Under the pieces are notes generated by a model. It saw only the letters and a program-made list of their open reading frames with translations, had not been told where the DNA came from and made no database searches. Below, piece after piece: positions 1 through 64,000 of a stretch of 64,000 nt of DNA (positions within the stretch are counted from its first letter, which is position 1; every line of letters starts with the position of its first letter). Position numbers and translations under genes: made by a program. This DNA is from Thermotoga sp. KOL6 (lineage in GTDB: Bacteria; Thermotogota; Thermotogae; Thermotogales; Thermotogaceae): NCBI RefSeq assembly GCF_002866025.1, contig NZ_LNDE01000003.1:1-64000 (forward strand). Direction: 5' to 3'.

Positions 1-583
1 GTATCCCGTAACCGCTTTCGCTTGCTTTTCCTTCCTCTACTATGGTTTTCCACAGCTCCGAACCTTCGGCAAGGGAAACACCTAAAGCTACCAACCCAGA
101 AGGTTCTGAACCGAAGGTGGTCACCCCTTCCATGAACATAAGAACAGGCTTTCCTTCAATAGAAATCGGGACAATTAAAGACACTTTCCCAGATTGCTTC
201 AACAGATCCAGATACTTGGAATATTCTTCGTAATCCTTCTCTACAAGCTTTTCAGGAAGAACTAAATATGCCGAACTGCTCATTTCATCAACCACTATTC
301 CTAATTGAATGGTACTTGAAGCATCTTGAAGAATGGTTCGGAGGTTGGAAGCAACGGAGTACCCTCCTATAAGAGAGCTCCCAACGATTGTTTTCAAGTA
401 TCCACTGACTTCTTTAAACTTTTGGGAAACATACTTAGCAAGTGAGGAGACTGACTTTTCGGAAAACTCTTTTGTGTTGTTAATCAAAAGTTTTGAAGTG
501 CTCCTTTGAACAAAATAGAAACTGACAACAAACGAAAGAATGACAACTACCATAACCAGAAGAACTCTCGACCTGACTTTCAC
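1..583 (-). CDS. Methyl-accepting chemotaxis protein, N-terminal part (cut by window edge)
   Basis: Only the N-terminal ~194 residues are present; the gene runs off the left edge. An N-terminal membrane helix of about 18 hydrophobic residues is followed by an extracellular-looking sensor region. This is the layout of a transmembrane chemoreceptor, but the methylation and signalling domains lie outside the window, so the family call rests on this layout and on position next to the laminarinase gene (a chemoreceptor gene precedes it in T. maritima, from memory). The ATG at 587-589 touches the GGGGAG ribosome site with no spacing; the in-frame GTG at 581-583 has about 7 bases and is the better start. 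The ligand cannot be read from sequence; the neighbours make a glucan sugar possible but unproven. Confidence 0.7.
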   Translation of the reverse strand, partial: MKVRSRVLLVMVVVILSFVVSFYFVQRSTSKLLINNTKEFSEKSVSSLAKYVSQKFKEVSGYLKTIVGSSLIGGYSVASNLRTILQDASSTIQLGIVVDEMSSSAYLVLPEKLVEKDYEEYSKYLDLLKQSGKVSLIVPISIEGKPVLMFMEGVTTFGSEPSGLVALGVSLAEGSELWKTIVEEGKASESGYGI

Positions 584-615
584 ATTCATCTCCCCTTTTT
601 TTATTTCTATGGAAA

Positions 616-646
616 GTACCCGGTGGCACTAACAACCACCGGGTAC
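616..646 (-). terminator. GC-rich hairpin after the laminarinase gene
   Basis: An 11-bp perfect stem (616-626 with 636-646) with a 9-base loop lies between the laminarinase stop and the chemoreceptor start. On the minus strand it is followed by TTTCC, not a long T run, so it is either a weak terminator or a 3'-end stabiliser with read-through into the chemoreceptor gene. Confidence 0.55.
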
Positions 647-662
647 GGTTACCACCTTATTA

Positions 663-2594
663 TCACCGAGCTGGTGTAATACTGACATCATCGAAATAGA
701 TCGTTGTAGGAGTATGCAGGCCAAGTTCAAAACTGATCTGAACAATCTCGTCCGCATCGCTGGGATGGGTGTAGGTGAAGGTAAAGGTTTGCCATTCGTT
801 AGTGAGCTGCACTGTCTTTGCAAAGTAATTAGTCCATGGATCGTGATTTTGAAGGATCTTTACATTTATCGGTCTAGGCACATCTGCTTTTGCTTTGAAA
901 GAAATGGTGTATGTTTTCCCAGGATACAAACCTATCCACTGGTTGAATTGTATGTGCCAGGTATCCGTTCCAGAATCCTCAACGGTGATATAAGCGTAAC
1001 CATTTTTTACACCGTAATCAGACACACGTGCCCCACTTATTCCGTAATTTCCAGCTTGCCAGATGAACCACTCATCTGGATTGTTGGCCTGATCGTTAAC
1101 TATAGGTTCATCAAAGGTTCCGTTGTTTATCGATTCGTATGTCACTTCGTGCCCTTGTGATTTTCTATACTTAATTTCATACCCACAATTGTCTACTTCG
1201 CCCGTGATTTTTTCCGGATTCATATCTTTGTAGACCCTTATGTAATCTATGTACATTCTCTGTGGAAACTGGGTTGTATTGTCTGGGTAGCCAGGCCAAT
1301 ATCCTCCCACAGCAACGTTCACAATCAAGAAAAATGGATGGTCGAAGACCCACTCAAGACCAAGTTCTTCCAATTCGTCTTTGCTGAGAACATGATATAG
1401 CTGACCATCTACATACCACTCAACTTCGTCTTCGTCCCACTCAATTGAAAAGACATGGAAATCTTCCGAAAAATCAGGGACTCCTTCAGGTAGCTTATAG
1501 GCTACACTTATACTTGCTCCGCCTGAATATCCCGGACCGTGCGCTGTTCCATAGACTGTTCTAGTGTCATGGCCCAACATTTCCATAATGTCGATCTCAC
1601 CACAAGCGGGCCATCCCACTTCACCTATGTTGTTTCCAAGCATCCATAATGCAGGCCATATACCCTTCCCTTTGGGAAGCTTTGCTCTTATTTCTATCTT
1701 TCCATACTTTATCTCAAATTTGCCCTCTGTGGTCATTCTAGCAGACGTATAATCGTAAGTACCATACTCGTCTGTGACTTGTTCTTTCCTCGCTTCTATG
1801 ACCAAACATCCGTTCTCAACGAACGCGTTTCTATCTGTATAGTACTCGAGCTCCCCGTTTCCCCATCCGGGAATACCCTTTGCATGGCCGTTACCTATTT
1901 CAAAATTCCACACGTTTGGATCTACCACACCATCGTCAAATTCCTGACTCCAAACAAGCTGCCAATCCTCCACTTTATCCTCGTCCTCCTCCGTGTAAAT
2001 CTCGTTCTCTTCTCCACTCACTTTAAGAACTCCCACATCTTCCATAACAACGTCATCAATCCAAATCGTTCCCACCTGTTTTCCAAGCTGAAATTCAAAA
2101 CGCGCATTGGGATCAGTTTCTTGTCTCATGACAAATTCGAATTCATAAGTTTGCCAGTCCGTTCCAAGCTCGAACACCATTCCACCGGATTCGTCTGTTC
2201 CCGGATTGTAGGCAGGCCATCCTCTTCCTGCTGTCCCACCTATCTTGACACCTATGTTTCGCTTAATCGAGGATTTTGCCCTGAAAGAAACTCTGTACTT
2301 GTGAAGTTTTTCAACGAGAATGGGAGATTGAAGAAGCTGGACAGACCATGTATGATCTCCTCCTCTCGAGATTTCCACCACAAGGACACCGTTTTCCACA
2401 CGAGCTGTTCCCTCACCGTTGGAATTCGTGAAGAATACCCAGTTACTGTGCGTGTCTATGGAACCATCTGCAGCCGGCGGTTCAACATCAACTCCCGCAA
2501 TGAATATGGGCTCATCAAAAGAGGAATTCCCAAGGATATTTTGTGCTAAGAAAACAACGGGGATCATCAACAAAGCAAAAACTAGCTTTTTCAT
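663..2594 (-). CDS. lam16A: Secreted laminarinase, GH16 endo-1,3-beta-glucanase with two CBMs
   Basis: Hydrolyses beta-1,3-glucan (laminarin) outside the cell. The 643-residue protein has a signal peptide (about 1-20), an N-terminal CBM4/9-type carbohydrate-binding module (about 25-190), a short acidic linker (about 195-210), the GH16 catalytic domain (about 212-460) and a second CBM4/9-like module (about 490-640). The GH16 signature EIDIME gives the nucleophile Glu333 and acid/base Glu338. A longer frame adds ten residues, but the ATG at 2592-2594 has a strong GAGGAGG site and begins a classical MKKLVFALLM signal, so it was chosen. It is the last gene of the beta-glucan operon, 19 bases after bglB. 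Same domain order and length as the T. maritima laminarinase, from memory. Confidence 0.95.
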   Translation of the reverse strand: MKKLVFALLMIPVVFLAQNILGNSSFDEPIFIAGVDVEPPAADGSIDTHSNWVFFTNSNGEGTARVENGVLVVEISRGGDHTWSVQLLQSPILVEKLHKYRVSFRAKSSIKRNIGVKIGGTAGRGWPAYNPGTDESGGMVFELGTDWQTYEFEFVMRQETDPNARFEFQLGKQVGTIWIDDVVMEDVGVLKVSGEENEIYTEEDEDKVEDWQLVWSQEFDDGVVDPNVWNFEIGNGHAKGIPGWGNGELEYYTDRNAFVENGCLVIEARKEQVTDEYGTYDYTSARMTTEGKFEIKYGKIEIRAKLPKGKGIWPALWMLGNNIGEVGWPACGEIDIMEMLGHDTRTVYGTAHGPGYSGGASISVAYKLPEGVPDFSEDFHVFSIEWDEDEVEWYVDGQLYHVLSKDELEELGLEWVFDHPFFLIVNVAVGGYWPGYPDNTTQFPQRMYIDYIRVYKDMNPEKITGEVDNCGYEIKYRKSQGHEVTYESINNGTFDEPIVNDQANNPDEWFIWQAGNYGISGARVSDYGVKNGYAYITVEDSGTDTWHIQFNQWIGLYPGKTYTISFKAKADVPRPINVKILQNHDPWTNYFAKTVQLTNEWQTFTFTYTHPSDADEIVQISFELGLHTPTTIYFDDVSITPAR

Positions 2595-2613
2595 ACTTTC
2601 TACCTCCTCATCT

Positions 2614-4779
2614 TCACATCCCAAATTTTCTTTCCTCTTCTATTTTGAACATATCCTTCAATCTTATATCTCTCGAGGAGGCTCCAATCCTTACTTCGTA
2701 TTCACCTTCTTCCACAATCCATCCGTTTCCATCGAAACTGGCAAGATCTCTGATAGGTATCCCAACGGAGATTGTCTCAGATTCTCCCGGATTCAATTCT
2801 TTGGTCTTGTAGAAAGCCTTGAGTTCCTGCAAAGGTTTGTCTATCTTTCCCTTAGGAGCTTTGATATAAACCTGAGAAACTTCTTTTCCTGACCTTTCAC
2901 CAACATTGGTGATGGTGTAAGAAACTTTCAGTAAGTCGTTTTCAAGAGAAACTTTCAGGTTTCCATACTCGAATTTCGTGTATGAGAGACCATAACCGAA
3001 TTCATAAGCTGGTTCCACCCCAAAAGTATCGTAATATCTGTATCCAACGTAGATATCCTCTTCATAAACGACTTTCAGTGGATTGTCTCTCGGTTCTCCA
3101 GGGAAAGTCCAAGACGGAACATCATGATAATCTTTCGGGAACGTAGTAGGTAATTTTCCAGATGGGTTTGCTTCCCCACTCAAAACGTCCGCCACTATCC
3201 TTCCCATTTCCTGACCTGCTTGCCAGACGAGAAGAATTCCATCCACTAAATCTCTCCAACTTGCGATTTCAATTGGACTACCAATGTTGAGCAAAACGAC
3301 TACCTTCTTTCCAAACTCGTGGAACTCTCGGGATACCGTTTGAATGAGTTCCATTTCGTCGTCAGAGAGATAGAAATCTCCTTTTATCGGTTTTCTATCG
3401 TATCCTTCACCGGAAATTCTGCTGATCACAATTACTGCAACATCGTTCTTCTTCGCTATCTTCTTTATCTCTCTTTCGGAAAGAAAATTCTCGGGAAGCT
3501 TAGGCTTTATAACCGTTCCCCAAGAATCTGTTCTCGGTTTGTACTCTTCGGTTTCTCTCATTTTCTTAATATACTCTTTGTAACTGTTTACCAACTCTCC
3601 GTCGAGTTTCAAACCTCTTTCTTCCATTCCTTCAAGAATGGAAATGGTGTACCTCGGGTGAGTGTCTCCACTTCCAGTTCCACCTTTTACGGTCTCTATC
3701 TGACCCGTTCCAAAAAGAGCTATGGGAGTACCTTCAATCAACGGCAACACATTCTCGTTTTTGAGAAGAACAACCCCTTCTAATCCTGCCTTATAAGCAA
3801 TCTTTGCGTGTGCGTCTAAGTTCGGTTTGTTAGAATATTTGTATCCTTTGAAAGAGGGAGCATTCATGAGAACCTTTAAAATGTTTCTCACACATTCGTC
3901 GAGAACTTCTTCACTCAATTTACCCTCTTTCAATGCTTCTTGAATCTCTTCTATTTCGTCTCTTCTTTCGGTGTTCACTTGATACACCTTTCCCGGCATT
4001 ATGAGATCGTTCCCGGCTTTGAGCTGCTCCACAGGATTGTCTCCCGCGTACCAATCACTCATCACAAAACCTTCAAAACCCCATTCTTTTCTCAACACCT
4101 TTTTTAATAGCCATTCACTTTGAGAGCAGTATTTACCGTTCAATTTGTTGTAAGCACTCATTACACTCCAAGGTTTTCCTTTTTTAACAGCGATCTCAAA
4201 ACCTTTCAAATACACTTCTCTTAAAGCCCTTTCAGAAACGATGGTATCCACGATCATTCTGTTGGTTTCTTGATTGTTCGCCACAAAATGCTTTATGCAC
4301 GCACCAACCCCCTGCGATTGAACCCCCCTCACAAAGGCAGAAGCCAACTCCCCCGAAAGAACAGGATCCTCAGAGTAATACTCGAAATTTCTACCACACA
4401 ATGGATTTCTGTGTATGTTCATAGCAGGTGCAAGAAGAACGTCTACTCCGTATTCTCTCGTTTCTTCCCCCATCGCCTTTCCAACTTCCTCAAGCAACTC
4501 TTTGTTCCAAGTGGAAGCAAGCATGATCTCCACAGGAAAAGCTGTCGTATAATAGGTGTTGTCATCACCTTCACGCGTTGGATTTATTCTGAGTCCTGCC
4601 GGTCCGTCTGCAAGAACAAACGCCGGTATTCCAAGCCTCGGTATCGGATGAGTTTCTCCAGCCGCACCTGCTACCCTTGAGTGAGGATTCCCAAAAAGTC
4701 CTGGGAGTCCCACTCCTACAACAAGTTTTATTTTCTCTTCTAAAGTAAGCTGAGAAACAATTTCATTCACCTTTTCCAT
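2614..4779 (-). CDS. bglB: Beta-glucosidase, glycoside hydrolase family 3
   Basis: Cleaves terminal beta-glucosyl residues from imported gluco-oligosaccharides such as laminaribiose and cellobiose. There is no signal peptide, so it acts in the cytoplasm. The 721-residue protein has the GH3 (alpha/beta)8 domain (about 1-310), the alpha/beta sandwich domain (about 320-540) and a C-terminal fibronectin III-like domain (about 600-710). The motif VMSDWYAG places the nucleophile at Asp242, and KHF (163-165) with RNFEYYSEDP (130-139) gives the substrate pocket. Length and Asp242 agree with the structurally studied T. neapolitana Bgl3B, as remembered. The ATG overlaps the upstream small membrane protein gene by 17 bases, so the two are probably translated together. 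Confidence 0.95.
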   Translation of the reverse strand: MEKVNEIVSQLTLEEKIKLVVGVGLPGLFGNPHSRVAGAAGETHPIPRLGIPAFVLADGPAGLRINPTREGDDNTYYTTAFPVEIMLASTWNKELLEEVGKAMGEETREYGVDVLLAPAMNIHRNPLCGRNFEYYSEDPVLSGELASAFVRGVQSQGVGACIKHFVANNQETNRMIVDTIVSERALREVYLKGFEIAVKKGKPWSVMSAYNKLNGKYCSQSEWLLKKVLRKEWGFEGFVMSDWYAGDNPVEQLKAGNDLIMPGKVYQVNTERRDEIEEIQEALKEGKLSEEVLDECVRNILKVLMNAPSFKGYKYSNKPNLDAHAKIAYKAGLEGVVLLKNENVLPLIEGTPIALFGTGQIETVKGGTGSGDTHPRYTISILEGMEERGLKLDGELVNSYKEYIKKMRETEEYKPRTDSWGTVIKPKLPENFLSEREIKKIAKKNDVAVIVISRISGEGYDRKPIKGDFYLSDDEMELIQTVSREFHEFGKKVVVLLNIGSPIEIASWRDLVDGILLVWQAGQEMGRIVADVLSGEANPSGKLPTTFPKDYHDVPSWTFPGEPRDNPLKVVYEEDIYVGYRYYDTFGVEPAYEFGYGLSYTKFEYGNLKVSLENDLLKVSYTITNVGERSGKEVSQVYIKAPKGKIDKPLQELKAFYKTKELNPGESETISVGIPIRDLASFDGNGWIVEEGEYEVRIGASSRDIRLKDMFKIEEERKFGM

Positions 4780-4969
4780 TATCTTTTTCCCTCCTTTTCC
4801 TCTCCTTGAGCACTATGAAAAACAAGCAAGGAACAGTGAAAACAATCAAGCCAAGGTTCAAATAAAACTCAAGAGGTCTGATGCCTCGCCAGATGTAATA
4901 GGCAAGAACCATCATCTCAAGAATCAAAGCCCAAGAAAGGATAGTTATTACCGCTCGCGTGAACATCAC
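4763..4969 (-). CDS. Small two-helix membrane protein in the beta-glucan operon
   Basis: A 68-residue protein with two hydrophobic segments (about 5-27 and 36-54) and a strongly basic tail (KERKRREK). No family recognised. It overlaps the upstream ABC ATPase gene by 4 bases and bglB by 17 bases, so it is co-translated with sugar uptake and hydrolysis genes. The start is GTG (4967-4969) immediately followed by ATG (4964-4966); either could be used. A role as a small transporter accessory is a guess from position only. Confidence 0.75.
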   Translation of the reverse strand: MMFTRAVITILSWALILEMMVLAYYIWRGIRPLEFYLNLGLIVFTVPCLFFIVLKERKRREKDNGKGE

Positions 4970-5772
4970 AGATCCTCCAGTTTTCTGTACAACTTGGGGA
5001 TACTACCAACAAGAATTTTCGTGTATTCATGGGAAGGTTCGAGAACCACTTTATCAGGATGTCCTCTTTCTACTATCTCTCCTTCTTTCATAACGAATAT
5101 GTTGTCTGAAACGTAATAAGCAAGCCCAAGATCGTGCGTAATGAATATAATAGACGTTCCCTGTTCTTCTCTAAGTTCCTCAAGAAGTTTGATAATTCCT
5201 CCTCTCGAAGAAGCGTCTATCATGGAAGTTGGCTCGTCTGCAACTATCAAAAGAGGCTTTAAAATCCAACACCTAGCGATCATGATTCTCTGTTTTTGCC
5301 CGCCAGAAATCTGATGGGGATATTTTCCCAGTACATCCTTTGGATCTATTCCCACCCTGAAAAGGGATTCTTTTATGAGTTCAAGCGCTTCCTTTTTGTT
5401 CGAAGGCTTCTTTTCAAGGAGGTTTATCGCCTGCCAAAGGGTCCTTTCAACGGGATAAAAGGGATTGTAACTTGCAAATGGATCTTGGAACACAGCATGA
5501 ACTTTCCTACGGAAATCCACAAGAGACTCTCTATCTTTCAAATCCTTCCATATGTCCTTACCCTCAAAGCGAATTTCTCCAGAGGTTGGTGGAAGAAGCC
5601 TCAGAATCATCTTCGCAGTCGTTGTTTTTCCGGATCCGCTTTCTCCCACCAAAGAGACAATCTCTCTTTCTTTAACCTCAAAAGAGACATTCTTCACCGC
5701 TTCTACATACCTCTTGGAGAAAAATCCCAACGAGAAAATCTTCGTAAGATTTCTTACTTCTAACCTGCTCAT
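4966..5772 (-). CDS. Opp/Dpp-type ABC transporter ATPase (OppF-like), sugar uptake
   Basis: One of two ATPases powering the oligosaccharide importer of this locus. The 268-residue protein has Walker A GESGSGKT, signature SGGQKQR, Walker B LLIVADEP and the switch histidine in FITHD. The ATG at 5770-5772 was chosen because GGAGGAGA lies 5 bases upstream and it forms an ATGA overlap with the preceding gene; a 9-residue extension upstream would include that ribosome site. The C-terminal extension is short for the OppF class. The T. maritima equivalent belongs to the bglEFGKL transporter (as BglL), from memory. Confidence 0.93.
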   Translation of the reverse strand: MSRLEVRNLTKIFSLGFFSKRYVEAVKNVSFEVKEREIVSLVGESGSGKTTTAKMILRLLPPTSGEIRFEGKDIWKDLKDRESLVDFRRKVHAVFQDPFASYNPFYPVERTLWQAINLLEKKPSNKKEALELIKESLFRVGIDPKDVLGKYPHQISGGQKQRIMIARCWILKPLLIVADEPTSMIDASSRGGIIKLLEELREEQGTSIIFITHDLGLAYYVSDNIFVMKEGEIVERGHPDKVVLEPSHEYTKILVGSIPKLYRKLEDL

Positions 5773-6761
5773 ATTCTCTCCTCCATGTACAACCAACATG
5801 CCACTCTTCTTCCAGGTTCTATCTCAACGAGAGGCGGCTCCTTTTCTTTGCAAATTTCCATTGCGTGAGGGCATCTTGGATGAAACCTACATCCCGACGG
5901 CGGATTTATGAGGTTTGGTGGAGCTCCCGGAATGGTGGTAATGCCCCTCTTCTTGACCTCCGGCTCCGGTGTTAGAACCGAGTTGAACAATCCCTGAGTG
6001 TACGGATGAAATGGTTTTTCTAAAAGGGCCTCCACAGGAGCAAATTCCACGATCTTTCCAGCGTACATAATGATCATTCTATCCGCGATTTGCCTCACCG
6101 TAGCAATATCGTGTGTGATGAAGATAATGCTTTTCACAACACCTTGCTTTTTCAACTGCATGAGAACCTTCAAAAGAACCTTTTGATTCACAACATCCAA
6201 TGCTGAAGTCGGCTCATCCGCTATCAGAAGACTTGGGTTCAATATGGTTGCAATCGCTATAACGGCTCTCTGCCTCATCCCACCACTGAGCTCGAATGGA
6301 TACCTTTTGATCCACATGGGTTTCAAACCAACCTCTTCGAATCTCTTTTTTACTTTTTCCAAAAGCTCGTTTTCATCTATTCCATGGGACTCAGCAAGAT
6401 GTTTTACATACTTTTCCATTCTGATAGTCGGCATCAACGCGTTCATAGCAGATTGGGGAATGATCGTAATCTCCTTTCCCCAAAATCTCTTCTTCACCTC
6501 GTCCCTCGTCATAGAGGAAATCTCCTCATACTTTCCGTTCACCTTCATAAAAATTTTCCCTTCAACCAAAGTGAGAGGCTTAACCATGTTCATGAATATC
6601 ACGTTCGAAAGCGTTGTTTTACCACAACCGGATTCTCCTACAACTCCTATGACCTCATCTTCTAATATTTCGAAAGAAACTCCGTCTACCGCTTTCACAG
6701 AAACCTTTTCCAATTTATAGTAAGCCCTTACGTTCTCCGCTTTCAGAAGAATTTCCTTCAT
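5769..6761 (-). CDS. Opp/Dpp-type ABC transporter ATPase (OppD-like), sugar uptake
   Basis: Partner ATPase of the downstream gene product. 330 residues with Walker A GESGCGKT, signature LSGGMRQR, Walker B LLIADEPTS, and the C-terminal cysteine-rich motif typical of OppD/DppD (PSGCRFHPRCPHA), which can carry an iron-sulfur cluster in some family members. The frame is open for 50 more codons upstream, but these overlap the permease gene; the ATG at 6759-6761 has GGAGG 5-6 bases upstream and lies 2 bases after the permease stop, so it is the start. Confidence 0.93.
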   Translation of the reverse strand: MKEILLKAENVRAYYKLEKVSVKAVDGVSFEILEDEVIGVVGESGCGKTTLSNVIFMNMVKPLTLVEGKIFMKVNGKYEEISSMTRDEVKKRFWGKEITIIPQSAMNALMPTIRMEKYVKHLAESHGIDENELLEKVKKRFEEVGLKPMWIKRYPFELSGGMRQRAVIAIATILNPSLLIADEPTSALDVVNQKVLLKVLMQLKKQGVVKSIIFITHDIATVRQIADRMIIMYAGKIVEFAPVEALLEKPFHPYTQGLFNSVLTPEPEVKKRGITTIPGAPPNLINPPSGCRFHPRCPHAMEICKEKEPPLVEIEPGRRVACWLYMEERI

Positions 6762-6763
6762 GT

Positions 6764-7606
6764 TCACTCCTCCCTCAAGCGTGGATTGAAAACTTCGTCC
6801 ATTGCAGTGCTTATGACAAGCAAAGATGAGGTCAGTGCCACAATTGCAACTCCTGGTGGTACGAACCACCACCACAACCCTCTTCTCACAGCTTCCATTA
6901 AGACTGCCCACTGAAGCATGAGCCCAAGAGAAATTCCTTGTGTTGGTCCAAGACCTATCAAACTCAAACCAGCCTCTCCCATTATTCCGCCGTTTATGAA
7001 AAGAACGAAGGACATGAAAGCGTAAGTCGCTATAGTGGGAATCAGATCTTCTATTACAAGCCTAAGGTCTGAATACCCAGCCATTACCGAGAGGTACACA
7101 TACTCTCTAGACATCACACTCATGAGTTGCGCTCTTATCGCCCTTGCAAACCACGGCCATTGAAACAAACCCAATATGACCGCAACCATTTCTATGCTTC
7201 GAACTTTCAAGTAACTCGCTATCAGGATTGCGATTAGAATGGAAGGAGTAGTTAGTACTATGTTCGTTAAAGCCATTAAAGTGTCGTCGACGATACCTCC
7301 CTTAACTGCTGAAAAACTACCTATGATTGTTCCTATTACGAGAGAGATAATAGCAGCCAGAAATCCTATGTAGAGAGAAGAACGTATTCCATGCAGGAGT
7401 TGAGCAAGTATATCTCTTCCATAAGTATCTGTTCCAAGCGGATGAGTTAATGAAGGTGGTTGTTCGACATCCCATGTCATTTCCGTTGGATCAACTCTGT
7501 AGAAAACTGGTCCAAAAATTCCCAGGAATAGGAATAACAAGAAAATTGAGAATCCTATTATGAATTTCTTGTTTTTGAAAAGAGGTCTTATCATCGCCGA
7601 AAACAT
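6764..7606 (-). CDS. Opp/Dpp-type ABC permease (OppC-like), sugar uptake
   Basis: Inner-membrane channel subunit, 280 residues, with an N-terminal helix (about 14-33) and the DppC-type core. The binding-protein-dependent permease loop is seen around residues 170-200 and the HPLGTDTYGRDI motif of the OppC/DppC class near residue 50. The ATG has GGAGG 8 bases upstream and lies directly after the stop of the partner permease (3 bases between). It pairs with the upstream OppB-like protein. Confidence 0.92.
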   Translation of the reverse strand: MFSAMIRPLFKNKKFIIGFSIFLLFLFLGIFGPVFYRVDPTEMTWDVEQPPSLTHPLGTDTYGRDILAQLLHGIRSSLYIGFLAAIISLVIGTIIGSFSAVKGGIVDDTLMALTNIVLTTPSILIAILIASYLKVRSIEMVAVILGLFQWPWFARAIRAQLMSVMSREYVYLSVMAGYSDLRLVIEDLIPTIATYAFMSFVLFINGGIMGEAGLSLIGLGPTQGISLGLMLQWAVLMEAVRRGLWWWFVPPGVAIVALTSSLLVISTAMDEVFNPRLREE

Positions 7607-7609
7607 ATC

Positions 7610-8626
7610 TCATGCCTCCTGTCCTATTCTTATTCTTGGATCTATCAAGGCGTAGAGGAAGTCCACCACAAAATTGGCAATGTAGATAGACGCGATAAGA
7701 ATCACAAAGATCCCCTGAATCAACGGATAATCAAGCGTAGTTAAAGCTCTAAACAACAGATATCCCGTTCCGGGATAATTGAACACGATCTCAGTAATCA
7801 GAGCGCCTCCCAATGCTCCCCCCAAACTTAAAGCGAGTCCTGTTATTTGTGGGAGAAGAGAATTCCTGAACACATATCTGAAAATCCTTCTGTCTTTCAT
7901 TCCTAAGTACTCAGAAAACATAGCATAATCGCTTCCAAGCTCGTATATGACCATAAGCCTCATTCCGATTGCCCAGCCACCCATAGCAGAAACGACTATC
8001 GACAGGAAGGGAAGGATGTAATGTTTTGCCACATCTATGAAGAAAGACCAGCTGAGACTTGGAATGGTACCCTGGGAGTAAGCACCTTGAACAGGTAGCC
8101 AGTTGAGCTTCACACCGAAAAAGAAGATAAAAATCATTCCGAGCCAGTAGTACGGTATTTGAGACAATATGAGCGATGCCGTAAGAACACCTTTATCTAT
8201 CCATGTGTTTCTTCTGTAAGCAGCCCACGCCCCAAGACTGTTTCCAAGGATCCATGCCACAATCGTTGCTGGAAGCAAAAGCGCTAACGTCCACGGTATA
8301 ACAGGTATGATCAGGTCTATCACCTTTCTGGGGTAATAAGTAATCGACGTTCCAAGATCTCCTCTTAATGCCTTCCCAATGAACTCAATGTATTGAATAT
8401 ACAACGGTTTTCCTAAACCGAATTCTTCCATCAAATTTCTTTCAGCCGCCCTTATCGCTTCAGGATTGGCTTGAGCGACTCTGGAAAGATTAGACAACAA
8501 TTGCGCCAAAGGATTTCCAGGTATAGCCCTTGGCAAAATAAATACGATCGTTGTCGCAACTATATAGGTAACTAAAAGAAAAATGAATCTTCTCAGAAGA
8601 TACTTGAGCATGGACTTTGATCCCAT
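7610..8626 (-). CDS. Opp/Dpp-type ABC permease (OppB-like), sugar uptake
   Basis: Inner-membrane subunit of 338 residues with six predicted helices, an N-terminal helix (about 12-32) and the DppB-class motif IPGNPLAQL. The start ATG is preceded by GGAGTGAG with about 6 bases of spacing. A GC hairpin separates it from the binding-protein gene upstream, which would lower its expression relative to that gene. Confidence 0.92.
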   Translation of the reverse strand: MGSKSMLKYLLRRFIFLLVTYIVATTIVFILPRAIPGNPLAQLLSNLSRVAQANPEAIRAAERNLMEEFGLGKPLYIQYIEFIGKALRGDLGTSITYYPRKVIDLIIPVIPWTLALLLPATIVAWILGNSLGAWAAYRRNTWIDKGVLTASLILSQIPYYWLGMIFIFFFGVKLNWLPVQGAYSQGTIPSLSWSFFIDVAKHYILPFLSIVVSAMGGWAIGMRLMVIYELGSDYAMFSEYLGMKDRRIFRYVFRNSLLPQITGLALSLGGALGGALITEIVFNYPGTGYLLFRALTTLDYPLIQGIFVILIASIYIANFVVDFLYALIDPRIRIGQEA

Positions 8627-8657
8627 CTATCTCTCACTCCCCGTTCAGTTTTTAAAA

Positions 8658-8679
8658 CCCCGGCCCCGAAGGACCGGGG
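8658..8679 (-). terminator. Attenuating hairpin between binding-protein and permease genes
   Basis: On the minus strand CCCCGGTCC, a TTCG tetraloop, GGGCCGGGG and then TTTTAAAA. The 9-bp stem has one G-T pair. It sits 8 bases after the binding-protein stop and about 30 bases before the permease start, where a partial terminator is expected to give more binding protein than permease. Confidence 0.75.
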
Positions 8680-8686
8680 GAGAAAA

Positions 8687-10498
8687 TCATTTGCCTGCCA
8701 TCTGAAGATCTTCAAATATCTTTGCAGTCGGTATTTCTATTCCGCCTTCATCCACTGTTCCAAGCCAGGAAGGAATTGGTTGTGGATCGCTCTTCTTGGA
8801 AATCACAAACAAAGTGGGCCATGTATCCGCATGCCAGGGGGCCGGTCTGTACCAAGCAGGATTGTCCTCGTTTGGCCAATTGATCCAGTACCTCGTCGAG
8901 TATTCATACCAGTGAGCTCCATAGAACGCCGGAATGGATGGCAAATCTCTGTAGACTATCTCTTGAAGTCTGAAGTAGACCTGCTTTCTCGTTTCCAGAT
9001 CGAGGGTAGAAACTGCTTTGTCAAGAAGTTCTACAACTTCATCGTTGTCGTACCTTTCCCAATCGCCAGCCCAGGTAACTTCACCTATGGGCTTGGACAA
9101 TCTCTTGTCGAGAACGAATCTGTAGACGTTGAACGGATGATCAAAGCTTGGTCCAACACTCCAAGATATGATGAGATCAAAGGTACCCTTTGTCATTCTG
9201 TCTGCCCAAACTGAGAAGTCTGGGAATTCGGTTCTTACATCGATACCGATACTTCTCAAGTTCTTTGCGATCATTTCACACATCATCATCCAGTCAGTCC
9301 AACCGTAAGGAACAGATATCGTGTAAGGACCAAGCTTTGTCCCATCGGGCCCTACTCTTATACCATCGGGCCCTTTCTTATAGCCCGCTTCGTCGAGTAT
9401 CTTGTTCGCCATTTCGAGGTTAGTCGGTATTCGCCCATCTTCTGTACCCCATGTTTTTCTGGCAAGATCGTAATCTATGTACTGCTTGTAGGGTTCGAAG
9501 AGGTCGATGACCATGGAAGGATGTGCCTGACTACCGTATCCGAAGTATGCTTTCACGAGCATTTCTTCGTAGGGGATAGCGTAGGCTATGGCTTTTCTCA
9601 CAGCAGGATCTGAGAGACCGGGTTTCGTGTTGTTCACATACACGAGATCAAGACCATCGGGCAAGAAATATGGTTTGTTCTTGTACCATGTGCCAATAGG
9701 AAGACCTTTCTTTTCCCAGAGTTCCCAAACACTTGGAATGAAGAGCCCAGCCCAATCAACATCTCCTCTTTCAACCGCCAAGCTGGCGCTTGGATTGTCC
9801 TTGTAAATGGGATTAGCCAAGTATTTCGGTCTTGGAAGTCCAAAGATATCTTTGCCCCACCAATCATCGACTCTCTGGTAGACAACGATGTTGGGATCGT
9901 AATAGTAGAGCTTATAGGGACCTGAAACAACCTGTTCTTCAGGTTTGTCGTTGAGCCAGTCTTTTATGTTCATCTGTGCCCTGACTCTTTCATACACATG
10001 TTTAGGCATCGGTTGTGCTCCCAGAGAATAAGCGAGGAACTGGTAGTAATTCAAATTCTCTTCTTTTGCTTTGAACTCGACTACTTTGGTATCCACGGCT
10101 TTAACGTACTCGATGTAGGTATCCCAACCCGCACCTGGACCTATTCCGAGTTCCTTTGTTAATTCTAAAGCGTAAACAAAATCATCTGCCGTGATGGGAA
10201 CTCCATCGCTCCATCTCGCCTCAGGTCTGATGTAGATTCTTAGAGTTTTGTCATCAAGGAATTCGTACCTTTCTGCAATGACGGGGATCCATGCGTCTCT
10301 ACCAAGATCATATTGGAAAGCAGGAAGATACAAGAATTGATCCGTACCATACGTCGACTGAGGCGCATAGAGATTCCAAGTGGTAGCTGACCACAAAGCT
10401 CCTGAAATGTAGACAGTGTCCTCACGTGGCAAAGACACTTGGGCCAAGGCGAGAGCGAAAACAGTGAGGATCAACAGAAGAACAACGAAACGTTTCAT
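8687..10498 (-). CDS. bglE: Oligosaccharide-binding protein of Opp-type ABC importer (BglE-like)
   Basis: Periplasmic solute-binding protein of the peptide/nickel-binding family (SBP_bac_5), 603 residues with a signal peptide (about 1-19, cut after FALALAQ). Although the family is named for peptides, several Thermotoga members bind sugars; the T. maritima protein at this place (TM0031) was reported to bind cellobiose and laminaribiose, from memory. The neighbouring laminarinase and beta-glucosidase support this. Strong AAGGAGGTG site before the ATG. Encoded first among the five transporter genes and followed by an attenuating hairpin. Confidence 0.93.
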   Translation of the reverse strand: MKRFVVLLLILTVFALALAQVSLPREDTVYISGALWSATTWNLYAPQSTYGTDQFLYLPAFQYDLGRDAWIPVIAERYEFLDDKTLRIYIRPEARWSDGVPITADDFVYALELTKELGIGPGAGWDTYIEYVKAVDTKVVEFKAKEENLNYYQFLAYSLGAQPMPKHVYERVRAQMNIKDWLNDKPEEQVVSGPYKLYYYDPNIVVYQRVDDWWGKDIFGLPRPKYLANPIYKDNPSASLAVERGDVDWAGLFIPSVWELWEKKGLPIGTWYKNKPYFLPDGLDLVYVNNTKPGLSDPAVRKAIAYAIPYEEMLVKAYFGYGSQAHPSMVIDLFEPYKQYIDYDLARKTWGTEDGRIPTNLEMANKILDEAGYKKGPDGIRVGPDGTKLGPYTISVPYGWTDWMMMCEMIAKNLRSIGIDVRTEFPDFSVWADRMTKGTFDLIISWSVGPSFDHPFNVYRFVLDKRLSKPIGEVTWAGDWERYDNDEVVELLDKAVSTLDLETRKQVYFRLQEIVYRDLPSIPAFYGAHWYEYSTRYWINWPNEDNPAWYRPAPWHADTWPTLFVISKKSDPQPIPSWLGTVDEGGIEIPTAKIFEDLQMAGK

Positions 10499-10528
10499 AA
10501 AAACACCTCCTTATAAGAAATGGGGTAA

Positions 10529-11674
10529 CTAACTCATATTTTTTAAAAATTCCTCAATGGCCAAAACGTTGGCTCCAACGAGAGACGGAGGAACTTCTTT
10601 GAAAATCGTATCTCTGATGATGACATTAGCTACCTCCCTGTCGGTTATCTTCTCTAACTCTTTCTTTATGAAAGAACTGAATGTATCCCACAAATCGTTC
10701 ACTATTCCTCCAAGAACAATCACACCTGGATTGAGAAAGTATATAACATTTCTCAGGACAATTGCCACATAATAAAGGTAATCTTCCATTACTCTTTTCA
10801 CATTGTTGTCTCCTGAAAACCACAATCGTTTGAGATATCTATATTTTTCTTCCAAGGATTCTCCTTGAAGATTCACAAATTTCTCCACTTTTTTTATCAA
10901 CTTTGAAACAGAAAGGAATTCTTCCACCACTCGTAATTTATTCACATCGATGATAACTTGTCCGACCTCACCTGCCGCGAAATTCTTTCCCCTCACCACG
11001 TTTCCGTTCACCGAAATTGCTCCACCGATACCCTCACCAAAGTAAAGAAAGAAAGAAACAGCCGATTTTTTAACATCTTGTGAGAAAAACACTTCTGCGA
11101 GCAAGGAAAGATTCGAATCGTTTTCTACGAGAATGTCTATATTTAGATCCTGAAACTCCTTTTGAAAGTCAACGTTTCGCCATCCGAGATTCGGCGCGTG
11201 TACGAGGACAGCTCTCTCGGTGTTCACAATTCCTGGAAGTGAAAAGACAACTTTTGACACTCTTTCATCGAGTGTATAATTTTTGATAACTCTCTTGTAA
11301 GATTCTTTTACTCTTTTTACGAATTCTCCGATGTTTTCTGGGGTAGGAAATCTCTCTACTATTCTCCAAGCACCATCCAAAAAGCCCACTGCAACGAGTG
11401 TTTCTAAAACCTCAACATTGTATATGATCGCAGTGACAAAAGATCTTCTTGGACCGTAAGTCGTAGCCCTTCTCCTCCGGCCGATAGTCATACCTTTCTC
11501 CTCGATTAAACCTTCGTTTAAGAGTTCTTCTGTTATTCTCCACGTTGCACTTTGAGCAAGCCCCGTCTTTCTCGCGATCTCTACTCTGCTATGAGGGCCG
11601 CTTTCTATCAAGTACCTCAGAATCATTCTCTTGTTTTCTTGTTTCATTGATCGTGGATTCAACTTCTTTTGCAA
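10529..11674 (-). CDS. bglR: ROK-family transcriptional repressor (XylR/BglR)
   Basis: Predicted sugar-responsive repressor of the beta-glucan locus. N-terminal winged helix-turn-helix (about 10-70; IARKTGLAQSATWR) followed by a ROK sugar-kinase-like domain with VFSLPGIV, an ASP-type nucleotide loop and the NPGVIVLGG motif near the C-terminus. The classical ROK zinc site is not evident. The only start with a good ribosome site is TTG at 11672-11674 (GGAGGG 7 bases upstream); the first ATG lies nine codons later without one. Annotated XylR in T. maritima at first and later called BglR in regulon reconstruction, from memory. It lies between the two transporters, in the same direction, 14 bases after the CUT1 permease. 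Confidence 0.88.
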   Translation of the reverse strand: MQKKLNPRSMKQENKRMILRYLIESGPHSRVEIARKTGLAQSATWRITEELLNEGLIEEKGMTIGRRRRATTYGPRRSFVTAIIYNVEVLETLVAVGFLDGAWRIVERFPTPENIGEFVKRVKESYKRVIKNYTLDERVSKVVFSLPGIVNTERAVLVHAPNLGWRNVDFQKEFQDLNIDILVENDSNLSLLAEVFFSQDVKKSAVSFFLYFGEGIGGAISVNGNVVRGKNFAAGEVGQVIIDVNKLRVVEEFLSVSKLIKKVEKFVNLQGESLEEKYRYLKRLWFSGDNNVKRVMEDYLYYVAIVLRNVIYFLNPGVIVLGGIVNDLWDTFSSFIKKELEKITDREVANVIIRDTIFKEVPPSLVGANVLAIEEFLKNMS

Positions 11675-11688
11675 AAAGAGCCCTCCTT

Positions 11689-12510
11689 TCAACCCTTTAC
11701 AGAACCTGCAAGAAGTCCTCTTATGAAGTATTTCCCGAGAAATATATAAACTATCAAAGTTGGAAGAGCAGTGAGTATGGCTCCCGCCATCTGAACATTC
11801 CATTGAACAACTTGACTTCCTGCCAAGTTAACAAGCGCTACGGTAACAGGTTGTTTCGTAGGATCGTTTGTTATTGTCACCGCAAAAAGGAATTCATTCC
11901 AAATGCTGGTAAACTGCCATATTACAACTACTACAAAAGCGGGGATGGAGATAGGTAACAATATCTTCCAGTAAGTCTTGAAAAAACCTGCTCCATCGAT
12001 ATTCGCAGCTTCCACAAGTTCATCGGGAACCTCCATATAGTAATTTCTAAAGATCAGAGTAGTGATCGGTATACCGTATATTACATGTGTGATCACGAGA
12101 CCAGGAATTGTTCCATAGAGCTTTATACTCTGAAGAAATCTTATTAAAGGAAACAAAATACTTTGATAGGGTATAAACATTCCAAAGAGGATAATGGCAA
12201 ATATTAAATTAGACCATTTAAATTTCACTTTAGAAAATACATAACCGTTTATTGAACCAAGAAATGAAGAAATCACAGTAGCAGGGATAACCATTAAAAA
12301 ACTGTTTTTTAAATTCATCTTAAGTTTATTGAAAGCTTCCACAAATCCTTCAAAAGAAGGTCTAGAAGGTAATTTCCACATGGCTGAAATAGAGACTTCT
12401 TTAAAACTCTTCAAGGATGTGGCAAGCAAAACATATATGGGTGTTAGAAAAAAAACCGAGAACAAAACTAATAAAATATAAGTTATAACAATGTCTGCTT
12501 TTTTGCTCAT
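11689..12510 (-). CDS. CUT1 sugar ABC permease (MalG-like)
   Basis: Membrane subunit of 273 residues with six hydrophobic segments and the EAA loop (ELVEAANIDGAGFFKTYWKI, about residues 165-185) that docks on the ATPase. Starts ATG with a purine-rich GGAGTGAAG upstream. It follows its partner permease by 9 bases. No ATPase gene is present in this set; CUT1 systems often share one MsiK/UgpC-like ATPase encoded elsewhere. Confidence 0.9.
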   Translation of the reverse strand: MSKKADIVITYILLVLFSVFFLTPIYVLLATSLKSFKEVSISAMWKLPSRPSFEGFVEAFNKLKMNLKNSFLMVIPATVISSFLGSINGYVFSKVKFKWSNLIFAIILFGMFIPYQSILFPLIRFLQSIKLYGTIPGLVITHVIYGIPITTLIFRNYYMEVPDELVEAANIDGAGFFKTYWKILLPISIPAFVVVVIWQFTSIWNEFLFAVTITNDPTKQPVTVALVNLAGSQVVQWNVQMAGAILTALPTLIVYIFLGKYFIRGLLAGSVKG

Positions 12511-12519
12511 TCCTCTTCT

Positions 12520-13434
12520 TCACTCCTTTTTAAAAGCTGAAACAAGATAAGGAACGATTACAATCGCAACCGCAAGAAGCATCAAAATTGAGATGGCCGA
12601 ACCCAAAGCGTATTTGTTCGATCGGAACGTTAGTTCGAACATGTATATAGCTGGCATGTCTGTTACATTGTTGGGGCCGCTTCCAGTCATTGCATAGATA
12701 AGGTCAAAAACTTTTAGGGATATATGTCCAAGAATTATCATTGCACTCAAAGTTACAGGCTTCAGCATAGGTATTTTCACTTTCCAGAACATTTTCCAAG
12801 ATGAAGCTCCATCCACTTTTGCCGCTTCGATTATCGACTGTGGAATGCTTCTCAATCCAGCCAAATAGAGTGCCATAACGTATCCCGACATCTGCCATAT
12901 AGCAGCAATTGCTACTGGTATCAACGCTAAATTGAAAGGTCCAATATGCTCCGTGGAAATGTACCACTTCCACATTAGGCTTTCAAATCCCAGTCCTTTC
13001 ATCAAAAGGTTTATTCCAGAAGGGCTATCCGGTATTATTCCAGGATTGAAGATCCATCCCCAAACCGTACCAGTAACAACAAAAGCTACAGCCATAGGAT
13101 AAAGAAATATCGTCTGAAATACCCTAGATCCCTTAACTCCTTTATCAACTAACAACGCAAGTATTAAACCAAGAGCTATGCTTCCGAACATAAACATAAG
13201 CGTGAAGAACAGCAAATTCCAAAGATCGGTGATAAATCTTTTGTCCATGAAGAGCCTTTCATAATTTCTAAAACCCACAAATCTGTACATACCCCTAGCA
13301 AGTTTGGAAAAACTGTTCCAATCGGAAGTTGAAACTCTGAAAGTCCAACTAATGAAACCGTAAACAAAAATAGCTATTGCTACTATCGAAGGAAGAACTA
13401 TGAAAATTCCTATTATTTTTGTTTTCTTCCTCAA
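12520..13434 (-). CDS. CUT1 sugar ABC permease (MalF-like)
   Basis: Membrane subunit of 304 residues with six hydrophobic segments. The EAA loop (EAAKVDGASSWKMFWKVKIP) is near residue 205. The start is TTG at 13432-13434, with GGAGGG about 8 bases upstream and no usable ATG nearby. Separated from the binding-protein gene by an intrinsic terminator-like hairpin. Confidence 0.9.
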   Translation of the reverse strand: MRKKTKIIGIFIVLPSIVAIAIFVYGFISWTFRVSTSDWNSFSKLARGMYRFVGFRNYERLFMDKRFITDLWNLLFFTLMFMFGSIALGLILALLVDKGVKGSRVFQTIFLYPMAVAFVVTGTVWGWIFNPGIIPDSPSGINLLMKGLGFESLMWKWYISTEHIGPFNLALIPVAIAAIWQMSGYVMALYLAGLRSIPQSIIEAAKVDGASSWKMFWKVKIPMLKPVTLSAMIILGHISLKVFDLIYAMTGSGPNNVTDMPAIYMFELTFRSNKYALGSAISILMLLAVAIVIVPYLVSAFKKE

Positions 13435-13468
13435 AAACGCTACCCTCCCCGTTTGGCTTACATCCTTG

Positions 13469-13493
13469 AAAAAAGGGCTGCACGGGGCAGCCC
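13469..13493 (-). terminator. Intrinsic terminator/attenuator after CUT1 binding-protein gene
   Basis: On the minus strand GGGCTGC, a 5-base loop, GCAGCCC and a run of six T. It follows the binding-protein stop by 15 bases and precedes the permease genes, so it should act as a partial terminator that sets the ratio of binding protein to permease. Confidence 0.82.
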
Positions 13494-13508
13494 ATTATTT
13501 TGTTTCGG

Positions 13509-14753
13509 TTACTCAGTGAGATAGCCTTCGTCTTCAGCGGCAATGAGCAGTTCTTCTAAAGCACTGTCTATATCCCTTGTAGTAACAAATCTATTGATAA
13601 TATCATTGAGAGCTGTCACAAAACCTTCGGGAGCAGCTGAACCGTGAGCTATTGACGGTGAAAGTGCCTTTGTTGCAAAATCTTCCATTGACCACTGCAG
13701 ATAAATATCGTATTTGCTTCTATCGGCATCTAAACGGGCAGGGATAGAACCTTTTATTGGATTGAAAGCATCTTGTCCTTCAACAGAAGCAACTATTTTA
13801 AGCCATTTCACAGCATTTTCCTTATGAGGAGCGTTTTTGGGTAGCCCAAAGGTATCAGATACAACCATGAAGGCATTCTGAGTCTCTGGAACAGCAAACC
13901 ATCCGAAATCTTTACCAGGTTCCCATCCAACCGATTTTAAATATCCTTCTGCCCAGTCTCCCATAATATTTGCAAGGGCTTTTCCTTCATAGACAAGTCT
14001 TGTAGCATCTTGCCATGCAAGAGCGGCGTGGTCCTCGTTGACATAATCAAGTAGTCTATCCATTATTTCAAAAGCTCTTCTTATACGAGGATCTCTGAAT
14101 GAAACTTCATTTTTCCACAATCCGTTGTAATCATTTGGGCCGAGGACACCAAGAAGAATCGTTTCAAAAAGGTGAAGGGCAGGCCACTTATTTTTATCAC
14201 CAAGTGCTAGACCAATATATCCCTTTTCTTTAGCTTTCTGAAGATACGTAATGAATTCATCCCAGGTTTCAGGAGGTTCTTTCATACCTATTTCTTCCGC
14301 TATTTTTTTGTTGTAGAATACAACATTTCCTCTATGAACATTTACAGGCACTGAGTAAATTTCTCCTTTGTAGCTACACATTTCAAGAATCCCCTTCGGG
14401 AACTTATCTATTACGCCCCACTCTTTCAAAAGATTAGTGATAGGGGTCATATAACCTGGTATAACATACGTATCGATTAACTCCATGCCAGCGTGAACTT
14501 GAAACGAATCAGGAGGATTCCCGCCTAACATTCTCGTTTTCAAAACCGCCTTTGCGTTAGTACCAGCTCCCCCCGCAACTGTTGCGTTGATAACTTCAAC
14601 ATCCGGATAATGTTTGTTGAAAACTTTTATAAGAGCCTCTAAAGCTTCTGCTTCTCCTCCGGCTGTCCACCAACTGAAGATTTCCAGTTGAGACGCTGCT
14701 AAAACACCGACTAGGAAAAAGATCAACAGAAAAGATAAAATCAATCGTCTCAT
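13509..14753 (-). CDS. CUT1 sugar-binding protein, resembles Thermus glucose-binding protein
   Basis: Periplasmic binding protein of 414 residues with a signal peptide (about 1-19). The mature start LEIFSWWTAGGEAEALEAL and the segments KTRMLGGNPPDSFQVHAG and YSVPVNVHRGNVVFYNKK closely resemble, from memory, the Thermus thermophilus glucose/galactose-binding protein, so glucose is the most likely ligand. A Thermotoga glucose system (gluEFK) has been described, which may be the same family. The ATG at 14751-14753 has GGAGGTGA six bases upstream; the GTG just before it is too close. Preceded by a clear promoter. Confidence 0.88.
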   Translation of the reverse strand: MRRLILSFLLIFFLVGVLAASQLEIFSWWTAGGEAEALEALIKVFNKHYPDVEVINATVAGGAGTNAKAVLKTRMLGGNPPDSFQVHAGMELIDTYVIPGYMTPITNLLKEWGVIDKFPKGILEMCSYKGEIYSVPVNVHRGNVVFYNKKIAEEIGMKEPPETWDEFITYLQKAKEKGYIGLALGDKNKWPALHLFETILLGVLGPNDYNGLWKNEVSFRDPRIRRAFEIMDRLLDYVNEDHAALAWQDATRLVYEGKALANIMGDWAEGYLKSVGWEPGKDFGWFAVPETQNAFMVVSDTFGLPKNAPHKENAVKWLKIVASVEGQDAFNPIKGSIPARLDADRSKYDIYLQWSMEDFATKALSPSIAHGSAAPEGFVTALNDIINRFVTTRDIDSALEELLIAAEDEGYLTE

Positions 14754-14798
14754 CACCTATCACCTCCATCAAAGAAATTGTATCTTCCTCAGAAAGAA

Positions 14799-14827
14799 AT
14801 TCTAATGAATTGTTTCAAAAAATCCAA
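14799..14827 (-). promoter_or_regulatory. Sigma-A-type promoter of the sugar transporter / beta-glucan locus
   Basis: On the minus strand TTGGAT, 17 bases, TAGAAT (-35 at 14822-14827, -10 at 14799-14804). The inferred start near 14792 gives a leader of about 39 bases. The inverted repeat AATTC-TAAT-GAATT (14798-14811) overlaps the -10 box and may be an operator. No other clear promoter was seen before bglR or bglE, so this one may drive much of the locus by read-through. Confidence 0.65.
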
Positions 14828-15059
14828 GAATCGTTATTGGTGATGATAGACGTTTATGCGGAGTTATACGGATTTATAGGTTATTATCATCCAATTTCTC
14901 ATGTTTTCTCTCAATTACAACAAATTACAGTGAAATTAAAACTGCGACGTTCTTTCCAACGTATATCAACAATCTCACGGATGAGTCAAAAAAAACTGAG
15001 GTATGAAACACTTGAAAAAATGGTGCCAAATCGCATCATCAAAAAATGGATAATTGTGG

Positions 15060-15109
15060 TAGAATTTTTTCAGAAAAACATATATTCAGGGGAGCCCTTT
15101 GGGGTTCCC
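15060..15109 (+). promoter_or_regulatory. Extended -10 promoter and leader hairpin of DUF362 gene
   Basis: TGGTAGAAT is an extended -10 element (-10 at 15060-15065) without a clear -35. About 25 bases downstream a hairpin of interrupted G/C stems (15089-15097 with 15101-15109) is followed by TCTTTAATTTT, which could be an attenuator or a remnant terminator in the leader. Confidence 0.4.
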
Positions 15110-15139
15110 TCTTTAATTTTCAAGAAAGGAGGGAAACAG

Positions 15140-16213
15140 ATGCCAGCTAAAGTTTATTTCACCGATATGACAACTAATCCGAACATGAATATGCTCCAAA
15201 AACTCGAAATTTTGCTCAAAAAAGTAGAGTTAGAGAACATTGTGAAGGAAGGAAATTTTGTGGCAGTAAAGCTCCACTTTGGGGAATACGGCAATCTTGC
15301 TTTCATTAGGCCCCAATACCTAAAAATCATCGTGGATGAGATAAAAAAACTCGGTGGTAAACCCTTTTTAACCGATGCCAACACTCTCTACACCGGTCAC
15401 AGATCCAATGCGGTGGATCACCTTATAAATGCCTATTTGAACGGTTTCACGTACGAGGTTACGGGAGCCCCTGTCATCATCGCAGATGGTTTGAGAGGAG
15501 CTGATGAAATCAAAGTGAAAATAAATGGAAATTACGTGAAAGAAGCCAAAATAGGTGCTGCCATTGCTTTGGCAGATGTGATAGTAGCGGTGACACACTT
15601 CAAAGGTCATGAGGCAACTGGTTTCGGTGGAACGATCAAAAACGTAGGAATGGGAAGTGCTTCCAGAGCAGGCAAACTAGAACAACACTCCGATTCGAAA
15701 CCGTACGTTGAAGAAGAAAATTGTGTTGCTTGTGGTATATGTGCCAAATTCTGCCCTGTAGGTGCCATCACGGTGACAAAGGTGGCCAAGATAGACTATG
15801 AAAAGTGCATTGGATGCGGTCAATGCATCGCTATGTGTTCTTACGGAGCCATGTCTCCAAAGTGGGATAGCTCAACAGATTCTCTGAGTAAAAAGATGGC
15901 AGAATACGCGAAAGCGGCGCTGAAAGATAAAAGGGCCGTGTTCATATCATTCATAATGAACATCTCACCCGATTGCGATTGTTGGAACATGAATAAACCA
16001 CCCGTTGCACCGGATATCGGCATCGCTGTGAGTACAGATCCAGTAGCATTGGATCAAGCATGCATAGACCTTGTACTTCAAAAAACAGGAAAAGATCCGT
16101 TCCTCGAGGTTCACCCAAATGTGACGTGGAAGACCCAACTAGAGTACGCAGAAGAAATAGGCCTTGGAACGAGAGAGTACGAACTAGTCAAAGTAGCTTG
16201 TAATTTGAAGTAA
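15140..16213 (+). CDS. DUF362 protein with inserted 2[4Fe-4S] ferredoxin domain
   Basis: A 357-residue predicted iron-sulfur protein. The DUF362 region starts at the N-terminus (KLHFGEYGN near residue 38) and resumes after an internal ferredoxin segment with two clusters of the form CxxCxxCxxxCP (CVACGICAKFCP near residues 196-207 and CIGCGQCIAMC near 225-235). Biochemical role unknown; a redox or electron-transfer function is inferred from the clusters. The ATG at 15140-15142 follows AAGGAGGGA; a frame opening 110 codons upstream was rejected. A second DUF362/ferredoxin protein lies at 25.7-26.7 kb with the clusters at its C-terminus. Confidence 0.87.
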   Translation: MPAKVYFTDMTTNPNMNMLQKLEILLKKVELENIVKEGNFVAVKLHFGEYGNLAFIRPQYLKIIVDEIKKLGGKPFLTDANTLYTGHRSNAVDHLINAYLNGFTYEVTGAPVIIADGLRGADEIKVKINGNYVKEAKIGAAIALADVIVAVTHFKGHEATGFGGTIKNVGMGSASRAGKLEQHSDSKPYVEEENCVACGICAKFCPVGAITVTKVAKIDYEKCIGCGQCIAMCSYGAMSPKWDSSTDSLSKKMAEYAKAALKDKRAVFISFIMNISPDCDCWNMNKPPVAPDIGIAVSTDPVALDQACIDLVLQKTGKDPFLEVHPNVTWKTQLEYAEEIGLGTREYELVKVACNLK

Positions 16214-16259
16214 AAAGTGATTTAATAGGTTTGTCAATTCAAATCGAGGAGGTTTTATT

Positions 16260-17762
16260 GTGAGAAAATTCTTATTGATCAGTTTGTTCCTTTTGGCAAT
16301 TTTAGGATTATCTCAAGAATGGATTGAAAGAAGTTTTGGACCTGTTGTGTGGCGACAGCCTTCGGATTGGCAGGAAGCACCACCCTTAGGAGTGAATTCG
16401 TCAGGTTCGTTCAAAGGAAACACAGCCAATCAAACTTTAACTGAAGGAGTAGGTATCTTTTTTATCTACGATGTAGACGCTGAAGACTCTTTGATCTCCA
16501 GTTTATCTCAGAATGCCACGATTGTCGATCAAGGAGAAACAAGCTGGCAAGATCTCACGGGTAGATATTATAAGCTCGAAGGAAACAATCTTGTATTTAC
16601 CATCAAAACGTTTCCTATTGGCATGAAAGACCTCGTCATTTGGAGTTTCGTGGTGGGTAATCCCTCTCAGGAAGATGTACAAACACTTGAAAAAATTCTT
16701 TCCTCTGTTAGCATGAATGAAGGTTTTCATTTGAGTAGTTGGAAGTCTAAAGACGGTACGCTCGATATTTCCCAGAATCGTAACTATGTCACTGGGACTT
16801 TTAAGGGGAAAATTATGGAGGGTGTTATCATAGAAAACAACATTTTCGGATGGTGGAAACAAAGAGATTCATCCGGAAAACTTGGTCCGGCGGGATTCTG
16901 GGACGGAGCTTTAAAAGGTAGATTCAATGATAACAAACTGTATCTCTCGTTCACAGACGAAGAAGATCCCTTCTCCGCAACTGATGGAACTTCTGTTGCT
17001 TTCGAAAAGATTTCGGGTGAACTTGCGACATTCCCTTTGGAAGAAGTTTCGGTGACTGAAACAATATTCTGCAGGAGTATATATGAAGATACACCTTTTG
17101 CAACTGATGAGACTTTCAATCTCTTTGATAAAAGAGTTGTTATGTGGAGCTCAACCGAAACTTTCGAAAATGCCCATGTGCTCAAATGGGAATGGTACGA
17201 TCCCAAATCCGCTCTCAGGGAAACTGTTTATTACGTTGTTGTCCCCGTAACGGAAACAAGGTATGACCACTATGACAGCATTTGGAGCTGGGTGTCGATG
17301 AATAAAATGGACGACTCTGATTTAGGAAATTGGAGAGTAACTGTTTATGTGGATGGAAAAAAGGCAGATGAAAAATTTTTCACGCTCTCAAAAGAACCCG
17401 TAATGAAAGCTGTTGAAACTGATTCTTTCACCGTAGAAGTGCCTAGCTACACTTACTATGAACTCTCTGAAGGGATTCATTATTTCATTTTCGATATCTC
17501 AGATTTGATCTTTGCGGAAGCTCATTTCGAAGATACTCCACTTGAAAACGCTGAGGTGTATCACACACCAAAATACGAACTCAATTTCGTGGAAAGTTCC
17601 ATGCCTGATCCCAGTACAGGACAAAATTTTGTCTACTGGGTAATTCAGTTCCCTGAAAGAGATGGTCAATATCTCTACATGAGCTTCTATGCACCAGAGG
17701 AAGATTTTAAAAGATTAGAGAGTGTATTCAGAAAAGTGGTAAACAGTGTTGAGCTGAAATGA
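16260..17762 (+). CDS. Secreted protein of unknown function
   Basis: A 500-residue exported protein with a signal peptide (about 1-18, ending GLSQE). No family recognised. A central stretch (about 155-260) shows regular Gly/Trp-spaced short strands (TGTFKGK, GWWKQRD, GFWDGALKGRF) that look beta-rich; the C-terminal half is rich in aromatic and acidic residues and could bind carbohydrate or envelope material, but this is not shown. GTG start with GAGGAGG six bases upstream. The stop overlaps the next start by ATGA, so it is coupled to the THEP1 NTPase gene. Confidence 0.85.
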   Translation: MRKFLLISLFLLAILGLSQEWIERSFGPVVWRQPSDWQEAPPLGVNSSGSFKGNTANQTLTEGVGIFFIYDVDAEDSLISSLSQNATIVDQGETSWQDLTGRYYKLEGNNLVFTIKTFPIGMKDLVIWSFVVGNPSQEDVQTLEKILSSVSMNEGFHLSSWKSKDGTLDISQNRNYVTGTFKGKIMEGVIIENNIFGWWKQRDSSGKLGPAGFWDGALKGRFNDNKLYLSFTDEEDPFSATDGTSVAFEKISGELATFPLEEVSVTETIFCRSIYEDTPFATDETFNLFDKRVVMWSSTETFENAHVLKWEWYDPKSALRETVYYVVVPVTETRYDHYDSIWSWVSMNKMDDSDLGNWRVTVYVDGKKADEKFFTLSKEPVMKAVETDSFTVEVPSYTYYELSEGIHYFIFDISDLIFAEAHFEDTPLENAEVYHTPKYELNFVESSMPDPSTGQNFVYWVIQFPERDGQYLYMSFYAPEEDFKRLESVFRKVVNSVELK

Positions 17763-18289
17763 TAATTCTCATCACTGGGAGACCGGGAGTAGGTAAAACA
17801 ACACTCATAAAGAAACTCGCCCGCCTCCTGCAAAACGCAGGAGGCTTTTACACTGAAGAAATCAGAGAAGCAGGAAAAAGAGTGGGATTCAAAATTCTCA
17901 CCTTGGATGGAAAAGAAGGATTGCTGGCAAGAGTAGGTTTCCCATCAGTGTTTCGTGTTGGAAAATACGGCGTCAACTTAAGGGATCTAGAAAAAATAGG
18001 TGTGAAGGCCTTAGAAAAGGCTATTGCGGAGAAGGATATTGTGATAATCGATGAGATAGGAAAGATGGAACTCTTCTCCGACAAATTCCGTCAAGTCGTT
18101 GAAAAAGCATTCGATAGTGGAAAAGATGTGATCGCCACCATCAAAAAATCAAAAGACAATTTCTTGGATAAATTGAAAAACAAAAAAGGTGTTATTATCT
18201 TTGAAATGAACGAAAAGAACCGCGACCGTCTCTTCGACGAAATAGCCGAACTTTTCATGTTAAAATCTAATCGAGGTGGAAGAAAGTGA
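17759..18289 (+). CDS. THEP1-type nucleoside-triphosphatase
   Basis: Cytoplasmic P-loop NTPase of 176 residues, the usual size for the THEP1/NTPase_1 family first described in Aquifex. Walker A GRPGVGKT (7-14) and Walker B IVIIDEIGKMELF (about 95-107) are intact. The family hydrolyses ATP, GTP and other NTPs; the physiological substrate is unknown. It overlaps both neighbours by 4 bases (ATGA with the upstream gene, GTGA with the downstream HD gene). Confidence 0.9.
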   Translation: MIILITGRPGVGKTTLIKKLARLLQNAGGFYTEEIREAGKRVGFKILTLDGKEGLLARVGFPSVFRVGKYGVNLRDLEKIGVKALEKAIAEKDIVIIDEIGKMELFSDKFRQVVEKAFDSGKDVIATIKKSKDNFLDKLKNKKGVIIFEMNEKNRDRLFDEIAELFMLKSNRGGRK

Positions 18290-19539
18290 TAAAAATTCTT
18301 GCAAATTTGCTTAAAACCATACCGTCTCTGGGGAAACATTCCTTTCAAGTGGCTTTTTTGTCCGCTCGGATCGCAGAAAAACTGCATTTGGAAACCGTAA
18401 CTGCTTTTCTTGCTGGATTGTTTCATGATATCGGACTGATTCTCCCTTGGGATAAGAAAATCCCATTGGAGAATATTGATGACGCTTTCATAATCGCAAG
18501 AGATACCCCAGGAAAACCGCTTCATCTTCACTCCATTTTGGGAAGTTTTGTTGTCGAATACACGGAGAAGTTTAAATTTCTCTCTCCAATCATTTTGAAA
18601 CATCATTTTCCTGCACTTTATTTGACATCATCGAAAAAAGAAGATGTTTTTTCAAACATCGTGTTCATATCGGACCAAGTTTCCCGATACTCACTCATCA
18701 ACCTTGATGTTGATCCGAAAGCCATTTTGATACCTCTTGAAGAGATGAAAAGTTTCTTTTTTCCAGAGGTTTTTGAAGCTTGTAAGGAGACGTTGGAAAC
18801 GGAATTTGCTCGCTGGCAGCTCGAACACATTCTCACCGAGTTCACTATAACGGATTATCTTCAAGATTACACAGACGACTGTCCAGAATACAATTTGGAA
18901 GATATTTCCCAATTTGGGAAAGTAGTCTCTTTCGTGGTGGACTCCAAAAGTGAATTCACCAGTGAACACACTTGGAGAGTAGCAAAAATCGCAGAGGGCC
19001 TTGCCAAATCAGCTGGCAGAGACGAAAAAACTCTTTTTGTTGCGGGGCTTTTCCATGATATAGGAAAAATAAGTGTAAGTTACAGAATCCTTGAAAAACC
19101 CGCCAAGTTGAGCGATGAAGAATTCAATTTGATGAAGAAGCATGTGTATTTTTCTTACCTTATTCTGCTTCCCGTAAGCGATAGAGAATGGTTCCTTCCA
19201 GCAGTAAGACACCACGAAAGAGTAGACGGTTCCGGATACCCATTCAAACTTAAGGGAGAAGAAATGTCATTTGAAGATAAAATCATCCAAGTAGCGGATG
19301 TGTTCGGAGCTTTGTTGGAAAAACGTCCCTATCGTTCCGCTTTGGATCCAGAGAAAGCTTTAGGCATTATAAAAGAAGAAGTTGAAGAAGGAAAATTGGA
19401 TAGAGAAGTTTTTGAGATACTGGAGACAACGGTGAAGGACTTCAATTTTGAAAGCATAGAAATAGGCCGCAAACTGAGAGATGAGATTCAAAATTTTGTC
19501 AACAAAGCTGTAGAAAAATTTGGAGATTACGTACTGTAG
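18286..19539 (+). CDS. Protein with two HD domains, C-terminal HD-GYP type
   Basis: A 417-residue predicted metal-dependent phosphohydrolase. The first HD domain (about 15-110) has His47-Asp48. The second (about 225-400) has His257-Asp258, HDIGKI, His309-His310 and GSGYP (315-319), the pattern of HD-GYP domains, many of which degrade cyclic di-GMP. A cyclic-dinucleotide role is inference. GTG start overlapping the NTPase stop; the ribosome site is GAGGTGGAAG. Followed after 13 bases by the folate block. Confidence 0.87.
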   Translation: MIKILANLLKTIPSLGKHSFQVAFLSARIAEKLHLETVTAFLAGLFHDIGLILPWDKKIPLENIDDAFIIARDTPGKPLHLHSILGSFVVEYTEKFKFLSPIILKHHFPALYLTSSKKEDVFSNIVFISDQVSRYSLINLDVDPKAILIPLEEMKSFFFPEVFEACKETLETEFARWQLEHILTEFTITDYLQDYTDDCPEYNLEDISQFGKVVSFVVDSKSEFTSEHTWRVAKIAEGLAKSAGRDEKTLFVAGLFHDIGKISVSYRILEKPAKLSDEEFNLMKKHVYFSYLILLPVSDREWFLPAVRHHERVDGSGYPFKLKGEEMSFEDKIIQVADVFGALLEKRPYRSALDPEKALGIIKEEVEEGKLDREVFEILETTVKDFNFESIEIGRKLRDEIQNFVNKAVEKFGDYVL

Positions 19540-19552
19540 CAGAGGTGAGAAA

Positions 19553-19915
19553 ATGATATTGGTGAAGAGATTTTCTTTCGAAGCAGCGCACAACCTGACT
19601 AAATACCACGGAAAGTGTGAAAAATTGCATGGACACACTTACAGGTTGGCGGTCAAAGTAGAAGGTCCTTTGAACGAAGAGAAAATGGTCATAGATTTTT
19701 CAGAGCTGAAAAAAATCGTAGAAGAGAGAGTGATAAAGAAATTGGATCATACATATCTGAATGAACTTTTTGAGCAGCCAACAACGGAAAACGTGGCGAT
19801 ATGGATCTGGAAGCAACTCTCTAAACCGCTTGAAAGCCGTGGAGTACATCTTCTGGAAATAGAACTCTGGGAAACGGAGACAAGCGGGGTAATATACAGA
19901 GGTGAGGAAGATTGA
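19553..19915 (+). CDS. 6-pyruvoyl-tetrahydropterin synthase family protein, probable FolB replacement
   Basis: A 120-residue pterin enzyme. Zinc ligands are His13, His26 and His28 (AAH, HGH); the catalytic segment is KCEKLHGH, so Cys22 is followed directly by Glu23. In the PTPS-III group a Glu replaces or accompanies the catalytic Cys, and such enzymes convert dihydroneopterin compounds to 6-hydroxymethyl-dihydropterin in bacteria lacking folB. The gene stands before folE2, folP and folK with no folB, which supports this role over queuosine QueD. The ATG at 19553 with AGAGGTGA upstream was preferred to an earlier in-frame ATG inside the HD gene. Confidence 0.85.
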   Translation: MILVKRFSFEAAHNLTKYHGKCEKLHGHTYRLAVKVEGPLNEEKMVIDFSELKKIVEERVIKKLDHTYLNELFEQPTTENVAIWIWKQLSKPLESRGVHLLEIELWETETSGVIYRGEED

Positions 19916-20691
19916 GAGATGTTCAAAACGAAAAGGATCATAGAATGGTTCCTCTGAAAAAAGTGGGAATAAAAGATCTGAACTGGCCTTTAAAAGTTTT
20001 ACTCAAAAACAACGGTTATCAATCTACAGTTGCTCACATAAATTGTTCAGTTGATCTTCACAGAGAAAAAAGAGGAATACACATGAGCAGATTTATAGAA
20101 GTTCTGAATAAGATGGAAATGATAACTCCTCATGTTTTCGAAGAAATATTGGACGACCTCATAGTAACAATGGAGGCAAAGAGAGCTCACTTGGAGATTC
20201 ACTTCCCGTACTTCGTGTGGAAAGAATCCCCTGTTACTCGTAAAATGTCACCTTTGAAAGTAGATTGTTTTGTGGAAGCTGAAAGAAGCAAAACCTTTTC
20301 TTTCAAAATAGGAGTAAAAGTTCCTGTACACACTCTTTGCCCGTGCTCTAAAGAAATAAGTGATCACGGTGCTCACAACCAAAGGGCTTTCGTTGAAATA
20401 CAGGTGAAAACGAAAAAATTCATATGGTTCGAAGATCTGGTGGAAATAGCCGAGAGAAATGCGAGCTCACCATTGTATACTCTTCTCAAAAGGCCTGATG
20501 AAAAGTTCGTTACGGAACGAGCTTATGAAAACCCAAAGTTCGTTGAAGACGTGGCGAGGGATGTTGCTCTGGAACTGGAAAGGGACAACAGAATCGCTTG
20601 GTACAGGGTGTACGTAGAGAGTATGGAGAGCATTCACAACCACAATGCCTTCGCATGTGTAGAAAAAGGTGATTTCATTCTGGAGGGATGA
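19912..20691 (+). CDS. folE2: GTP cyclohydrolase FolE2 (GCYH-IB)
   Basis: Catalyses the first step of folate (and 7-deazapurine) synthesis, GTP to dihydroneopterin triphosphate. 259 residues; the type IB signatures are present: HTLCPCSKEIS with Cys143/Cys145, GAHNQR just after it, and the TERAYENP motif with Glu202. This class can use metals other than zinc. TTG start overlapping the PTPS stop by 4 bases, with AGGTGAGG about 4-5 bases upstream. No classical folE in the window. Confidence 0.93.
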   Translation: MRDVQNEKDHRMVPLKKVGIKDLNWPLKVLLKNNGYQSTVAHINCSVDLHREKRGIHMSRFIEVLNKMEMITPHVFEEILDDLIVTMEAKRAHLEIHFPYFVWKESPVTRKMSPLKVDCFVEAERSKTFSFKIGVKVPVHTLCPCSKEISDHGAHNQRAFVEIQVKTKKFIWFEDLVEIAERNASSPLYTLLKRPDEKFVTERAYENPKFVEDVARDVALELERDNRIAWYRVYVESMESIHNHNAFACVEKGDFILEG

Positions 20692-20693
20692 AA

Positions 20694-21527
20694 GTGATCT
20701 ACAGAACTCCGTGGGACAGAGAGATCGTATTCGACAGAACCATGATAATGGGAATCATTAACGTGACACCCGATTCATTCTTTGCGGATTCGAGGAAACA
20801 GAGCGTGCCTGAAGCAGTCAAAACCGCTGAGAAAATGATAGAAGAAGGTGTTGACATAATAGACGTGGGTGGTATGTCCACCCGCCCTGGATCGGATCCA
20901 GTGGATGAAGAGGAAGAGATGAGGAGAGTAATTCCCGTGATAAAAGCTATTAGAGCTGTAACAAACATTCCTATATCTGTGGACACCTACAGATGGAAAG
21001 TCGCATTGAAAGCTATAGAAGCTGGAGCAGATATCGTTAACGACATCAGCGGTTACCAGTTCGATCCCGAAATCATTAAAGTTGTCTCGGAAAACAATGT
21101 TCCTTACGTGTTAATGCACATCAAAGGAACTCCCAAGACCATGCAAGAAAATCCATTTTACGAAAATGTGATAAGAGAAATAAAGGAATATTTTCGTACC
21201 AAAATAAACGACCTCGTATCGAAAAATGTCAAGCAGATTATCTTGGATCCAGGAATTGGATTCGGTAAAAGATACGAAGACAACCTCGAAATCCTCAGAA
21301 AAATAGACAGTTTTAAAGAATTTGGATTCCCACTGCTTGTTGGTGCTTCAAGAAAATCTTTCATAGGTCTCGCTCTTGGTAATGTTCCACCATCAGAGAG
21401 ATTAGAAGGCACACTAGCTGTTACAGCGTATTGTGTAATGAAGGGTGTTAACATAGTGAGAGTACACGACGTTTTGGCAAACAAAAGGGTAATCAAAATG
21501 ATGGAGGCGATACTCTGGCAAGGGTAG
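20694..21527 (+). CDS. folP: Dihydropteroate synthase
   Basis: Condenses hydroxymethyl-dihydropterin pyrophosphate with p-aminobenzoate. About 277 residues, TIM barrel. Motifs: MGIINVTPDSF, IIDVGGMSTRPGSDPV and LDPGIGFGKRYEDN. An ATG at 20688 directly touches GGAGGG and so has no spacing; the GTG at 20694 has six bases and is the better start. The first two codons are therefore doubtful. It ends at the base where folK begins. Confidence 0.93.
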   Translation: MIYRTPWDREIVFDRTMIMGIINVTPDSFFADSRKQSVPEAVKTAEKMIEEGVDIIDVGGMSTRPGSDPVDEEEEMRRVIPVIKAIRAVTNIPISVDTYRWKVALKAIEAGADIVNDISGYQFDPEIIKVVSENNVPYVLMHIKGTPKTMQENPFYENVIREIKEYFRTKINDLVSKNVKQIILDPGIGFGKRYEDNLEILRKIDSFKEFGFPLLVGASRKSFIGLALGNVPPSERLEGTLAVTAYCVMKGVNIVRVHDVLANKRVIKMMEAILWQG

Positions 21528-21979
21528 TGATAGCGCTAGGAAGCAATCTTGGAAATAGAAAAGCGAACATAGAAACCGCTATCGAAAAAATGAAAGAAAA
21601 AGGTCTCTCGATAGAAAAGATCTCAACAATAGTAGAGACGGAACCTTACGGTTATGTAAACCAGCCAAAGTTTTTGAACGCTGTTTGTCTTGCAAATACG
21701 TCTCTATCCCCCAGAGGTCTTCTAGAAACACTCTTGAGCATAGAAAAAGAGATGGGAAGAAAGAGGACAAGAAAGTGGGGACCCAGAATTATAGACCTAG
21801 ACATTATATTCTACAATGAACTCGTTGTTAGGGAAAAAGACTTGGTCATACCACATCCTGATGCCCACAACAGGTTTTTCGTGTTGGAACCCCTGTGTGA
21901 AATAGCTCCAAATTTTGTACACCCTGTTTTTAAAAAAACAGTGCGAGAGCTTTTGGACGATCTCAGACAACGAAAATAG
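21527..21979 (+). CDS. folK: 2-amino-4-hydroxy-6-hydroxymethyldihydropteridine pyrophosphokinase
   Basis: HPPK activates hydroxymethyl-dihydropterin for folP. 150 residues with IALGSNLGNR at the N-terminus and the signature RKWGPRIIDLDIIFY (about 83-97). The start is GTG at 21527 with only a weak AAGG nearby; GGAGG about 20 bases upstream would fit a CTG at 21515, so the N-terminus is uncertain by four residues. The 3' end overlaps the convergent prolidase gene by 17 bases. Confidence 0.92.
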   Translation: MIALGSNLGNRKANIETAIEKMKEKGLSIEKISTIVETEPYGYVNQPKFLNAVCLANTSLSPRGLLETLLSIEKEMGRKRTRKWGPRIIDLDIIFYNELVVREKDLVIPHPDAHNRFFVLEPLCEIAPNFVHPVFKKTVRELLDDLRQRK

Positions 21980-23042
21980 ATCTTGGTAGTGTGGTGAGTA
22001 TTTCACATCCTTGCTCTTTCAAAACCACATCCTCTTCTATCCTAATTCCAAATTCACCTTCCAGATAAATTCCAGGCTCTATCGTGACAACAGCATTTTC
22101 AGGAAGAGGAGAGTCATTCCTAAAGCTCACCACAGGACCTTCATGAACCTCAAGACCTATTCCGTGCCCTAAACTGTGTCCGAAGAACTCTCCATATCCT
22201 TTCTCCGATATGTAATCTCTCGCTATAGAATCGAGCTGCTTTCCCGTCAAACCTGCTTTGGCGTTTTTGAGAGCCCTTTCCTGTGCCTCCAGAACGATTT
22301 CATGTATTTCTCTTACGCGGTCAGAAGGTTCACCAATACAAACAACACGAGTGATGTCCGCACAGTAGTTTTCATAGACTGCTCCGAAATCCACAACAAT
22401 CACGTCTCCCCTCTCCACAACTTTCTCTGATGCTTTCCCATGGGGAAGTGCAGATCGCCAACCAGAAGCTACTATTGTATCAAAAGCCGTCCCTTCGGCT
22501 CCCTCTCTTCTCATATTGTATTCGAGAAGAGCGGCTATTTCCTTTTCCGTCATACCCGCTTTTATCTGCTGAACAGTTTCAAGAAATGCCCTTTCAGAGA
22601 TCTCTATGGCTTGTTTTATCGCCTCGATTTCATTTTCATCTTTTATCATCCTCAAACGTTTTACTTCCTCGTCAAAACCGACAAACTTTCTCTTTCCGAG
22701 AGCAGTTGAAATCCTCCTAAACAAAGCCAAAGATAGTCTTTCCTCTTCGAGAGCGATTGTTTTCAAATTAAGATCGCTTACCACGGTCTTTAAAACCTCG
22801 ACAAAATCACCGTTTCTTACCTCCCTCACTTCAAAATCGGTTTCCTGTTTAGCCTGGCTGGTGTATCTCGGGTCGGTGATAAGAATCTTAGCGTTCTCAG
22901 AAATGAGAATGATTGAGAAAGAACCGGTAAATCCTGAAAAATAGAACGAAGAAGCTCTCGAAGAGTTTTCAATGTTCACCACGAGAAAAGCGTCTGCACC
23001 CTTTTCATTGATTAGCTCCGTTACTTTCTCAATTCGCTCCAT
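21963..23042 (-). CDS. pepQ: Xaa-Pro dipeptidase/aminopeptidase, M24B family
   Basis: Cytoplasmic metallopeptidase cleaving Xaa-Pro bonds, 359 residues. N-terminal creatinase-like domain (1-125) and a pita-bread domain with the dinuclear-metal ligands Asp218, Asp229, His293, Glu322 and Glu336 (DFGAVYENYCAD, GHSLGHGIG, TIEPGIY, RIEED). The ATG at 23040-23042 has GGAGGG eight bases upstream; a TTG six codons earlier contains that site and was rejected. Confidence 0.93.
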   Translation of the reverse strand: MERIEKVTELINEKGADAFLVVNIENSSRASSFYFSGFTGSFSIILISENAKILITDPRYTSQAKQETDFEVREVRNGDFVEVLKTVVSDLNLKTIALEEERLSLALFRRISTALGKRKFVGFDEEVKRLRMIKDENEIEAIKQAIEISERAFLETVQQIKAGMTEKEIAALLEYNMRREGAEGTAFDTIVASGWRSALPHGKASEKVVERGDVIVVDFGAVYENYCADITRVVCIGEPSDRVREIHEIVLEAQERALKNAKAGLTGKQLDSIARDYISEKGYGEFFGHSLGHGIGLEVHEGPVVSFRNDSPLPENAVVTIEPGIYLEGEFGIRIEEDVVLKEQGCEILTTLPRSIFVV

Positions 23043-23056
23043 ATTTGTTTCCCTCC

Positions 23057-24796
23057 TCAAACACTCTCAAATTGAATTTGGTAAAGCTTGTAGTACACAC
23101 CTTTCTTTTTGAGGAGATCAGAGTGCCTTCCTCTTTCTACAACTCTCCCCTCATGAACCACTACTATTTCGTCTGCGTCTTTTACAGTAGAAAGCCTGTG
23201 AGCGATCATTATCACCGTTCTTTCGCGCGAAAGTTCCCTCAGAGATTCCTGAATTCTCATTTCCGTTATCACGTCCACATTGCTGGTTGCCTCATCAAGG
23301 ATGAAAATTTTAGCATCGAATAAGACCGCCCGGGCGAGAGCGATAAGTTGTCTTTCTCCTGCGGAAAGCGTGGTTCCTCTTTCCACAATCTCGTAATATA
23401 TACCACCTGGCAATCTTTCTATTATGTCCAATGCATGAACTCTCTCTAAGGCCTCCAGAACCTGGTTCTCCGAAATTGTTTCATCGAAGAGACGTATGTT
23501 ATCCAAAATCGTACCGCTGAAAAGTAGAACATCTTGAGGGACAGCAGCTATCTGCTTTCTGGCGAATCTCAGGTTGTATTCGAGCAGAGGAATATTGTCG
23601 ATGTATATGGTTCCTCTCTGCGGCACGTAAAGACCGTTGATAAGACTCATCAACGTAGATTTCCCGGCACCTGTTTCTCCAACTATTGCATAAAGCTTTC
23701 CAGGGTGAAAGTCCAGATTCACATCTCTCAGAATCCAATCATTTCCATTGTAGGAGAACCAAACATTTTCGAAACGTAGAAAACCCTTAAAAATCCGACG
23801 CGGCCCATCTGGATTCCCAATGAACTCTCTCTTTTCTTTCAAAAGATTCACTATTTTCTCGGAAGAAGCCATGGAGTTCTGGATTATATCGTACTTTTCA
23901 GAAAGATCTCTCAAGGGTCTGAAGAACATGTCAAGATAGGACACAAAAGCGTAGAGAACTCCAAAACCAAGTGTTTTGTTCGTTACATACTTCGCGCCGT
24001 ACCATATAATGAGGCTGACACCCAAGAAGTAAAGAAAATCCATTAGCGGTCTGAAAATACCAAAAACATATAGTTGTTCCATCAAAGATTTGTAGTAGTC
24101 GGATGAAACCTTTGAAAACTCTTTCTCTTTGTATTTCTCAAGATTCAGGATCTTGATGATACTCACACCAGCTATGTGTTCCGCCAAGAATGCATTGAGC
24201 CGAGCAAGGTTGGTTCTGACTTTCCTGTAAGCTTTCCTGTCGAAGTATCGGAAAAGCAGAATGGAAACCGCCACGAGTGGAAGAAGATAGTAAACATGAC
24301 CGAAAAGTTCTTTACTGATTTGAACTAACGAAAAGATCACTGCTCCCAAAAGAAGGACGTCCATTATCACACTTGTAACAACAGAAGAGAAAAATTCTTG
24401 AATGTTCTGAGTGTCATTGACTATTCTCGTCGTGATGGTCCCAGAAGGCGTTCTTGTGAAAAAAGAATATGGAAGAGAAATGACATGGGAAAACACATCT
24501 TTTCTCATGAGAAAGACTATCTTTGCTCCTGCATAACCTGTTACATAGCTACTAGCGAATCCAAAAAGGAAAGAAAGAGCCCGTATTCCGAGTATAGCAA
24601 GAGCTATCGAGACAACTCCGTGGAAACGATCGGCTGATGATAACCCCCGTCCCGTGAGGAAAGCATCAATTGCCGTCTTCATAAGGCGAGGCGGTAGTAC
24701 TTCCAGTATCGTAAGAATCAAGGAAAGTAATGTGCCTACAAGAAAAAGATACCAATACCTTTTGGCATACATCAACAGAAACTTCTCAGGACTCAA
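23057..24796 (-). CDS. ABC exporter, fused permease-ATPase
   Basis: Half-transporter of about 579 residues: six-helix exporter domain (about 15-300) and ATPase domain with Walker A GETGAGKST, signature LSAGERQL, Walker B IFILDEATSN and the H-loop IAHRLST. Substrate unknown (MsbA/lipid and drug exporters share this plan). No partner half-transporter is adjacent, so a homodimer, or a partner elsewhere, is likely. GAGGTGG lies five bases before a TTG (24794-24796), which is preferred to the GTG inside the ribosome site. Its stop lies 14 bases before the pepQ start. Confidence 0.9.
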   Translation of the reverse strand: MSPEKFLLMYAKRYWYLFLVGTLLSLILTILEVLPPRLMKTAIDAFLTGRGLSSADRFHGVVSIALAILGIRALSFLFGFASSYVTGYAGAKIVFLMRKDVFSHVISLPYSFFTRTPSGTITTRIVNDTQNIQEFFSSVVTSVIMDVLLLGAVIFSLVQISKELFGHVYYLLPLVAVSILLFRYFDRKAYRKVRTNLARLNAFLAEHIAGVSIIKILNLEKYKEKEFSKVSSDYYKSLMEQLYVFGIFRPLMDFLYFLGVSLIIWYGAKYVTNKTLGFGVLYAFVSYLDMFFRPLRDLSEKYDIIQNSMASSEKIVNLLKEKREFIGNPDGPRRIFKGFLRFENVWFSYNGNDWILRDVNLDFHPGKLYAIVGETGAGKSTLMSLINGLYVPQRGTIYIDNIPLLEYNLRFARKQIAAVPQDVLLFSGTILDNIRLFDETISENQVLEALERVHALDIIERLPGGIYYEIVERGTTLSAGERQLIALARAVLFDAKIFILDEATSNVDVITEMRIQESLRELSRERTVIMIAHRLSTVKDADEIVVVHEGRVVERGRHSDLLKKKGVYYKLYQIQFESV

Positions 24797-24812
24797 AATT
24801 ACCACCTCTAAG

Positions 24813-24843
24813 TTGAAATTTTACCACTTCAGTGTGTTATAAT
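24813..24843. promoter_or_regulatory. Divergent overlapping promoters of ABC exporter and barrel-protein genes
   Basis: Plus strand: extended -10 TGTTATAAT (-10 at 24838-24843) with TTGAAA at 24813-24818 (19 bases apart). Minus strand: extended -10 TGGTAAAAT (-10 at 24818-24823). The two elements overlap, so the genes probably compete for polymerase. Confidence 0.6.
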
Positions 24844-24879
24844 CGAATGTGAAAAATCTATTAAGAGGAGGGAGCTTTC

Positions 24880-25434
24880 ATGAAAAAATTTTTTGTGGCG
24901 CTGCTTGTAATCGTCGCAGCAGGTTTGTTCGCCTTCTCTATGGAGGATTTGAAACTCAGTTTCTTTGGAAATTACAATTTCACCGTTAGTGTTTCTTCAA
25001 CTCCCACAACCGTTGAAGCAACCGCAGCTAGCTACTTTGACCTAGGATTGGATCTCACTTATCCAGTGGCGGAAAACATGGAGCTGGGTCTTGGGCTGGG
25101 ATTCGCATACCTTATTGATTCTACTGCTTCTCCGCTGTTTTCTGTAGATGCAACACCGAGCCAAGCCGCTGTTGACCTCTTCGCCGTTTTCAAGTATTCT
25201 GTCGAGCTTGACAGAGAGTCCAGAATAGTCATAAGAGGGTTCGGTGGAGCAAGCTGGCCGTGGGAAAAAATCGCTCTTGACAGATTCGGATGGATGTTCG
25301 GAGCAGGTGTCAACTACAGCAAATATTTTGAGGATTTCATTGTTGGGTTCGGCGCAGGTGTTGAAATGAGGATCTATGGAAAGAATAGTGTGATCTCTGT
25401 TCCCGTTGGAGCGAACTTTGAAATCAACTTCTGA
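24880..25434 (+). CDS. Small exported beta-barrel-like protein
   Basis: 184 residues with a signal peptide (about 1-18, ending LFAFS). The mature part alternates polar and hydrophobic residues in 9-11 residue runs (LGLGLGFAYLI, MFGAGVNYSKYF, VGFGAGVEMRIYG, VPVGANFEINF) and ends in Phe, as in eight-stranded outer-membrane barrels. It could sit in the outer sheath (toga). No exact family recognised. Strong GAGGAGGGAG site, own promoter and own terminator, so it is a single-gene unit, possibly highly expressed. Confidence 0.82.
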   Translation: MKKFFVALLVIVAAGLFAFSMEDLKLSFFGNYNFTVSVSSTPTTVEATAASYFDLGLDLTYPVAENMELGLGLGFAYLIDSTASPLFSVDATPSQAAVDLFAVFKYSVELDRESRIVIRGFGGASWPWEKIALDRFGWMFGAGVNYSKYFEDFIVGFGAGVEMRIYGKNSVISVPVGANFEINF

Positions 25435-25456
25435 ACGTTCGAAAGGAAACATTACC

Positions 25457-25481
25457 GGGGGCTTTTGCCCCCTTTTGTTTT
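25457..25481 (+). terminator. Intrinsic terminator of the barrel-protein gene
   Basis: GGGGGC, TTTT loop, GCCCCC, then TTTTGTTTT. Clear Rho-independent terminator 22 bases after the stop. Confidence 0.92.
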
Positions 25482-25493
25482 GAGGTGATAAGG

Positions 25494-25712
25494 GTGGATA
25501 AAGAAAAATATGTGAAAGGAATAGAAAAAGCTCTCCAAAGAATCGCCGCACGTGATCTGAAAGATATAGATGTATCTGAAATATGGATAGAGACCGCCTT
25601 GCCAAAAGATCTCATTCTTGAAATTTTGAAAGAAAGCAATTTAAACGTACCCCCAGGTATTGAAATTATAAAGGATGGGAGGGAAATCCTCTGGAAAAGG
25701 TCTGGATCCTGA
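25494..25712 (+). CDS. Small hypothetical protein
   Basis: 72 residues, mostly helical and charged, no recognised family, no signal or membrane segment. Of two in-frame GTG codons, the one at 25494 has AGGTGA about five bases upstream and is preferred to the one at 25485, which lies inside it. The 3' end overlaps the beginning of the DUF362/ferredoxin reading frame, so the two are probably coupled. Confidence 0.65.
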   Translation: MDKEKYVKGIEKALQRIAARDLKDIDVSEIWIETALPKDLILEILKESNLNVPPGIEIIKDGREILWKRSGS

Positions 25713-26728
25713 ACGCAAAGGATTACGAAAGCGCACGTTTAAAGCTTCTAGAGCTTCTAAACACTCACTTTTCCAATCTCTTTTCCAGAGGAGATCGTGT
25801 TCTTGTGAAACCAAATTTAATCGCTGCCAGAAAACCAGAGGAAGCTGCCACAACCCATCCAACAATCTTGAGAACAGTTCTCGAATATTTGCTAGACAAG
25901 GGTGTACAACCTTTTGTTGGAGATAGCCCGGCGTTCAGCAATTTCAAAAGAGTGGTGAAAGTTACAAGAGTTGAAGAGGTTTGTGAAGAACTCAAGGTTC
26001 CTCTCACTCCCTTGGACGATCCTATCGAAGTGAACGGGGAAATATTCAGAAAAATAAAAATCTCACGGAAAGTTCTTGAGGCTGATAAAGTAGTTAATCT
26101 TCCAAAGTTCAAAACTCATTCTCAAATGGTAATGACTCTTGGGGTAAAAAACACTTTCGGATGTGTAACGGGGTTGGAGAAATCTTCTTGGCACATGCGC
26201 GCAAAGAATTACGATGATTTCGCTAATCTTTTGATAGATATACATCGAATCGTTTCTCCTATCTTGACAGTTCTGGATGGTATCGAGGGTATGGAAGGGA
26301 ACGGTCCAACAAATGGAAGGAAGAAAAACTTTGGAATCATAGCAGTATCAAGGAATGCCTTTGCCTTAGACGACGCTATATGTTCCTTTCTTGGTATAGA
26401 TCATCTTGTTTACACAGTGAAAAATGCACGAAGGAGGATGGTCACACCTGAATACGAAGTCTTTGGTTCATTTTCTTCTACTATTCAACTTCCTTCGACT
26501 GTGTCCACCTTCGAAAGATTCTCCAGAGCATTTTCGAGATTCTTCGTTAAATACCCCAGCATAGACAAGAGAAGATGTATAAAATGTAGGCTGTGTGAAG
26601 AAAGGTGTCCTGCCTCAGCGATTGATATCTCCAAGCAAGAGATCGATTATCAAAAGTGCATAAGATGTTATGTCTGCCACGAAGTATGCCCTCAAAATGC
26701 TATAAAACTTGTCAGAAAGCTTATATAA
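25691..26728 (+). CDS. DUF362 protein with C-terminal 2[4Fe-4S] ferredoxin domain, non-standard start
   Basis: Predicted iron-sulfur protein of about 345 residues. The DUF362 core begins at RVLVKPNL, and two clusters CIKCRLCEERCP and CIRCYVCHEVCP lie at the C-terminus. The first ATG/GTG/TTG in frame is a GTG at 25805, but it would cut off VLVKPNL and a helix (KDYESARLKLLELL) which the family needs. The frame is open back to 25664 and holds no standard start. GGAGGG (25678-25683) lies seven bases before CTG at 25691, which gives LEKVWILNAKDY; ATC at 25706 is the alternative. The CTG is proposed as the start with low certainty; the gene itself is certain. Confidence 0.8.
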   Translation: MEKVWILNAKDYESARLKLLELLNTHFSNLFSRGDRVLVKPNLIAARKPEEAATTHPTILRTVLEYLLDKGVQPFVGDSPAFSNFKRVVKVTRVEEVCEELKVPLTPLDDPIEVNGEIFRKIKISRKVLEADKVVNLPKFKTHSQMVMTLGVKNTFGCVTGLEKSSWHMRAKNYDDFANLLIDIHRIVSPILTVLDGIEGMEGNGPTNGRKKNFGIIAVSRNAFALDDAICSFLGIDHLVYTVKNARRRMVTPEYEVFGSFSSTIQLPSTVSTFERFSRAFSRFFVKYPSIDKRRCIKCRLCEERCPASAIDISKQEIDYQKCIRCYVCHEVCPQNAIKLVRKLI

Positions 26729-26740
26729 TATTTGCATATA

Positions 26741-26801
26741 TTGAGAAAAACGGAATTTCGGTGATATAATTTCTCTGTACAATGTTGAGAATGATTCTCA
26801 A
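26741..26801 (+). promoter_or_regulatory. feoAB promoter with Fur-like operator
   Basis: TTGAGA (26741-26746), 18 bases, TATAAT (26765-26770) with an extended TGA before it. Downstream of the inferred start (about 26777) lies a perfect 17-base palindrome TTGAGAAT-G-ATTCTCAA (26785-26801). Its 7-1-7 core TGAGAAT-N-ATTCTCA matches the Fur box TGATAAT-N-ATTATCA except for one symmetric pair, so an iron-responsive repressor probably blocks transcription here. Confidence 0.8.
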
Positions 26802-26816
26802 AAAGGAGGAAAAAAG

Positions 26817-27275
26817 ATGAGGCTTTCAGATCTCGTACCTGGTCTTCGTGCAAAAATTAAAAACTTGGATTTCCATGGAGATACTCATGAAAAACTTGTA
26901 GGGATGGGATTCGTACCGGGCGAAGAGGTTGAGATTGTTCAGGTGGCGCCCTTTGGAGATCCTATTGTCTGTAGAGTAGGACAAAGAAACATTACTCTAA
27001 GAAAAAGAGATGCTGAGAATATAGAAGTGGAAGTGCTATCCGAGGTTGTTCCTCTTCTCATAGCGAGAGACGGCATTTACGAAGTTGTGGCAATGAGAGG
27101 TGGAAGAAATTTTGCTCTCAGGATGAGGGCTTTAGGAATAGAAAAAGGTAAAAGAATACGCGTTTCCGGTGGTACGTATTACATCGAAAACAGACGTATT
27201 GCTCTTGGAAGAGGAGAGGCCATGAAGATTTGGGTGAGGAGGATCGGAAATGGCCCTGAAAAGTTCGATTCGTGA
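26817..27275 (+). CDS. feoA: Ferrous iron transport protein FeoA, two tandem FeoA domains
   Basis: Cytoplasmic SH3-like partner of FeoB. 152 residues, about twice the usual 75-80. The first FeoA domain is about 1-75 (MRLSDLVPG, LVGMGFVPGEEVEIV, DPIVCRVG) and the second about 80-150 (RMRALGIEKGKRIRVSG, IALGRGEAMKIWV), so it is an internal duplication. AAAGGAGG before the ATG. It overlaps feoB by 26 bases. Confidence 0.92.
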   Translation: MRLSDLVPGLRAKIKNLDFHGDTHEKLVGMGFVPGEEVEIVQVAPFGDPIVCRVGQRNITLRKRDAENIEVEVLSEVVPLLIARDGIYEVVAMRGGRNFALRMRALGIEKGKRIRVSGGTYYIENRRIALGRGEAMKIWVRRIGNGPEKFDS

Positions 27276-29259
27276 AAAAGAAGCCTCTCTCCAAACGATC
27301 AAAGTTGCTCTTGCAGGTTGTCCAAACGTTGGAAAAACTAGCCTTTTCAACGCTTTAACAGGAACGAAGCAGTACGTTGCCAATTGGCCAGGTGTCACAG
27401 TCGAGAAAAAAGAAGGCTTTTTCGATTACGAAGGATACAAGATTCATCTTGTCGATCTCCCTGGAACGTATTCTCTGGGATACTCCTCCATGGACGAAAA
27501 AATAGCGCGTGATTACATTTTAAAAGGAAATGCAGATATCGTGGTTGTTGTAGGGGACTCCGTCAATCCTGAACAGAGTTTATACCTATTACTCGAAATA
27601 TTGGAAATGGAAAAAAAGGTGATATTAGCCCTCACTGCAATAGACGAAGCTAAAAAAGTTGGAATTAAAATCGACAGATATGAGCTCCAGAAGCATTTGG
27701 GAGTCCCGGTTGTCTTCACTTCATCCGTTACAGGAGAAGGAATCGAAGAACTCAAGGAAAAAATAGTAGATTACTCCCAGAAAGAAGATGTTCTTCACAG
27801 AATATTGATAAGATACGGGGATGATATAGAACGCAGGATATCTCAAATTGAGAGATTCCTTCACAGTAAAAGAATAAAAGTGAGTCCAAGATATTTTGCC
27901 TTGAAGTACCTTTCTGGTGATCCAGAATTTTACAAAGAAGGAGTGAAGATGGGTTTACCCGAGCTCGATGAAGAAGAAAGAATAGGTTACCGTCTCCTCA
28001 TCTCCAAGAAAAAAAGGGAATACATCGAGAATGTCATAAAAGAAGCCTATTCAAACGCTATGGGAAAACCTTTTTCCTTGTCCGAAGCTATAGACCATGT
28101 ATTGACGCACAAATTCCTCGCCTTTCCCTTGTTTTTTGCTCTAATGTATCTTGTGTTCAAATTCACATTTGATATCGCTCAGGTCTTTGCCGATTTGTTG
28201 GATTCAGCTTTTTCTCACTTGGGATCCTTTTTAGTAAATTCCTTCGGTGAGAATCTCTTCACTTCGTTCCTTGCCGATGGTATAGTCGGCGGTGTGGGAA
28301 GTGTTTTGGTGTTTGTTCCCAACATTTTTGCAATGTTTCTGGCCCTCGGCTTTTTGGAGGAAAGTGGTTATCTTCCAAGAGCCGCTTTTGTGATGGATAG
28401 AATCATGGAAAAGTTCAAGCTGAGTGGGAGAGCTTTCATGTCTCTTATTCTTGGATTTGGTTGTAACGTGCCTTCAATTATGGCCACTCGATCGATCGAT
28501 GACCCAAAAGAAAGGCTCGTCACGATATTGATCGCCCCATTCATGAGTTGTAGTGCTAGGTTGCCAGTTTATCTTCTCATTTTGAGGATCTTCTTCCCGA
28601 ATTATTCTGCTGCTATGCTTTTCATGATTTACTCTCTCAGCATATTGGTAACTCTTCTTTCATCCGTGGTTATAAACTGGCTGTTCTATCGGGGGAAAAC
28701 TTCTCCTCTTATAATGGAACTCCCAAGATACAGGTTACCAACGTTCAGAAATCTGTACATTTATACTTGGAACAGGGGAAAACACTTTCTGAAGAAGGCT
28801 GGAACGATCATCTTCGTCTCTGCGATACTCATATGGGTCTTGAGTTATTTCCCTGCCGGTGGTGATGTGGAAAAAAGTTTTTCTGCAATGATTGGAAAAT
28901 CTTTGGAATGGATTTTTAAACCTTTCGGTTATTCCTGGAAAATCGTCACATCTCTTTTCTACGGTGCTGTAGCGAAAGAAGTTATCGTTTCTACCATGGC
29001 GATGCTCTATGGATTCCAAGAGGAAACTCTGTCCGGAGCCAAAGAAGCACTGGCGATGGAAATGGACCCTGTTTCTGCCATTTCTTTTCTCCTATTTGTC
29101 ATGGCTTACATTCCGTGTTTTGCAACGATCGCCACTATTTATTCTGAGACAAACAGTCTGAAATGGACTCTGTTTTCCATAGGATACTCACTGACTGTAG
29201 CATACAGCATTTCACTTCTTGCCTTTTATTTGGGTAAAATGGTGGTGATGCTCGTATGA
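27250..29259 (+). CDS. feoB: Ferrous iron transporter FeoB
   Basis: Inner-membrane Fe(II) importer with a cytoplasmic G domain, 669 residues. G1 GCPNVGKT (23-30), G3 DLPG (69-72); the G4 motif reads TAID (130-133), where NxxD is usual. A helical domain (about 185-260) is followed by the membrane part (about 285-665) with the two Gate repeats, the conserved Cys in GFGCNVPSIMATR and the SCSARLPVY segment. ATG with GAGGAGG upstream, inside feoA. Confidence 0.95.
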   Translation: MALKSSIREKEASLQTIKVALAGCPNVGKTSLFNALTGTKQYVANWPGVTVEKKEGFFDYEGYKIHLVDLPGTYSLGYSSMDEKIARDYILKGNADIVVVVGDSVNPEQSLYLLLEILEMEKKVILALTAIDEAKKVGIKIDRYELQKHLGVPVVFTSSVTGEGIEELKEKIVDYSQKEDVLHRILIRYGDDIERRISQIERFLHSKRIKVSPRYFALKYLSGDPEFYKEGVKMGLPELDEEERIGYRLLISKKKREYIENVIKEAYSNAMGKPFSLSEAIDHVLTHKFLAFPLFFALMYLVFKFTFDIAQVFADLLDSAFSHLGSFLVNSFGENLFTSFLADGIVGGVGSVLVFVPNIFAMFLALGFLEESGYLPRAAFVMDRIMEKFKLSGRAFMSLILGFGCNVPSIMATRSIDDPKERLVTILIAPFMSCSARLPVYLLILRIFFPNYSAAMLFMIYSLSILVTLLSSVVINWLFYRGKTSPLIMELPRYRLPTFRNLYIYTWNRGKHFLKKAGTIIFVSAILIWVLSYFPAGGDVEKSFSAMIGKSLEWIFKPFGYSWKIVTSLFYGAVAKEVIVSTMAMLYGFQEETLSGAKEALAMEMDPVSAISFLLFVMAYIPCFATIATIYSETNSLKWTLFSIGYSLTVAYSISLLAFYLGKMVVMLV

Positions 29260-29585
29260 ATGTTCTCATGTTCTTTTTGACAATGCTTTCTGCCGTTTTT
29301 TATATGAGAGAGGATTTTCTTTTTGGAATCTTTCTCGGCGTGGTCTCTCTAGTGTTTCTTTTCGGTGCCTTCGAAACATCTAAAGAGAAGTACAAGGCAC
29401 ATTTGTTCGTTGGGAGTGTGATCGTTCTCTTCTTTGCAGGGATGAGTCTTTTGGAATACTCGGTCGGCTTCTTAAAGCCCCTTTTGGGTGAAGAGAAGGA
29501 GGGATTATCACTGGGTAACTTTATTTTGTTTTTTGAAGGCGTAGTTTCTCTCTTCTTTGTCTTCAAGAAAAGGGTGATAGGGTGA
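29256..29585 (+). CDS. Small membrane protein linked to feoB
   Basis: 109 residues with about four hydrophobic segments (about 2-17, 20-40, 50-68, 88-104). No recognised family and no resemblance to FeoC. It overlaps feoB by ATGA and the next gene by 4 bases, so it is translated with the iron transporter; a helper role is possible but unproven. Confidence 0.78.
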   Translation: MNVLMFFLTMLSAVFYMREDFLFGIFLGVVSLVFLFGAFETSKEKYKAHLFVGSVIVLFFAGMSLLEYSVGFLKPLLGEEKEGLSLGNFILFFEGVVSLFFVFKKRVIG

Positions 29586-30664
29586 GGGTAAAAATCGTAC
29601 TTTTTTCCCTCTTTTTCGGAGTGCTTACGTTCGGGTTCAATTTGATTCTGGAATCCACTCCTACTTTGTACGATGTGGTGGAATATTACGCTGGTGATTG
29701 GTGTATATTCAGAATGGTGTACGATGGAACTGTTGATCCGTACAATCCTCCTCTCCTCGAAACAAACGCAACAGTCGTTGGAAAGGTAATAAAGTGGAAA
29801 AGTCCCACGGAGAAATTGATAGAAATTCATCGAGATGAGTCCACTTTAAATTTGATAGTAATCCATGGAATGGACGCTAGAGAATACACTGGAGAAATGA
29901 CCCCCTACAAAAAAGAGATCATCAAGATATTCAAAGAGTTGGGAGAAAGATTTAAAATAAACACTTTCTTGTTCGTGTATCCAACGCTTCTTGCTGATCC
30001 CAACAAATCAGCAGAAGCTTTTTTGAAACTCACCAAAAACATGGACAAAATCATCATTTTTGCACACAGCATGGGAGGTATCATAGCCGAACACATCGCA
30101 AACAAAAATCCAAATAATGTAAAAGGAATCATTTTTTCAGGAACACCACATCTTGGAAGTCCACTAGCCGATATAATATTCATTGACCCAAACGAATACG
30201 AAAAAGAATTGTTCATATCAAAGAAAGAAGCAGAAAATCTTAGAGCAGCTTTGTTCGTTTCTTATGCTGGATTCAGTGTGATATACGCTCCCGGATATAA
30301 GTACTTAACATGGGGGAGGGAACCGAAGTATTTCTCCAAAATACCCTTTGTGAATCTTGCTGGAGATATACCATTAGAAGGTGTGAAAAGCATTCCTGAA
30401 GTCTTCATAAATCTTGTGACTACATCCGCATGGGATACTCTGGGACTCATGGGTTTGAAGCTATTGGCAAACAGCGTATCAGTTTTGAAAGAAGATTTCA
30501 AAAGAACCGATGGCATGGTTCCATACATTAGCGCTTCTTATGGCGGAAACACTCTTACTTTTAACGCAGATCATGAAGATCTCTACAAACGAAAGGACAT
30601 AATTTTGGAAGGAATTTCCTACCTTTTGCTCAGGATTTTAGAAAATGATAGAATGAATTGGTGA
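29582..30664 (+). CDS. Exported lipase/esterase-like alpha/beta hydrolase
   Basis: 360 residues, N-terminal signal sequence or anchor (about 3-20). Alpha/beta hydrolase features: oxyanion-side HGMD (95-98), nucleophile elbow AHSMGG with Ser163, and SGTPHLGSPL just after, a pattern of triacylglycerol-lipase and PGAP1-like enzymes. A late Asp/His pair is plausible around TDGMVPY (near 323) and NADHEDLY (near 342). Substrate unknown. GTG start overlapping the previous stop. Annotated as an esterase in T. maritima, from memory. Confidence 0.85.
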   Translation: MRVKIVLFSLFFGVLTFGFNLILESTPTLYDVVEYYAGDWCIFRMVYDGTVDPYNPPLLETNATVVGKVIKWKSPTEKLIEIHRDESTLNLIVIHGMDAREYTGEMTPYKKEIIKIFKELGERFKINTFLFVYPTLLADPNKSAEAFLKLTKNMDKIIIFAHSMGGIIAEHIANKNPNNVKGIIFSGTPHLGSPLADIIFIDPNEYEKELFISKKEAENLRAALFVSYAGFSVIYAPGYKYLTWGREPKYFSKIPFVNLAGDIPLEGVKSIPEVFINLVTTSAWDTLGLMGLKLLANSVSVLKEDFKRTDGMVPYISASYGGNTLTFNADHEDLYKRKDIILEGISYLLLRILENDRMNW

Positions 30665-30680
30665 GAAAGGGGATGATAAC

Positions 30681-31253
30681 GTGAAAAGTTTGTTTATTTC
30701 CCTCTCAATAAGTCTCTTTTTACTTGCAGCATGCACTCTAACGACTATGTTCACCACTCCTCCCATAGAGCAAAACATAACAGAAACACAGTGGATTAGT
30801 GCTACAATTGAATCTTCGGAGTCAACCTTCACTGTTGTTACACAGTCAGAACTCCCCGGAGCAGATGAGCACGGAACAGTTGTTTATGTTTCTCCTTCAT
30901 CAACCGATACAACGGGGTTCATCAGTGTATGGTTTGATTTGAAAAAACTGCTCGGTGAAGAAGTGGGAATAAACGATTCTTTGCATTTTTCGATCGACGT
31001 TTTACAAACAAGAGTAAATCAAGCTACAGTGACGATGAACATAATTGAAGAAGACACTGAAACGGTAATATCCACAAAACTCCTCACAAAGAACGAATGG
31101 GAAACCTTTGAAGCGACTTATACACTTTCAGAAGATCCTGACAATCTAAGCAAGTTCCTCCTTGGGATAGTAGCCTCAGATCCCGCCACGCTTGATTTTT
31201 ACATTGACGATCTAAAAATAAGTATCCAATTTTCAAGTGGCGGAGTCTCATAG
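30681..31253 (+). CDS. Lipoprotein with CBM-like fold
   Basis: 190 residues with a lipobox (FLLAAC, Cys18), so probably lipid-anchored. The mature part has the strand pattern of jelly-roll carbohydrate-binding modules, including GFISVWFDL, NEWETFEATYTL and the closing FYIDDLKI, which resembles the end of the CBM4/9 modules of the laminarinase in this window. Ligand unknown. GTG start with GGGATGATA upstream. It follows the esterase gene by 16 bases. Confidence 0.78.
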   Translation: MKSLFISLSISLFLLAACTLTTMFTTPPIEQNITETQWISATIESSESTFTVVTQSELPGADEHGTVVYVSPSSTDTTGFISVWFDLKKLLGEEVGINDSLHFSIDVLQTRVNQATVTMNIIEEDTETVISTKLLTKNEWETFEATYTLSEDPDNLSKFLLGIVASDPATLDFYIDDLKISIQFSSGGVS

Positions 31254-31320
31254 CCTATGGAAATATCTTTCCCCTAACTCATTCAGGAAAAGCTATAAGG
31301 GCGAAAAATGCGACATATCG

Positions 31321-32673
31321 TTAAAAGAAAAGAGTCTTTGGTCCGTCGTAACACACGTGCTTCACGAGGCTTTTAGCTTCTCTGATAGGCACTTGTCCTC
31401 TTTCTACCATTTCTCCTACCACGTTCGAAAGAACTCTTCTGAATACTTCTGTACGCGAACCAAAGGAAAGCAATTTCCTGGAATCTGTTACCATTCCTGC
31501 GAGGTTGTAAAGAAGATCCACAGAAGCTAAGTATTTCAAATGTACCTCCATACCGAAAGGACTGTCATTGAACCACCAAGGTGCGCCTACGAACACATTT
31601 GGAAACGCTCTGGAGATGGTTGCAATCGTTGGAAGATGGGTCGGATCGAGAACATACAAAACGATTTTCAATTTTCCATCGAACTCGTTTAAGAAATATT
31701 CAAGACCTTCTGCGATCCTTAGGAAGTTGGTAGAGATATCCCCCCCGGAGTCCGGTCCCAGTGTTCTGAAGAGTTTCTTTCTATAATCCCTCAATGCCCC
31801 TATATGAAGCTGTGTAACCCAATTCATCTCTTGATTCATTTTCCCAAACTGAACCATCATGAAAGCCTTGTAATCGTTGATTTCCTCTTGTGAAAGTTTT
31901 TCACCCTTAAAAGCCTTCCTGTGGATTCCTTCTGCCCGCTTTCTTTCCACATAATGGATGAGTGGTTCAAGTAAGGCATGATCACTAGCTACGCATCCAT
32001 GCGCCTTGAAATGTTCATGGGACTTCCACAAAGCACTCAAGAAACCTTCTAAATTCGAGGTGTCTTCCCCATATCTTTCTCCAAGGCGTTCCAAGTATGC
32101 TTTCCAATCTTCTTTTTCCAGGTTCATCGCCTTGTCTGGCCTCCAAGTAGGAAGTATTTTCACATCTTCCACAACCTCTTGAGCTTTTCTATGGTACTCT
32201 AGAGTATCGATGGGATCATCTGTTGTACAAAGAATCTCTACCCCCATATCTTTAAGAAGCTTCTGAGGAGTCATTGAAGGAAGTAACTTCTTTGTTTCCT
32301 CCCATATTTCTTCTGCAGTTTCCTCTGATATCACTTTCTTTATGTTGAATCTTCTCCATAGATCGAGATGGATCCATTCGTAAGTGGGATTCCCTACAAA
32401 CTTTGGAAGCACTTTTGCAAGAGCGAACCATTTTTCTTTATCGTCCATAGAACCAGTTATGTATTCTTCTGAAACCCCACATCTTCTCATCAATTCCCAT
32501 ACGTAATGATCCGTTGCACCTTCGACCTCCCAAATGTCGTTCCAAGGCTTATTTTCAACAATATCTTTCGCGCTCAGATGGTTATGCGGATCAACTATGG
32601 GAAGTTCTTTCACCTCGTTGAACAATTTCTCAGCAGCTTTGTTTGTCAAAAGATATTTCTCCCCGAGGAACAT
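31321..32673 (-). CDS. uxaC: Uronate isomerase
   Basis: Converts glucuronate to fructuronate (and galacturonate to tagaturonate) in the cytoplasm. 450 residues, amidohydrolase-fold UxaC family, with DPHNHLSA (28-35) carrying metal-ligand histidines and TTDDP (near 147) in the usual place. GGAGGTGATCTC before the ATG. Read alone on the minus strand, back to back with the KDPG aldolase gene; the 3' end faces the lipoprotein gene across 67 bases. Confidence 0.94.
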   Translation of the reverse strand: MFLGEKYLLTNKAAEKLFNEVKELPIVDPHNHLSAKDIVENKPWNDIWEVEGATDHYVWELMRRCGVSEEYITGSMDDKEKWFALAKVLPKFVGNPTYEWIHLDLWRRFNIKKVISEETAEEIWEETKKLLPSMTPQKLLKDMGVEILCTTDDPIDTLEYHRKAQEVVEDVKILPTWRPDKAMNLEKEDWKAYLERLGERYGEDTSNLEGFLSALWKSHEHFKAHGCVASDHALLEPLIHYVERKRAEGIHRKAFKGEKLSQEEINDYKAFMMVQFGKMNQEMNWVTQLHIGALRDYRKKLFRTLGPDSGGDISTNFLRIAEGLEYFLNEFDGKLKIVLYVLDPTHLPTIATISRAFPNVFVGAPWWFNDSPFGMEVHLKYLASVDLLYNLAGMVTDSRKLLSFGSRTEVFRRVLSNVVGEMVERGQVPIREAKSLVKHVCYDGPKTLFF

Positions 32674-32986
32674 GAGATCACCTCCTACTGTTGTGAAAAC
32701 GGTCTTTCAAAAAGAAAGTCATTTGGTATTATTATAATGATCAAGTTGAGGAAAACAAAACAAAAGAAAAGATATTAGAAATTCCAGAGTAGGGTACAAT
32801 TCGCTTTGTTCAAAAAGAAACCCTCTTGAGATTTTGGGGCAATCCTTCCACGATAAAATTTGAACTAAAGAACGATATCGAAATTTGAGAGCGGATCTTT
32901 CGTAAAAAATTAAAATTCGGCAGCAAAGAGAAGTTCTTTGTTTGTTGAAATCGCTTACTAAATATCAGATATCAGGAGGGATAATG
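32674..32986. promoter_or_regulatory. Divergent control region of uxaC and the KDPG aldolase gene
   Basis: About 313 bases with no gene. Minus-strand promoter TTGTTT (32753-32758), 16 bases, TATAAT (32731-32736) for uxaC. Inverted repeat CTTTC-AAAAA-GAAAG (32704-32718) in the uxaC leader. The 12-mer TTCAAAAAGAAA occurs at 32706-32717 and again at 32809-32820, which may mark two operator sites. No clear -35/-10 pair was found for the plus-strand gene. No regulator gene is present between the two genes. Confidence 0.5.
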
Positions 32987-33598
32987 ATGGAAAAACTCCT
33001 AGAAAAACACAAGATCGTAGCTGTGCTCAGGTCAGGAAGTGTGGAGGAAGCAAAAGAAAAAGCTCAAGCTGTTTTCAAAGGAGGAGTGTGTCTCATCGAA
33101 ATTACCTTCACCGTTCCAAATGCAGAGACCGTGATCAGAGAAATTTCGTTTTTAAAGGAAAAGGGTGCCATTATAGGAGCAGGTACCGTTACAAATGTTG
33201 AACAATGCAAAAAAGCCATCGAGAGTGGTGCAGAATACATCATCAGTCCTCATTTGGATGAAGAAATTTCGCAATATTGTAAAGAAAGAGGGGTTTTCTA
33301 CATGCCGGGCGTTATGACTCCCACCGAGATCGTGAAGGCTATGAAATTAGGTCATACGATATTGAAACTCTTTCCTGGCGAACTACTGGGACCAAAATTC
33401 GTGAAATTAATGAAAGGGCCTTTCCCAAACGTAAAATTCGTACCCACAGGAGGTGTAAACTTGAACAATGTTTGCGAATGGTTCGAAGCAGGTGTTTTGG
33501 CAGTTGGTGTTGGTAGCGCACTCGTGAAAGGTACAACGGATGAGGTGACAAAAAAGGCGCAGGCTTTCGTCAAAAAAATAAAAGAATGCACGGAATGA
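32987..33598 (+). CDS. eda: KDPG/KHG aldolase
   Basis: Splits 2-keto-3-deoxy-6-phosphogluconate into pyruvate and glyceraldehyde 3-phosphate, the last step of hexuronate breakdown. 203 residues, TIM barrel; Schiff-base Lys127 in TILKLFPGE and the catalytic Glu38 in LIEITF. AGGAGGG lies six bases before the second of two adjacent ATGs (32987); the frame is open 15 codons further upstream without a ribosome site. Closely similar to the T. maritima enzyme as remembered. Confidence 0.94.
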
Positions 33599-33647
33599 AA
33601 GTGGTAACGTTTATGAAAACTGCAATGTCAAGAAGGAGGTGTAAGAA

Positions 33648-35252
33648 ATGCGTTTAAACCGCGAAACAGTGAAAGAAAGAGAAGCATGGGAAAGAATAGG
33701 GGTTAGACCTCCTTATTTCGACCTCGAAAAGGTAGAGAAAAACACAAAAGAAAGGCCAAAGTGGGTTCATTTCGGTGGAGGAAACATTTTTAGAGGGTTT
33801 GTTGCCGCCGTACTCCAAAACCTCTTAGAAGAGGGAAAAGAGGATACAGGAATAAATGTGATTGAGCTCTTCGACTACGAAGTGATAGACAAGGTTTATA
33901 CTCCCTACGACAACCTTTCGATAGCCGTTACCATAAAACCCGATGGTAATTTCGAGAAGAGAATCATAGCAAGCGTAGGAGAAGCACTCAAGGGTGACCC
34001 AACGCTCCCAGATTGGAACAGAATAAAAGAAATTTTCAGGAGTCCGTCTCTTCAGTTTGCTTCTTTGACGATCACGGAAAAAGGGTACAATATTGAAGAC
34101 CAAACTGGAAATCTTTTCCCACAAGTCGTGGAAGACATGAAAAGCGGACCGTCTTCTCCTCGAACCTCGATGGGTAAGGTTACCGCCCTTTTGTACGAAA
34201 GATTCAAGGCTGGCAATTTACCTGTTGCGTTCCTCAGTCTTGACAATTTTTCTAGAAACGGTGAAAAACTTTATAATTCTGTGAGAAAAATTGCAGAAGA
34301 ATGGGTAAAAAACAATCTAGTAGAAGAAGATTTCCTCACCTATTTGGAAAGAGGGGTTTCGTTTCCGTGGAGTATGATCGACAAGATCGTTCCAGGGCCT
34401 TCCGATTTTACCAAGAAACACCTTGAAGATTTAGGAATTGAAGGCATGGAAATTTTCGTCACATCGAAAAAGACTCATATTGCTCCTTTTGTGAATATGG
34501 AATGGGCACAGTACCTCGTTATAGAAGACTCTTTCCCCAACGGGAGGCCAAAACTTGAGGGAGCGGACAGGAATGTTTTCTTAACGGACAGAGAGACTGT
34601 CGAAAAAGCAGAGAGGATGAAAGTAACCACCTGCTTGAATCCCCTTCATACAGCTTTAGCGGTTTTTGGATGTCTGCTGGGGTACAAAAAAATTGCCGAT
34701 GAGATGAGAGATCCTCTTCTAAGAAAGCTTGTTGAGGGGGTAGGAGAAGAAGGGATAAAAGTTGTGGTTGATCCTGGCATCATCAATCCGAGAGAATTTT
34801 TAAACGAGGTGATAAATATCCGTCTTCCTAACCCGTACCTACCGGATACTCCTCAAAGGATAGCAACGGATACTTCACAGAAGATGCCTGTTAGATTTGG
34901 AGAAACGATAAAATCTTATCACGAAAGACCAGACTTGGATCCTAAAGACTTGAAATATATTCCTCTTGTGATAGCTGGATGGTGTCGATATTTGATGGGA
35001 ATCGATGACGAAGGCAGAGAAATGCAATTGAGTCCAGATCCCCTTTTAGAAAATCTCACATCGTATGTTTCGAAGATAAAGTTCGGCGATCCTGACTCAA
35101 TAGACGATCATTTGAAACCCATTCTTTCCAGTCCTCAACTATTCCGAGTGAACCTTTATGAAGTTGGACTTGGAGAGAAAGTGGAAGGACTGTTCAAGAA
35201 GATGATCACAGGTCCAGGAGCGGTGAGGAAGACGCTTGAAGAAGCTGTGTAA
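33648..35252 (+). CDS. uxuB: Fructuronate reductase / mannonate oxidoreductase, polyol dehydrogenase family
   Basis: NAD-dependent reduction of fructuronate to mannonate. 534 residues of the mannitol dehydrogenase family: N-terminal dinucleotide fold with HFGGGNIFRGF (45-55), then the conserved SFPWSMIDKIVP (about 236-247) and the C-terminal helical domain with TTCLNPLHTALA. GGAGGTG before the ATG. It follows the KDPG aldolase gene by 49 bases; mannonate dehydratase and KDG kinase genes are not in the window. Confidence 0.9.
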   Translation: MRLNRETVKEREAWERIGVRPPYFDLEKVEKNTKERPKWVHFGGGNIFRGFVAAVLQNLLEEGKEDTGINVIELFDYEVIDKVYTPYDNLSIAVTIKPDGNFEKRIIASVGEALKGDPTLPDWNRIKEIFRSPSLQFASLTITEKGYNIEDQTGNLFPQVVEDMKSGPSSPRTSMGKVTALLYERFKAGNLPVAFLSLDNFSRNGEKLYNSVRKIAEEWVKNNLVEEDFLTYLERGVSFPWSMIDKIVPGPSDFTKKHLEDLGIEGMEIFVTSKKTHIAPFVNMEWAQYLVIEDSFPNGRPKLEGADRNVFLTDRETVEKAERMKVTTCLNPLHTALAVFGCLLGYKKIADEMRDPLLRKLVEGVGEEGIKVVVDPGIINPREFLNEVINIRLPNPYLPDTPQRIATDTSQKMPVRFGETIKSYHERPDLDPKDLKYIPLVIAGWCRYLMGIDDEGREMQLSPDPLLENLTSYVSKIKFGDPDSIDDHLKPILSSPQLFRVNLYEVGLGEKVEGLFKKMITGPGAVRKTLEEAV

Positions 35253-35279
35253 AGCAAATAAAGCGTTATCTCCAAGAAT

Positions 35280-36044
35280 TCATTTGAGGAAAGCCAAAGG
35301 TTTACCTGTGATGGGATGTTTTATGACAACAAATTCCGCTTCATAAATTTCTTGGAGCACCCTTTCGCTTATCACTTCATCGGGTGCTCCGATTTTTATC
35401 ATCTCACCGTCCTTCATCGCTGCCAATCTGTCGCAAAGGTGTGAAGCAACGTTCACATCATGAAAAACCGCCACCACTGTTTTTCCAGACTTTTGGAGCT
35501 TTTTCATCACATCTCCAACGAGAATCACGTTGCTGTAATCCAGATGTGCGGTCAACTCATCCACAAGAATTATCCTTGTGTCCTGAGCAATAGCTTTTGC
35601 GAGAACCACCTTTCTTCTTTCTCCTGAACTCAGCGTTCCGATGTTCCTTGAGGAGTGTTGAAAAGTATTAGTCATTTTCATGCTTTTCAATACTATTTTT
35701 TCATCTTCTACAGTCGTACTTTCTAAAAGACCAAGGTGCGGAAGTCTGCCCATTTCAACTATCTCCTTTACGGTAAAGTTATAGGATGGGAAGAAATCTT
35801 GGGAAACGAAGGTAACGATTTTCGCCATTTCTTTTCTCGGAGTTTTCCATGGTATTTTTCCAAAGAGACAAACCGTTCCTTTTTGTGGTTTCAGAAGCCC
35901 TACCAAGATCTTCAACAAAGTTGTCTTTCCAGATCCGTTCGGACCGATTATCCCAAAAAATTCCCCTTCACTTATAGAGAAATTCACATTTTTCAACGAA
36001 AATCCTGTCTTATAGCTGAATGAAAGATTTTCTACCCTCACCAC
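35280..36044 (-). CDS. btuD: Cobalamin ABC transporter ATPase (BtuD-like)
   Basis: ATPase of the FecCD/BtuCD-type importer, 254 residues. Walker A GPNGSGKT, signature LSSGERRKV, Walker B IILVDELTAHLD, H-loop VFHDVNV. This family serves both siderophores and vitamin B12; the cobalamin riboswitch upstream decides for B12. Two GTG codons in a row (36042-36044 and 36039-36041) follow GAAGGGA; the second has better spacing. Confidence 0.88.
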   Translation of the reverse strand: MVRVENLSFSYKTGFSLKNVNFSISEGEFFGIIGPNGSGKTTLLKILVGLLKPQKGTVCLFGKIPWKTPRKEMAKIVTFVSQDFFPSYNFTVKEIVEMGRLPHLGLLESTTVEDEKIVLKSMKMTNTFQHSSRNIGTLSSGERRKVVLAKAIAQDTRIILVDELTAHLDYSNVILVGDVMKKLQKSGKTVVAVFHDVNVASHLCDRLAAMKDGEMIKIGAPDEVISERVLQEIYEAEFVVIKHPITGKPLAFLK

Positions 36045-36050
36045 TTCCCT

Positions 36051-37019
36051 TCAAACACCTCTCTTCATAAGAAAAGCGAGGAAAGGAGCACCTATCAATG
36101 CAGTGACTATTCCAACTGGAAGTTCCGTCGGTGAAAAAAAAGATCTGGCCGCAGTATCACAAAGTGAAAGCAAAACACCCCCAACCAACGCACTCGTCAT
36201 AGCAGATTTGAGAAAGTTCGGTCCGACAAGATAACGAGCGATATGAGGAACAATAAGACCAACAAAGCCTATAACTCCACTCCTAGAGACGAGAAATGCG
36301 GTAGTGAAATTTCCAAAAAGAAATGTGACCACCTTCAAAATCTCGACGTTAACTCCAAGAACGAAAGCTTCTTCCTCACCAAGAGCCATTGCATTTAAAT
36401 GTCGAGAAAACACCAACGTATACAGAAAGAACGGAACAACGACTAAGGAAAAGAAAATCGTATCTTTCCACACTATTCCCGAGAAACTTCCGAAAAGCCA
36501 CACAGATATGGTGGTGACATTTCTCTTGAGAAGAACGATCGTCGTGTAAGTGAGAGCACTGAACACAGTGCCTATTACAACACCTGAGAGTATAATCCCA
36601 GTAATGGGAAATCGCCCATCTTTTCTTGCAACAAGAAGGGTGAGAAACGATGAGATCAAGGAAAAACCGAAACTGAGAATAGGTATTCGATATATCCAGG
36701 AAACGCCAACTACCTCAGCTAAATAAAGTGAAAGGACTGTTCCGAAAGACGCCCCAGAGGATATTCCGAGAAGATACGGATCAACCAAAGGGTTTTTGAG
36801 AAGATTTTGAAACGTGTTTCCAACCAAAGAAAGCCCCGCCCCAACCACGAAACTGGCAAAAACTCTTGGAACTCTCAGAGAAAGTATTCTCTCAATCACA
36901 GGATCTTCTTCTAGACCAAACAGGACCCCCAAAGTCTTCAGGGGGTCCAAGGAAACACTTCCAAAAAAAATTCCTACGAGAAAACTTACAAAAAGAAGAG
37001 GTAGAACTATTTTTTTCAT
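36051..37019 (-). CDS. btuC: Cobalamin ABC transporter permease (BtuC-like)
   Basis: FecCD-family membrane subunit, 322 residues, about ten hydrophobic helices. The coupling region reads VGFVGLIVPHIARYLVGPN (about 245-263), conserved in BtuC/FecD, and the N-terminal part has RVPRVFASFVVGAGLSLVG. The ATG shares one base with the stop of the binding-protein gene (TGATG), with GGAGGT nine bases upstream. Confidence 0.89.
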   Translation of the reverse strand: MKKIVLPLLFVSFLVGIFFGSVSLDPLKTLGVLFGLEEDPVIERILSLRVPRVFASFVVGAGLSLVGNTFQNLLKNPLVDPYLLGISSGASFGTVLSLYLAEVVGVSWIYRIPILSFGFSLISSFLTLLVARKDGRFPITGIILSGVVIGTVFSALTYTTIVLLKRNVTTISVWLFGSFSGIVWKDTIFFSLVVVPFFLYTLVFSRHLNAMALGEEEAFVLGVNVEILKVVTFLFGNFTTAFLVSRSGVIGFVGLIVPHIARYLVGPNFLKSAMTSALVGGVLLSLCDTAARSFFSPTELPVGIVTALIGAPFLAFLMKRGV

Positions 37020-37906
37020 CAGTTACTACCTCCGTAGAAAAACTCATAGAAAACTTCAATGAGCTTGAAGATATCCGGTGAAGGTTGAGATGCCAGGTTT
37101 CCATCTATAGCAAACACCTTTCCAAACTTCACAGCATTCACTTCTTCGAAGGGCTTAAATTTCATGATCTTCTCTACTTCACTCTTTTCGGTTCCAGGCA
37201 CGTACACCCCAACAACTATGACATCGGGATTCTGGGCCACAATGAATTCCAAAGACAACTGCGGCCAACCATTTGGGCCGGCAATACCTGAAGCGATATT
37301 AATTCCGCCCGCAATGGAGATTATCTCGTTCAAGTAAGATCCCGCCCCGCATGTCCACACTTCTTTCACTTCCGGCCCAGGTGCTGAAGTGAGATACAAA
37401 ACTTTCGGTCGTTCAGAAGGAGGAACATTGTATGTTTTCTTGCCTATTTTCAACATCTCTTCACGCAATTCACTTGCTTTTTTCGCCGCATACTCTTGTT
37501 TATCGAAGATAATACCAAGAAGTACCACATCTCTTATTATGTCGTCGAGTGAAACGGGATTTATCACAAGTACCTTCAGACCAACTTTCTCCAGCTTCAC
37601 AACTTCAGGCAACTGGAAACCTCCGAACATCAAAACCAAATCAGGATTGAGAGACACCACTTTCTCCACGTTCACAGGAACCATGGCACCAACTCTTTCA
37701 GCTTGATAACTGTCATAATCGGTTACACCGACTATCCTATCTTCTAAGCCCAGAAAGACCAAAAATCTTGTTGCAGAAGGAGATAGACTGACCACCCTCT
37801 CTGGAACGGTAGATATCTCGACAACCCTACCAACGTCATCCACTACCACTACAGCTAGACTAAAGATTCCAAAGAGGAGCATCAGGAAAGAAAGCCATCT
37901 CTTCAC
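37019..37906 (-). CDS. btuF: Cobalamin-binding periplasmic protein (BtuF-like)
   Basis: Class III binding protein (peripla_BP_2), 295 residues with a signal peptide (about 1-18). Typical features: RVVSLSPSATRFLVFLGLED near the N-terminus, then two lobes joined by a rigid helix. An ATG at 37910-37912 touches GGGAGGG, so the GTG at 37904-37906, six bases further, is taken as start; it begins a clean MKRWLSF signal. The T. maritima homologue is often labelled iron(III)-binding; the riboswitch argues for cobalamin or a cobinamide-like corrinoid. Confidence 0.88.
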   Translation of the reverse strand: MKRWLSFLMLLFGIFSLAVVVVDDVGRVVEISTVPERVVSLSPSATRFLVFLGLEDRIVGVTDYDSYQAERVGAMVPVNVEKVVSLNPDLVLMFGGFQLPEVVKLEKVGLKVLVINPVSLDDIIRDVVLLGIIFDKQEYAAKKASELREEMLKIGKKTYNVPPSERPKVLYLTSAPGPEVKEVWTCGAGSYLNEIISIAGGINIASGIAGPNGWPQLSLEFIVAQNPDVIVVGVYVPGTEKSEVEKIMKFKPFEEVNAVKFGKVFAIDGNLASQPSPDIFKLIEVFYEFFYGGSN

Positions 37907-37936
37907 AAACATCCCTCCCTTTACAAAGAAATATTC

Positions 37937-38130
37937 CCACCTTCCTGGCGTCGAGGAAGGTGGTTCCCCTTCACCGTGGGCGGGTTTCCCGGCTTCCGGA
38001 TCATCCTACTCCCCGCGCCTTCCCAGGGGAAGACCCCAGTGGCACTTTGCGGGTTTCGTCCCCGGTCACGGTGGCGGCCCCGCGCCGGATTCTCACCGGC
38101 TTCCCCTTTGAGCCCTAAAAGGGCACCGCA
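37937..38130 (-). ncRNA. Cobalamin (B12) riboswitch with expression-platform hairpin
   Basis: Read on the minus strand, the leader contains the ordered conserved blocks of the cobalamin riboswitch: GGTGC (38127-38123), AAAGGGGAAGCCGGTGAGAA and TCCGG, then GCCGCCACCGTGA, GTGCCACTG, and the B12 box AGCCGGGAAACCCGCCC (37994-37978). It is followed by a 10-bp hairpin (37937-37946 with 37954-37963) about 20 bases before the btuF ribosome site, which is the likely expression platform. An extended -10 TGGTATGAT (-10 at 38155-38160) at the very end of fliW could be the promoter. Confidence 0.93.
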
Positions 38131-38155
38131 CGATGAGGGAGGTATTCAGAAAAAA

Positions 38156-38605
38156 TCATACCACAGATTTCGCCCGTTTCATTTCTTCGGAAAGATTATG
38201 TCTCAGCTCGTAATCTTCGTTTCCCAAGATCACCTGCATGCCTTTTTTTGCTTTCTGATTGATAACTATGGGGGCACGTAGATTGATGGTTGTCTCTTCG
38301 GGTTTTCCAGGAGGAATTGTCAAGACGCAAAAATACAAAAGAGAAGTTCGATCTGAAACGCCCATTTTTTCGAGGTCTTCCACTGAAACAATTGGATCGT
38401 AATCTGGTCTTACGAGTTTCGGATCTACGACAGGAAGACCCACACGGGGATCTTCCAGCGACAAAAGCCATCCTATGGGAAAGGTCTCTTGAGGAAAAAT
38501 CAAAGAGAACTTTTTGAGATTTTCAAAGCCTGGAATTCCTTCTTCGAAAATATAGATTTGATCATCGGGAATTTCCACGTCGCCAATTTTTGTTTTATAA
38601 ATCAC
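38156..38605 (-). CDS. fliW: Flagellar assembly factor FliW
   Basis: Cytoplasmic protein that binds flagellin and, in other bacteria, antagonises CsrA. 149 residues, usual length, with the family features IYIFEEGIPGFENLKKF and PIVINQKAKKGMQVIL. GTG start with AGGTGA upstream. Last gene of the flgM-flgN-flgK-flgL-fliW unit, the same order as in Bacillus, but no csrA follows; the cobalamin riboswitch begins 26 bases after the stop. Confidence 0.92.
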   Translation of the reverse strand: MIYKTKIGDVEIPDDQIYIFEEGIPGFENLKKFSLIFPQETFPIGWLLSLEDPRVGLPVVDPKLVRPDYDPIVSVEDLEKMGVSDRTSLLYFCVLTIPPGKPEETTINLRAPIVINQKAKKGMQVILGNEDYELRHNLSEEMKRAKSVV

Positions 38606-38609
38606 CTTA

Positions 38610-39524
38610 TCACCTCACAAAATCCACCAAAGTAGCCTGAAGTACTCGACTCGCTGACTTAAGTGCTGCTTCCAAAACGGATTGCTGCATCGCAAGATCT
38701 GTTACAAGTTCCGTTATATCAGCGTCTCTTTCTTTCGAAAGGTACTCGGTGAAAAAGAAATCTAAGTCTTCTATTCGCGAATTCATCATCTCAAGAAATC
38801 TACTCACTCCGCCGATCTTTCCTATCACTTTTGTGATTTTTTCTTCGAAAGATGACAGATCTTTCAATGCGACATTAGAAATATGAAGCGAAATTTGATC
38901 ATCGTCGATGTTAGATCGCAAAATATTGGAAACCTCTTCCAACGTTTGAAAGACGTTCCTACCATCATCCAACTTGAAAACCTCACTCGCGGTGACACCG
39001 TAATTTACCGAGTATCCCAACACAACAACGGACCTTTTGCCTTCGGAAGCTGGGGAAGTCGTTATTTCCCAGGCTCCGTTCTTGAACTCCACAGGCCTGT
39101 TGAAAACATCGTATCCTGCAAAAATATAATCGTTACCAATCCTTGTATTCGCTATTTCCACAAGATTTTCCTTTATTTTGTCGATTTCTTCTGCTATTGC
39201 TTCCCTTTCATCTCTTGAAAGGGTCCCATTCGACGCTCTGACGAGGAGTTCTCGCAGCCTTTGAGAAACTGTCGAAACTGTCTGCAAAGCGCTATCGTAC
39301 GCATTGACATAAGTTTGAACATGATCCAAATTTCTTTGGAATTGTTCCAACTCTCTTTTTCTCGTCATGATATCACTCGCTCTCTTGGCAACAACCGCGT
39401 CGTCACTTGGATACCTTACTCTGTAGCCAGAAGAGAGCTGATCATGAAGTTTAGATATTCTCTTCAAACTGGTTTGTATGTTGAACAAAACCCTGTCACT
39501 TATCATTTTGTTTGTCACACGCAT
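38610..39524 (-). CDS. flgL: Flagellar hook-filament junction protein FlgL
   Basis: HAP3, 304 residues. N- and C-terminal helical D0 parts typical of flagellin-like proteins (MRVTNKMISDRVLFNIQTS; LEAALKSASRVLQATLVDFVR) with a variable middle. ATG preceded by GGGGTGA. It follows flgK by 6 bases and precedes fliW by 4. Confidence 0.93.
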   Translation of the reverse strand: MRVTNKMISDRVLFNIQTSLKRISKLHDQLSSGYRVRYPSDDAVVAKRASDIMTRKRELEQFQRNLDHVQTYVNAYDSALQTVSTVSQRLRELLVRASNGTLSRDEREAIAEEIDKIKENLVEIANTRIGNDYIFAGYDVFNRPVEFKNGAWEITTSPASEGKRSVVVLGYSVNYGVTASEVFKLDDGRNVFQTLEEVSNILRSNIDDDQISLHISNVALKDLSSFEEKITKVIGKIGGVSRFLEMMNSRIEDLDFFFTEYLSKERDADITELVTDLAMQQSVLEAALKSASRVLQATLVDFVR

Positions 39525-39530
39525 GACGTA

Positions 39531-42107
39531 TCACCCCACCATGTTGATCACAGCTTGTATCATCTCATCCACAGTGGATATGACCTTAGCGGCTGCATTG
39601 AACGCATGCTGATACTCTATCATGTTTGCCATCTCCTCATCAAGAGACACTCCTTTAACCCTTTCCCGTTCACCATCGATCTCTTGTCTCAGAATTTCGG
39701 TGTTCGTTTTGAGGTTACTGGCAGTTTCCGCCTCAACGCCAAGTTCGGCCACAACCCCACCAAAGAATTCGTGAAAACTTTCCTTTCCATTGGATAACAA
39801 TCTCTTGTGATAAAGATCCTGCACGATCTCAAGAAGTTTTGGATTGGCACCACCTGTAGGTCGCAAGTCCTCTGCATTCCAATCGTTATTTTCCATGGTA
39901 CGACCAATATCTACTGCAAGATTTGCAGGGTTTGAAACAAGAGAGGAACTCACATCGAATTGGTTCACGATATTCAGAGGCTCATCGTGAGTAACTCTGT
40001 CGAAAGTTACCACGTCAGCTATTTTGAATCTGTCTTTCAAAGTGTTGAAATCGTCGGTTCTTGATATCAAAGTGTACGAACTCGTCCAATCGAAAGTGGT
40101 AGGATCGTTGTCTGGGTCTACAAGGCCCAAAGCTTCAAACAATCCTTGAGGACCTATTATCTCCATCATTCTGAGATCGAAATCGTAAAGGGAAGTTGCT
40201 CTCAAAACGAAAGAATGGTGAGGCGTGAGATCTGCTAAGACTCCTGCATTTTTTTCGTTGATTTTTCCCACAAAGGACTCCAAAGTATCGATTGCTGGAT
40301 CTATTTCTATATCTGTAGAGTTTATCGTTATGGTGAAAGGAAGGGTGGGATCGAACCCAGTTTGTCCATAGAATATATTTTCCAAAGTATCTTCGTATCT
40401 CAAAACTTCATATTCTCGAACGAAAGCTCCAGATTTTGTGAAAAAACTGCCATCACTGAGAACTTTCAACGATGATGGATCGAAATTCAACTGCTCGTCA
40501 GGAATGATTATCAACATGTTCTCCCCAGTGGAAGGATCAGTGTAAGTGTACGCTCTCAAATGCAAAGAAGAATTTATTGCAGATTCTATACTTGAAAGAC
40601 TCACTCCCCCGGAGAGATCTATAGTTATCGTCTCCGACTGTTCGGTGCCGTCTTCAAGGGTATATTTGACATTTATTCTGTAAACATCCCTTTCAAGCGA
40701 AAAAATGTCGGATTCCCTTATGGTGAGGTATCCTCTGGTTTCCGTGTTGAATCCCATCTTCGATAGGGAGTCGCCAAGAGATAGGAACAGTTTGTTTCTA
40801 AGATTTCCCGCAGTGTCCTCCAGATACAATCTGTATCCTCCAGCGTGTGGTCCTATTTGAAGGGAAGTGCCCAGCAATCCCCATGCTGAAATAACATCCC
40901 CAATAGTTGATCCAGAAGAGATATTTATGGAATCGAAAGACCCACCTCCAGTGGCAAGAATGACATCATCCGTTTCGAAATATCTGTTGCTTATTTCCGA
41001 AGTATTTTCTGCAGAATGAATTCCCGTAACTGTATGATAAGGTCCCATTTCCAGTCTTCTGTTACCTTTAAGCCTGAAAATAGCTGGATCATCTGAAAAG
41101 GCTTCGATTTTCTTGAAAAAGTTCAGATTCGTCGTTACTCCGTTCGATTCGAATCCGTCCCTATGAACAAGATTCACACTATCCGTGGTAAAGAGAACGA
41201 ATTCGTCAAGTTTTCTCATGTACCTCACTATGATGGAGTCGCGAAGATCGAGAAGAGCTTTCAATTTTCCATCGGTGAGGATCAATTTGGCATTGCCAAC
41301 AAAGAGTTCGTGATATCCCTTGCCGTAAGGTCTTTCTAAGGCACGGAGTTTGTTATAAGTGGAACCGTTGAGGACAATTTGGTTTCCTATCCTCAAAGTG
41401 ATTTGACCATCTTCCGCCTCTGTGTAACTTATGTTCGCCAGATCAGAGAGCTTGTCTAAAATTCTGTCCCTCTCATCTAAAAGATCGTTAGGAGGAGACT
41501 TGAGCGTCACACCTATTCGGACCTTGTTATTCAAATCTGCAAGTCTTTCTATCATTTGGTTTATCTCAGACACTCTTTGGACTATTTCATTGTCAATATC
41601 CTCTCTGAGTTGTTCGAGCCTCGAATAGAGATCTTTCACTTGAGAGACCATCTGCTGAGCTCTTGAAACCACTTCTGCCTTCGACGCTACATTCGTTGGA
41701 TCAGACATAACCTCTTGAAATGCATTCCAAAAATTGTCAACAAGGCTTCTAATTCCATTCTCATTCGGTTCTGCTAAAAGCTGTTCCACAAAATGCAAGT
41801 TGGAAAGGATAGTATCCCAGTAATTGTAACGGTTGTTCACCTGCCTGTACTGAACATCAAGAAACGCATCCCTTAACCTGATGATCGTCTTAACACGAGA
41901 GCCGGTGCCCATCTGAAGTGGCACAGAAGGTTGTGTAAGCGTCGTGAGAGGAATAGGAGGAGTGGCTTCTATTATAGGCCTTTGTCTAGAATAACCTGGT
42001 GTGTTGGCGTTCGCTATGTTGTGTCCTACCACATTCATCGCCAATTTGTGAGTATATATTCCCGTGAGTGCTGTGTTGAGAATTCCAAACATAGACATGT
42101 CAGGCAT
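39531..42107 (-). CDS. flgK: Flagellar hook-associated protein FlgK, unusually long
   Basis: HAP1, first junction protein between hook and filament. About 858 residues against 500-650 in most bacteria. The N-terminus carries the rod/hook motif MNVVGHNIANANTPGYSRQR and the C-terminus ends EEMANMIEYQHAFNAAAKVISTVDEMIQAVINMV, as expected; the extra length is in the middle (about residues 330-730), rich in beta strands, probably surface domains. The ATG at 42105-42107 has GGAGG eight bases upstream; a TTG two codons before is too close to that site. Confidence 0.93.
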   Translation of the reverse strand: MPDMSMFGILNTALTGIYTHKLAMNVVGHNIANANTPGYSRQRPIIEATPPIPLTTLTQPSVPLQMGTGSRVKTIIRLRDAFLDVQYRQVNNRYNYWDTILSNLHFVEQLLAEPNENGIRSLVDNFWNAFQEVMSDPTNVASKAEVVSRAQQMVSQVKDLYSRLEQLREDIDNEIVQRVSEINQMIERLADLNNKVRIGVTLKSPPNDLLDERDRILDKLSDLANISYTEAEDGQITLRIGNQIVLNGSTYNKLRALERPYGKGYHELFVGNAKLILTDGKLKALLDLRDSIIVRYMRKLDEFVLFTTDSVNLVHRDGFESNGVTTNLNFFKKIEAFSDDPAIFRLKGNRRLEMGPYHTVTGIHSAENTSEISNRYFETDDVILATGGGSFDSINISSGSTIGDVISAWGLLGTSLQIGPHAGGYRLYLEDTAGNLRNKLFLSLGDSLSKMGFNTETRGYLTIRESDIFSLERDVYRINVKYTLEDGTEQSETITIDLSGGVSLSSIESAINSSLHLRAYTYTDPSTGENMLIIIPDEQLNFDPSSLKVLSDGSFFTKSGAFVREYEVLRYEDTLENIFYGQTGFDPTLPFTITINSTDIEIDPAIDTLESFVGKINEKNAGVLADLTPHHSFVLRATSLYDFDLRMMEIIGPQGLFEALGLVDPDNDPTTFDWTSSYTLISRTDDFNTLKDRFKIADVVTFDRVTHDEPLNIVNQFDVSSSLVSNPANLAVDIGRTMENNDWNAEDLRPTGGANPKLLEIVQDLYHKRLLSNGKESFHEFFGGVVAELGVEAETASNLKTNTEILRQEIDGERERVKGVSLDEEMANMIEYQHAFNAAAKVISTVDEMIQAVINMVG

Positions 42108-42109
42108 TT

Positions 42110-42559
42110 TCAAGACCTCCCGTAAAATACAGAGGGCCCTTCTTTATCAAACGAGCCATCTTTTCTGTAGGTAATTTCGTTTCTTTGGAAACTGAACACG
42201 AAATCTATGTACCTTAAATGGAAATCTATCGCTTGCTTGAGTTTTTGGAGTTCAAAGGTGATTTTGTTCAGCGATTCGAAAAATTCTTTCAAGGTTATTA
42301 TCATCTCTTCATCGTCTCGATAGATCTCCAAGAGATCGATGAGTTTTACACCTTCTCCGTATGTTTTCAACGTAGATTCAAGCTTTTCGTTAATCGAGCT
42401 CATTCGCATCGACATTTCTTCCAACTGCGGAAGAATCTCTTCCAACCTTTTGAAATCCTTACTCACAACAGCATCCAACTCTTTTTCCAAGAGCGTTCTT
42501 ATTTTGTTCATAATTTCGATTTTCTTACAAAGTACCTCTTTCAGGTCATTTTTTATCAT
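42110..42559 (-). CDS. flgN: FlgN-like export chaperone for FlgK/FlgL
   Basis: 149 residues, almost wholly helical with long coiled-coil segments, and a C-terminal tail ending FYGRS. Size, helical layout and position between flgM and flgK identify the flagellar type III chaperone of the FlgN family, which guards the junction proteins until export; sequence identity in this family is always low. The ATG overlaps the flgM stop (ATGA). Confidence 0.85.
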   Translation of the reverse strand: MIKNDLKEVLCKKIEIMNKIRTLLEKELDAVVSKDFKRLEEILPQLEEMSMRMSSINEKLESTLKTYGEGVKLIDLLEIYRDDEEMIITLKEFFESLNKITFELQKLKQAIDFHLRYIDFVFSFQRNEITYRKDGSFDKEGPSVFYGRS

Positions 42560-42834
42560 TCAGACAACTCCTTCAGAATGCTCCTTGCAAGCCTCTCTGT
42601 GTCTATGAAATAGTTACCGCTTTCTATAGCTTTTCTCAATTCCTCAACTAGTTCCTCTCGAATGGTTGAAATGTTCTTCGCTTCCTCAGAAAGTTTTTTT
42701 ATGCTTTCGACGTTTTTGAACTCCACTCTGTCTGCTGAATCGTTTTTCTTTTTCTCTCTTGATCTTTCTACAGAAGGCCGTTTTATTCCTTCCAAGGGGT
42801 TGATTTCCCTTGGTCCGTTCACACCATCTATCAT
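42556..42834 (-). CDS. flgM: Anti-sigma-28 factor FlgM
   Basis: Holds back the flagellar sigma factor until the hook is finished. 92 residues; the C-terminal part ISTIREELVEELRKAIESGN followed by YFIDTERLARSILKEL is the FlgM sigma-binding region. The frame stays open 48 codons further upstream, but those overlap the divergent murJ gene; ATG at 42832-42834 has GGGAGGTGA upstream. Preceded by a sigma-28 promoter, so FlgM is expressed under the factor it inhibits. Confidence 0.92.
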   Translation of the reverse strand: MIDGVNGPREINPLEGIKRPSVERSREKKKNDSADRVEFKNVESIKKLSEEAKNISTIREELVEELRKAIESGNYFIDTERLARSILKELSE

Positions 42835-42856
42835 GCTTTTCACCTCCCGTATAATA

Positions 42857-42883
42857 TTATCGGGCAGCTTTTTCCAAACTTGA
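42857..42883 (-). promoter_or_regulatory. Sigma-28 (FliA) promoter of the flgM-flgN-flgK-flgL-fliW operon
   Basis: On the minus strand TCAAGTTT, 11 bases, CCCGATAA. This matches the sigma-28 consensus TAAAGTTT-N11-GCCGATAA at 14 of 16 positions with exact spacing. The inferred start near 42850 lies 16 bases before the flgM ATG. It abuts the ribosome site of murJ on the other strand. Confidence 0.85.
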
Positions 42884-42898
42884 ATGGGAGGAACTGAT

Positions 42899-44326
42899 GT
42901 GTCTAACACAAGAAAAACTCTCTCTTTCTCTGCAGGGACCCTTATCTCCAGAATCACCGGCCTCTTTCGCGATATCACTCTTGCTAGCGTTTTCGGTGCT
43001 TCATCTGTTTTGGACGCCTATTACATTGCCATCGTTTTCCCATTCTTTTTGAGGAGAACGTTTGCAGAAGGAGCTATGAGCTCGGCCTTTCTTCCTATTT
43101 ACAACCAACTGAAGACGAAAGAGGAAAAAGAACGATTCACCTCTGCTGTTCTCACATCCCTTGGATTGATCACCCTCGGAGTTGTCATATTTTCCGAGAT
43201 ATTTCCTCGTTTCATGGTCTCCATATTCGCCACGGGAGCGGAAGAATCTATCAGATCACTCGCATCGTCTCTCCTTCGAATAACAGCTCCTTTCATCTCC
43301 ATAGTCTTCGTTTGGGCAGTGTTTTACTCGATCCACAACTCCCAACATAGATACTTCCTTCCAGCTTTAACACCCATGTTCTCGAATATAGGAGTAATAA
43401 TGGGAAGTCTCACGGGCGATATAAAATGGTCCGCTTTCGGATTCACAGCTGGAGGACTCATCGCTCTCCTTGTTCTACTACCTTACAGAGAAGGCTTCAA
43501 ATACAGGCCCACTTTCAGAGGATTAAAAAAGTTTTACAGAATGTTTTTTGCAACTTTTTTAACAATGGCTGTTTCGCAGATTGCCACTCTAGTAGATGTG
43601 AACGTGTCTTCATTTTTGGATCCCGGATCTCTTTCTTTGATACAACTTTCTAGTCGCCTCTACCAACTCCCGTTGGGGATCTTTGGAGTAGCCGTCTCCA
43701 CTGTGGCACTTTCAACGTTGAGCCAGGTGAAAGAAGAGGAATTCAACAGTAATCTGAGTGATTTCATCATCAAAAGTCTATTCCTCACCATACCATCAAC
43801 CGTGGGATTGATTGTTCTGTCAAAGAGGTTACTCTCTCTTCTGTTTGGCTATGGTGCTTTCACAAGCAAAGATGTGAAAACGGCTTCCGAGATACTTTCG
43901 ATGTACGCCCTCGGGCTGTGCTTTGTAGCGCTTTTTCATCTATTATCACGTGCTTATCATGCCAAAAGAAAAGCGAGGATCCCCTTTCTAGCGATGTTGC
44001 TCGTTTCGGTCGTGAATGTATGTCTCGACGTGGTCTTAGGACTCACTTTGAGAGCGAAAGGCATTGCTTTAGCAACTAGTGTTTCTTACATTGTAGGATT
44101 TTTCTTCCTCTTCTTCAAAATGAAACCATCTCTTGATAATCGGATCTTTAAAATCTTGGTTTCAGCGATTGTAATGGGGGTTACACTTCTCCTGATAAAA
44201 AACCTTTTCACAACAAGGATTGGTACGGTGTTCTTGGTATTTCTCGGCGCAGGTACGTATATTGGTGTTGGAAAGATTTTGAAGTTAAGGGAAGTGGAGG
44301 AGATCTTTAGAACAAAATTGCACTGA
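42899..44326 (+). CDS. murJ: Lipid II flippase MurJ (MviN)
   Basis: Flips lipid II across the inner membrane for peptidoglycan synthesis. About 475 residues, 13-14 hydrophobic helices. The N-terminal signature SRITGLFRDITLASVFG and AYYIAIVFPFFLRRTFAEGA with conserved Arg residues are those of MurJ. GTG at 42899 with GGGAGG seven bases upstream was chosen over an ATG five codons before that lies within that site. It is convergent with the MEMO gene and overlaps its 3' end by 20 bases. Confidence 0.93.
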   Translation: MSNTRKTLSFSAGTLISRITGLFRDITLASVFGASSVLDAYYIAIVFPFFLRRTFAEGAMSSAFLPIYNQLKTKEEKERFTSAVLTSLGLITLGVVIFSEIFPRFMVSIFATGAEESIRSLASSLLRITAPFISIVFVWAVFYSIHNSQHRYFLPALTPMFSNIGVIMGSLTGDIKWSAFGFTAGGLIALLVLLPYREGFKYRPTFRGLKKFYRMFFATFLTMAVSQIATLVDVNVSSFLDPGSLSLIQLSSRLYQLPLGIFGVAVSTVALSTLSQVKEEEFNSNLSDFIIKSLFLTIPSTVGLIVLSKRLLSLLFGYGAFTSKDVKTASEILSMYALGLCFVALFHLLSRAYHAKRKARIPFLAMLLVSVVNVCLDVVLGLTLRAKGIALATSVSYIVGFFFLFFKMKPSLDNRIFKILVSAIVMGVTLLLIKNLFTTRIGTVFLVFLGAGTYIGVGKILKLREVEEIFRTKLH

Positions 44327-45140
44327 GGTATCCTACAACTTCCAAAGTATCACCGGAAACATCACCGCTGGTTGCATGCTTCAATATTTTGCTGTTCTGG
44401 AACTTCAAGTTCAAAACCGTCGCAACACCACCATATCCACACATGCTGATATCTTCTCTCACAAGGTATTCATAAAGCATCCCTGGATTTCGTTTTTCTA
44501 TAGCTTCAATTATATAAGAATCTTTCCTCATAGTAGTTTTTTGATCTTCGTAATGATTCAAATCGGTCGATGCAACAACTAAGGTGCCTTCGAACTCCTT
44601 TGATAACGTATTTATTGCTTGAGCAAGATCTTCCGCAACCATAGGACTTTGATCCATCAAACAAATGGGAACGAAAGAAAAATCTCCGAAAACGAATTGT
44701 AGGAACGGGAGCTGCACTTCTATTGAATGTTCCCTCAAATGAGACAACGTATCTTCCTCCGCGTACCTGGAATTTTCTAAAATAATCTGGGCTGCTTTCT
44801 CATTTATCGGTACCGCACCGAGCGGTGTTTCCCAAAAACCATTCGGCCAAACTCCTACAGATTTGCCAAAACCCGTGTGATTAGGACCAACAATTACGAC
44901 AAGAGAGGGTTTCCCAAATTTGGCAACCTCAAGATATCCCCACGCCGCCACAGGACCGCTGTACACATAGCCTGCATGCGGTGAAACGAGAGCAAGAAGT
45001 TTGTTAAGGGACAAATCAACAGGACCAGGCAGCTTGCCTGGTCCTATCCTTTCATCCAAGAAACACATCTTTATCATCTCTATCAACTCATCACTTCGAG
45101 AAGGATAGAAGAGGCCAGCAACAGCTGGCTTTCTGATCAT
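44307..45140 (-). CDS. MEMO/AmmeMemoRadiSam system protein B family
   Basis: 277 residues of the MEMO family, related in fold to extradiol dioxygenases. Conserved His55 (SPHAGYVYSG), His88 (VGPNHTGFG), a later His in STDLNHYED and Cys in SMCGYGGVA fit the metal/active-site set of human MEMO. Activity in bacteria is unknown; in many genomes it occurs with an AMMECR1 protein and a radical SAM enzyme, neither of which is next to it here. The ATG overlaps the secretin stop (ATGA), so it ends the pilus/secretion operon. Confidence 0.88.
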   Translation of the reverse strand: MIRKPAVAGLFYPSRSDELIEMIKMCFLDERIGPGKLPGPVDLSLNKLLALVSPHAGYVYSGPVAAWGYLEVAKFGKPSLVVIVGPNHTGFGKSVGVWPNGFWETPLGAVPINEKAAQIILENSRYAEEDTLSHLREHSIEVQLPFLQFVFGDFSFVPICLMDQSPMVAEDLAQAINTLSKEFEGTLVVASTDLNHYEDQKTTMRKDSYIIEAIEKRNPGMLYEYLVREDISMCGYGGVATVLNLKFQNSKILKHATSGDVSGDTLEVVGYLSAILF

Positions 45141-48100
45141 GGTTCCACCACCTTGACCGTTACAAATATGATCAGATCCCTCTTTTCCTTGTTCTCCACC
45201 TTCGTTCTGAAGAACTGCCCCACTATCGGAAGATCTCCAAAGAAAGGCAACTTACTTTCCGTTACATTTGAAGTTTCCCTGATCAAACCACCTATCACTA
45301 TAGTGCTGTTGTTTTTCACAATGAGATGAGTTTGAGCCTCTCTTGTTCTCTCACCTGGCACTTCGTTAACGTAGTTTCCAGGCTCACTCGCTTTTACGAA
45401 AAGATCGAGTTCTATAGTATCATCACTCCTAACGAACGGAGTGATAGAAAGTTCTATACCAGTTTCGAGAAATTGAACTTCAGGCGTTCCATCTCCATTT
45501 GTATCTGTGACGTAAGGAATTCTGTCTCCGATGAGAATCCGCGCTTCCTTACCACTGGTGGTTACAATCCTGGGACTAGCTAGCAGATCGTCCAAAGTAT
45601 TGCTCTTTTGATCGCCGTAATGAAGAGACAACATACCGTTGAAGATGTCGTTGAACACTTTCTCAAAGTCAAGATAATCTGCTACTGAGAAAGAAATGCC
45701 AGCACCGGAAGATCCTAAACTCACACCTGCGCTGTCTAGAGTTAGACTCCTTTCTTTACTGAGTCTGTCTATCAAGGATTTATCCACTATTCTCGCGGAG
45801 ATCTCAACCTGTTTGATGGGTTTCTTAAGTTTTTCTATGATCCCATCCAGTTCCTTCTTTATTGTCTCAGAGATACCCGTAACTACCATGAAATTGTTCA
45901 AAGAATCCACATAAACTGTCCCACCGTAGAATTCTACGAGGGCTTTTATTTGTTCGAAGTTGTGCGGAATTTCATAGATGTACCTTTTCGCCAAATCTTG
46001 CTTCGGTTTGGAGACAACGTATATTCCTTCCTTCTGTTCAAAGAGATACCCATAGTTTTGGGATATCAGTTTTAAGAATTCCTCCCAAGAAACATTCTTC
46101 ACTTTTATAGTAACTTTTTCAGTGGGAGAATCTACAAACATGATGGATATTCCCAGCTCCTCAGCTGCCTCTTTGAGTAGATCGTACAATGGAGCTGCTT
46201 CAGTATTTATGAGAAGTTTCCCATCTATCACTTGAACATAATCCTTTGTTTCAAGAGTTTTAATCTTTTCTCTCTCCTCCTCTACAAGCTTGACGGCTTT
46301 TTCTACCACATCCTCCGGACCCTCGATCACCATTTGACCTATGTTCGGAAAGACTGTAATATCGATTCCGTCGAAGAGTTTTTTCAGATACGTAGCCACT
46401 TCGTTTGGATTCACACCGGTTGGTATTGAAACACTCTTCTTGGACAGACTTTCGGAAACACTTTTTACTTTCTCGAGGAAAACATCCAAAAGCTCTCTCA
46501 CTTTATCGGATTGGGAAGCGGGCACTTCCACTAGGAGCAAATTCAACTTGTCAAGATAAACGATCTTCCTAACTTGGGGGACAAGGACCTCTAGGAAGGT
46601 TTTGAACTGATCGTACGAAAAACCTACGGGTACTTCCAATGTAAGGTGCTCGAACACATTCTCCGCAGCCATCTTTTGATGTCTTTCGAAGAAAGAATTG
46701 TATATCTTTAAAAGATCAGTTACCGCATCGGAAGATCCTTTAATAACAATCAAATTCAATTTCTCTAGATTCAAGCACATCACTTTTGGATACAACTTAC
46801 CTGCCAAAGTAACGAACTCTTCAACTGGAAAGGAAGGATCTACTTCTATGAACTTTACAGTGTCTTCTTTTCGAATTTCTCCCAGCTTTCTCAGAATATC
46901 TTCGAATGTCTGCTTGGCCCTTTCGAGAGATTCTTTTGTTCCCTCGAACAAAACAGTTCCACCTATTATTTCGTACACAACACCTGAATTCTTACTCACC
47001 ACATTTAGCAGTTGCTCAGGATTTTCCAACCACTCTGGTAGCTCCACGATCAACTGCGAGATCTCTTTTCTCGTGCTCAAGATCCTCTGAAGGAGATCAC
47101 CTGCTTTTTCAACTTCCAGCTCATTCCCAACAACAACCAACTCACCTTCCAATTCCTCGACAGAGACGTCGTAGAGTTGGGTGAGAATCGTTTTTAGTTT
47201 GTCTACAGAAATGTCCCCTTCTTTTTTCACGAACTTGATAACTTTTTCTGTTGAAACGATAGCCTCTAACTCTTCCGCAGCTTTTTGAAGAACTTCTTCT
47301 TTCTTTCCAGCAAGCATGGCTACTTTCAGAGCAGGTAAATATTGAACTTCGACACCGTATTTTTCCAACAAGAATTTTTTGATATCTTCCAAGCTATCTT
47401 CATTTATGGAGACTTTTAAAAACCGTGTGTAACTACTCTGGAGTTTGTTCAAGTAATCAACAGCGTTATCGACAGAGTCTTGAAAACCCTCAACAAAGAC
47501 AAAATTTCCTATTTTTTCTACTGAAACATCGTACATTTTAGAAACAGCTGTTAGAATCTCCTGTTGAATATCCCGTTTCAACACCAGATTCTTCATTACA
47601 AAGTTTTTCCTTCGAAAATTCAACAATTTTTCCAAAACAGGATGGATCCTTTCGTAGACATCCTTTGGAACAAAGAGGGACGCTTTGATAGTTTTGCCCT
47701 CGATGTTCAGAAATTTCAATCTGGAGTTTGAAATTCCGAAGAACTGAAGAGCTGATTTTAGAAACTCTTCTTCTCCCTTTCTCAAATCAATGTAAAATGC
47801 ATCTCCAAGTTCGAGATTGTTTTCCGCGATGAAATTCACTAATTCTTTTTCCTTGTCAATAGGAACCTGACATACCACAAGATTCAGATCTTTGTAGGCT
47901 TGTGCTTCTACCCCAAGAACCAATTTGATCAAGTTGGCTGAAACTTCCGGATCATAAGCGTAAAAAACGAATTTCTTTGTGGGAACAACTTGGGGTTCTG
48001 GCTGCTGCTCTCCCGTTTCCAAAATCTTCAAGTACCGCTCGACTCTATTGATGGTTTCTGAGTCTCCCTCTAAGATAACTTTAGAGACAGGTTTCAAAAG

Positions 48101-48979
48101 ATAATACTCAAATTGGTAAACGTTCTTCAAGGAAGCCAGCAACTCTTCTACTTTTTCTGCTCCCACAGAGAAGGAAACTTCCTTCCGTTGAAGAGGAGGT
48201 GAGACAGACAGGAGACTCGCTATCAAATCGTGCTCTTCGGAAGTACCGTAAACGAAGAGGACAGATTTTGATGGAAGGTAGTCTATCATGGCTTCCTGTG
48301 ATATCAGACTCTTTATCTTGTCTGCTACAGTTTGATTCTCAACCTTGTATATTCCCCAGAACCTTTGAAATTTCCCAGAGACCTCATCGTACTTTCCAAT
48401 AAACATCGTTCCATCTGGAAAATAAGCGTAGGCTACCTCACCGAAAGTAACAAGGAGATCCCTCAAAGCATCTTCAGGAGTTACACCGTTCAATTTCAAA
48501 CTCGTGGTTGCTGTCTTCACACTCTCAGAAACAACAACGTTGAGGTTCAACCTTTCCGCAAGGTACTTCACCATGTCTTCGAAAGGCATGTTCTCAAAGG
48601 AAACATCTATTCTTTCTTCGCTTCGAGGAAACTTCATGACGACGCTGTTTCCATCAACTTCGTAATTCCCTGGAAACGGTACCAAAAGATTTGCGGACAC
48701 CATTACTCCATTTCCAACGTTTACAACCCGCACTCCTTCAACTGGTCCAACAGCAACAGGCAACATAAATCTGCTTATTTTCATCTTCACTCCCTTCAAA
48801 AACAAGGAGAACACCGTTCTAGAAGAGTTCATTTCTGCCGAGATATCTTCTGCGGGATCAGAAAGAAGGATCCGTATCAAAACTTGGTTTTTTTCCACTT
48901 GGGGTAAGACACCCACGAGTTCAATAGAAAAAGAGATTATCGTTATCAGGAGAAAGATGAACACAAATCCTTTTTTCAC
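45137..48979 (-). CDS. pilQ: Giant secretin (PilQ/GspD family) with many N-domains
   Basis: Outer-membrane secretin, about 1280 residues against 450-770 usually. Signal peptide, an AMIN-like region (about 25-120), an N0/STN domain (about 125-200), some eleven N1/KH-like modules of 55-70 residues (about 205-905), a second N0/STN domain (about 915-995), a further N1 (about 1000-1055) and the secretin barrel (about 1060-1280) with PRIVTTSGKEARILIGDRIPY and LPFFGDLPIVGQFF. The GTG at 48977-48979 has AGAGGTGA five bases upstream; earlier starts lie within that site. The long column could reach across the wide Thermotoga periplasm to the outer sheath (inference). Confidence 0.92.
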   Translation of the reverse strand: MKKGFVFIFLLITIISFSIELVGVLPQVEKNQVLIRILLSDPAEDISAEMNSSRTVFSLFLKGVKMKISRFMLPVAVGPVEGVRVVNVGNGVMVSANLLVPFPGNYEVDGNSVVMKFPRSEERIDVSFENMPFEDMVKYLAERLNLNVVVSESVKTATTSLKLNGVTPEDALRDLLVTFGEVAYAYFPDGTMFIGKYDEVSGKFQRFWGIYKVENQTVADKIKSLISQEAMIDYLPSKSVLFVYGTSEEHDLIASLLSVSPPLQRKEVSFSVGAEKVEELLASLKNVYQFEYYLLKPVSKVILEGDSETINRVERYLKILETGEQQPEPQVVPTKKFVFYAYDPEVSANLIKLVLGVEAQAYKDLNLVVCQVPIDKEKELVNFIAENNLELGDAFYIDLRKGEEEFLKSALQFFGISNSRLKFLNIEGKTIKASLFVPKDVYERIHPVLEKLLNFRRKNFVMKNLVLKRDIQQEILTAVSKMYDVSVEKIGNFVFVEGFQDSVDNAVDYLNKLQSSYTRFLKVSINEDSLEDIKKFLLEKYGVEVQYLPALKVAMLAGKKEEVLQKAAEELEAIVSTEKVIKFVKKEGDISVDKLKTILTQLYDVSVEELEGELVVVGNELEVEKAGDLLQRILSTRKEISQLIVELPEWLENPEQLLNVVSKNSGVVYEIIGGTVLFEGTKESLERAKQTFEDILRKLGEIRKEDTVKFIEVDPSFPVEEFVTLAGKLYPKVMCLNLEKLNLIVIKGSSDAVTDLLKIYNSFFERHQKMAAENVFEHLTLEVPVGFSYDQFKTFLEVLVPQVRKIVYLDKLNLLLVEVPASQSDKVRELLDVFLEKVKSVSESLSKKSVSIPTGVNPNEVATYLKKLFDGIDITVFPNIGQMVIEGPEDVVEKAVKLVEEEREKIKTLETKDYVQVIDGKLLINTEAAPLYDLLKEAAEELGISIMFVDSPTEKVTIKVKNVSWEEFLKLISQNYGYLFEQKEGIYVVSKPKQDLAKRYIYEIPHNFEQIKALVEFYGGTVYVDSLNNFMVVTGISETIKKELDGIIEKLKKPIKQVEISARIVDKSLIDRLSKERSLTLDSAGVSLGSSGAGISFSVADYLDFEKVFNDIFNGMLSLHYGDQKSNTLDDLLASPRIVTTSGKEARILIGDRIPYVTDTNGDGTPEVQFLETGIELSITPFVRSDDTIELDLFVKASEPGNYVNEVPGERTREAQTHLIVKNNSTIVIGGLIRETSNVTESKLPFFGDLPIVGQFFRTKVENKEKRDLIIFVTVKVVEP

Positions 48980-48997
48980 AGCCATCACCTCTTTTCA

Positions 48998-49456
48998 TCA
49001 CCTTATTGAGAAAAATCTCCCATTTTTTACATCCAACACCAACACTCCTAAACTAGAAACATAGCTGACCACATAATTGTCAAAAACAGGATTATCTCCT
49101 GAAACTTCAAACTGTTTTTTTCCATCCGTGATGAACACTTTTATCCCGTTGTTCGTTCTTATGAACCCTAAAAATCTGTAATTCAGGGTTGGAAGGGTCA
49201 TTATCAGAACATCGGCCGCTTCTTTTCCAAAGTTGAGTCTAGCCGGATTGAAAACACTCAGAGGAGATTTGATAGGATTTTCAAGAGCGAACTTCTTTAA
49301 CTCAGGATCTACACGTATTTTGTTCACAAGAGATATGAAATTGACCTCACTTTCTTGTAAAGAGATTGTCTCCGTGTTTCCTTTGAGAAGGTAGAAAATG
49401 GCGACGAACCAAACTGTTCCCATAACAATTAGTAGAACAACAGTTCTTCGATTCAT
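48998..49456 (-). CDS. PilP-like pilus/secretion assembly protein
   Basis: 152 residues with one N-terminal membrane helix (about 6-25), and a mature part ending in short strands (LNYRFLGFIRTNNGIKVFITDG, GVLVLDVKNGRFFSIR) that resembles the beta domain of PilP/GspC, which links the inner-membrane complex to the secretin. No lipobox, unlike classical PilP. The call depends on its place just before the secretin gene. ATGA overlap with the upstream gene. Confidence 0.68.
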   Translation of the reverse strand: MNRRTVVLLIVMGTVWFVAIFYLLKGNTETISLQESEVNFISLVNKIRVDPELKKFALENPIKSPLSVFNPARLNFGKEAADVLIMTLPTLNYRFLGFIRTNNGIKVFITDGKKQFEVSGDNPVFDNYVVSYVSSLGVLVLDVKNGRFFSIR

Positions 49457-49869
49457 TCTTTCACCTCTTCTATTTCAACTGAAACTTTCACCTTCGGTTG
49501 AGATATTCGTAATCCCAAAAAATCAACAGGAATTATCCTTTTGGCGTCTATCATCAGCTGTTTCACTGCTACTTTCCGTGTTTCAATAAGTTGCCTCAAA
49601 AGGTGCTCGACTTCTTCTGTAGTGAATTCTCTTTTTTCCAACGTGAAATCAAAATCCGGCGTACTCTTTATCGCATTCAATATATCTTCGTACTCTTTCT
49701 GTTTCATACGAAAAATACGGTAGGCAGGGGCGAGATTTTGAAGCTTTTTCTCTACTTTCTTTGTGTTAGAGATGAATATCACAAAGTCCGGTATCACAAG
49801 ACCAAACACCAACGCAAAAAGTGTTAAAATGGAGAACCAAATGGCAAATCTTCTGTTGATTCCTTTCAT
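49453..49869 (-). CDS. PilO-like inner-membrane pilus protein
   Basis: 138 residues: N-terminal helix (about 9-32), a coiled-coil segment (about 35-65), then a small alpha/beta domain with PDFDFTLEKREFTTEEV. This is the bitopic PilO/GspM plan. The call rests on layout and position between the PilN-like and PilP-like genes. Overlaps both neighbours by 4 bases. Confidence 0.68.
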   Translation of the reverse strand: MKGINRRFAIWFSILTLFALVFGLVIPDFVIFISNTKKVEKKLQNLAPAYRIFRMKQKEYEDILNAIKSTPDFDFTLEKREFTTEEVEHLLRQLIETRKVAVKQLMIDAKRIIPVDFLGLRISQPKVKVSVEIEEVKE

Positions 49870-50420
49870 TTTCCCGCCACCTCGTATTCAATCTTGTATT
49901 TTCTCAAAAAGTAGCCTTCAGGTAACTTCTCCTCAAATTCAAGTTCGAATTTTGCTTTCTCTGGAAGTTCAGGAAAAAGACTGGTTTGTGATTCTTTAGA
50001 AACTTCGTAGAATTCCACCACAGCTCCTTCCTTGGAGAAACTCAAATAGCTTAACGTTCGTTTCTTCTCTTGGAAAATGTTGAGGAGTACCCTTGAAAAA
50101 TCCTCCCAAGTTTTTCTTTTTCCAAGATAAGCATTTAAACTGTTCGTCTTGCTGTCGAGCTCCTTGATTTGGCTCACCAACGTATTTTCAATACGAGATA
50201 CCTCTTCTAAATTCCGAAAAGAATCGATAGAGAGATCCACCGAATAAGCCCTTAGAATATCGGAGTATTCGTTTTCTAAACTCTCTATCATCTGTTCCTT
50301 AACATACCTGAAATAGATGTTGAAAGAAATGGGTGGTAAAAGCATTACAACGAGGAGGACAACGAAAGTGGTCACCTTTATCTTACGTTTTTTATACGGA
50401 TATATGTTTAACTTTTCCAA
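49866..50420 (-). CDS. PilN-like inner-membrane pilus protein
   Basis: 184 residues: short cytoplasmic N-terminus with MEKLNIYPYKKRK, whose NIYP resembles the INLLP motif with which PilN binds PilM; one membrane helix (about 15-37), a coiled coil (about 40-90) and a ferredoxin-like C-terminal domain. TTG start with GGAGGGAG upstream. The 5' end lies 29 bases inside the PilM-like gene. Confidence 0.73.
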   Translation of the reverse strand: MEKLNIYPYKKRKIKVTTFVVLLVVMLLPPISFNIYFRYVKEQMIESLENEYSDILRAYSVDLSIDSFRNLEEVSRIENTLVSQIKELDSKTNSLNAYLGKRKTWEDFSRVLLNIFQEKKRTLSYLSFSKEGAVVEFYEVSKESQTSLFPELPEKAKFELEFEEKLPEGYFLRKYKIEYEVAGK

Positions 50421-51372
50421 TTTCTCTCCCTCCCCTTAGCAAAAGGCCCAATCCTCCCAGAGACATCCTGGGTTTTATAGAAAGCACAGGACCTTCCTTC
50501 AATGTGACTCCTTCGAACTTTTTGAGCGTCTGCGAAAAAGCCTGTGAAAGAATGGGAGGATCGACAATGTAGAAAAACTGATCAGCTTTTTCTAAGGAAA
50601 GTTCATCCAGAGAAGCTTTTACTTCCCTATCCAGCTCTAACAAGAAATCCCCAAAATAAGGTTGCAGAAAATCTAAGGAAATTTCCACCATCCCTTCCAC
50701 AATTTCTTTAGGCTGAATTCCTGTGTTTTCTGTGATAATATCCATGAAATCCCAAAAAACAGAAAACATCATTCTACAGCTTCGATAGCGATCATTTTGT
50801 AGAATCACCGTTGAATAATAATCGTTGAAAAAAGAAATCACAATCAACATCGAAATACCTTTCAAGCGTTTCTTGAAATAAAATTCGAAGATTTCCAAAT
50901 ATTTGGCAACGTCTGGTATCAAAATGTCTGTCTCAGGAAAACCACTTTTCATCAGATTATCAACGAAAGATTTCACTTGATCCACTTTTGAAACAAAAAA
51001 CAATCCTTCCCCTTCATAGATATCGAGAGGCGCTACCAAAAGTTTCTCGGGAACTATCCCAAGATTTCTGGATATTTCCACAGCGGCATATTCTTTGACA
51101 TCTTGTTTTCTCAATGTTGGAGGAACCTTTATTTTCATTATCAAAACATTCTCCATTGGCATGTTCGCTACGACAATGTCTTCGAGGTCCTGTTCAACAC
51201 CATTCATCAGCTCAGCAATTACTTTTGTACCTTCGTTTTCATCGAACATTTCGACCAACTTCGATGAACGTTTTAAAAGACTCAACTTAGAACCCCTCAT
51301 CCTAGCACGAGTAATTTCCAAAAAATGGGTACACATGTTCAACGCCAAAATATCGTTATAAAATAACTGCAA
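50392..51372 (-). CDS. PilM-like actin-fold protein
   Basis: 326 residues, cytoplasmic. The central and C-terminal parts (ISMLIVISFFNDYYSTVILQND, FYIVDPPILSQAF, PRMSLGGLGLLLR) fit the actin-like PilM/GspL cytoplasmic fold, but nucleotide-binding motifs are weak. The identification is helped by its place before the PilN-like gene. TTG start with AGGAGGAG upstream. Confidence 0.65.
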   Translation of the reverse strand: MQLFYNDILALNMCTHFLEITRARMRGSKLSLLKRSSKLVEMFDENEGTKVIAELMNGVEQDLEDIVVANMPMENVLIMKIKVPPTLRKQDVKEYAAVEISRNLGIVPEKLLVAPLDIYEGEGLFFVSKVDQVKSFVDNLMKSGFPETDILIPDVAKYLEIFEFYFKKRLKGISMLIVISFFNDYYSTVILQNDRYRSCRMMFSVFWDFMDIITENTGIQPKEIVEGMVEISLDFLQPYFGDFLLELDREVKASLDELSLEKADQFFYIVDPPILSQAFSQTLKKFEGVTLKEGPVLSIKPRMSLGGLGLLLRGGREIGKVKHISV

Positions 51373-51373
51373 A

Positions 51374-51757
51374 CTATCTCCTCCTGTATATCCTCATTCG
51401 TCCTGTCACGGGCTCGATAGTTACTCTCCAGCCCCCACCATACACAGTACCAGAAATGGATACAAAACCGTTTTTGAAAGTGATGTTTTTACCCGCAACA
51501 GGTCCTTCAGGGTAGATTTCAAAGGGAAAAGAGTACTCTATACTCCTGTTTTTTCTGGGGTCGTAAAAAACAATCTTTCCATTATTTTCTATCATTAAAA
51601 GGCCGTTTTTAGAAGTGCGCTCTATCATTTGTATTGTCTTTATCTTGAAAAGAATCGGTTGAACTAACGTTTCAGTTTTAATCCAAAGAATTGGCACGAA
51701 AAAGGCTATTATTAAGAAAGAGATCGCGAGAACGATGAGTACTTCAACCACATTCAT
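51374..51757 (-). CDS. Pilin/pseudopilin-like protein without leader peptide
   Basis: 127 residues. The first 25 residues (MNVVEVLIVLAISFLIIAFF) look like the mature N-terminal helix of a type IV pilin, with the conserved Glu at position 5, but no positively charged leader and no Gly before position 1 is encoded: the ATG overlaps the pilC stop (ATGA) and no leader is found in the frame upstream. The C-terminal domain is beta-rich and resembles minor pseudopilins. Either a leaderless pseudopilin or a membrane protein derived from one. Confidence 0.75.
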   Translation of the reverse strand: MNVVEVLIVLAISFLIIAFFVPILWIKTETLVQPILFKIKTIQMIERTSKNGLLMIENNGKIVFYDPRKNRSIEYSFPFEIYPEGPVAGKNITFKNGFVSISGTVYGGGWRVTIEPVTGRMRIYRRR

Positions 51758-52962
51758 CCACCGATGCTCCTTTGAAGTTGGAATACGGTGGTATATATGG
51801 AATACGCTAAGAATGCTACAAAGCCCCCCACTCCAGCTATCAAAAGGGGTTCGACTAAAGACACCAAACGTTTCACACTGTTCCGCACGATATCTTCGTA
51901 AAAGTCTGCAACTCTTTCCATTACTTCATCAACTTTTCCTGTTTCCTCTCCAGTACCTATCATCTCATATATCAACTGCGGAAACACACCACTCTCCGCA
52001 AAAGTATCTCTCAGTGTTTTCCCTTCTGAAATCTTCTGCACCATTTCATCACTCTTGCGTACAATTGAAGGAGAATCGGAAGCGTGAGCCGCCATTTTTA
52101 TTGCATCCGTTATCCTAACCCCACTGCTTATGAGAATACCCAAAGTTCTCGCAAACCGTTCGAGCCCCATGTTTCGCCTGAGATTTCGGACTGGTGGAAA
52201 CAAGAAAGATAAGTACTCTTTTATATAAACTCCATACCTAGATCTCATGATGATGAAAAGGATTACCACAACACCAACAACGAGGACAGAAAACCAAGGC
52301 CAATTTTTGCTGAGAAATTTGTTTGCCTTTAAAAGTGCTTGAATTGTTGGAGACAGGGGAATAGAAGTTCCAAAGGCTCGAACGAGGCTGGGAAGTATGT
52401 AAAAACTGATCACGAGAACTATAACGACAGCGAAAAAGAGAACAAAAAGAGGATAAGCCATGGCAGATTTCACTTCATCCTGAAGCCTTTTCACACTTTC
52501 GTAAAATTCAGCCGCCTTCCTCAAAGTTCTATCAAGAACACCACCTTCTTCACCTGCTTCCAACATGCTTATCAACACATTATCGAAAGCACCTGTTTTC
52601 CGGAAAGCATCGGCAAGAGTATCGCCCGTTTCCACATTGACCAGGATTTCCGTAATGATCTTTCTGAAGCGTCTTGAAAAAACTTCCTGACGTGCCAATA
52701 TATTTAAAGCTTCCTTTATTCTAATGCCGGCCGAAATCATTATGGAGAGTTGACGACAAAAAGTGGCGATCTCGTTGATAGAAACCTGAAAAAAAGGGGA
52801 TCTTCTTTTGAAATTTTTCTGTTCTTCGACGCGAACGACCATCAAACCTCTCTCAGCGAGTACGGAAATCGCTTTCACTTTATTCTCGGCTTCTATAACC
52901 CCCCTTATCTTTCTCCCACTCCCCTCCACGGCTACATACTTGTAGAAAGGCATCCTAAGCAA
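51754..52962 (-). CDS. pilC: Type IV pilus / type II secretion inner-membrane platform protein PilC/GspF
   Basis: 402 residues with two homologous GspF domains, each a helical bundle followed by membrane helices (helices near 165-190, 215-240 and 370-395). Motifs IATFCRQLSIMISAGIRIKEAL and ERFARTLGILISSGVRITDAI start the two repeats. TTG start (52960-52962) with AAAGGGGATGA upstream; the ATG at 52951-52953 is an alternative. No PilB/PilT ATPase or prepilin peptidase gene is in the window. Confidence 0.93.
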   Translation of the reverse strand: MLRMPFYKYVAVEGSGRKIRGVIEAENKVKAISVLAERGLMVVRVEEQKNFKRRSPFFQVSINEIATFCRQLSIMISAGIRIKEALNILARQEVFSRRFRKIITEILVNVETGDTLADAFRKTGAFDNVLISMLEAGEEGGVLDRTLRKAAEFYESVKRLQDEVKSAMAYPLFVLFFAVVIVLVISFYILPSLVRAFGTSIPLSPTIQALLKANKFLSKNWPWFSVLVVGVVVILFIIMRSRYGVYIKEYLSFLFPPVRNLRRNMGLERFARTLGILISSGVRITDAIKMAAHASDSPSIVRKSDEMVQKISEGKTLRDTFAESGVFPQLIYEMIGTGEETGKVDEVMERVADFYEDIVRNSVKRLVSLVEPLLIAGVGGFVAFLAYSIYTTVFQLQRSIGG

Positions 52963-53428
52963 TCATCCCCTTTACTCTGAGCAATTTCACAACGTGTTGC
53001 TTTTCTTGCTCTATTATACCCTTTACTAGAGATTTTGCTTTCTCGTTTTTCAAAAGCTCTAGAATCTCATAATAGAAGATTATGGTTTCTTTTTCCACGG
53101 ATATAGAAAAATCGATAGCCTCTTCGACCGACTTTTCTTTCAGGTATTTTTCCATCGTTTCTGTGTCCGGAAAAAATCTTCCTTCGACGAAAGATTTCAA
53201 ATACTCTTCTGCATCGCTGAGATCTAAATAAGTTTCCTCACTTACTTTCAATTCCTCTCCTATTTTTTCAAACGTTCGGGCATGTTCTGATTCTTGACGG
53301 GACATGTAAGAGAAAAATTCTTTTATATCAGGCTTGTCCTTGAAACGATCTGATAATTTTCTGTAGAACTCTTCCCCTTCTTTTTCCACTCTGATGGCTA
53401 CGCTGAGTAATTCTTTCGCTGAAAACAT
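52955..53428 (-). CDS. Rubrerythrin/ferritin-like diiron protein
   Basis: 157 residues forming a predicted four-helix bundle. Two diiron half-sites are visible: EKEGEEFYRKL with ESEHARTF (Glu46, His49) in the first half and EKETIIFYYEI with EQEKQHVVKL in the second. It lacks the C-terminal rubredoxin domain of classical rubrerythrin. Role: probably peroxide or oxygen protection or metal storage. ATG with AGGAGGTG upstream; an earlier in-frame start overlaps the promoter. Its 3' end overlaps pilC by 8 bases, making it the first gene of the pilus/secretin operon. Confidence 0.87.
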   Translation of the reverse strand: MFSAKELLSVAIRVEKEGEEFYRKLSDRFKDKPDIKEFFSYMSRQESEHARTFEKIGEELKVSEETYLDLSDAEEYLKSFVEGRFFPDTETMEKYLKEKSVEEAIDFSISVEKETIIFYYEILELLKNEKAKSLVKGIIEQEKQHVVKLLRVKGMIA

Positions 53429-53442
53429 TCTCACACCTCCTT

Positions 53443-53460
53443 GTGTTAGAATTATAACAC
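53443..53460 (-). promoter_or_regulatory. Promoter and palindromic operator of rubrerythrin/pilus operon
   Basis: Extended -10 TGTTATAAT on the minus strand (-10 at 53451-53456), no strong -35. The perfect inverted repeat GTGTTA-N6-TAACAC (53443-53460) covers the -10 box, so a repressor bound here would stop transcription of rubrerythrin and probably of the genes behind it. It only loosely resembles a PerR/Fur box. Confidence 0.6.
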
Positions 53461-53473
53461 TTTTATTCAAGTA

Positions 53474-54409
53474 TTAAAAAGAGATCTTTTCTGCCTTTCT
53501 GACGAAAAACTTGTAAATTGCTTGCTTCAGATTACAAATATCTTCGATCTTCATTGCCTCATCTCTGAATCTCCGAGCTCCTTCTAAACCCTTCGTATAT
53601 CCCGCCAAGAACTTTCTTATCTCCTTGGCCGCACCCCTTTCTCCCTTTTCCTTTATCAGGAGATCAATATGTTCATTCAAAGTCGCCAAGATATCTTTTA
53701 AAGAAGGTTCTGAATATGTACCATGCTGCAAAAAATCTCTTATTTGTTTAAATATCCACGGTCTTCCAATAGCTCCTCTTGCAACTAAAATTCCTTGACA
53801 TCCACTTTCTTCCAAAGCTTCCTTCGCATTTTCTGGAGTGAAAATATCACCACTTACAAATGTTGGAATTTTCTTGTCGAGGACAGATAGACTTTTCCAG
53901 TTCGCTTTTCCAGAAAAACCCTGAACAACTGTTCTAGCATGTATGAAAACCTCGTCCACTCCTTCCTCAACAAGAATTCGATATATCTCGACTACATCGT
54001 TTTTGTTCCAACCAAGACGAGTCTTGACCGAAAACTTGCACTTCACACTCTTTCTAACCGCCCTCACTATTTCTCTAAATTTCGCCAAATCTCTTAAAAG
54101 ACCTCCACCTGCCCCTTTTCTCACTACCTTTTTCACAGGGCAACCAGCGTTCAGATCTATCCAAGAATACCTTTCAGAAAGAATTTCAGCAGCCTTTGAA
54201 AGTTCTTCAGTCTCATTTCCAAATATTTGAACAGCCACGTTTCCCTCTTCAGGAAAAGGAAGTAGATCAACCGTTTTTAAAGATCCCATTAGAAATCCTT
54301 TTGTACTCACCATTTCAGAGAAAACGAAGTCCGCTCCCCACTTAGAACATACTGTTCGAAAAGCCCTATCGGTGTAACCCGCCATCGGTGCAAGACCTAT
54401 CTTGACCAT
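53474..54409 (-). CDS. dus: tRNA-dihydrouridine synthase
   Basis: Flavoenzyme that reduces uridine in tRNA D-loops. 311 residues, TIM barrel, with LAPMAGYTDRAFR (6-18), the catalytic Cys90 in LNAGCPVKKVVRKGAGGGLL, IHARTVVQGFSG and the FMN-phosphate segment VSGDIFTPENA. The T. maritima homologue has a crystal structure, from memory. Its first 44 bases overlap the end of nadD. Confidence 0.95.
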   Translation of the reverse strand: MVKIGLAPMAGYTDRAFRTVCSKWGADFVFSEMVSTKGFLMGSLKTVDLLPFPEEGNVAVQIFGNETEELSKAAEILSERYSWIDLNAGCPVKKVVRKGAGGGLLRDLAKFREIVRAVRKSVKCKFSVKTRLGWNKNDVVEIYRILVEEGVDEVFIHARTVVQGFSGKANWKSLSVLDKKIPTFVSGDIFTPENAKEALEESGCQGILVARGAIGRPWIFKQIRDFLQHGTYSEPSLKDILATLNEHIDLLIKEKGERGAAKEIRKFLAGYTKGLEGARRFRDEAMKIEDICNLKQAIYKFFVRKAEKISF

Positions 54410-54980
54410 AGAAAGTCTCCACCTCTTTTCTTATTTCTTCCGGAACAAAGCCCTTCAACGTTTTTCCCTCGGTAGCTCTTTTACGAATCTCAGTAGAAGA
54501 AACCTGTATGATGGGCATATCGAGAAAAACTATTCTGCTTAAGTCTCCGAGTATCCTTTTTGCACGTTCGTGAAATGGTTTCCCACAATAACGCGGATAA
54601 ACAACGAGCGTGGCTTTCTCAAGAATATCTTGATACCTGTACCATTTTTCAAAATAAGATAGAGCATCTTCACCAACTATGAAAAGAGGTTTTGTTCTGT
54701 AAAGATTCGAAAAATGCTCAATGGTGAATATTGAATAAGAAACCTCTCCTCTTTTCTTTTCGTAATCGCTTATCTCTATTCTCTTCATGCCGCTGAAAAC
54801 TCTATTCAACCACTCGTACCGTTTTTCAAAAGGTGCCTGTGGTTTCTTATGAGGAGGGTTGTAAGCGGGTACGATTATAAGGTTATCCAATTTTAAGATC
54901 TCCAACGAATACACAACAACAAAAACATGTCCAACATGGAGAGGATCAAACGATCCACCGAATATGCCGATCTTCTTCAT
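54366..54980 (-). CDS. nadD: Nicotinate-nucleotide adenylyltransferase
   Basis: Forms nicotinate adenine dinucleotide from NaMN and ATP. 204 residues with GGSFDPLHVGH (nucleotidyl-transferase T/HxGH, 9-19) and the C-terminal ISSTEIR-like segment VSSTEIRKRA. Ribosome site weak (GGGG). It follows obg by 9 bases; this obg-nadD order is common in bacteria. Confidence 0.94.
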   Translation of the reverse strand: MKKIGIFGGSFDPLHVGHVFVVVYSLEILKLDNLIIVPAYNPPHKKPQAPFEKRYEWLNRVFSGMKRIEISDYEKKRGEVSYSIFTIEHFSNLYRTKPLFIVGEDALSYFEKWYRYQDILEKATLVVYPRYCGKPFHERAKRILGDLSRIVFLDMPIIQVSSTEIRKRATEGKTLKGFVPEEIRKEVETFYGQDRSCTDGGLHR

Positions 54981-54989
54981 ACCCCAATC

Positions 54990-56305
54990 TTACTCCTTGT
55001 ATTCGAATTCAAAGTTTCCTATTTTGACAACATCACCTTCCTTCACTCCAATCTTTTTCAATTTCTCACTCAAACCGTTTTTCTCGAGAACCTGAAGAAA
55101 CTGAAGACGCGCGTCCCTTTGGTTCAAGTCGAACCTTTCAACCCATACCCTAACTCCTTCACCGTCAATCACCCAGTATCCTTCATCTACCTTTGTAATC
55201 TCTATGTTGAACCTTCCCGGGAGCGCTCTCCAAACAGGTGCAGGCTTCACTGTTTTAACCTCAGATCCATCTTTTTCGCTTGCAGACCTTCCGACTTTTT
55301 CCCTCTTAACTATGTCTGTTAACCTTGCAAGGAACAGATCGATACCTTCTCCTGTTGCAACAGAAATTGGTATCACTTCCTTTCCGATTTTATTCGACAG
55401 AATTTCTATTTTGCGAACAAGATCACGCTTGTCCACAAGATCTATCTTGTTCGCTACAACTATCTCTGTTTTTCCAACTAAGAATGGCGAATACTTCTCC
55501 ATCTCCTTTCTTATGACAAAGTAATCTCTAACAGGATCTTCCCTCTCAAAACCACTTATGTCGATCACGTGAACAATAACAACACATCTCTCTACATGCC
55601 TAAGAAAAACATTCCCAAGCCCCTTCCCTTCACTCGCTCCTTCGATGAGACCAGGTATATCGGCAACAACAAAACTGAAATCATCGTATTTAACCACTCC
55701 GAGATTGGGAACGAGCGTTGTAAAAGGATAGTTGGCTATCTTTGGTCTGGCACTACTAATCCGTGCTATCAGAGAAGACTTTCCCACGTTTGGATATCCT
55801 ACAAGTCCTACATCGGCGAGTACCTTAAGTTCGAGTTCCAACCATCGGGCTTCTCCTTTCTCACCCCTTTCTGCGATGAAAGGCGCTTGCCTAGTAGGTG
55901 TTGCAAAGTGAGCGTTTCCTCTACCTCCCCTCCCACCACGAGCCACGCAAACGATCTTTCCTGGTCTATCCAAATCGGCTATCACTTTCCCGGTGTTTGC
56001 ATCTTTTACTATGGTCCCAACCGGAACATCAATGTAGAGGTCCTTACCATTTCTTCCCTTCATCTTCTTTCCCATTCCATGCTTTCCGTTTTCCGCTACA
56101 AATTTCCTACGGTTCACAAACTCTATCAGTGTAGAAATGGATGGATTGGCCCTGAGAAACACAAAGCCACCATCTCCGCCGTCTCCACCGTCAGGGCCTC
56201 CCTTGGGAACATATTTTTCTCTTCTAAAACTCACACATCCATTACCTCCATCTCCAGCTTTCACAAAAATCTTTACACGATCCACAAACTCTGCTTTCTC
56301 CAAGT

Positions 56306-56309
<4 letters not shown>
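54990..56309 (-). CDS. obg: Ribosome-associated GTPase Obg/CgtA
   Basis: Essential GTPase in 50S ribosome assembly and stress signalling. 439 residues: glycine-rich Obg fold (1-158, [19 protein letters not shown] and GGDGGDGG), G domain with G1 [11 protein letters not shown]3 [10 protein letters not shown] and G4 NKID, and a C-terminal OCT domain (about 355-435) which not all Obg proteins have. ATGA overlap with the upstream gene; GGAGG eight bases before the ATG. Confidence 0.96.
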
Positions 56310-61028
<4,719 letters not shown>

Positions 61029-61032
<4 letters not shown>

Positions 61033-62108
61033 GAAGATTCTTGATGATTCTTTTGTTGATTTCTGCAATTGCGTTGTTCGGTTTCAAAGTTGTCATGGTG
61101 ACGGACGTTGGTGGTTTGGGGGACAAGTCTTTTAACGATGGAACTTGGGCAGGAATAAAACGAGCTGCAAATGAACTTGGGATTGAAGCAAAAGTTATCC
61201 AATCATACGAGCAATCCGACTATATACCAAATCTCAGCAAAGCCGCCGAAGAAGCAGATTTAGTTTTTGCGGTAGGTTTCATGATGACAGATGCTCTTTT
61301 CAAAGTGGCAAAGCAATATCCGGACACGTATTTTGTGGGAATAGACATCTCCCCAGAAGAAGGGCAGATTCTTCCAAACGTATTAACCTTCACGTTCAAA
61401 GAACAAGAAGCGGCTTTCTTGGTCGGATATGTGGCCGCTGCTATGACCCAGACCGGAACGGTGGGTTTCGTTGGTGGTATTCCCATTCCTCCTGTGGAGA
61501 GATTCAGATATGGTTATGAGGCAGGAATAAAAACCTACTCCGTTCTTCATAAAAAGAACGTGAAGATATTGAGAGGTTACACCCAAGACTTCGAAGATCC
61601 GAAAAAGGGTAAAGATCTTGCTATGTCGCAGTTTGCGGAGGGTGCCGATATCGTATTCCACGCTTCTGGCGCCTGTGGAAATGGAGTTATAGAAGCCGCT
61701 AGGGAAAAGTTCGCTGCACTTGTTGGATCTGACAATCTCGTTGATTTGATAGACTATTACACCACGAACAGAAAAAGCTTTTTCGCTATAGGAGTGGATA
61801 TGGATCAAGATTATATGGCGCCTGGTGCTGTCCTTGCTAGTGCGATGAAGAGAGTCGACGTTGCCGCTTACTACGGTGTCGTTTGGGCATATGAAGGAAC
61901 GTTCGAGGGTGGCCACAAGGTACTCGGAATAGCTGAAGATGCTGTGGGAATAAGTCCTATGAAGTACACAAAAGGAATCGTTCCGAACAGAGTAATAGCG
62001 GAACTTTTGTATCTCGAAAAGCTCATGAAAGACGGGACTTTGAAGGTTCCTGAAACACAAGAAGAACTCGATGCGTTCGAAGTACCAGAGATTGAATTTC
62101 CATTTTGA
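61029..62108 (+). CDS. BMP/PnrA-family substrate-binding protein
   Basis: Binding protein of an ABC importer, 359 residues. Signal peptide about 1-17; there is no lipobox Cys, although many family members are lipoproteins. Family features: GGLGDKSFNDGTWAGI (near residue 26), EEADLVFAVGFMMTDAL, AAFLVGYVAAAMT and IVFHASGACGNGVIEAA. BMP/PnrA proteins often bind purine nucleosides, so nucleoside uptake is the first guess. GGAGGGTGA before the ATG. Confidence 0.9.
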
Positions 62109-62128
62109 GGGGGCATGCCCCCTCTTTT
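62107..62128 (+). terminator. Attenuating hairpin after the BMP binding-protein gene
   Basis: Perfect palindrome GAGGGGGCATGCCCCCTC (62107-62124) followed by TTTT. It overlaps the stop codon and lies just before the ATPase ribosome site, which fits a partial terminator that favours the binding protein. Confidence 0.8.
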
Positions 62129-62143
62129 CCCAGGGGTGATTCG

Positions 62144-63667
62144 GTGGAGTACGCAGTCGTAATGAAGGGGATAGTCAAGAGATTTCCTGGTGTTCTTGCG
62201 AACGATCACGTCGATCTCTTCGTAGAAAAGGGGGAAATTCATGCTATAGTCGGTGAAAACGGTGCCGGTAAGACTACTCTCATGAAACAGCTTTATGGAT
62301 TGCTGAAACCCGATGAAGGAGAAATATATATAAACGGTAAAAAAGTTGAATTTTCTGGCCCAAGAGATGCAATAAAGCATGGAATAGGTATGGTTCACCA
62401 GCATTTTATGTTAGTTGATAATCTAACTGCTTTTGAGAACGTTATCATCGGTATGGAACCGAAGAAGGGTATCGTACTGAACAGAAAAGAAGCAAGAGAG
62501 AAAGTCAAAAAGCTTTCCGAGGAGTACGGTTTGATAATTGACGTCGACATGAAAATCGAAGATATGCCAGTTGGACTCCAACAAAGGGTGGAGATTATAA
62601 AGACACTTTACAGAGGAGCAGAGATCCTTATTCTCGACGAGCCCACCGCTGTTTTAACCCCGCAAGAAACGGAAGAACTCTTCGACGTTTTGAGGAGACT
62701 CAAGAAGAGTGGGAAAACCATCATATTCATTTCACATAAATTGAACGAAGTCATGGCGATTTCGGATAGGATTACCGTTATGAGACAGGGAAAGGTAACA
62801 GGAAATCTCATAACTTCCCAAACAACACCGCAAGAGATTGCAAGACTGATGGTGGGAAGAGATGTTGTCTTAACCGTCGAGAAAAAACCGAAAGAACCCG
62901 GTGAAGTTCTTCTTGAAGTTGAGAACCTCTGGGTTAAAGACAACAGAGGGTTAAATGCAGTGAGAGGTGTTTCCTTTGCGGTTAGGAAAGGAGAAATAGT
63001 AGGAATAGCCGGAGTGGCAGGAAACGGGCAATCCGAACTGGTGGAAGCTATAACAGGTTTGAGAAAAGTAGAGGAAGGTAGAGTAATTTTCAAAGGAGAA
63101 AATATCACTGGTTACGACCCCAAAAGGCTGAGAGACATTGGAATTTACCACGTACCAGAAGATAGATTGAAAAGAGGTCTGATAGTGGACTTCCCAGCCT
63201 ATTTTAACATGATCCTCGGGAGACACATGGTGGAACCCTTTGTAAGAAATGGCTTCCTTAATATGAGAGAGATAAAAACTTTCTCAAAGCAACTTTTTGA
63301 ACGTTTCGATATAAGGCCTAGAAATATAGAGCTTCTAGCTGGAAATTTCTCGGGTGGAAATCAGCAAAAGATAATAGTCGCCCGCGAAATGAGTTTTTCT
63401 CCGGAATTTCTTGTTGTAGCGCAACCAACTCGAGGCCTTGACGTGGGAGCTATAGAGTTCATACACAGAACTCTCGTGTCAATGAGAGATAGAGATGTAG
63501 GGATTCTACTTGTTTCCATGGAATTAGACGAGATCTTCTCTTTGAGTGATCGTATTCTCGTGATGTACGAAGGTGAAATAATGGGAGAAGTGAGGCCTGA
63601 GGAAACCACCAGAGAGGAAGTGGGATTGATGATGGCTGGACATAGACTGGAGGAGATCAGAAAATGA
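62144..63667 (+). CDS. BMP-type (sugar/nucleoside) ABC transporter ATPase, two ATPase domains
   Basis: 507 residues with two fused ATPase domains as in the RbsA/YufO group. First domain: Walker A GENGAGKT and Walker B ILILDEPTA. Second domain: Walker A replaced by GVAGNGQSE, signature FSGGNQQK and a diverged Walker B (LVVAQPTRGLD). The second site is probably less active, as is usual. The GTG at 62144 has GGGGTGA five bases upstream; an earlier frame start overlaps the hairpin. Confidence 0.92.
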   Translation: MEYAVVMKGIVKRFPGVLANDHVDLFVEKGEIHAIVGENGAGKTTLMKQLYGLLKPDEGEIYINGKKVEFSGPRDAIKHGIGMVHQHFMLVDNLTAFENVIIGMEPKKGIVLNRKEAREKVKKLSEEYGLIIDVDMKIEDMPVGLQQRVEIIKTLYRGAEILILDEPTAVLTPQETEELFDVLRRLKKSGKTIIFISHKLNEVMAISDRITVMRQGKVTGNLITSQTTPQEIARLMVGRDVVLTVEKKPKEPGEVLLEVENLWVKDNRGLNAVRGVSFAVRKGEIVGIAGVAGNGQSELVEAITGLRKVEEGRVIFKGENITGYDPKRLRDIGIYHVPEDRLKRGLIVDFPAYFNMILGRHMVEPFVRNGFLNMREIKTFSKQLFERFDIRPRNIELLAGNFSGGNQQKIIVAREMSFSPEFLVVAQPTRGLDVGAIEFIHRTLVSMRDRDVGILLVSMELDEIFSLSDRILVMYEGEIMGEVRPEETTREEVGLMMAGHRLEEIRK

Positions 63668-64000
63668 GTAGCAGGGTTTGGGCCTTTCTTGTACCATTTT
63701 TCTCTGTAATCATCGCTCTTCTTGTTGCCGCTGTTGTAATCATAGCGATAGGTCAAAATCCTTTCATAGCTTACAAAGCAATGATCGAAGGAGCTTTTGG
63801 CAATCTGCAAGCACTCGCAGATACAATTATAAAGACGACACCGCTCATATTAACAGGTCTCTCGGTCGGTTTCGGTTTCAGAGCAGGCCTTTTCAACATA
63901 GGAGCAGAAGGTCAAATGATTATTGGTGCCATCTTCGCAACGGTCGTAGGAATAAACATGAGAGGGATTCCTCCTACTCTTGCCATTCCCGTTACTATGC
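63664..64000 (+). CDS. BMP-type ABC transporter permease, N-terminal part (cut by window edge)
   Basis: The first ~112 residues are present. Two or three hydrophobic helices and the sequence FRAGLFNIGAEGQMIIGA, which is the conserved BPD_transp_2 segment of YufP/RbsC-like permeases. The ATG overlaps the ATPase stop (ATGA). A second permease would be expected beyond the window. Confidence 0.9.
   Translation, partial: MSSRVWAFLVPFFSVIIALLVAAVVIIAIGQNPFIAYKAMIEGAFGNLQALADTIIKTTPLILTGLSVGFGFRAGLFNIGAEGQMIIGAIFATVVGINMRGIPPTLAIPVTM

Follow-up and report, generated by a model that had tools for sequence, protein, structure and literature searches.

The window, as the whole analysed stretch of 64,000 nucleotides from Thermotoga sp. 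KOL6 is called here, contains on its minus strand an open reading frame (45137-48988) that encodes a secretin of 1283 aa when counted from its first GTG. An alternative GTG at 48979, with a better-spaced GAGGTG ribosome site six bases upstream, gives 1280 aa and is, judging from the sequence, the likelier true start; residue numbers are counted here from the 48988 start and are thus 3 higher than in the first-pass annotation of this DNA. The barrel, N0 and N1 parts that characterize the PF00263 superfamily were all recognized above the Pfam cut-offs, namely Secretin (PF00263) at residues 1129-1282 (142.9 bits, cut-off 27.5, E 9.4e-42), Secretin_N at residues 859-904 (56.7 bits, cut-off 28.2, E 2.8e-15) and STN in two stretches (47.4 bits, cut-off 28.4, E 1.7e-12). 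The best subfamily model was that of PilQ, NCBIfam TIGR02515, with 186.7 bits against a cut-off of 284.35 (E 6.9e-55), and the GspD model TIGR02517 also remained below its cut-off (127.5 bits, cut-off 351.35, E 6e-37). Because the TIGR02515 score lies under the curated cut-off, the protein is named PilQ-like and not a certified member of that family; an AMIN domain in front of N0, which belongs to the definition of PilQ, was found by fold comparison with 4aqz. Sequence profiles and the structural model together confirm a predicted PilQ-like secretin with the layout AMIN-N0-(N1)11-N0'-N1-barrel.

Domain layout of the secretin

The domain folds were read from an AlphaFold2 model of residues 22-1075, based on an alignment of only 8 rows (the window protein and seven relatives), since scans of the genome collection gave few relatives: a single-protein query returned none, and a four-row alignment returned seven metagenome-assembled genomes. 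The model (mean pLDDT 72.7, pTM 0.31) contains 12 beta-alpha-beta-beta-alpha N1 modules, two N0 domains and a nine-strand sandwich; a pTM of 0.31 makes it a guide to the folds of the domains and not to the arrangement of the modules relative to each other. Structure comparison with VIA mainly covers model residues 26-305, and families absent from it may still match.

A predicted signal peptide (48926-48979), recognized from the GTG start at 48979, the Shine-Dalgarno motif GAGGTG and a hydrophobic N-terminus, precedes the nine-strand AMIN-type beta-sandwich (residues 22-123; 48620-48925), which resembles the B2 domain of Neisseria meningitidis PilQ (4aqz; VIA Z 13.2, 99 aa, 2.2 A) and the E. 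coli AmiC entry 4bin, residues 34-145 (VIA Z 12.4), and which, on the basis of this fold, is likely peptidoglycan-associated. The outer N0 that follows (residues 124-203; 48380-48619) has STN/FecR_C matches and resembles the N0 of N. meningitidis PilQ (4ar0, Z 10.7, 21% identity). The N1 array begins with module 1 (residues 211-262; 48203-48358), delimited by DSSP of the AlphaFold2 model, and module 2 (residues 266-328; 48005-48193), which matches the GspD N1 3ezj (Z 10.2) and the N1 HMM at residues 274-324. A Pro/Gln-rich linker of about 19 aa (47954-48004) separates it from module 3 (residues 336-390; 47819-47983), whose first strand is unmodelled; modules 1 and 3 are both modelled weakly (pLDDT ~42-60). 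This is the sole long linker of the array, all others between successive N1 modules being 2-6 aa. Module 4 (residues 395-460; 47609-47806) is defined by the AlphaFold2 model, and the model and the HMM agree on modules 5 (residues 462-517; 47438-47605), 6 (residues 519-580; 47249-47434), 7 (residues 582-638; 47075-47245; KH-like match, Z 9.1) and 8 (residues 643-703; 46880-47062). They agree likewise on module 9 (residues 708-776; 46661-46867), to which an alignment with Vibrio cholerae GspD adds, module 10 (residues 778-846; 46451-46657), to which structure comparison adds, and module 11 (residues 848-913; 46250-46447), which holds the Pfam Secretin_N match; in the structure comparison, modules 9-11 align successively to residues 97-316 of V. 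cholerae GspD, its stacked N1-N3. The inner N0' (residues 914-998; 45995-46249), identified by Pfam STN and structure comparison, resembles type III secretin N0 domains (2y9k, a Salmonella needle-complex entry, Z 10.8; InvG 4g08, Z 9.4) and has a sequence match to the N0 of N. meningitidis PilQ (E 0.012). Module 12 (residues 1001-1055; 45824-45988), again found by both HMM and model, adjoins the barrel, whose core spans residues 1129-1282 (45143-45604).

The first-pass annotation had described a giant secretin with about 12 N1 units and two N0 domains, and Pfam, HMMs compared with shuffled sequences and the AlphaFold2 folds agree on this. An N1 HMM trained on Kosmotogaceae proteins alone gave 5 matches in the window protein at E<0.01, with 3 of 200 shuffles yielding one match each, and a Thermotogales N1 HMM built from AlphaFold2-defined units counted 47 units in the 4575-residue protein of locus L072 and 28 in that of L073 (shuffles 0-0.25). 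The unit starts first given (207 to 850), once shifted by 3, lie within 6 residues of the AlphaFold2-defined starts. The profile search it had proposed found STN, Secretin_N and Secretin, and the structure prediction returned 12 N1 modules. For residues 205-905, coiled coil and an unrelated fold are both ruled out by the model together with the fold matches, and this region contains more than five N1 units. What had been missed is the N-terminal AMIN domain at 22-123.

A pil-like gene cluster

The secretin is the last gene of a PilC...PilM/N/O/P/Q-like cluster on the minus strand, in which the PilM match is weak and PilN and PilO are placed by position. Next to it lies a PilP-like protein (48998-49456) with a transmembrane helix and an HR beta domain; sequence search alone gave no match, and its predicted identity comes from the fold, the top nine VIA rows for its AlphaFold2 model being HR domains of GspC, PilP, PulC and GspB (Z 3.7-6.7). 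The PilO-like (49453-49869) and PilN-like (49866-50420) small membrane proteins are named from position and size only, neither having a Pfam match, and the PilM-like protein (50392-51372) from a weak profile match to T. thermophilus PilM 2ych (E 0.022, the best of 4 matches). The platform protein of the inner membrane, PilC (51754-52962), has a T2SSF match at E 6.8e-60. Between PilC and PilM, a small protein of 127 aa (51374-51757), without a Pfam match and pilin-like by position, is possibly a pilin-like minor component; a small protein occupies the same conserved position in locus L094 (5525-5905). This locus belongs to a genome with a 4575-aa secretin, in which the PilC-x-PilM/N/O/P-Q order is kept and the neighbours are near normal size.

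In Thermotoga maritima, TM0088 and TM_0094 have been assigned by homology as pilQ and pilC among the competence genes, and natural competence is known in strains RQ7 and RQ2 (PMC5637354). The same work describes the type IV pilus genes of T. maritima as scattered and states that the competence genes lie outside operons (PMC5637354); the latter statement is contradicted in part by the pil-like cluster in the window. At its two borders, a Memo-family gene (44307-45140) shares 4 bp with the end of the secretin gene, and a rubrerythrin-like gene (52955-53470), followed by a dihydrouridine synthase gene, is the immediate upstream neighbour of pilC and is oriented like it. A Memo-like ORF also adjoins the secretin in the related locus L091, making it a conserved neighbour with no evident pilus link; the rubrerythrin-like gene, the dihydrouridine synthase gene and pilC probably share a transcript.

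Module number and envelope width across Thermotogota

A secretin match was found in 44 of the 45 genomes of the order, where complete copies of the long secretin measure 995-1619 aa, and within the genus of the window their length is confined to 1281-1285 aa. The number of N1 modules differs between lineages, from about 4-6 in Petrotogaceae-like proteins (about 660-910 aa) and 11-17 in Thermotogales to about 33 in Kosmotoga olearia (2635 aa, genome G063) and 45-58 in another genus of the Kosmotogaceae (family f9), g27, which is probably Mesotoga (loci L072-L077, 3900-4575 aa). In the families tested, a common bracket was detected with profiles of AMIN, N0, N0' and the last N1, more weakly in family f7 and in Petrotogaceae-like proteins; with the bracket AMIN-N0-(N1)n-N0'-N1 conserved, it is mainly the middle N1 array that varies. 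ORFs of 836 to 1047 aa in g26 and g28 were rejected as short versions, as several touch contig ends and the frame in genome G065 is split by an inverted segment.

The first-pass annotation had suggested that the stem bridges the wide periplasm beneath the toga. In Thermotoga, the coiled-coil protein OmpA1 (Omp alpha) maintains a distance of about 50 nm between the toga and the cytoplasmic membrane (PMC3387000), and a stem bridging this gap would be expected to follow the length of the spacer. The spacer was taken as the SLH/coiled-coil ORF picked by SLH matches and measured as ORF length, with its composition strand-checked; the correlations comprise 22-23 lineages, with contrasts calculated on a barrel-domain tree and with a length of about 2620 aa for PilQ of G065 that is an estimate spanning the inverted segment. 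Covariation was found: the Spearman coefficient between PilQ and spacer ORF length is 0.77 over 22 genera and 0.71 without Kosmotogaceae (overall range 0.68-0.77), and independent contrasts give r 0.61-0.65 (p 0.001-0.002), or 0.74 without the Kosmotogaceae. Under other choices of SLH protein the contrasts range over r 0.45-0.65, with 0.45 for the shortest SLH ORF in all genomes. As a negative control, the short secretins of the 387-aa type gave a rho of 0.13 against the spacer (n=13), compared with 0.70 for PilQ in the same set. Bridging of the toga gap is thus supported indirectly by this covariation, the tube itself being an interpretation. Five genomes of family f3 (G014, G015, G013, G012 and G020) encode SLH ORFs of ~1000-1140 aa besides the usual spacers of 400-600 aa.

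The expected length of a stacked stem was calculated with a ring pitch of 2.7-4.2 nm, of which the upper value comes from the Thermus particle and the lower values, from 2.7 nm, are drawn from GspD. At this pitch, 14 rings and the barrel would reach about 48-69 nm, compared with the reported gap of ~50 nm. The 45-58 rings of Kosmotogaceae would extend to about 130-180 nm or more, when their spacers imply about 50-90 nm, so a straight stack is about twice the length of the spacer and simple length matching fails there. Location of the machine where the toga balloons, at the poles, or a non-linear array could explain this overshoot.

A putative conduit across the toga gap

The reading that we favour with moderate confidence is that of a type IV pilus or competence conduit, whose N1 stem bridges the toga gap and whose module number is tuned to the width of the envelope. 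The AMIN domain and outer N0 would be located at the cell wall and the inner-membrane platform, formed by the PilP-like HR domain with PilM/N/O/C, and the inner N0', the last N1 and the barrel would form the outer-membrane end, of ordinary secretin build, in the toga; this orientation relative to the two membranes is proposed by homology to PilQ. The eleven intervening N1 modules would make up a long stem, for which the simplest form is a coaxial stack of rings; the linkers of 2-6 aa and the successive alignment of modules 9-11 to the stacked N1-N3 of V. cholerae GspD are compatible with this arrangement. The proposed function of such a stem would be to lead the pilus, or the path of DNA uptake, over the gap of roughly 50 nm, and recombination would adjust the number of modules to the width of the envelope. 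More tentatively, and with rather less confidence than doubt, stem length may be regarded as a heritable ruler, Thermotogota tuning their N1 rings by recombination up to Kosmotogaceae columns of 45-58 rings and >120 nm. If this is true, these columns, built from subunits of 3900-4575 residues, would far exceed all known secretin assemblies in length.

Among the closest described systems is PilQ of Thermus thermophilus, a protein of 757 aa whose N0-N5 domains form six stacked rings of 350 A that span most of a wide periplasm and which serves both pili and DNA uptake (PMC5745081). Both systems share several beta-alpha-beta-beta-alpha modules and a wide periplasm as the reason for them, the rings being predicted from genes in the present case. 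The six rings of Thermus PilQ, previously called exceptional, compare with about 14 in the window protein and up to roughly 58 in its relatives, where only the stem varies inside a conserved bracket; the sections of the Thermus account used here do not describe a second N0 bracket or an AMIN domain, both present in the window protein. With PilQ of N. meningitidis the window protein shares AMIN (B2), N0, barrel and a PilP HR-domain partner, although the Neisseria protein lacks both a comparable N1 array and a second N0. GspD of type II secretion likewise has N0, successive N1-type modules (N1-N3), a barrel and an HR-domain partner (GspC), but it lacks AMIN and has three modules after N0 in place of twelve. 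OmpA1 itself combines a wall-binding SLH end, a spacer of variable length that covaries with the secretin and an outer-membrane end, yet it is a coiled coil, not homologous to the secretin, and forms no channel. In the literature searched, no published description of a long-stem Thermotogota secretin was found, and the stem of the window type is both variable and longer than any in that literature, "longest" being relative to it and to Thermotogota. With one gene, countable modules, an independent spacer yardstick and a transformable genus, the adaptation of envelope-spanning machines to envelope width becomes testable, and a distinct column is predicted in tomograms of togas.

Somewhat unlikely, in our estimation, is an exporter of the type II kind, for instance for hydrolases attached to the toga, or a pseudopilus for DNA uptake in place of a surface pilus, for which the stem would still be a bridge. 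The match of the GspD model (E 6e-37) and the scattered type IV pilus genes of T. maritima (PMC5637354) are in its favour, but the AMIN domain, the PilM/N/O/P-like gene order and the best secretin matches, which are to PilQ, point to a pilus system. The array may also be a flexible or folded-back tether with rings only near its ends, the middle letting the barrel follow a loose toga. This agrees with the pTM of 0.31, the one long Pro-rich linker, the Kosmotogaceae arrays that, when stacked straight, are about twice the spacer length, and the hinge at N4 already reported for Thermus PilQ; however, nearly all linkers are 2-6 aa and the N domains of solved secretins stack into rings, and we consider the tether unlikely.

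Growth and origin of the array

The N1 modules of the window protein are 15-20% identical on average, which, together with constant length within the genus, indicates that the expansion in this lineage is old. The first-pass annotation had called the expansion old, and this applies to Thermotogales, where the array is conserved order-wide, and not to Kosmotogaceae. In the 4575-aa secretin of L072 (genome G067), a 329-bp repeat at 100% identity occupies coding positions 6481-6809 and 7285-7613, and a 240-bp repeat at 98% lies at coding positions 4456-4695 and 7081-7320, so this array has been amplified recently and is an example of a repeat array still growing through recombination. Neutral growth, with recombination expanding the array in the absence of selection for length, would account for the identical 329-bp duplication, for an inverted segment in Kosmotoga pacifica and for the Kosmotogaceae overshoot of the spacer; it is nevertheless improbable, as length hardly changes inside a genus (1281-1285 aa in that of the window) and its covariation with the spacer holds independently of phylogeny. 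A surface that binds nucleic acid during competence, suggested by the KH-like fold of N1, the PNPase KH domains among its fold matches and the competence of Thermotoga, is very unlikely, as the GXXG motif occurs in 0 of 12 modules, 11 of the 12 are acidic and the net charge of the array is -23.

The genome of the window also encodes a second, compact secretin of 387 aa (L002:811-1974, G000:C1) with the layout N0-N1-barrel, which is present in most Thermotogota genomes. Its N0 matches the profile of the inner N0' (5.7e-7) better than that of the outer N0 (1.9e-5), and this, with the shared N0'-N1-barrel layout, favours the addition of an AMIN-N0-N1 block to a compact secretin. The extension of a short secretin proposed in the first-pass annotation is in this respect moderately supported by sequence comparison, the order of events being unproven. 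In K. pacifica (G065; L092:12522-13541 with L079), ~850 bp of the pilQ array encode N1 modules on the opposite strand, either through an assembly error at repeats or through a real recombination inversion.
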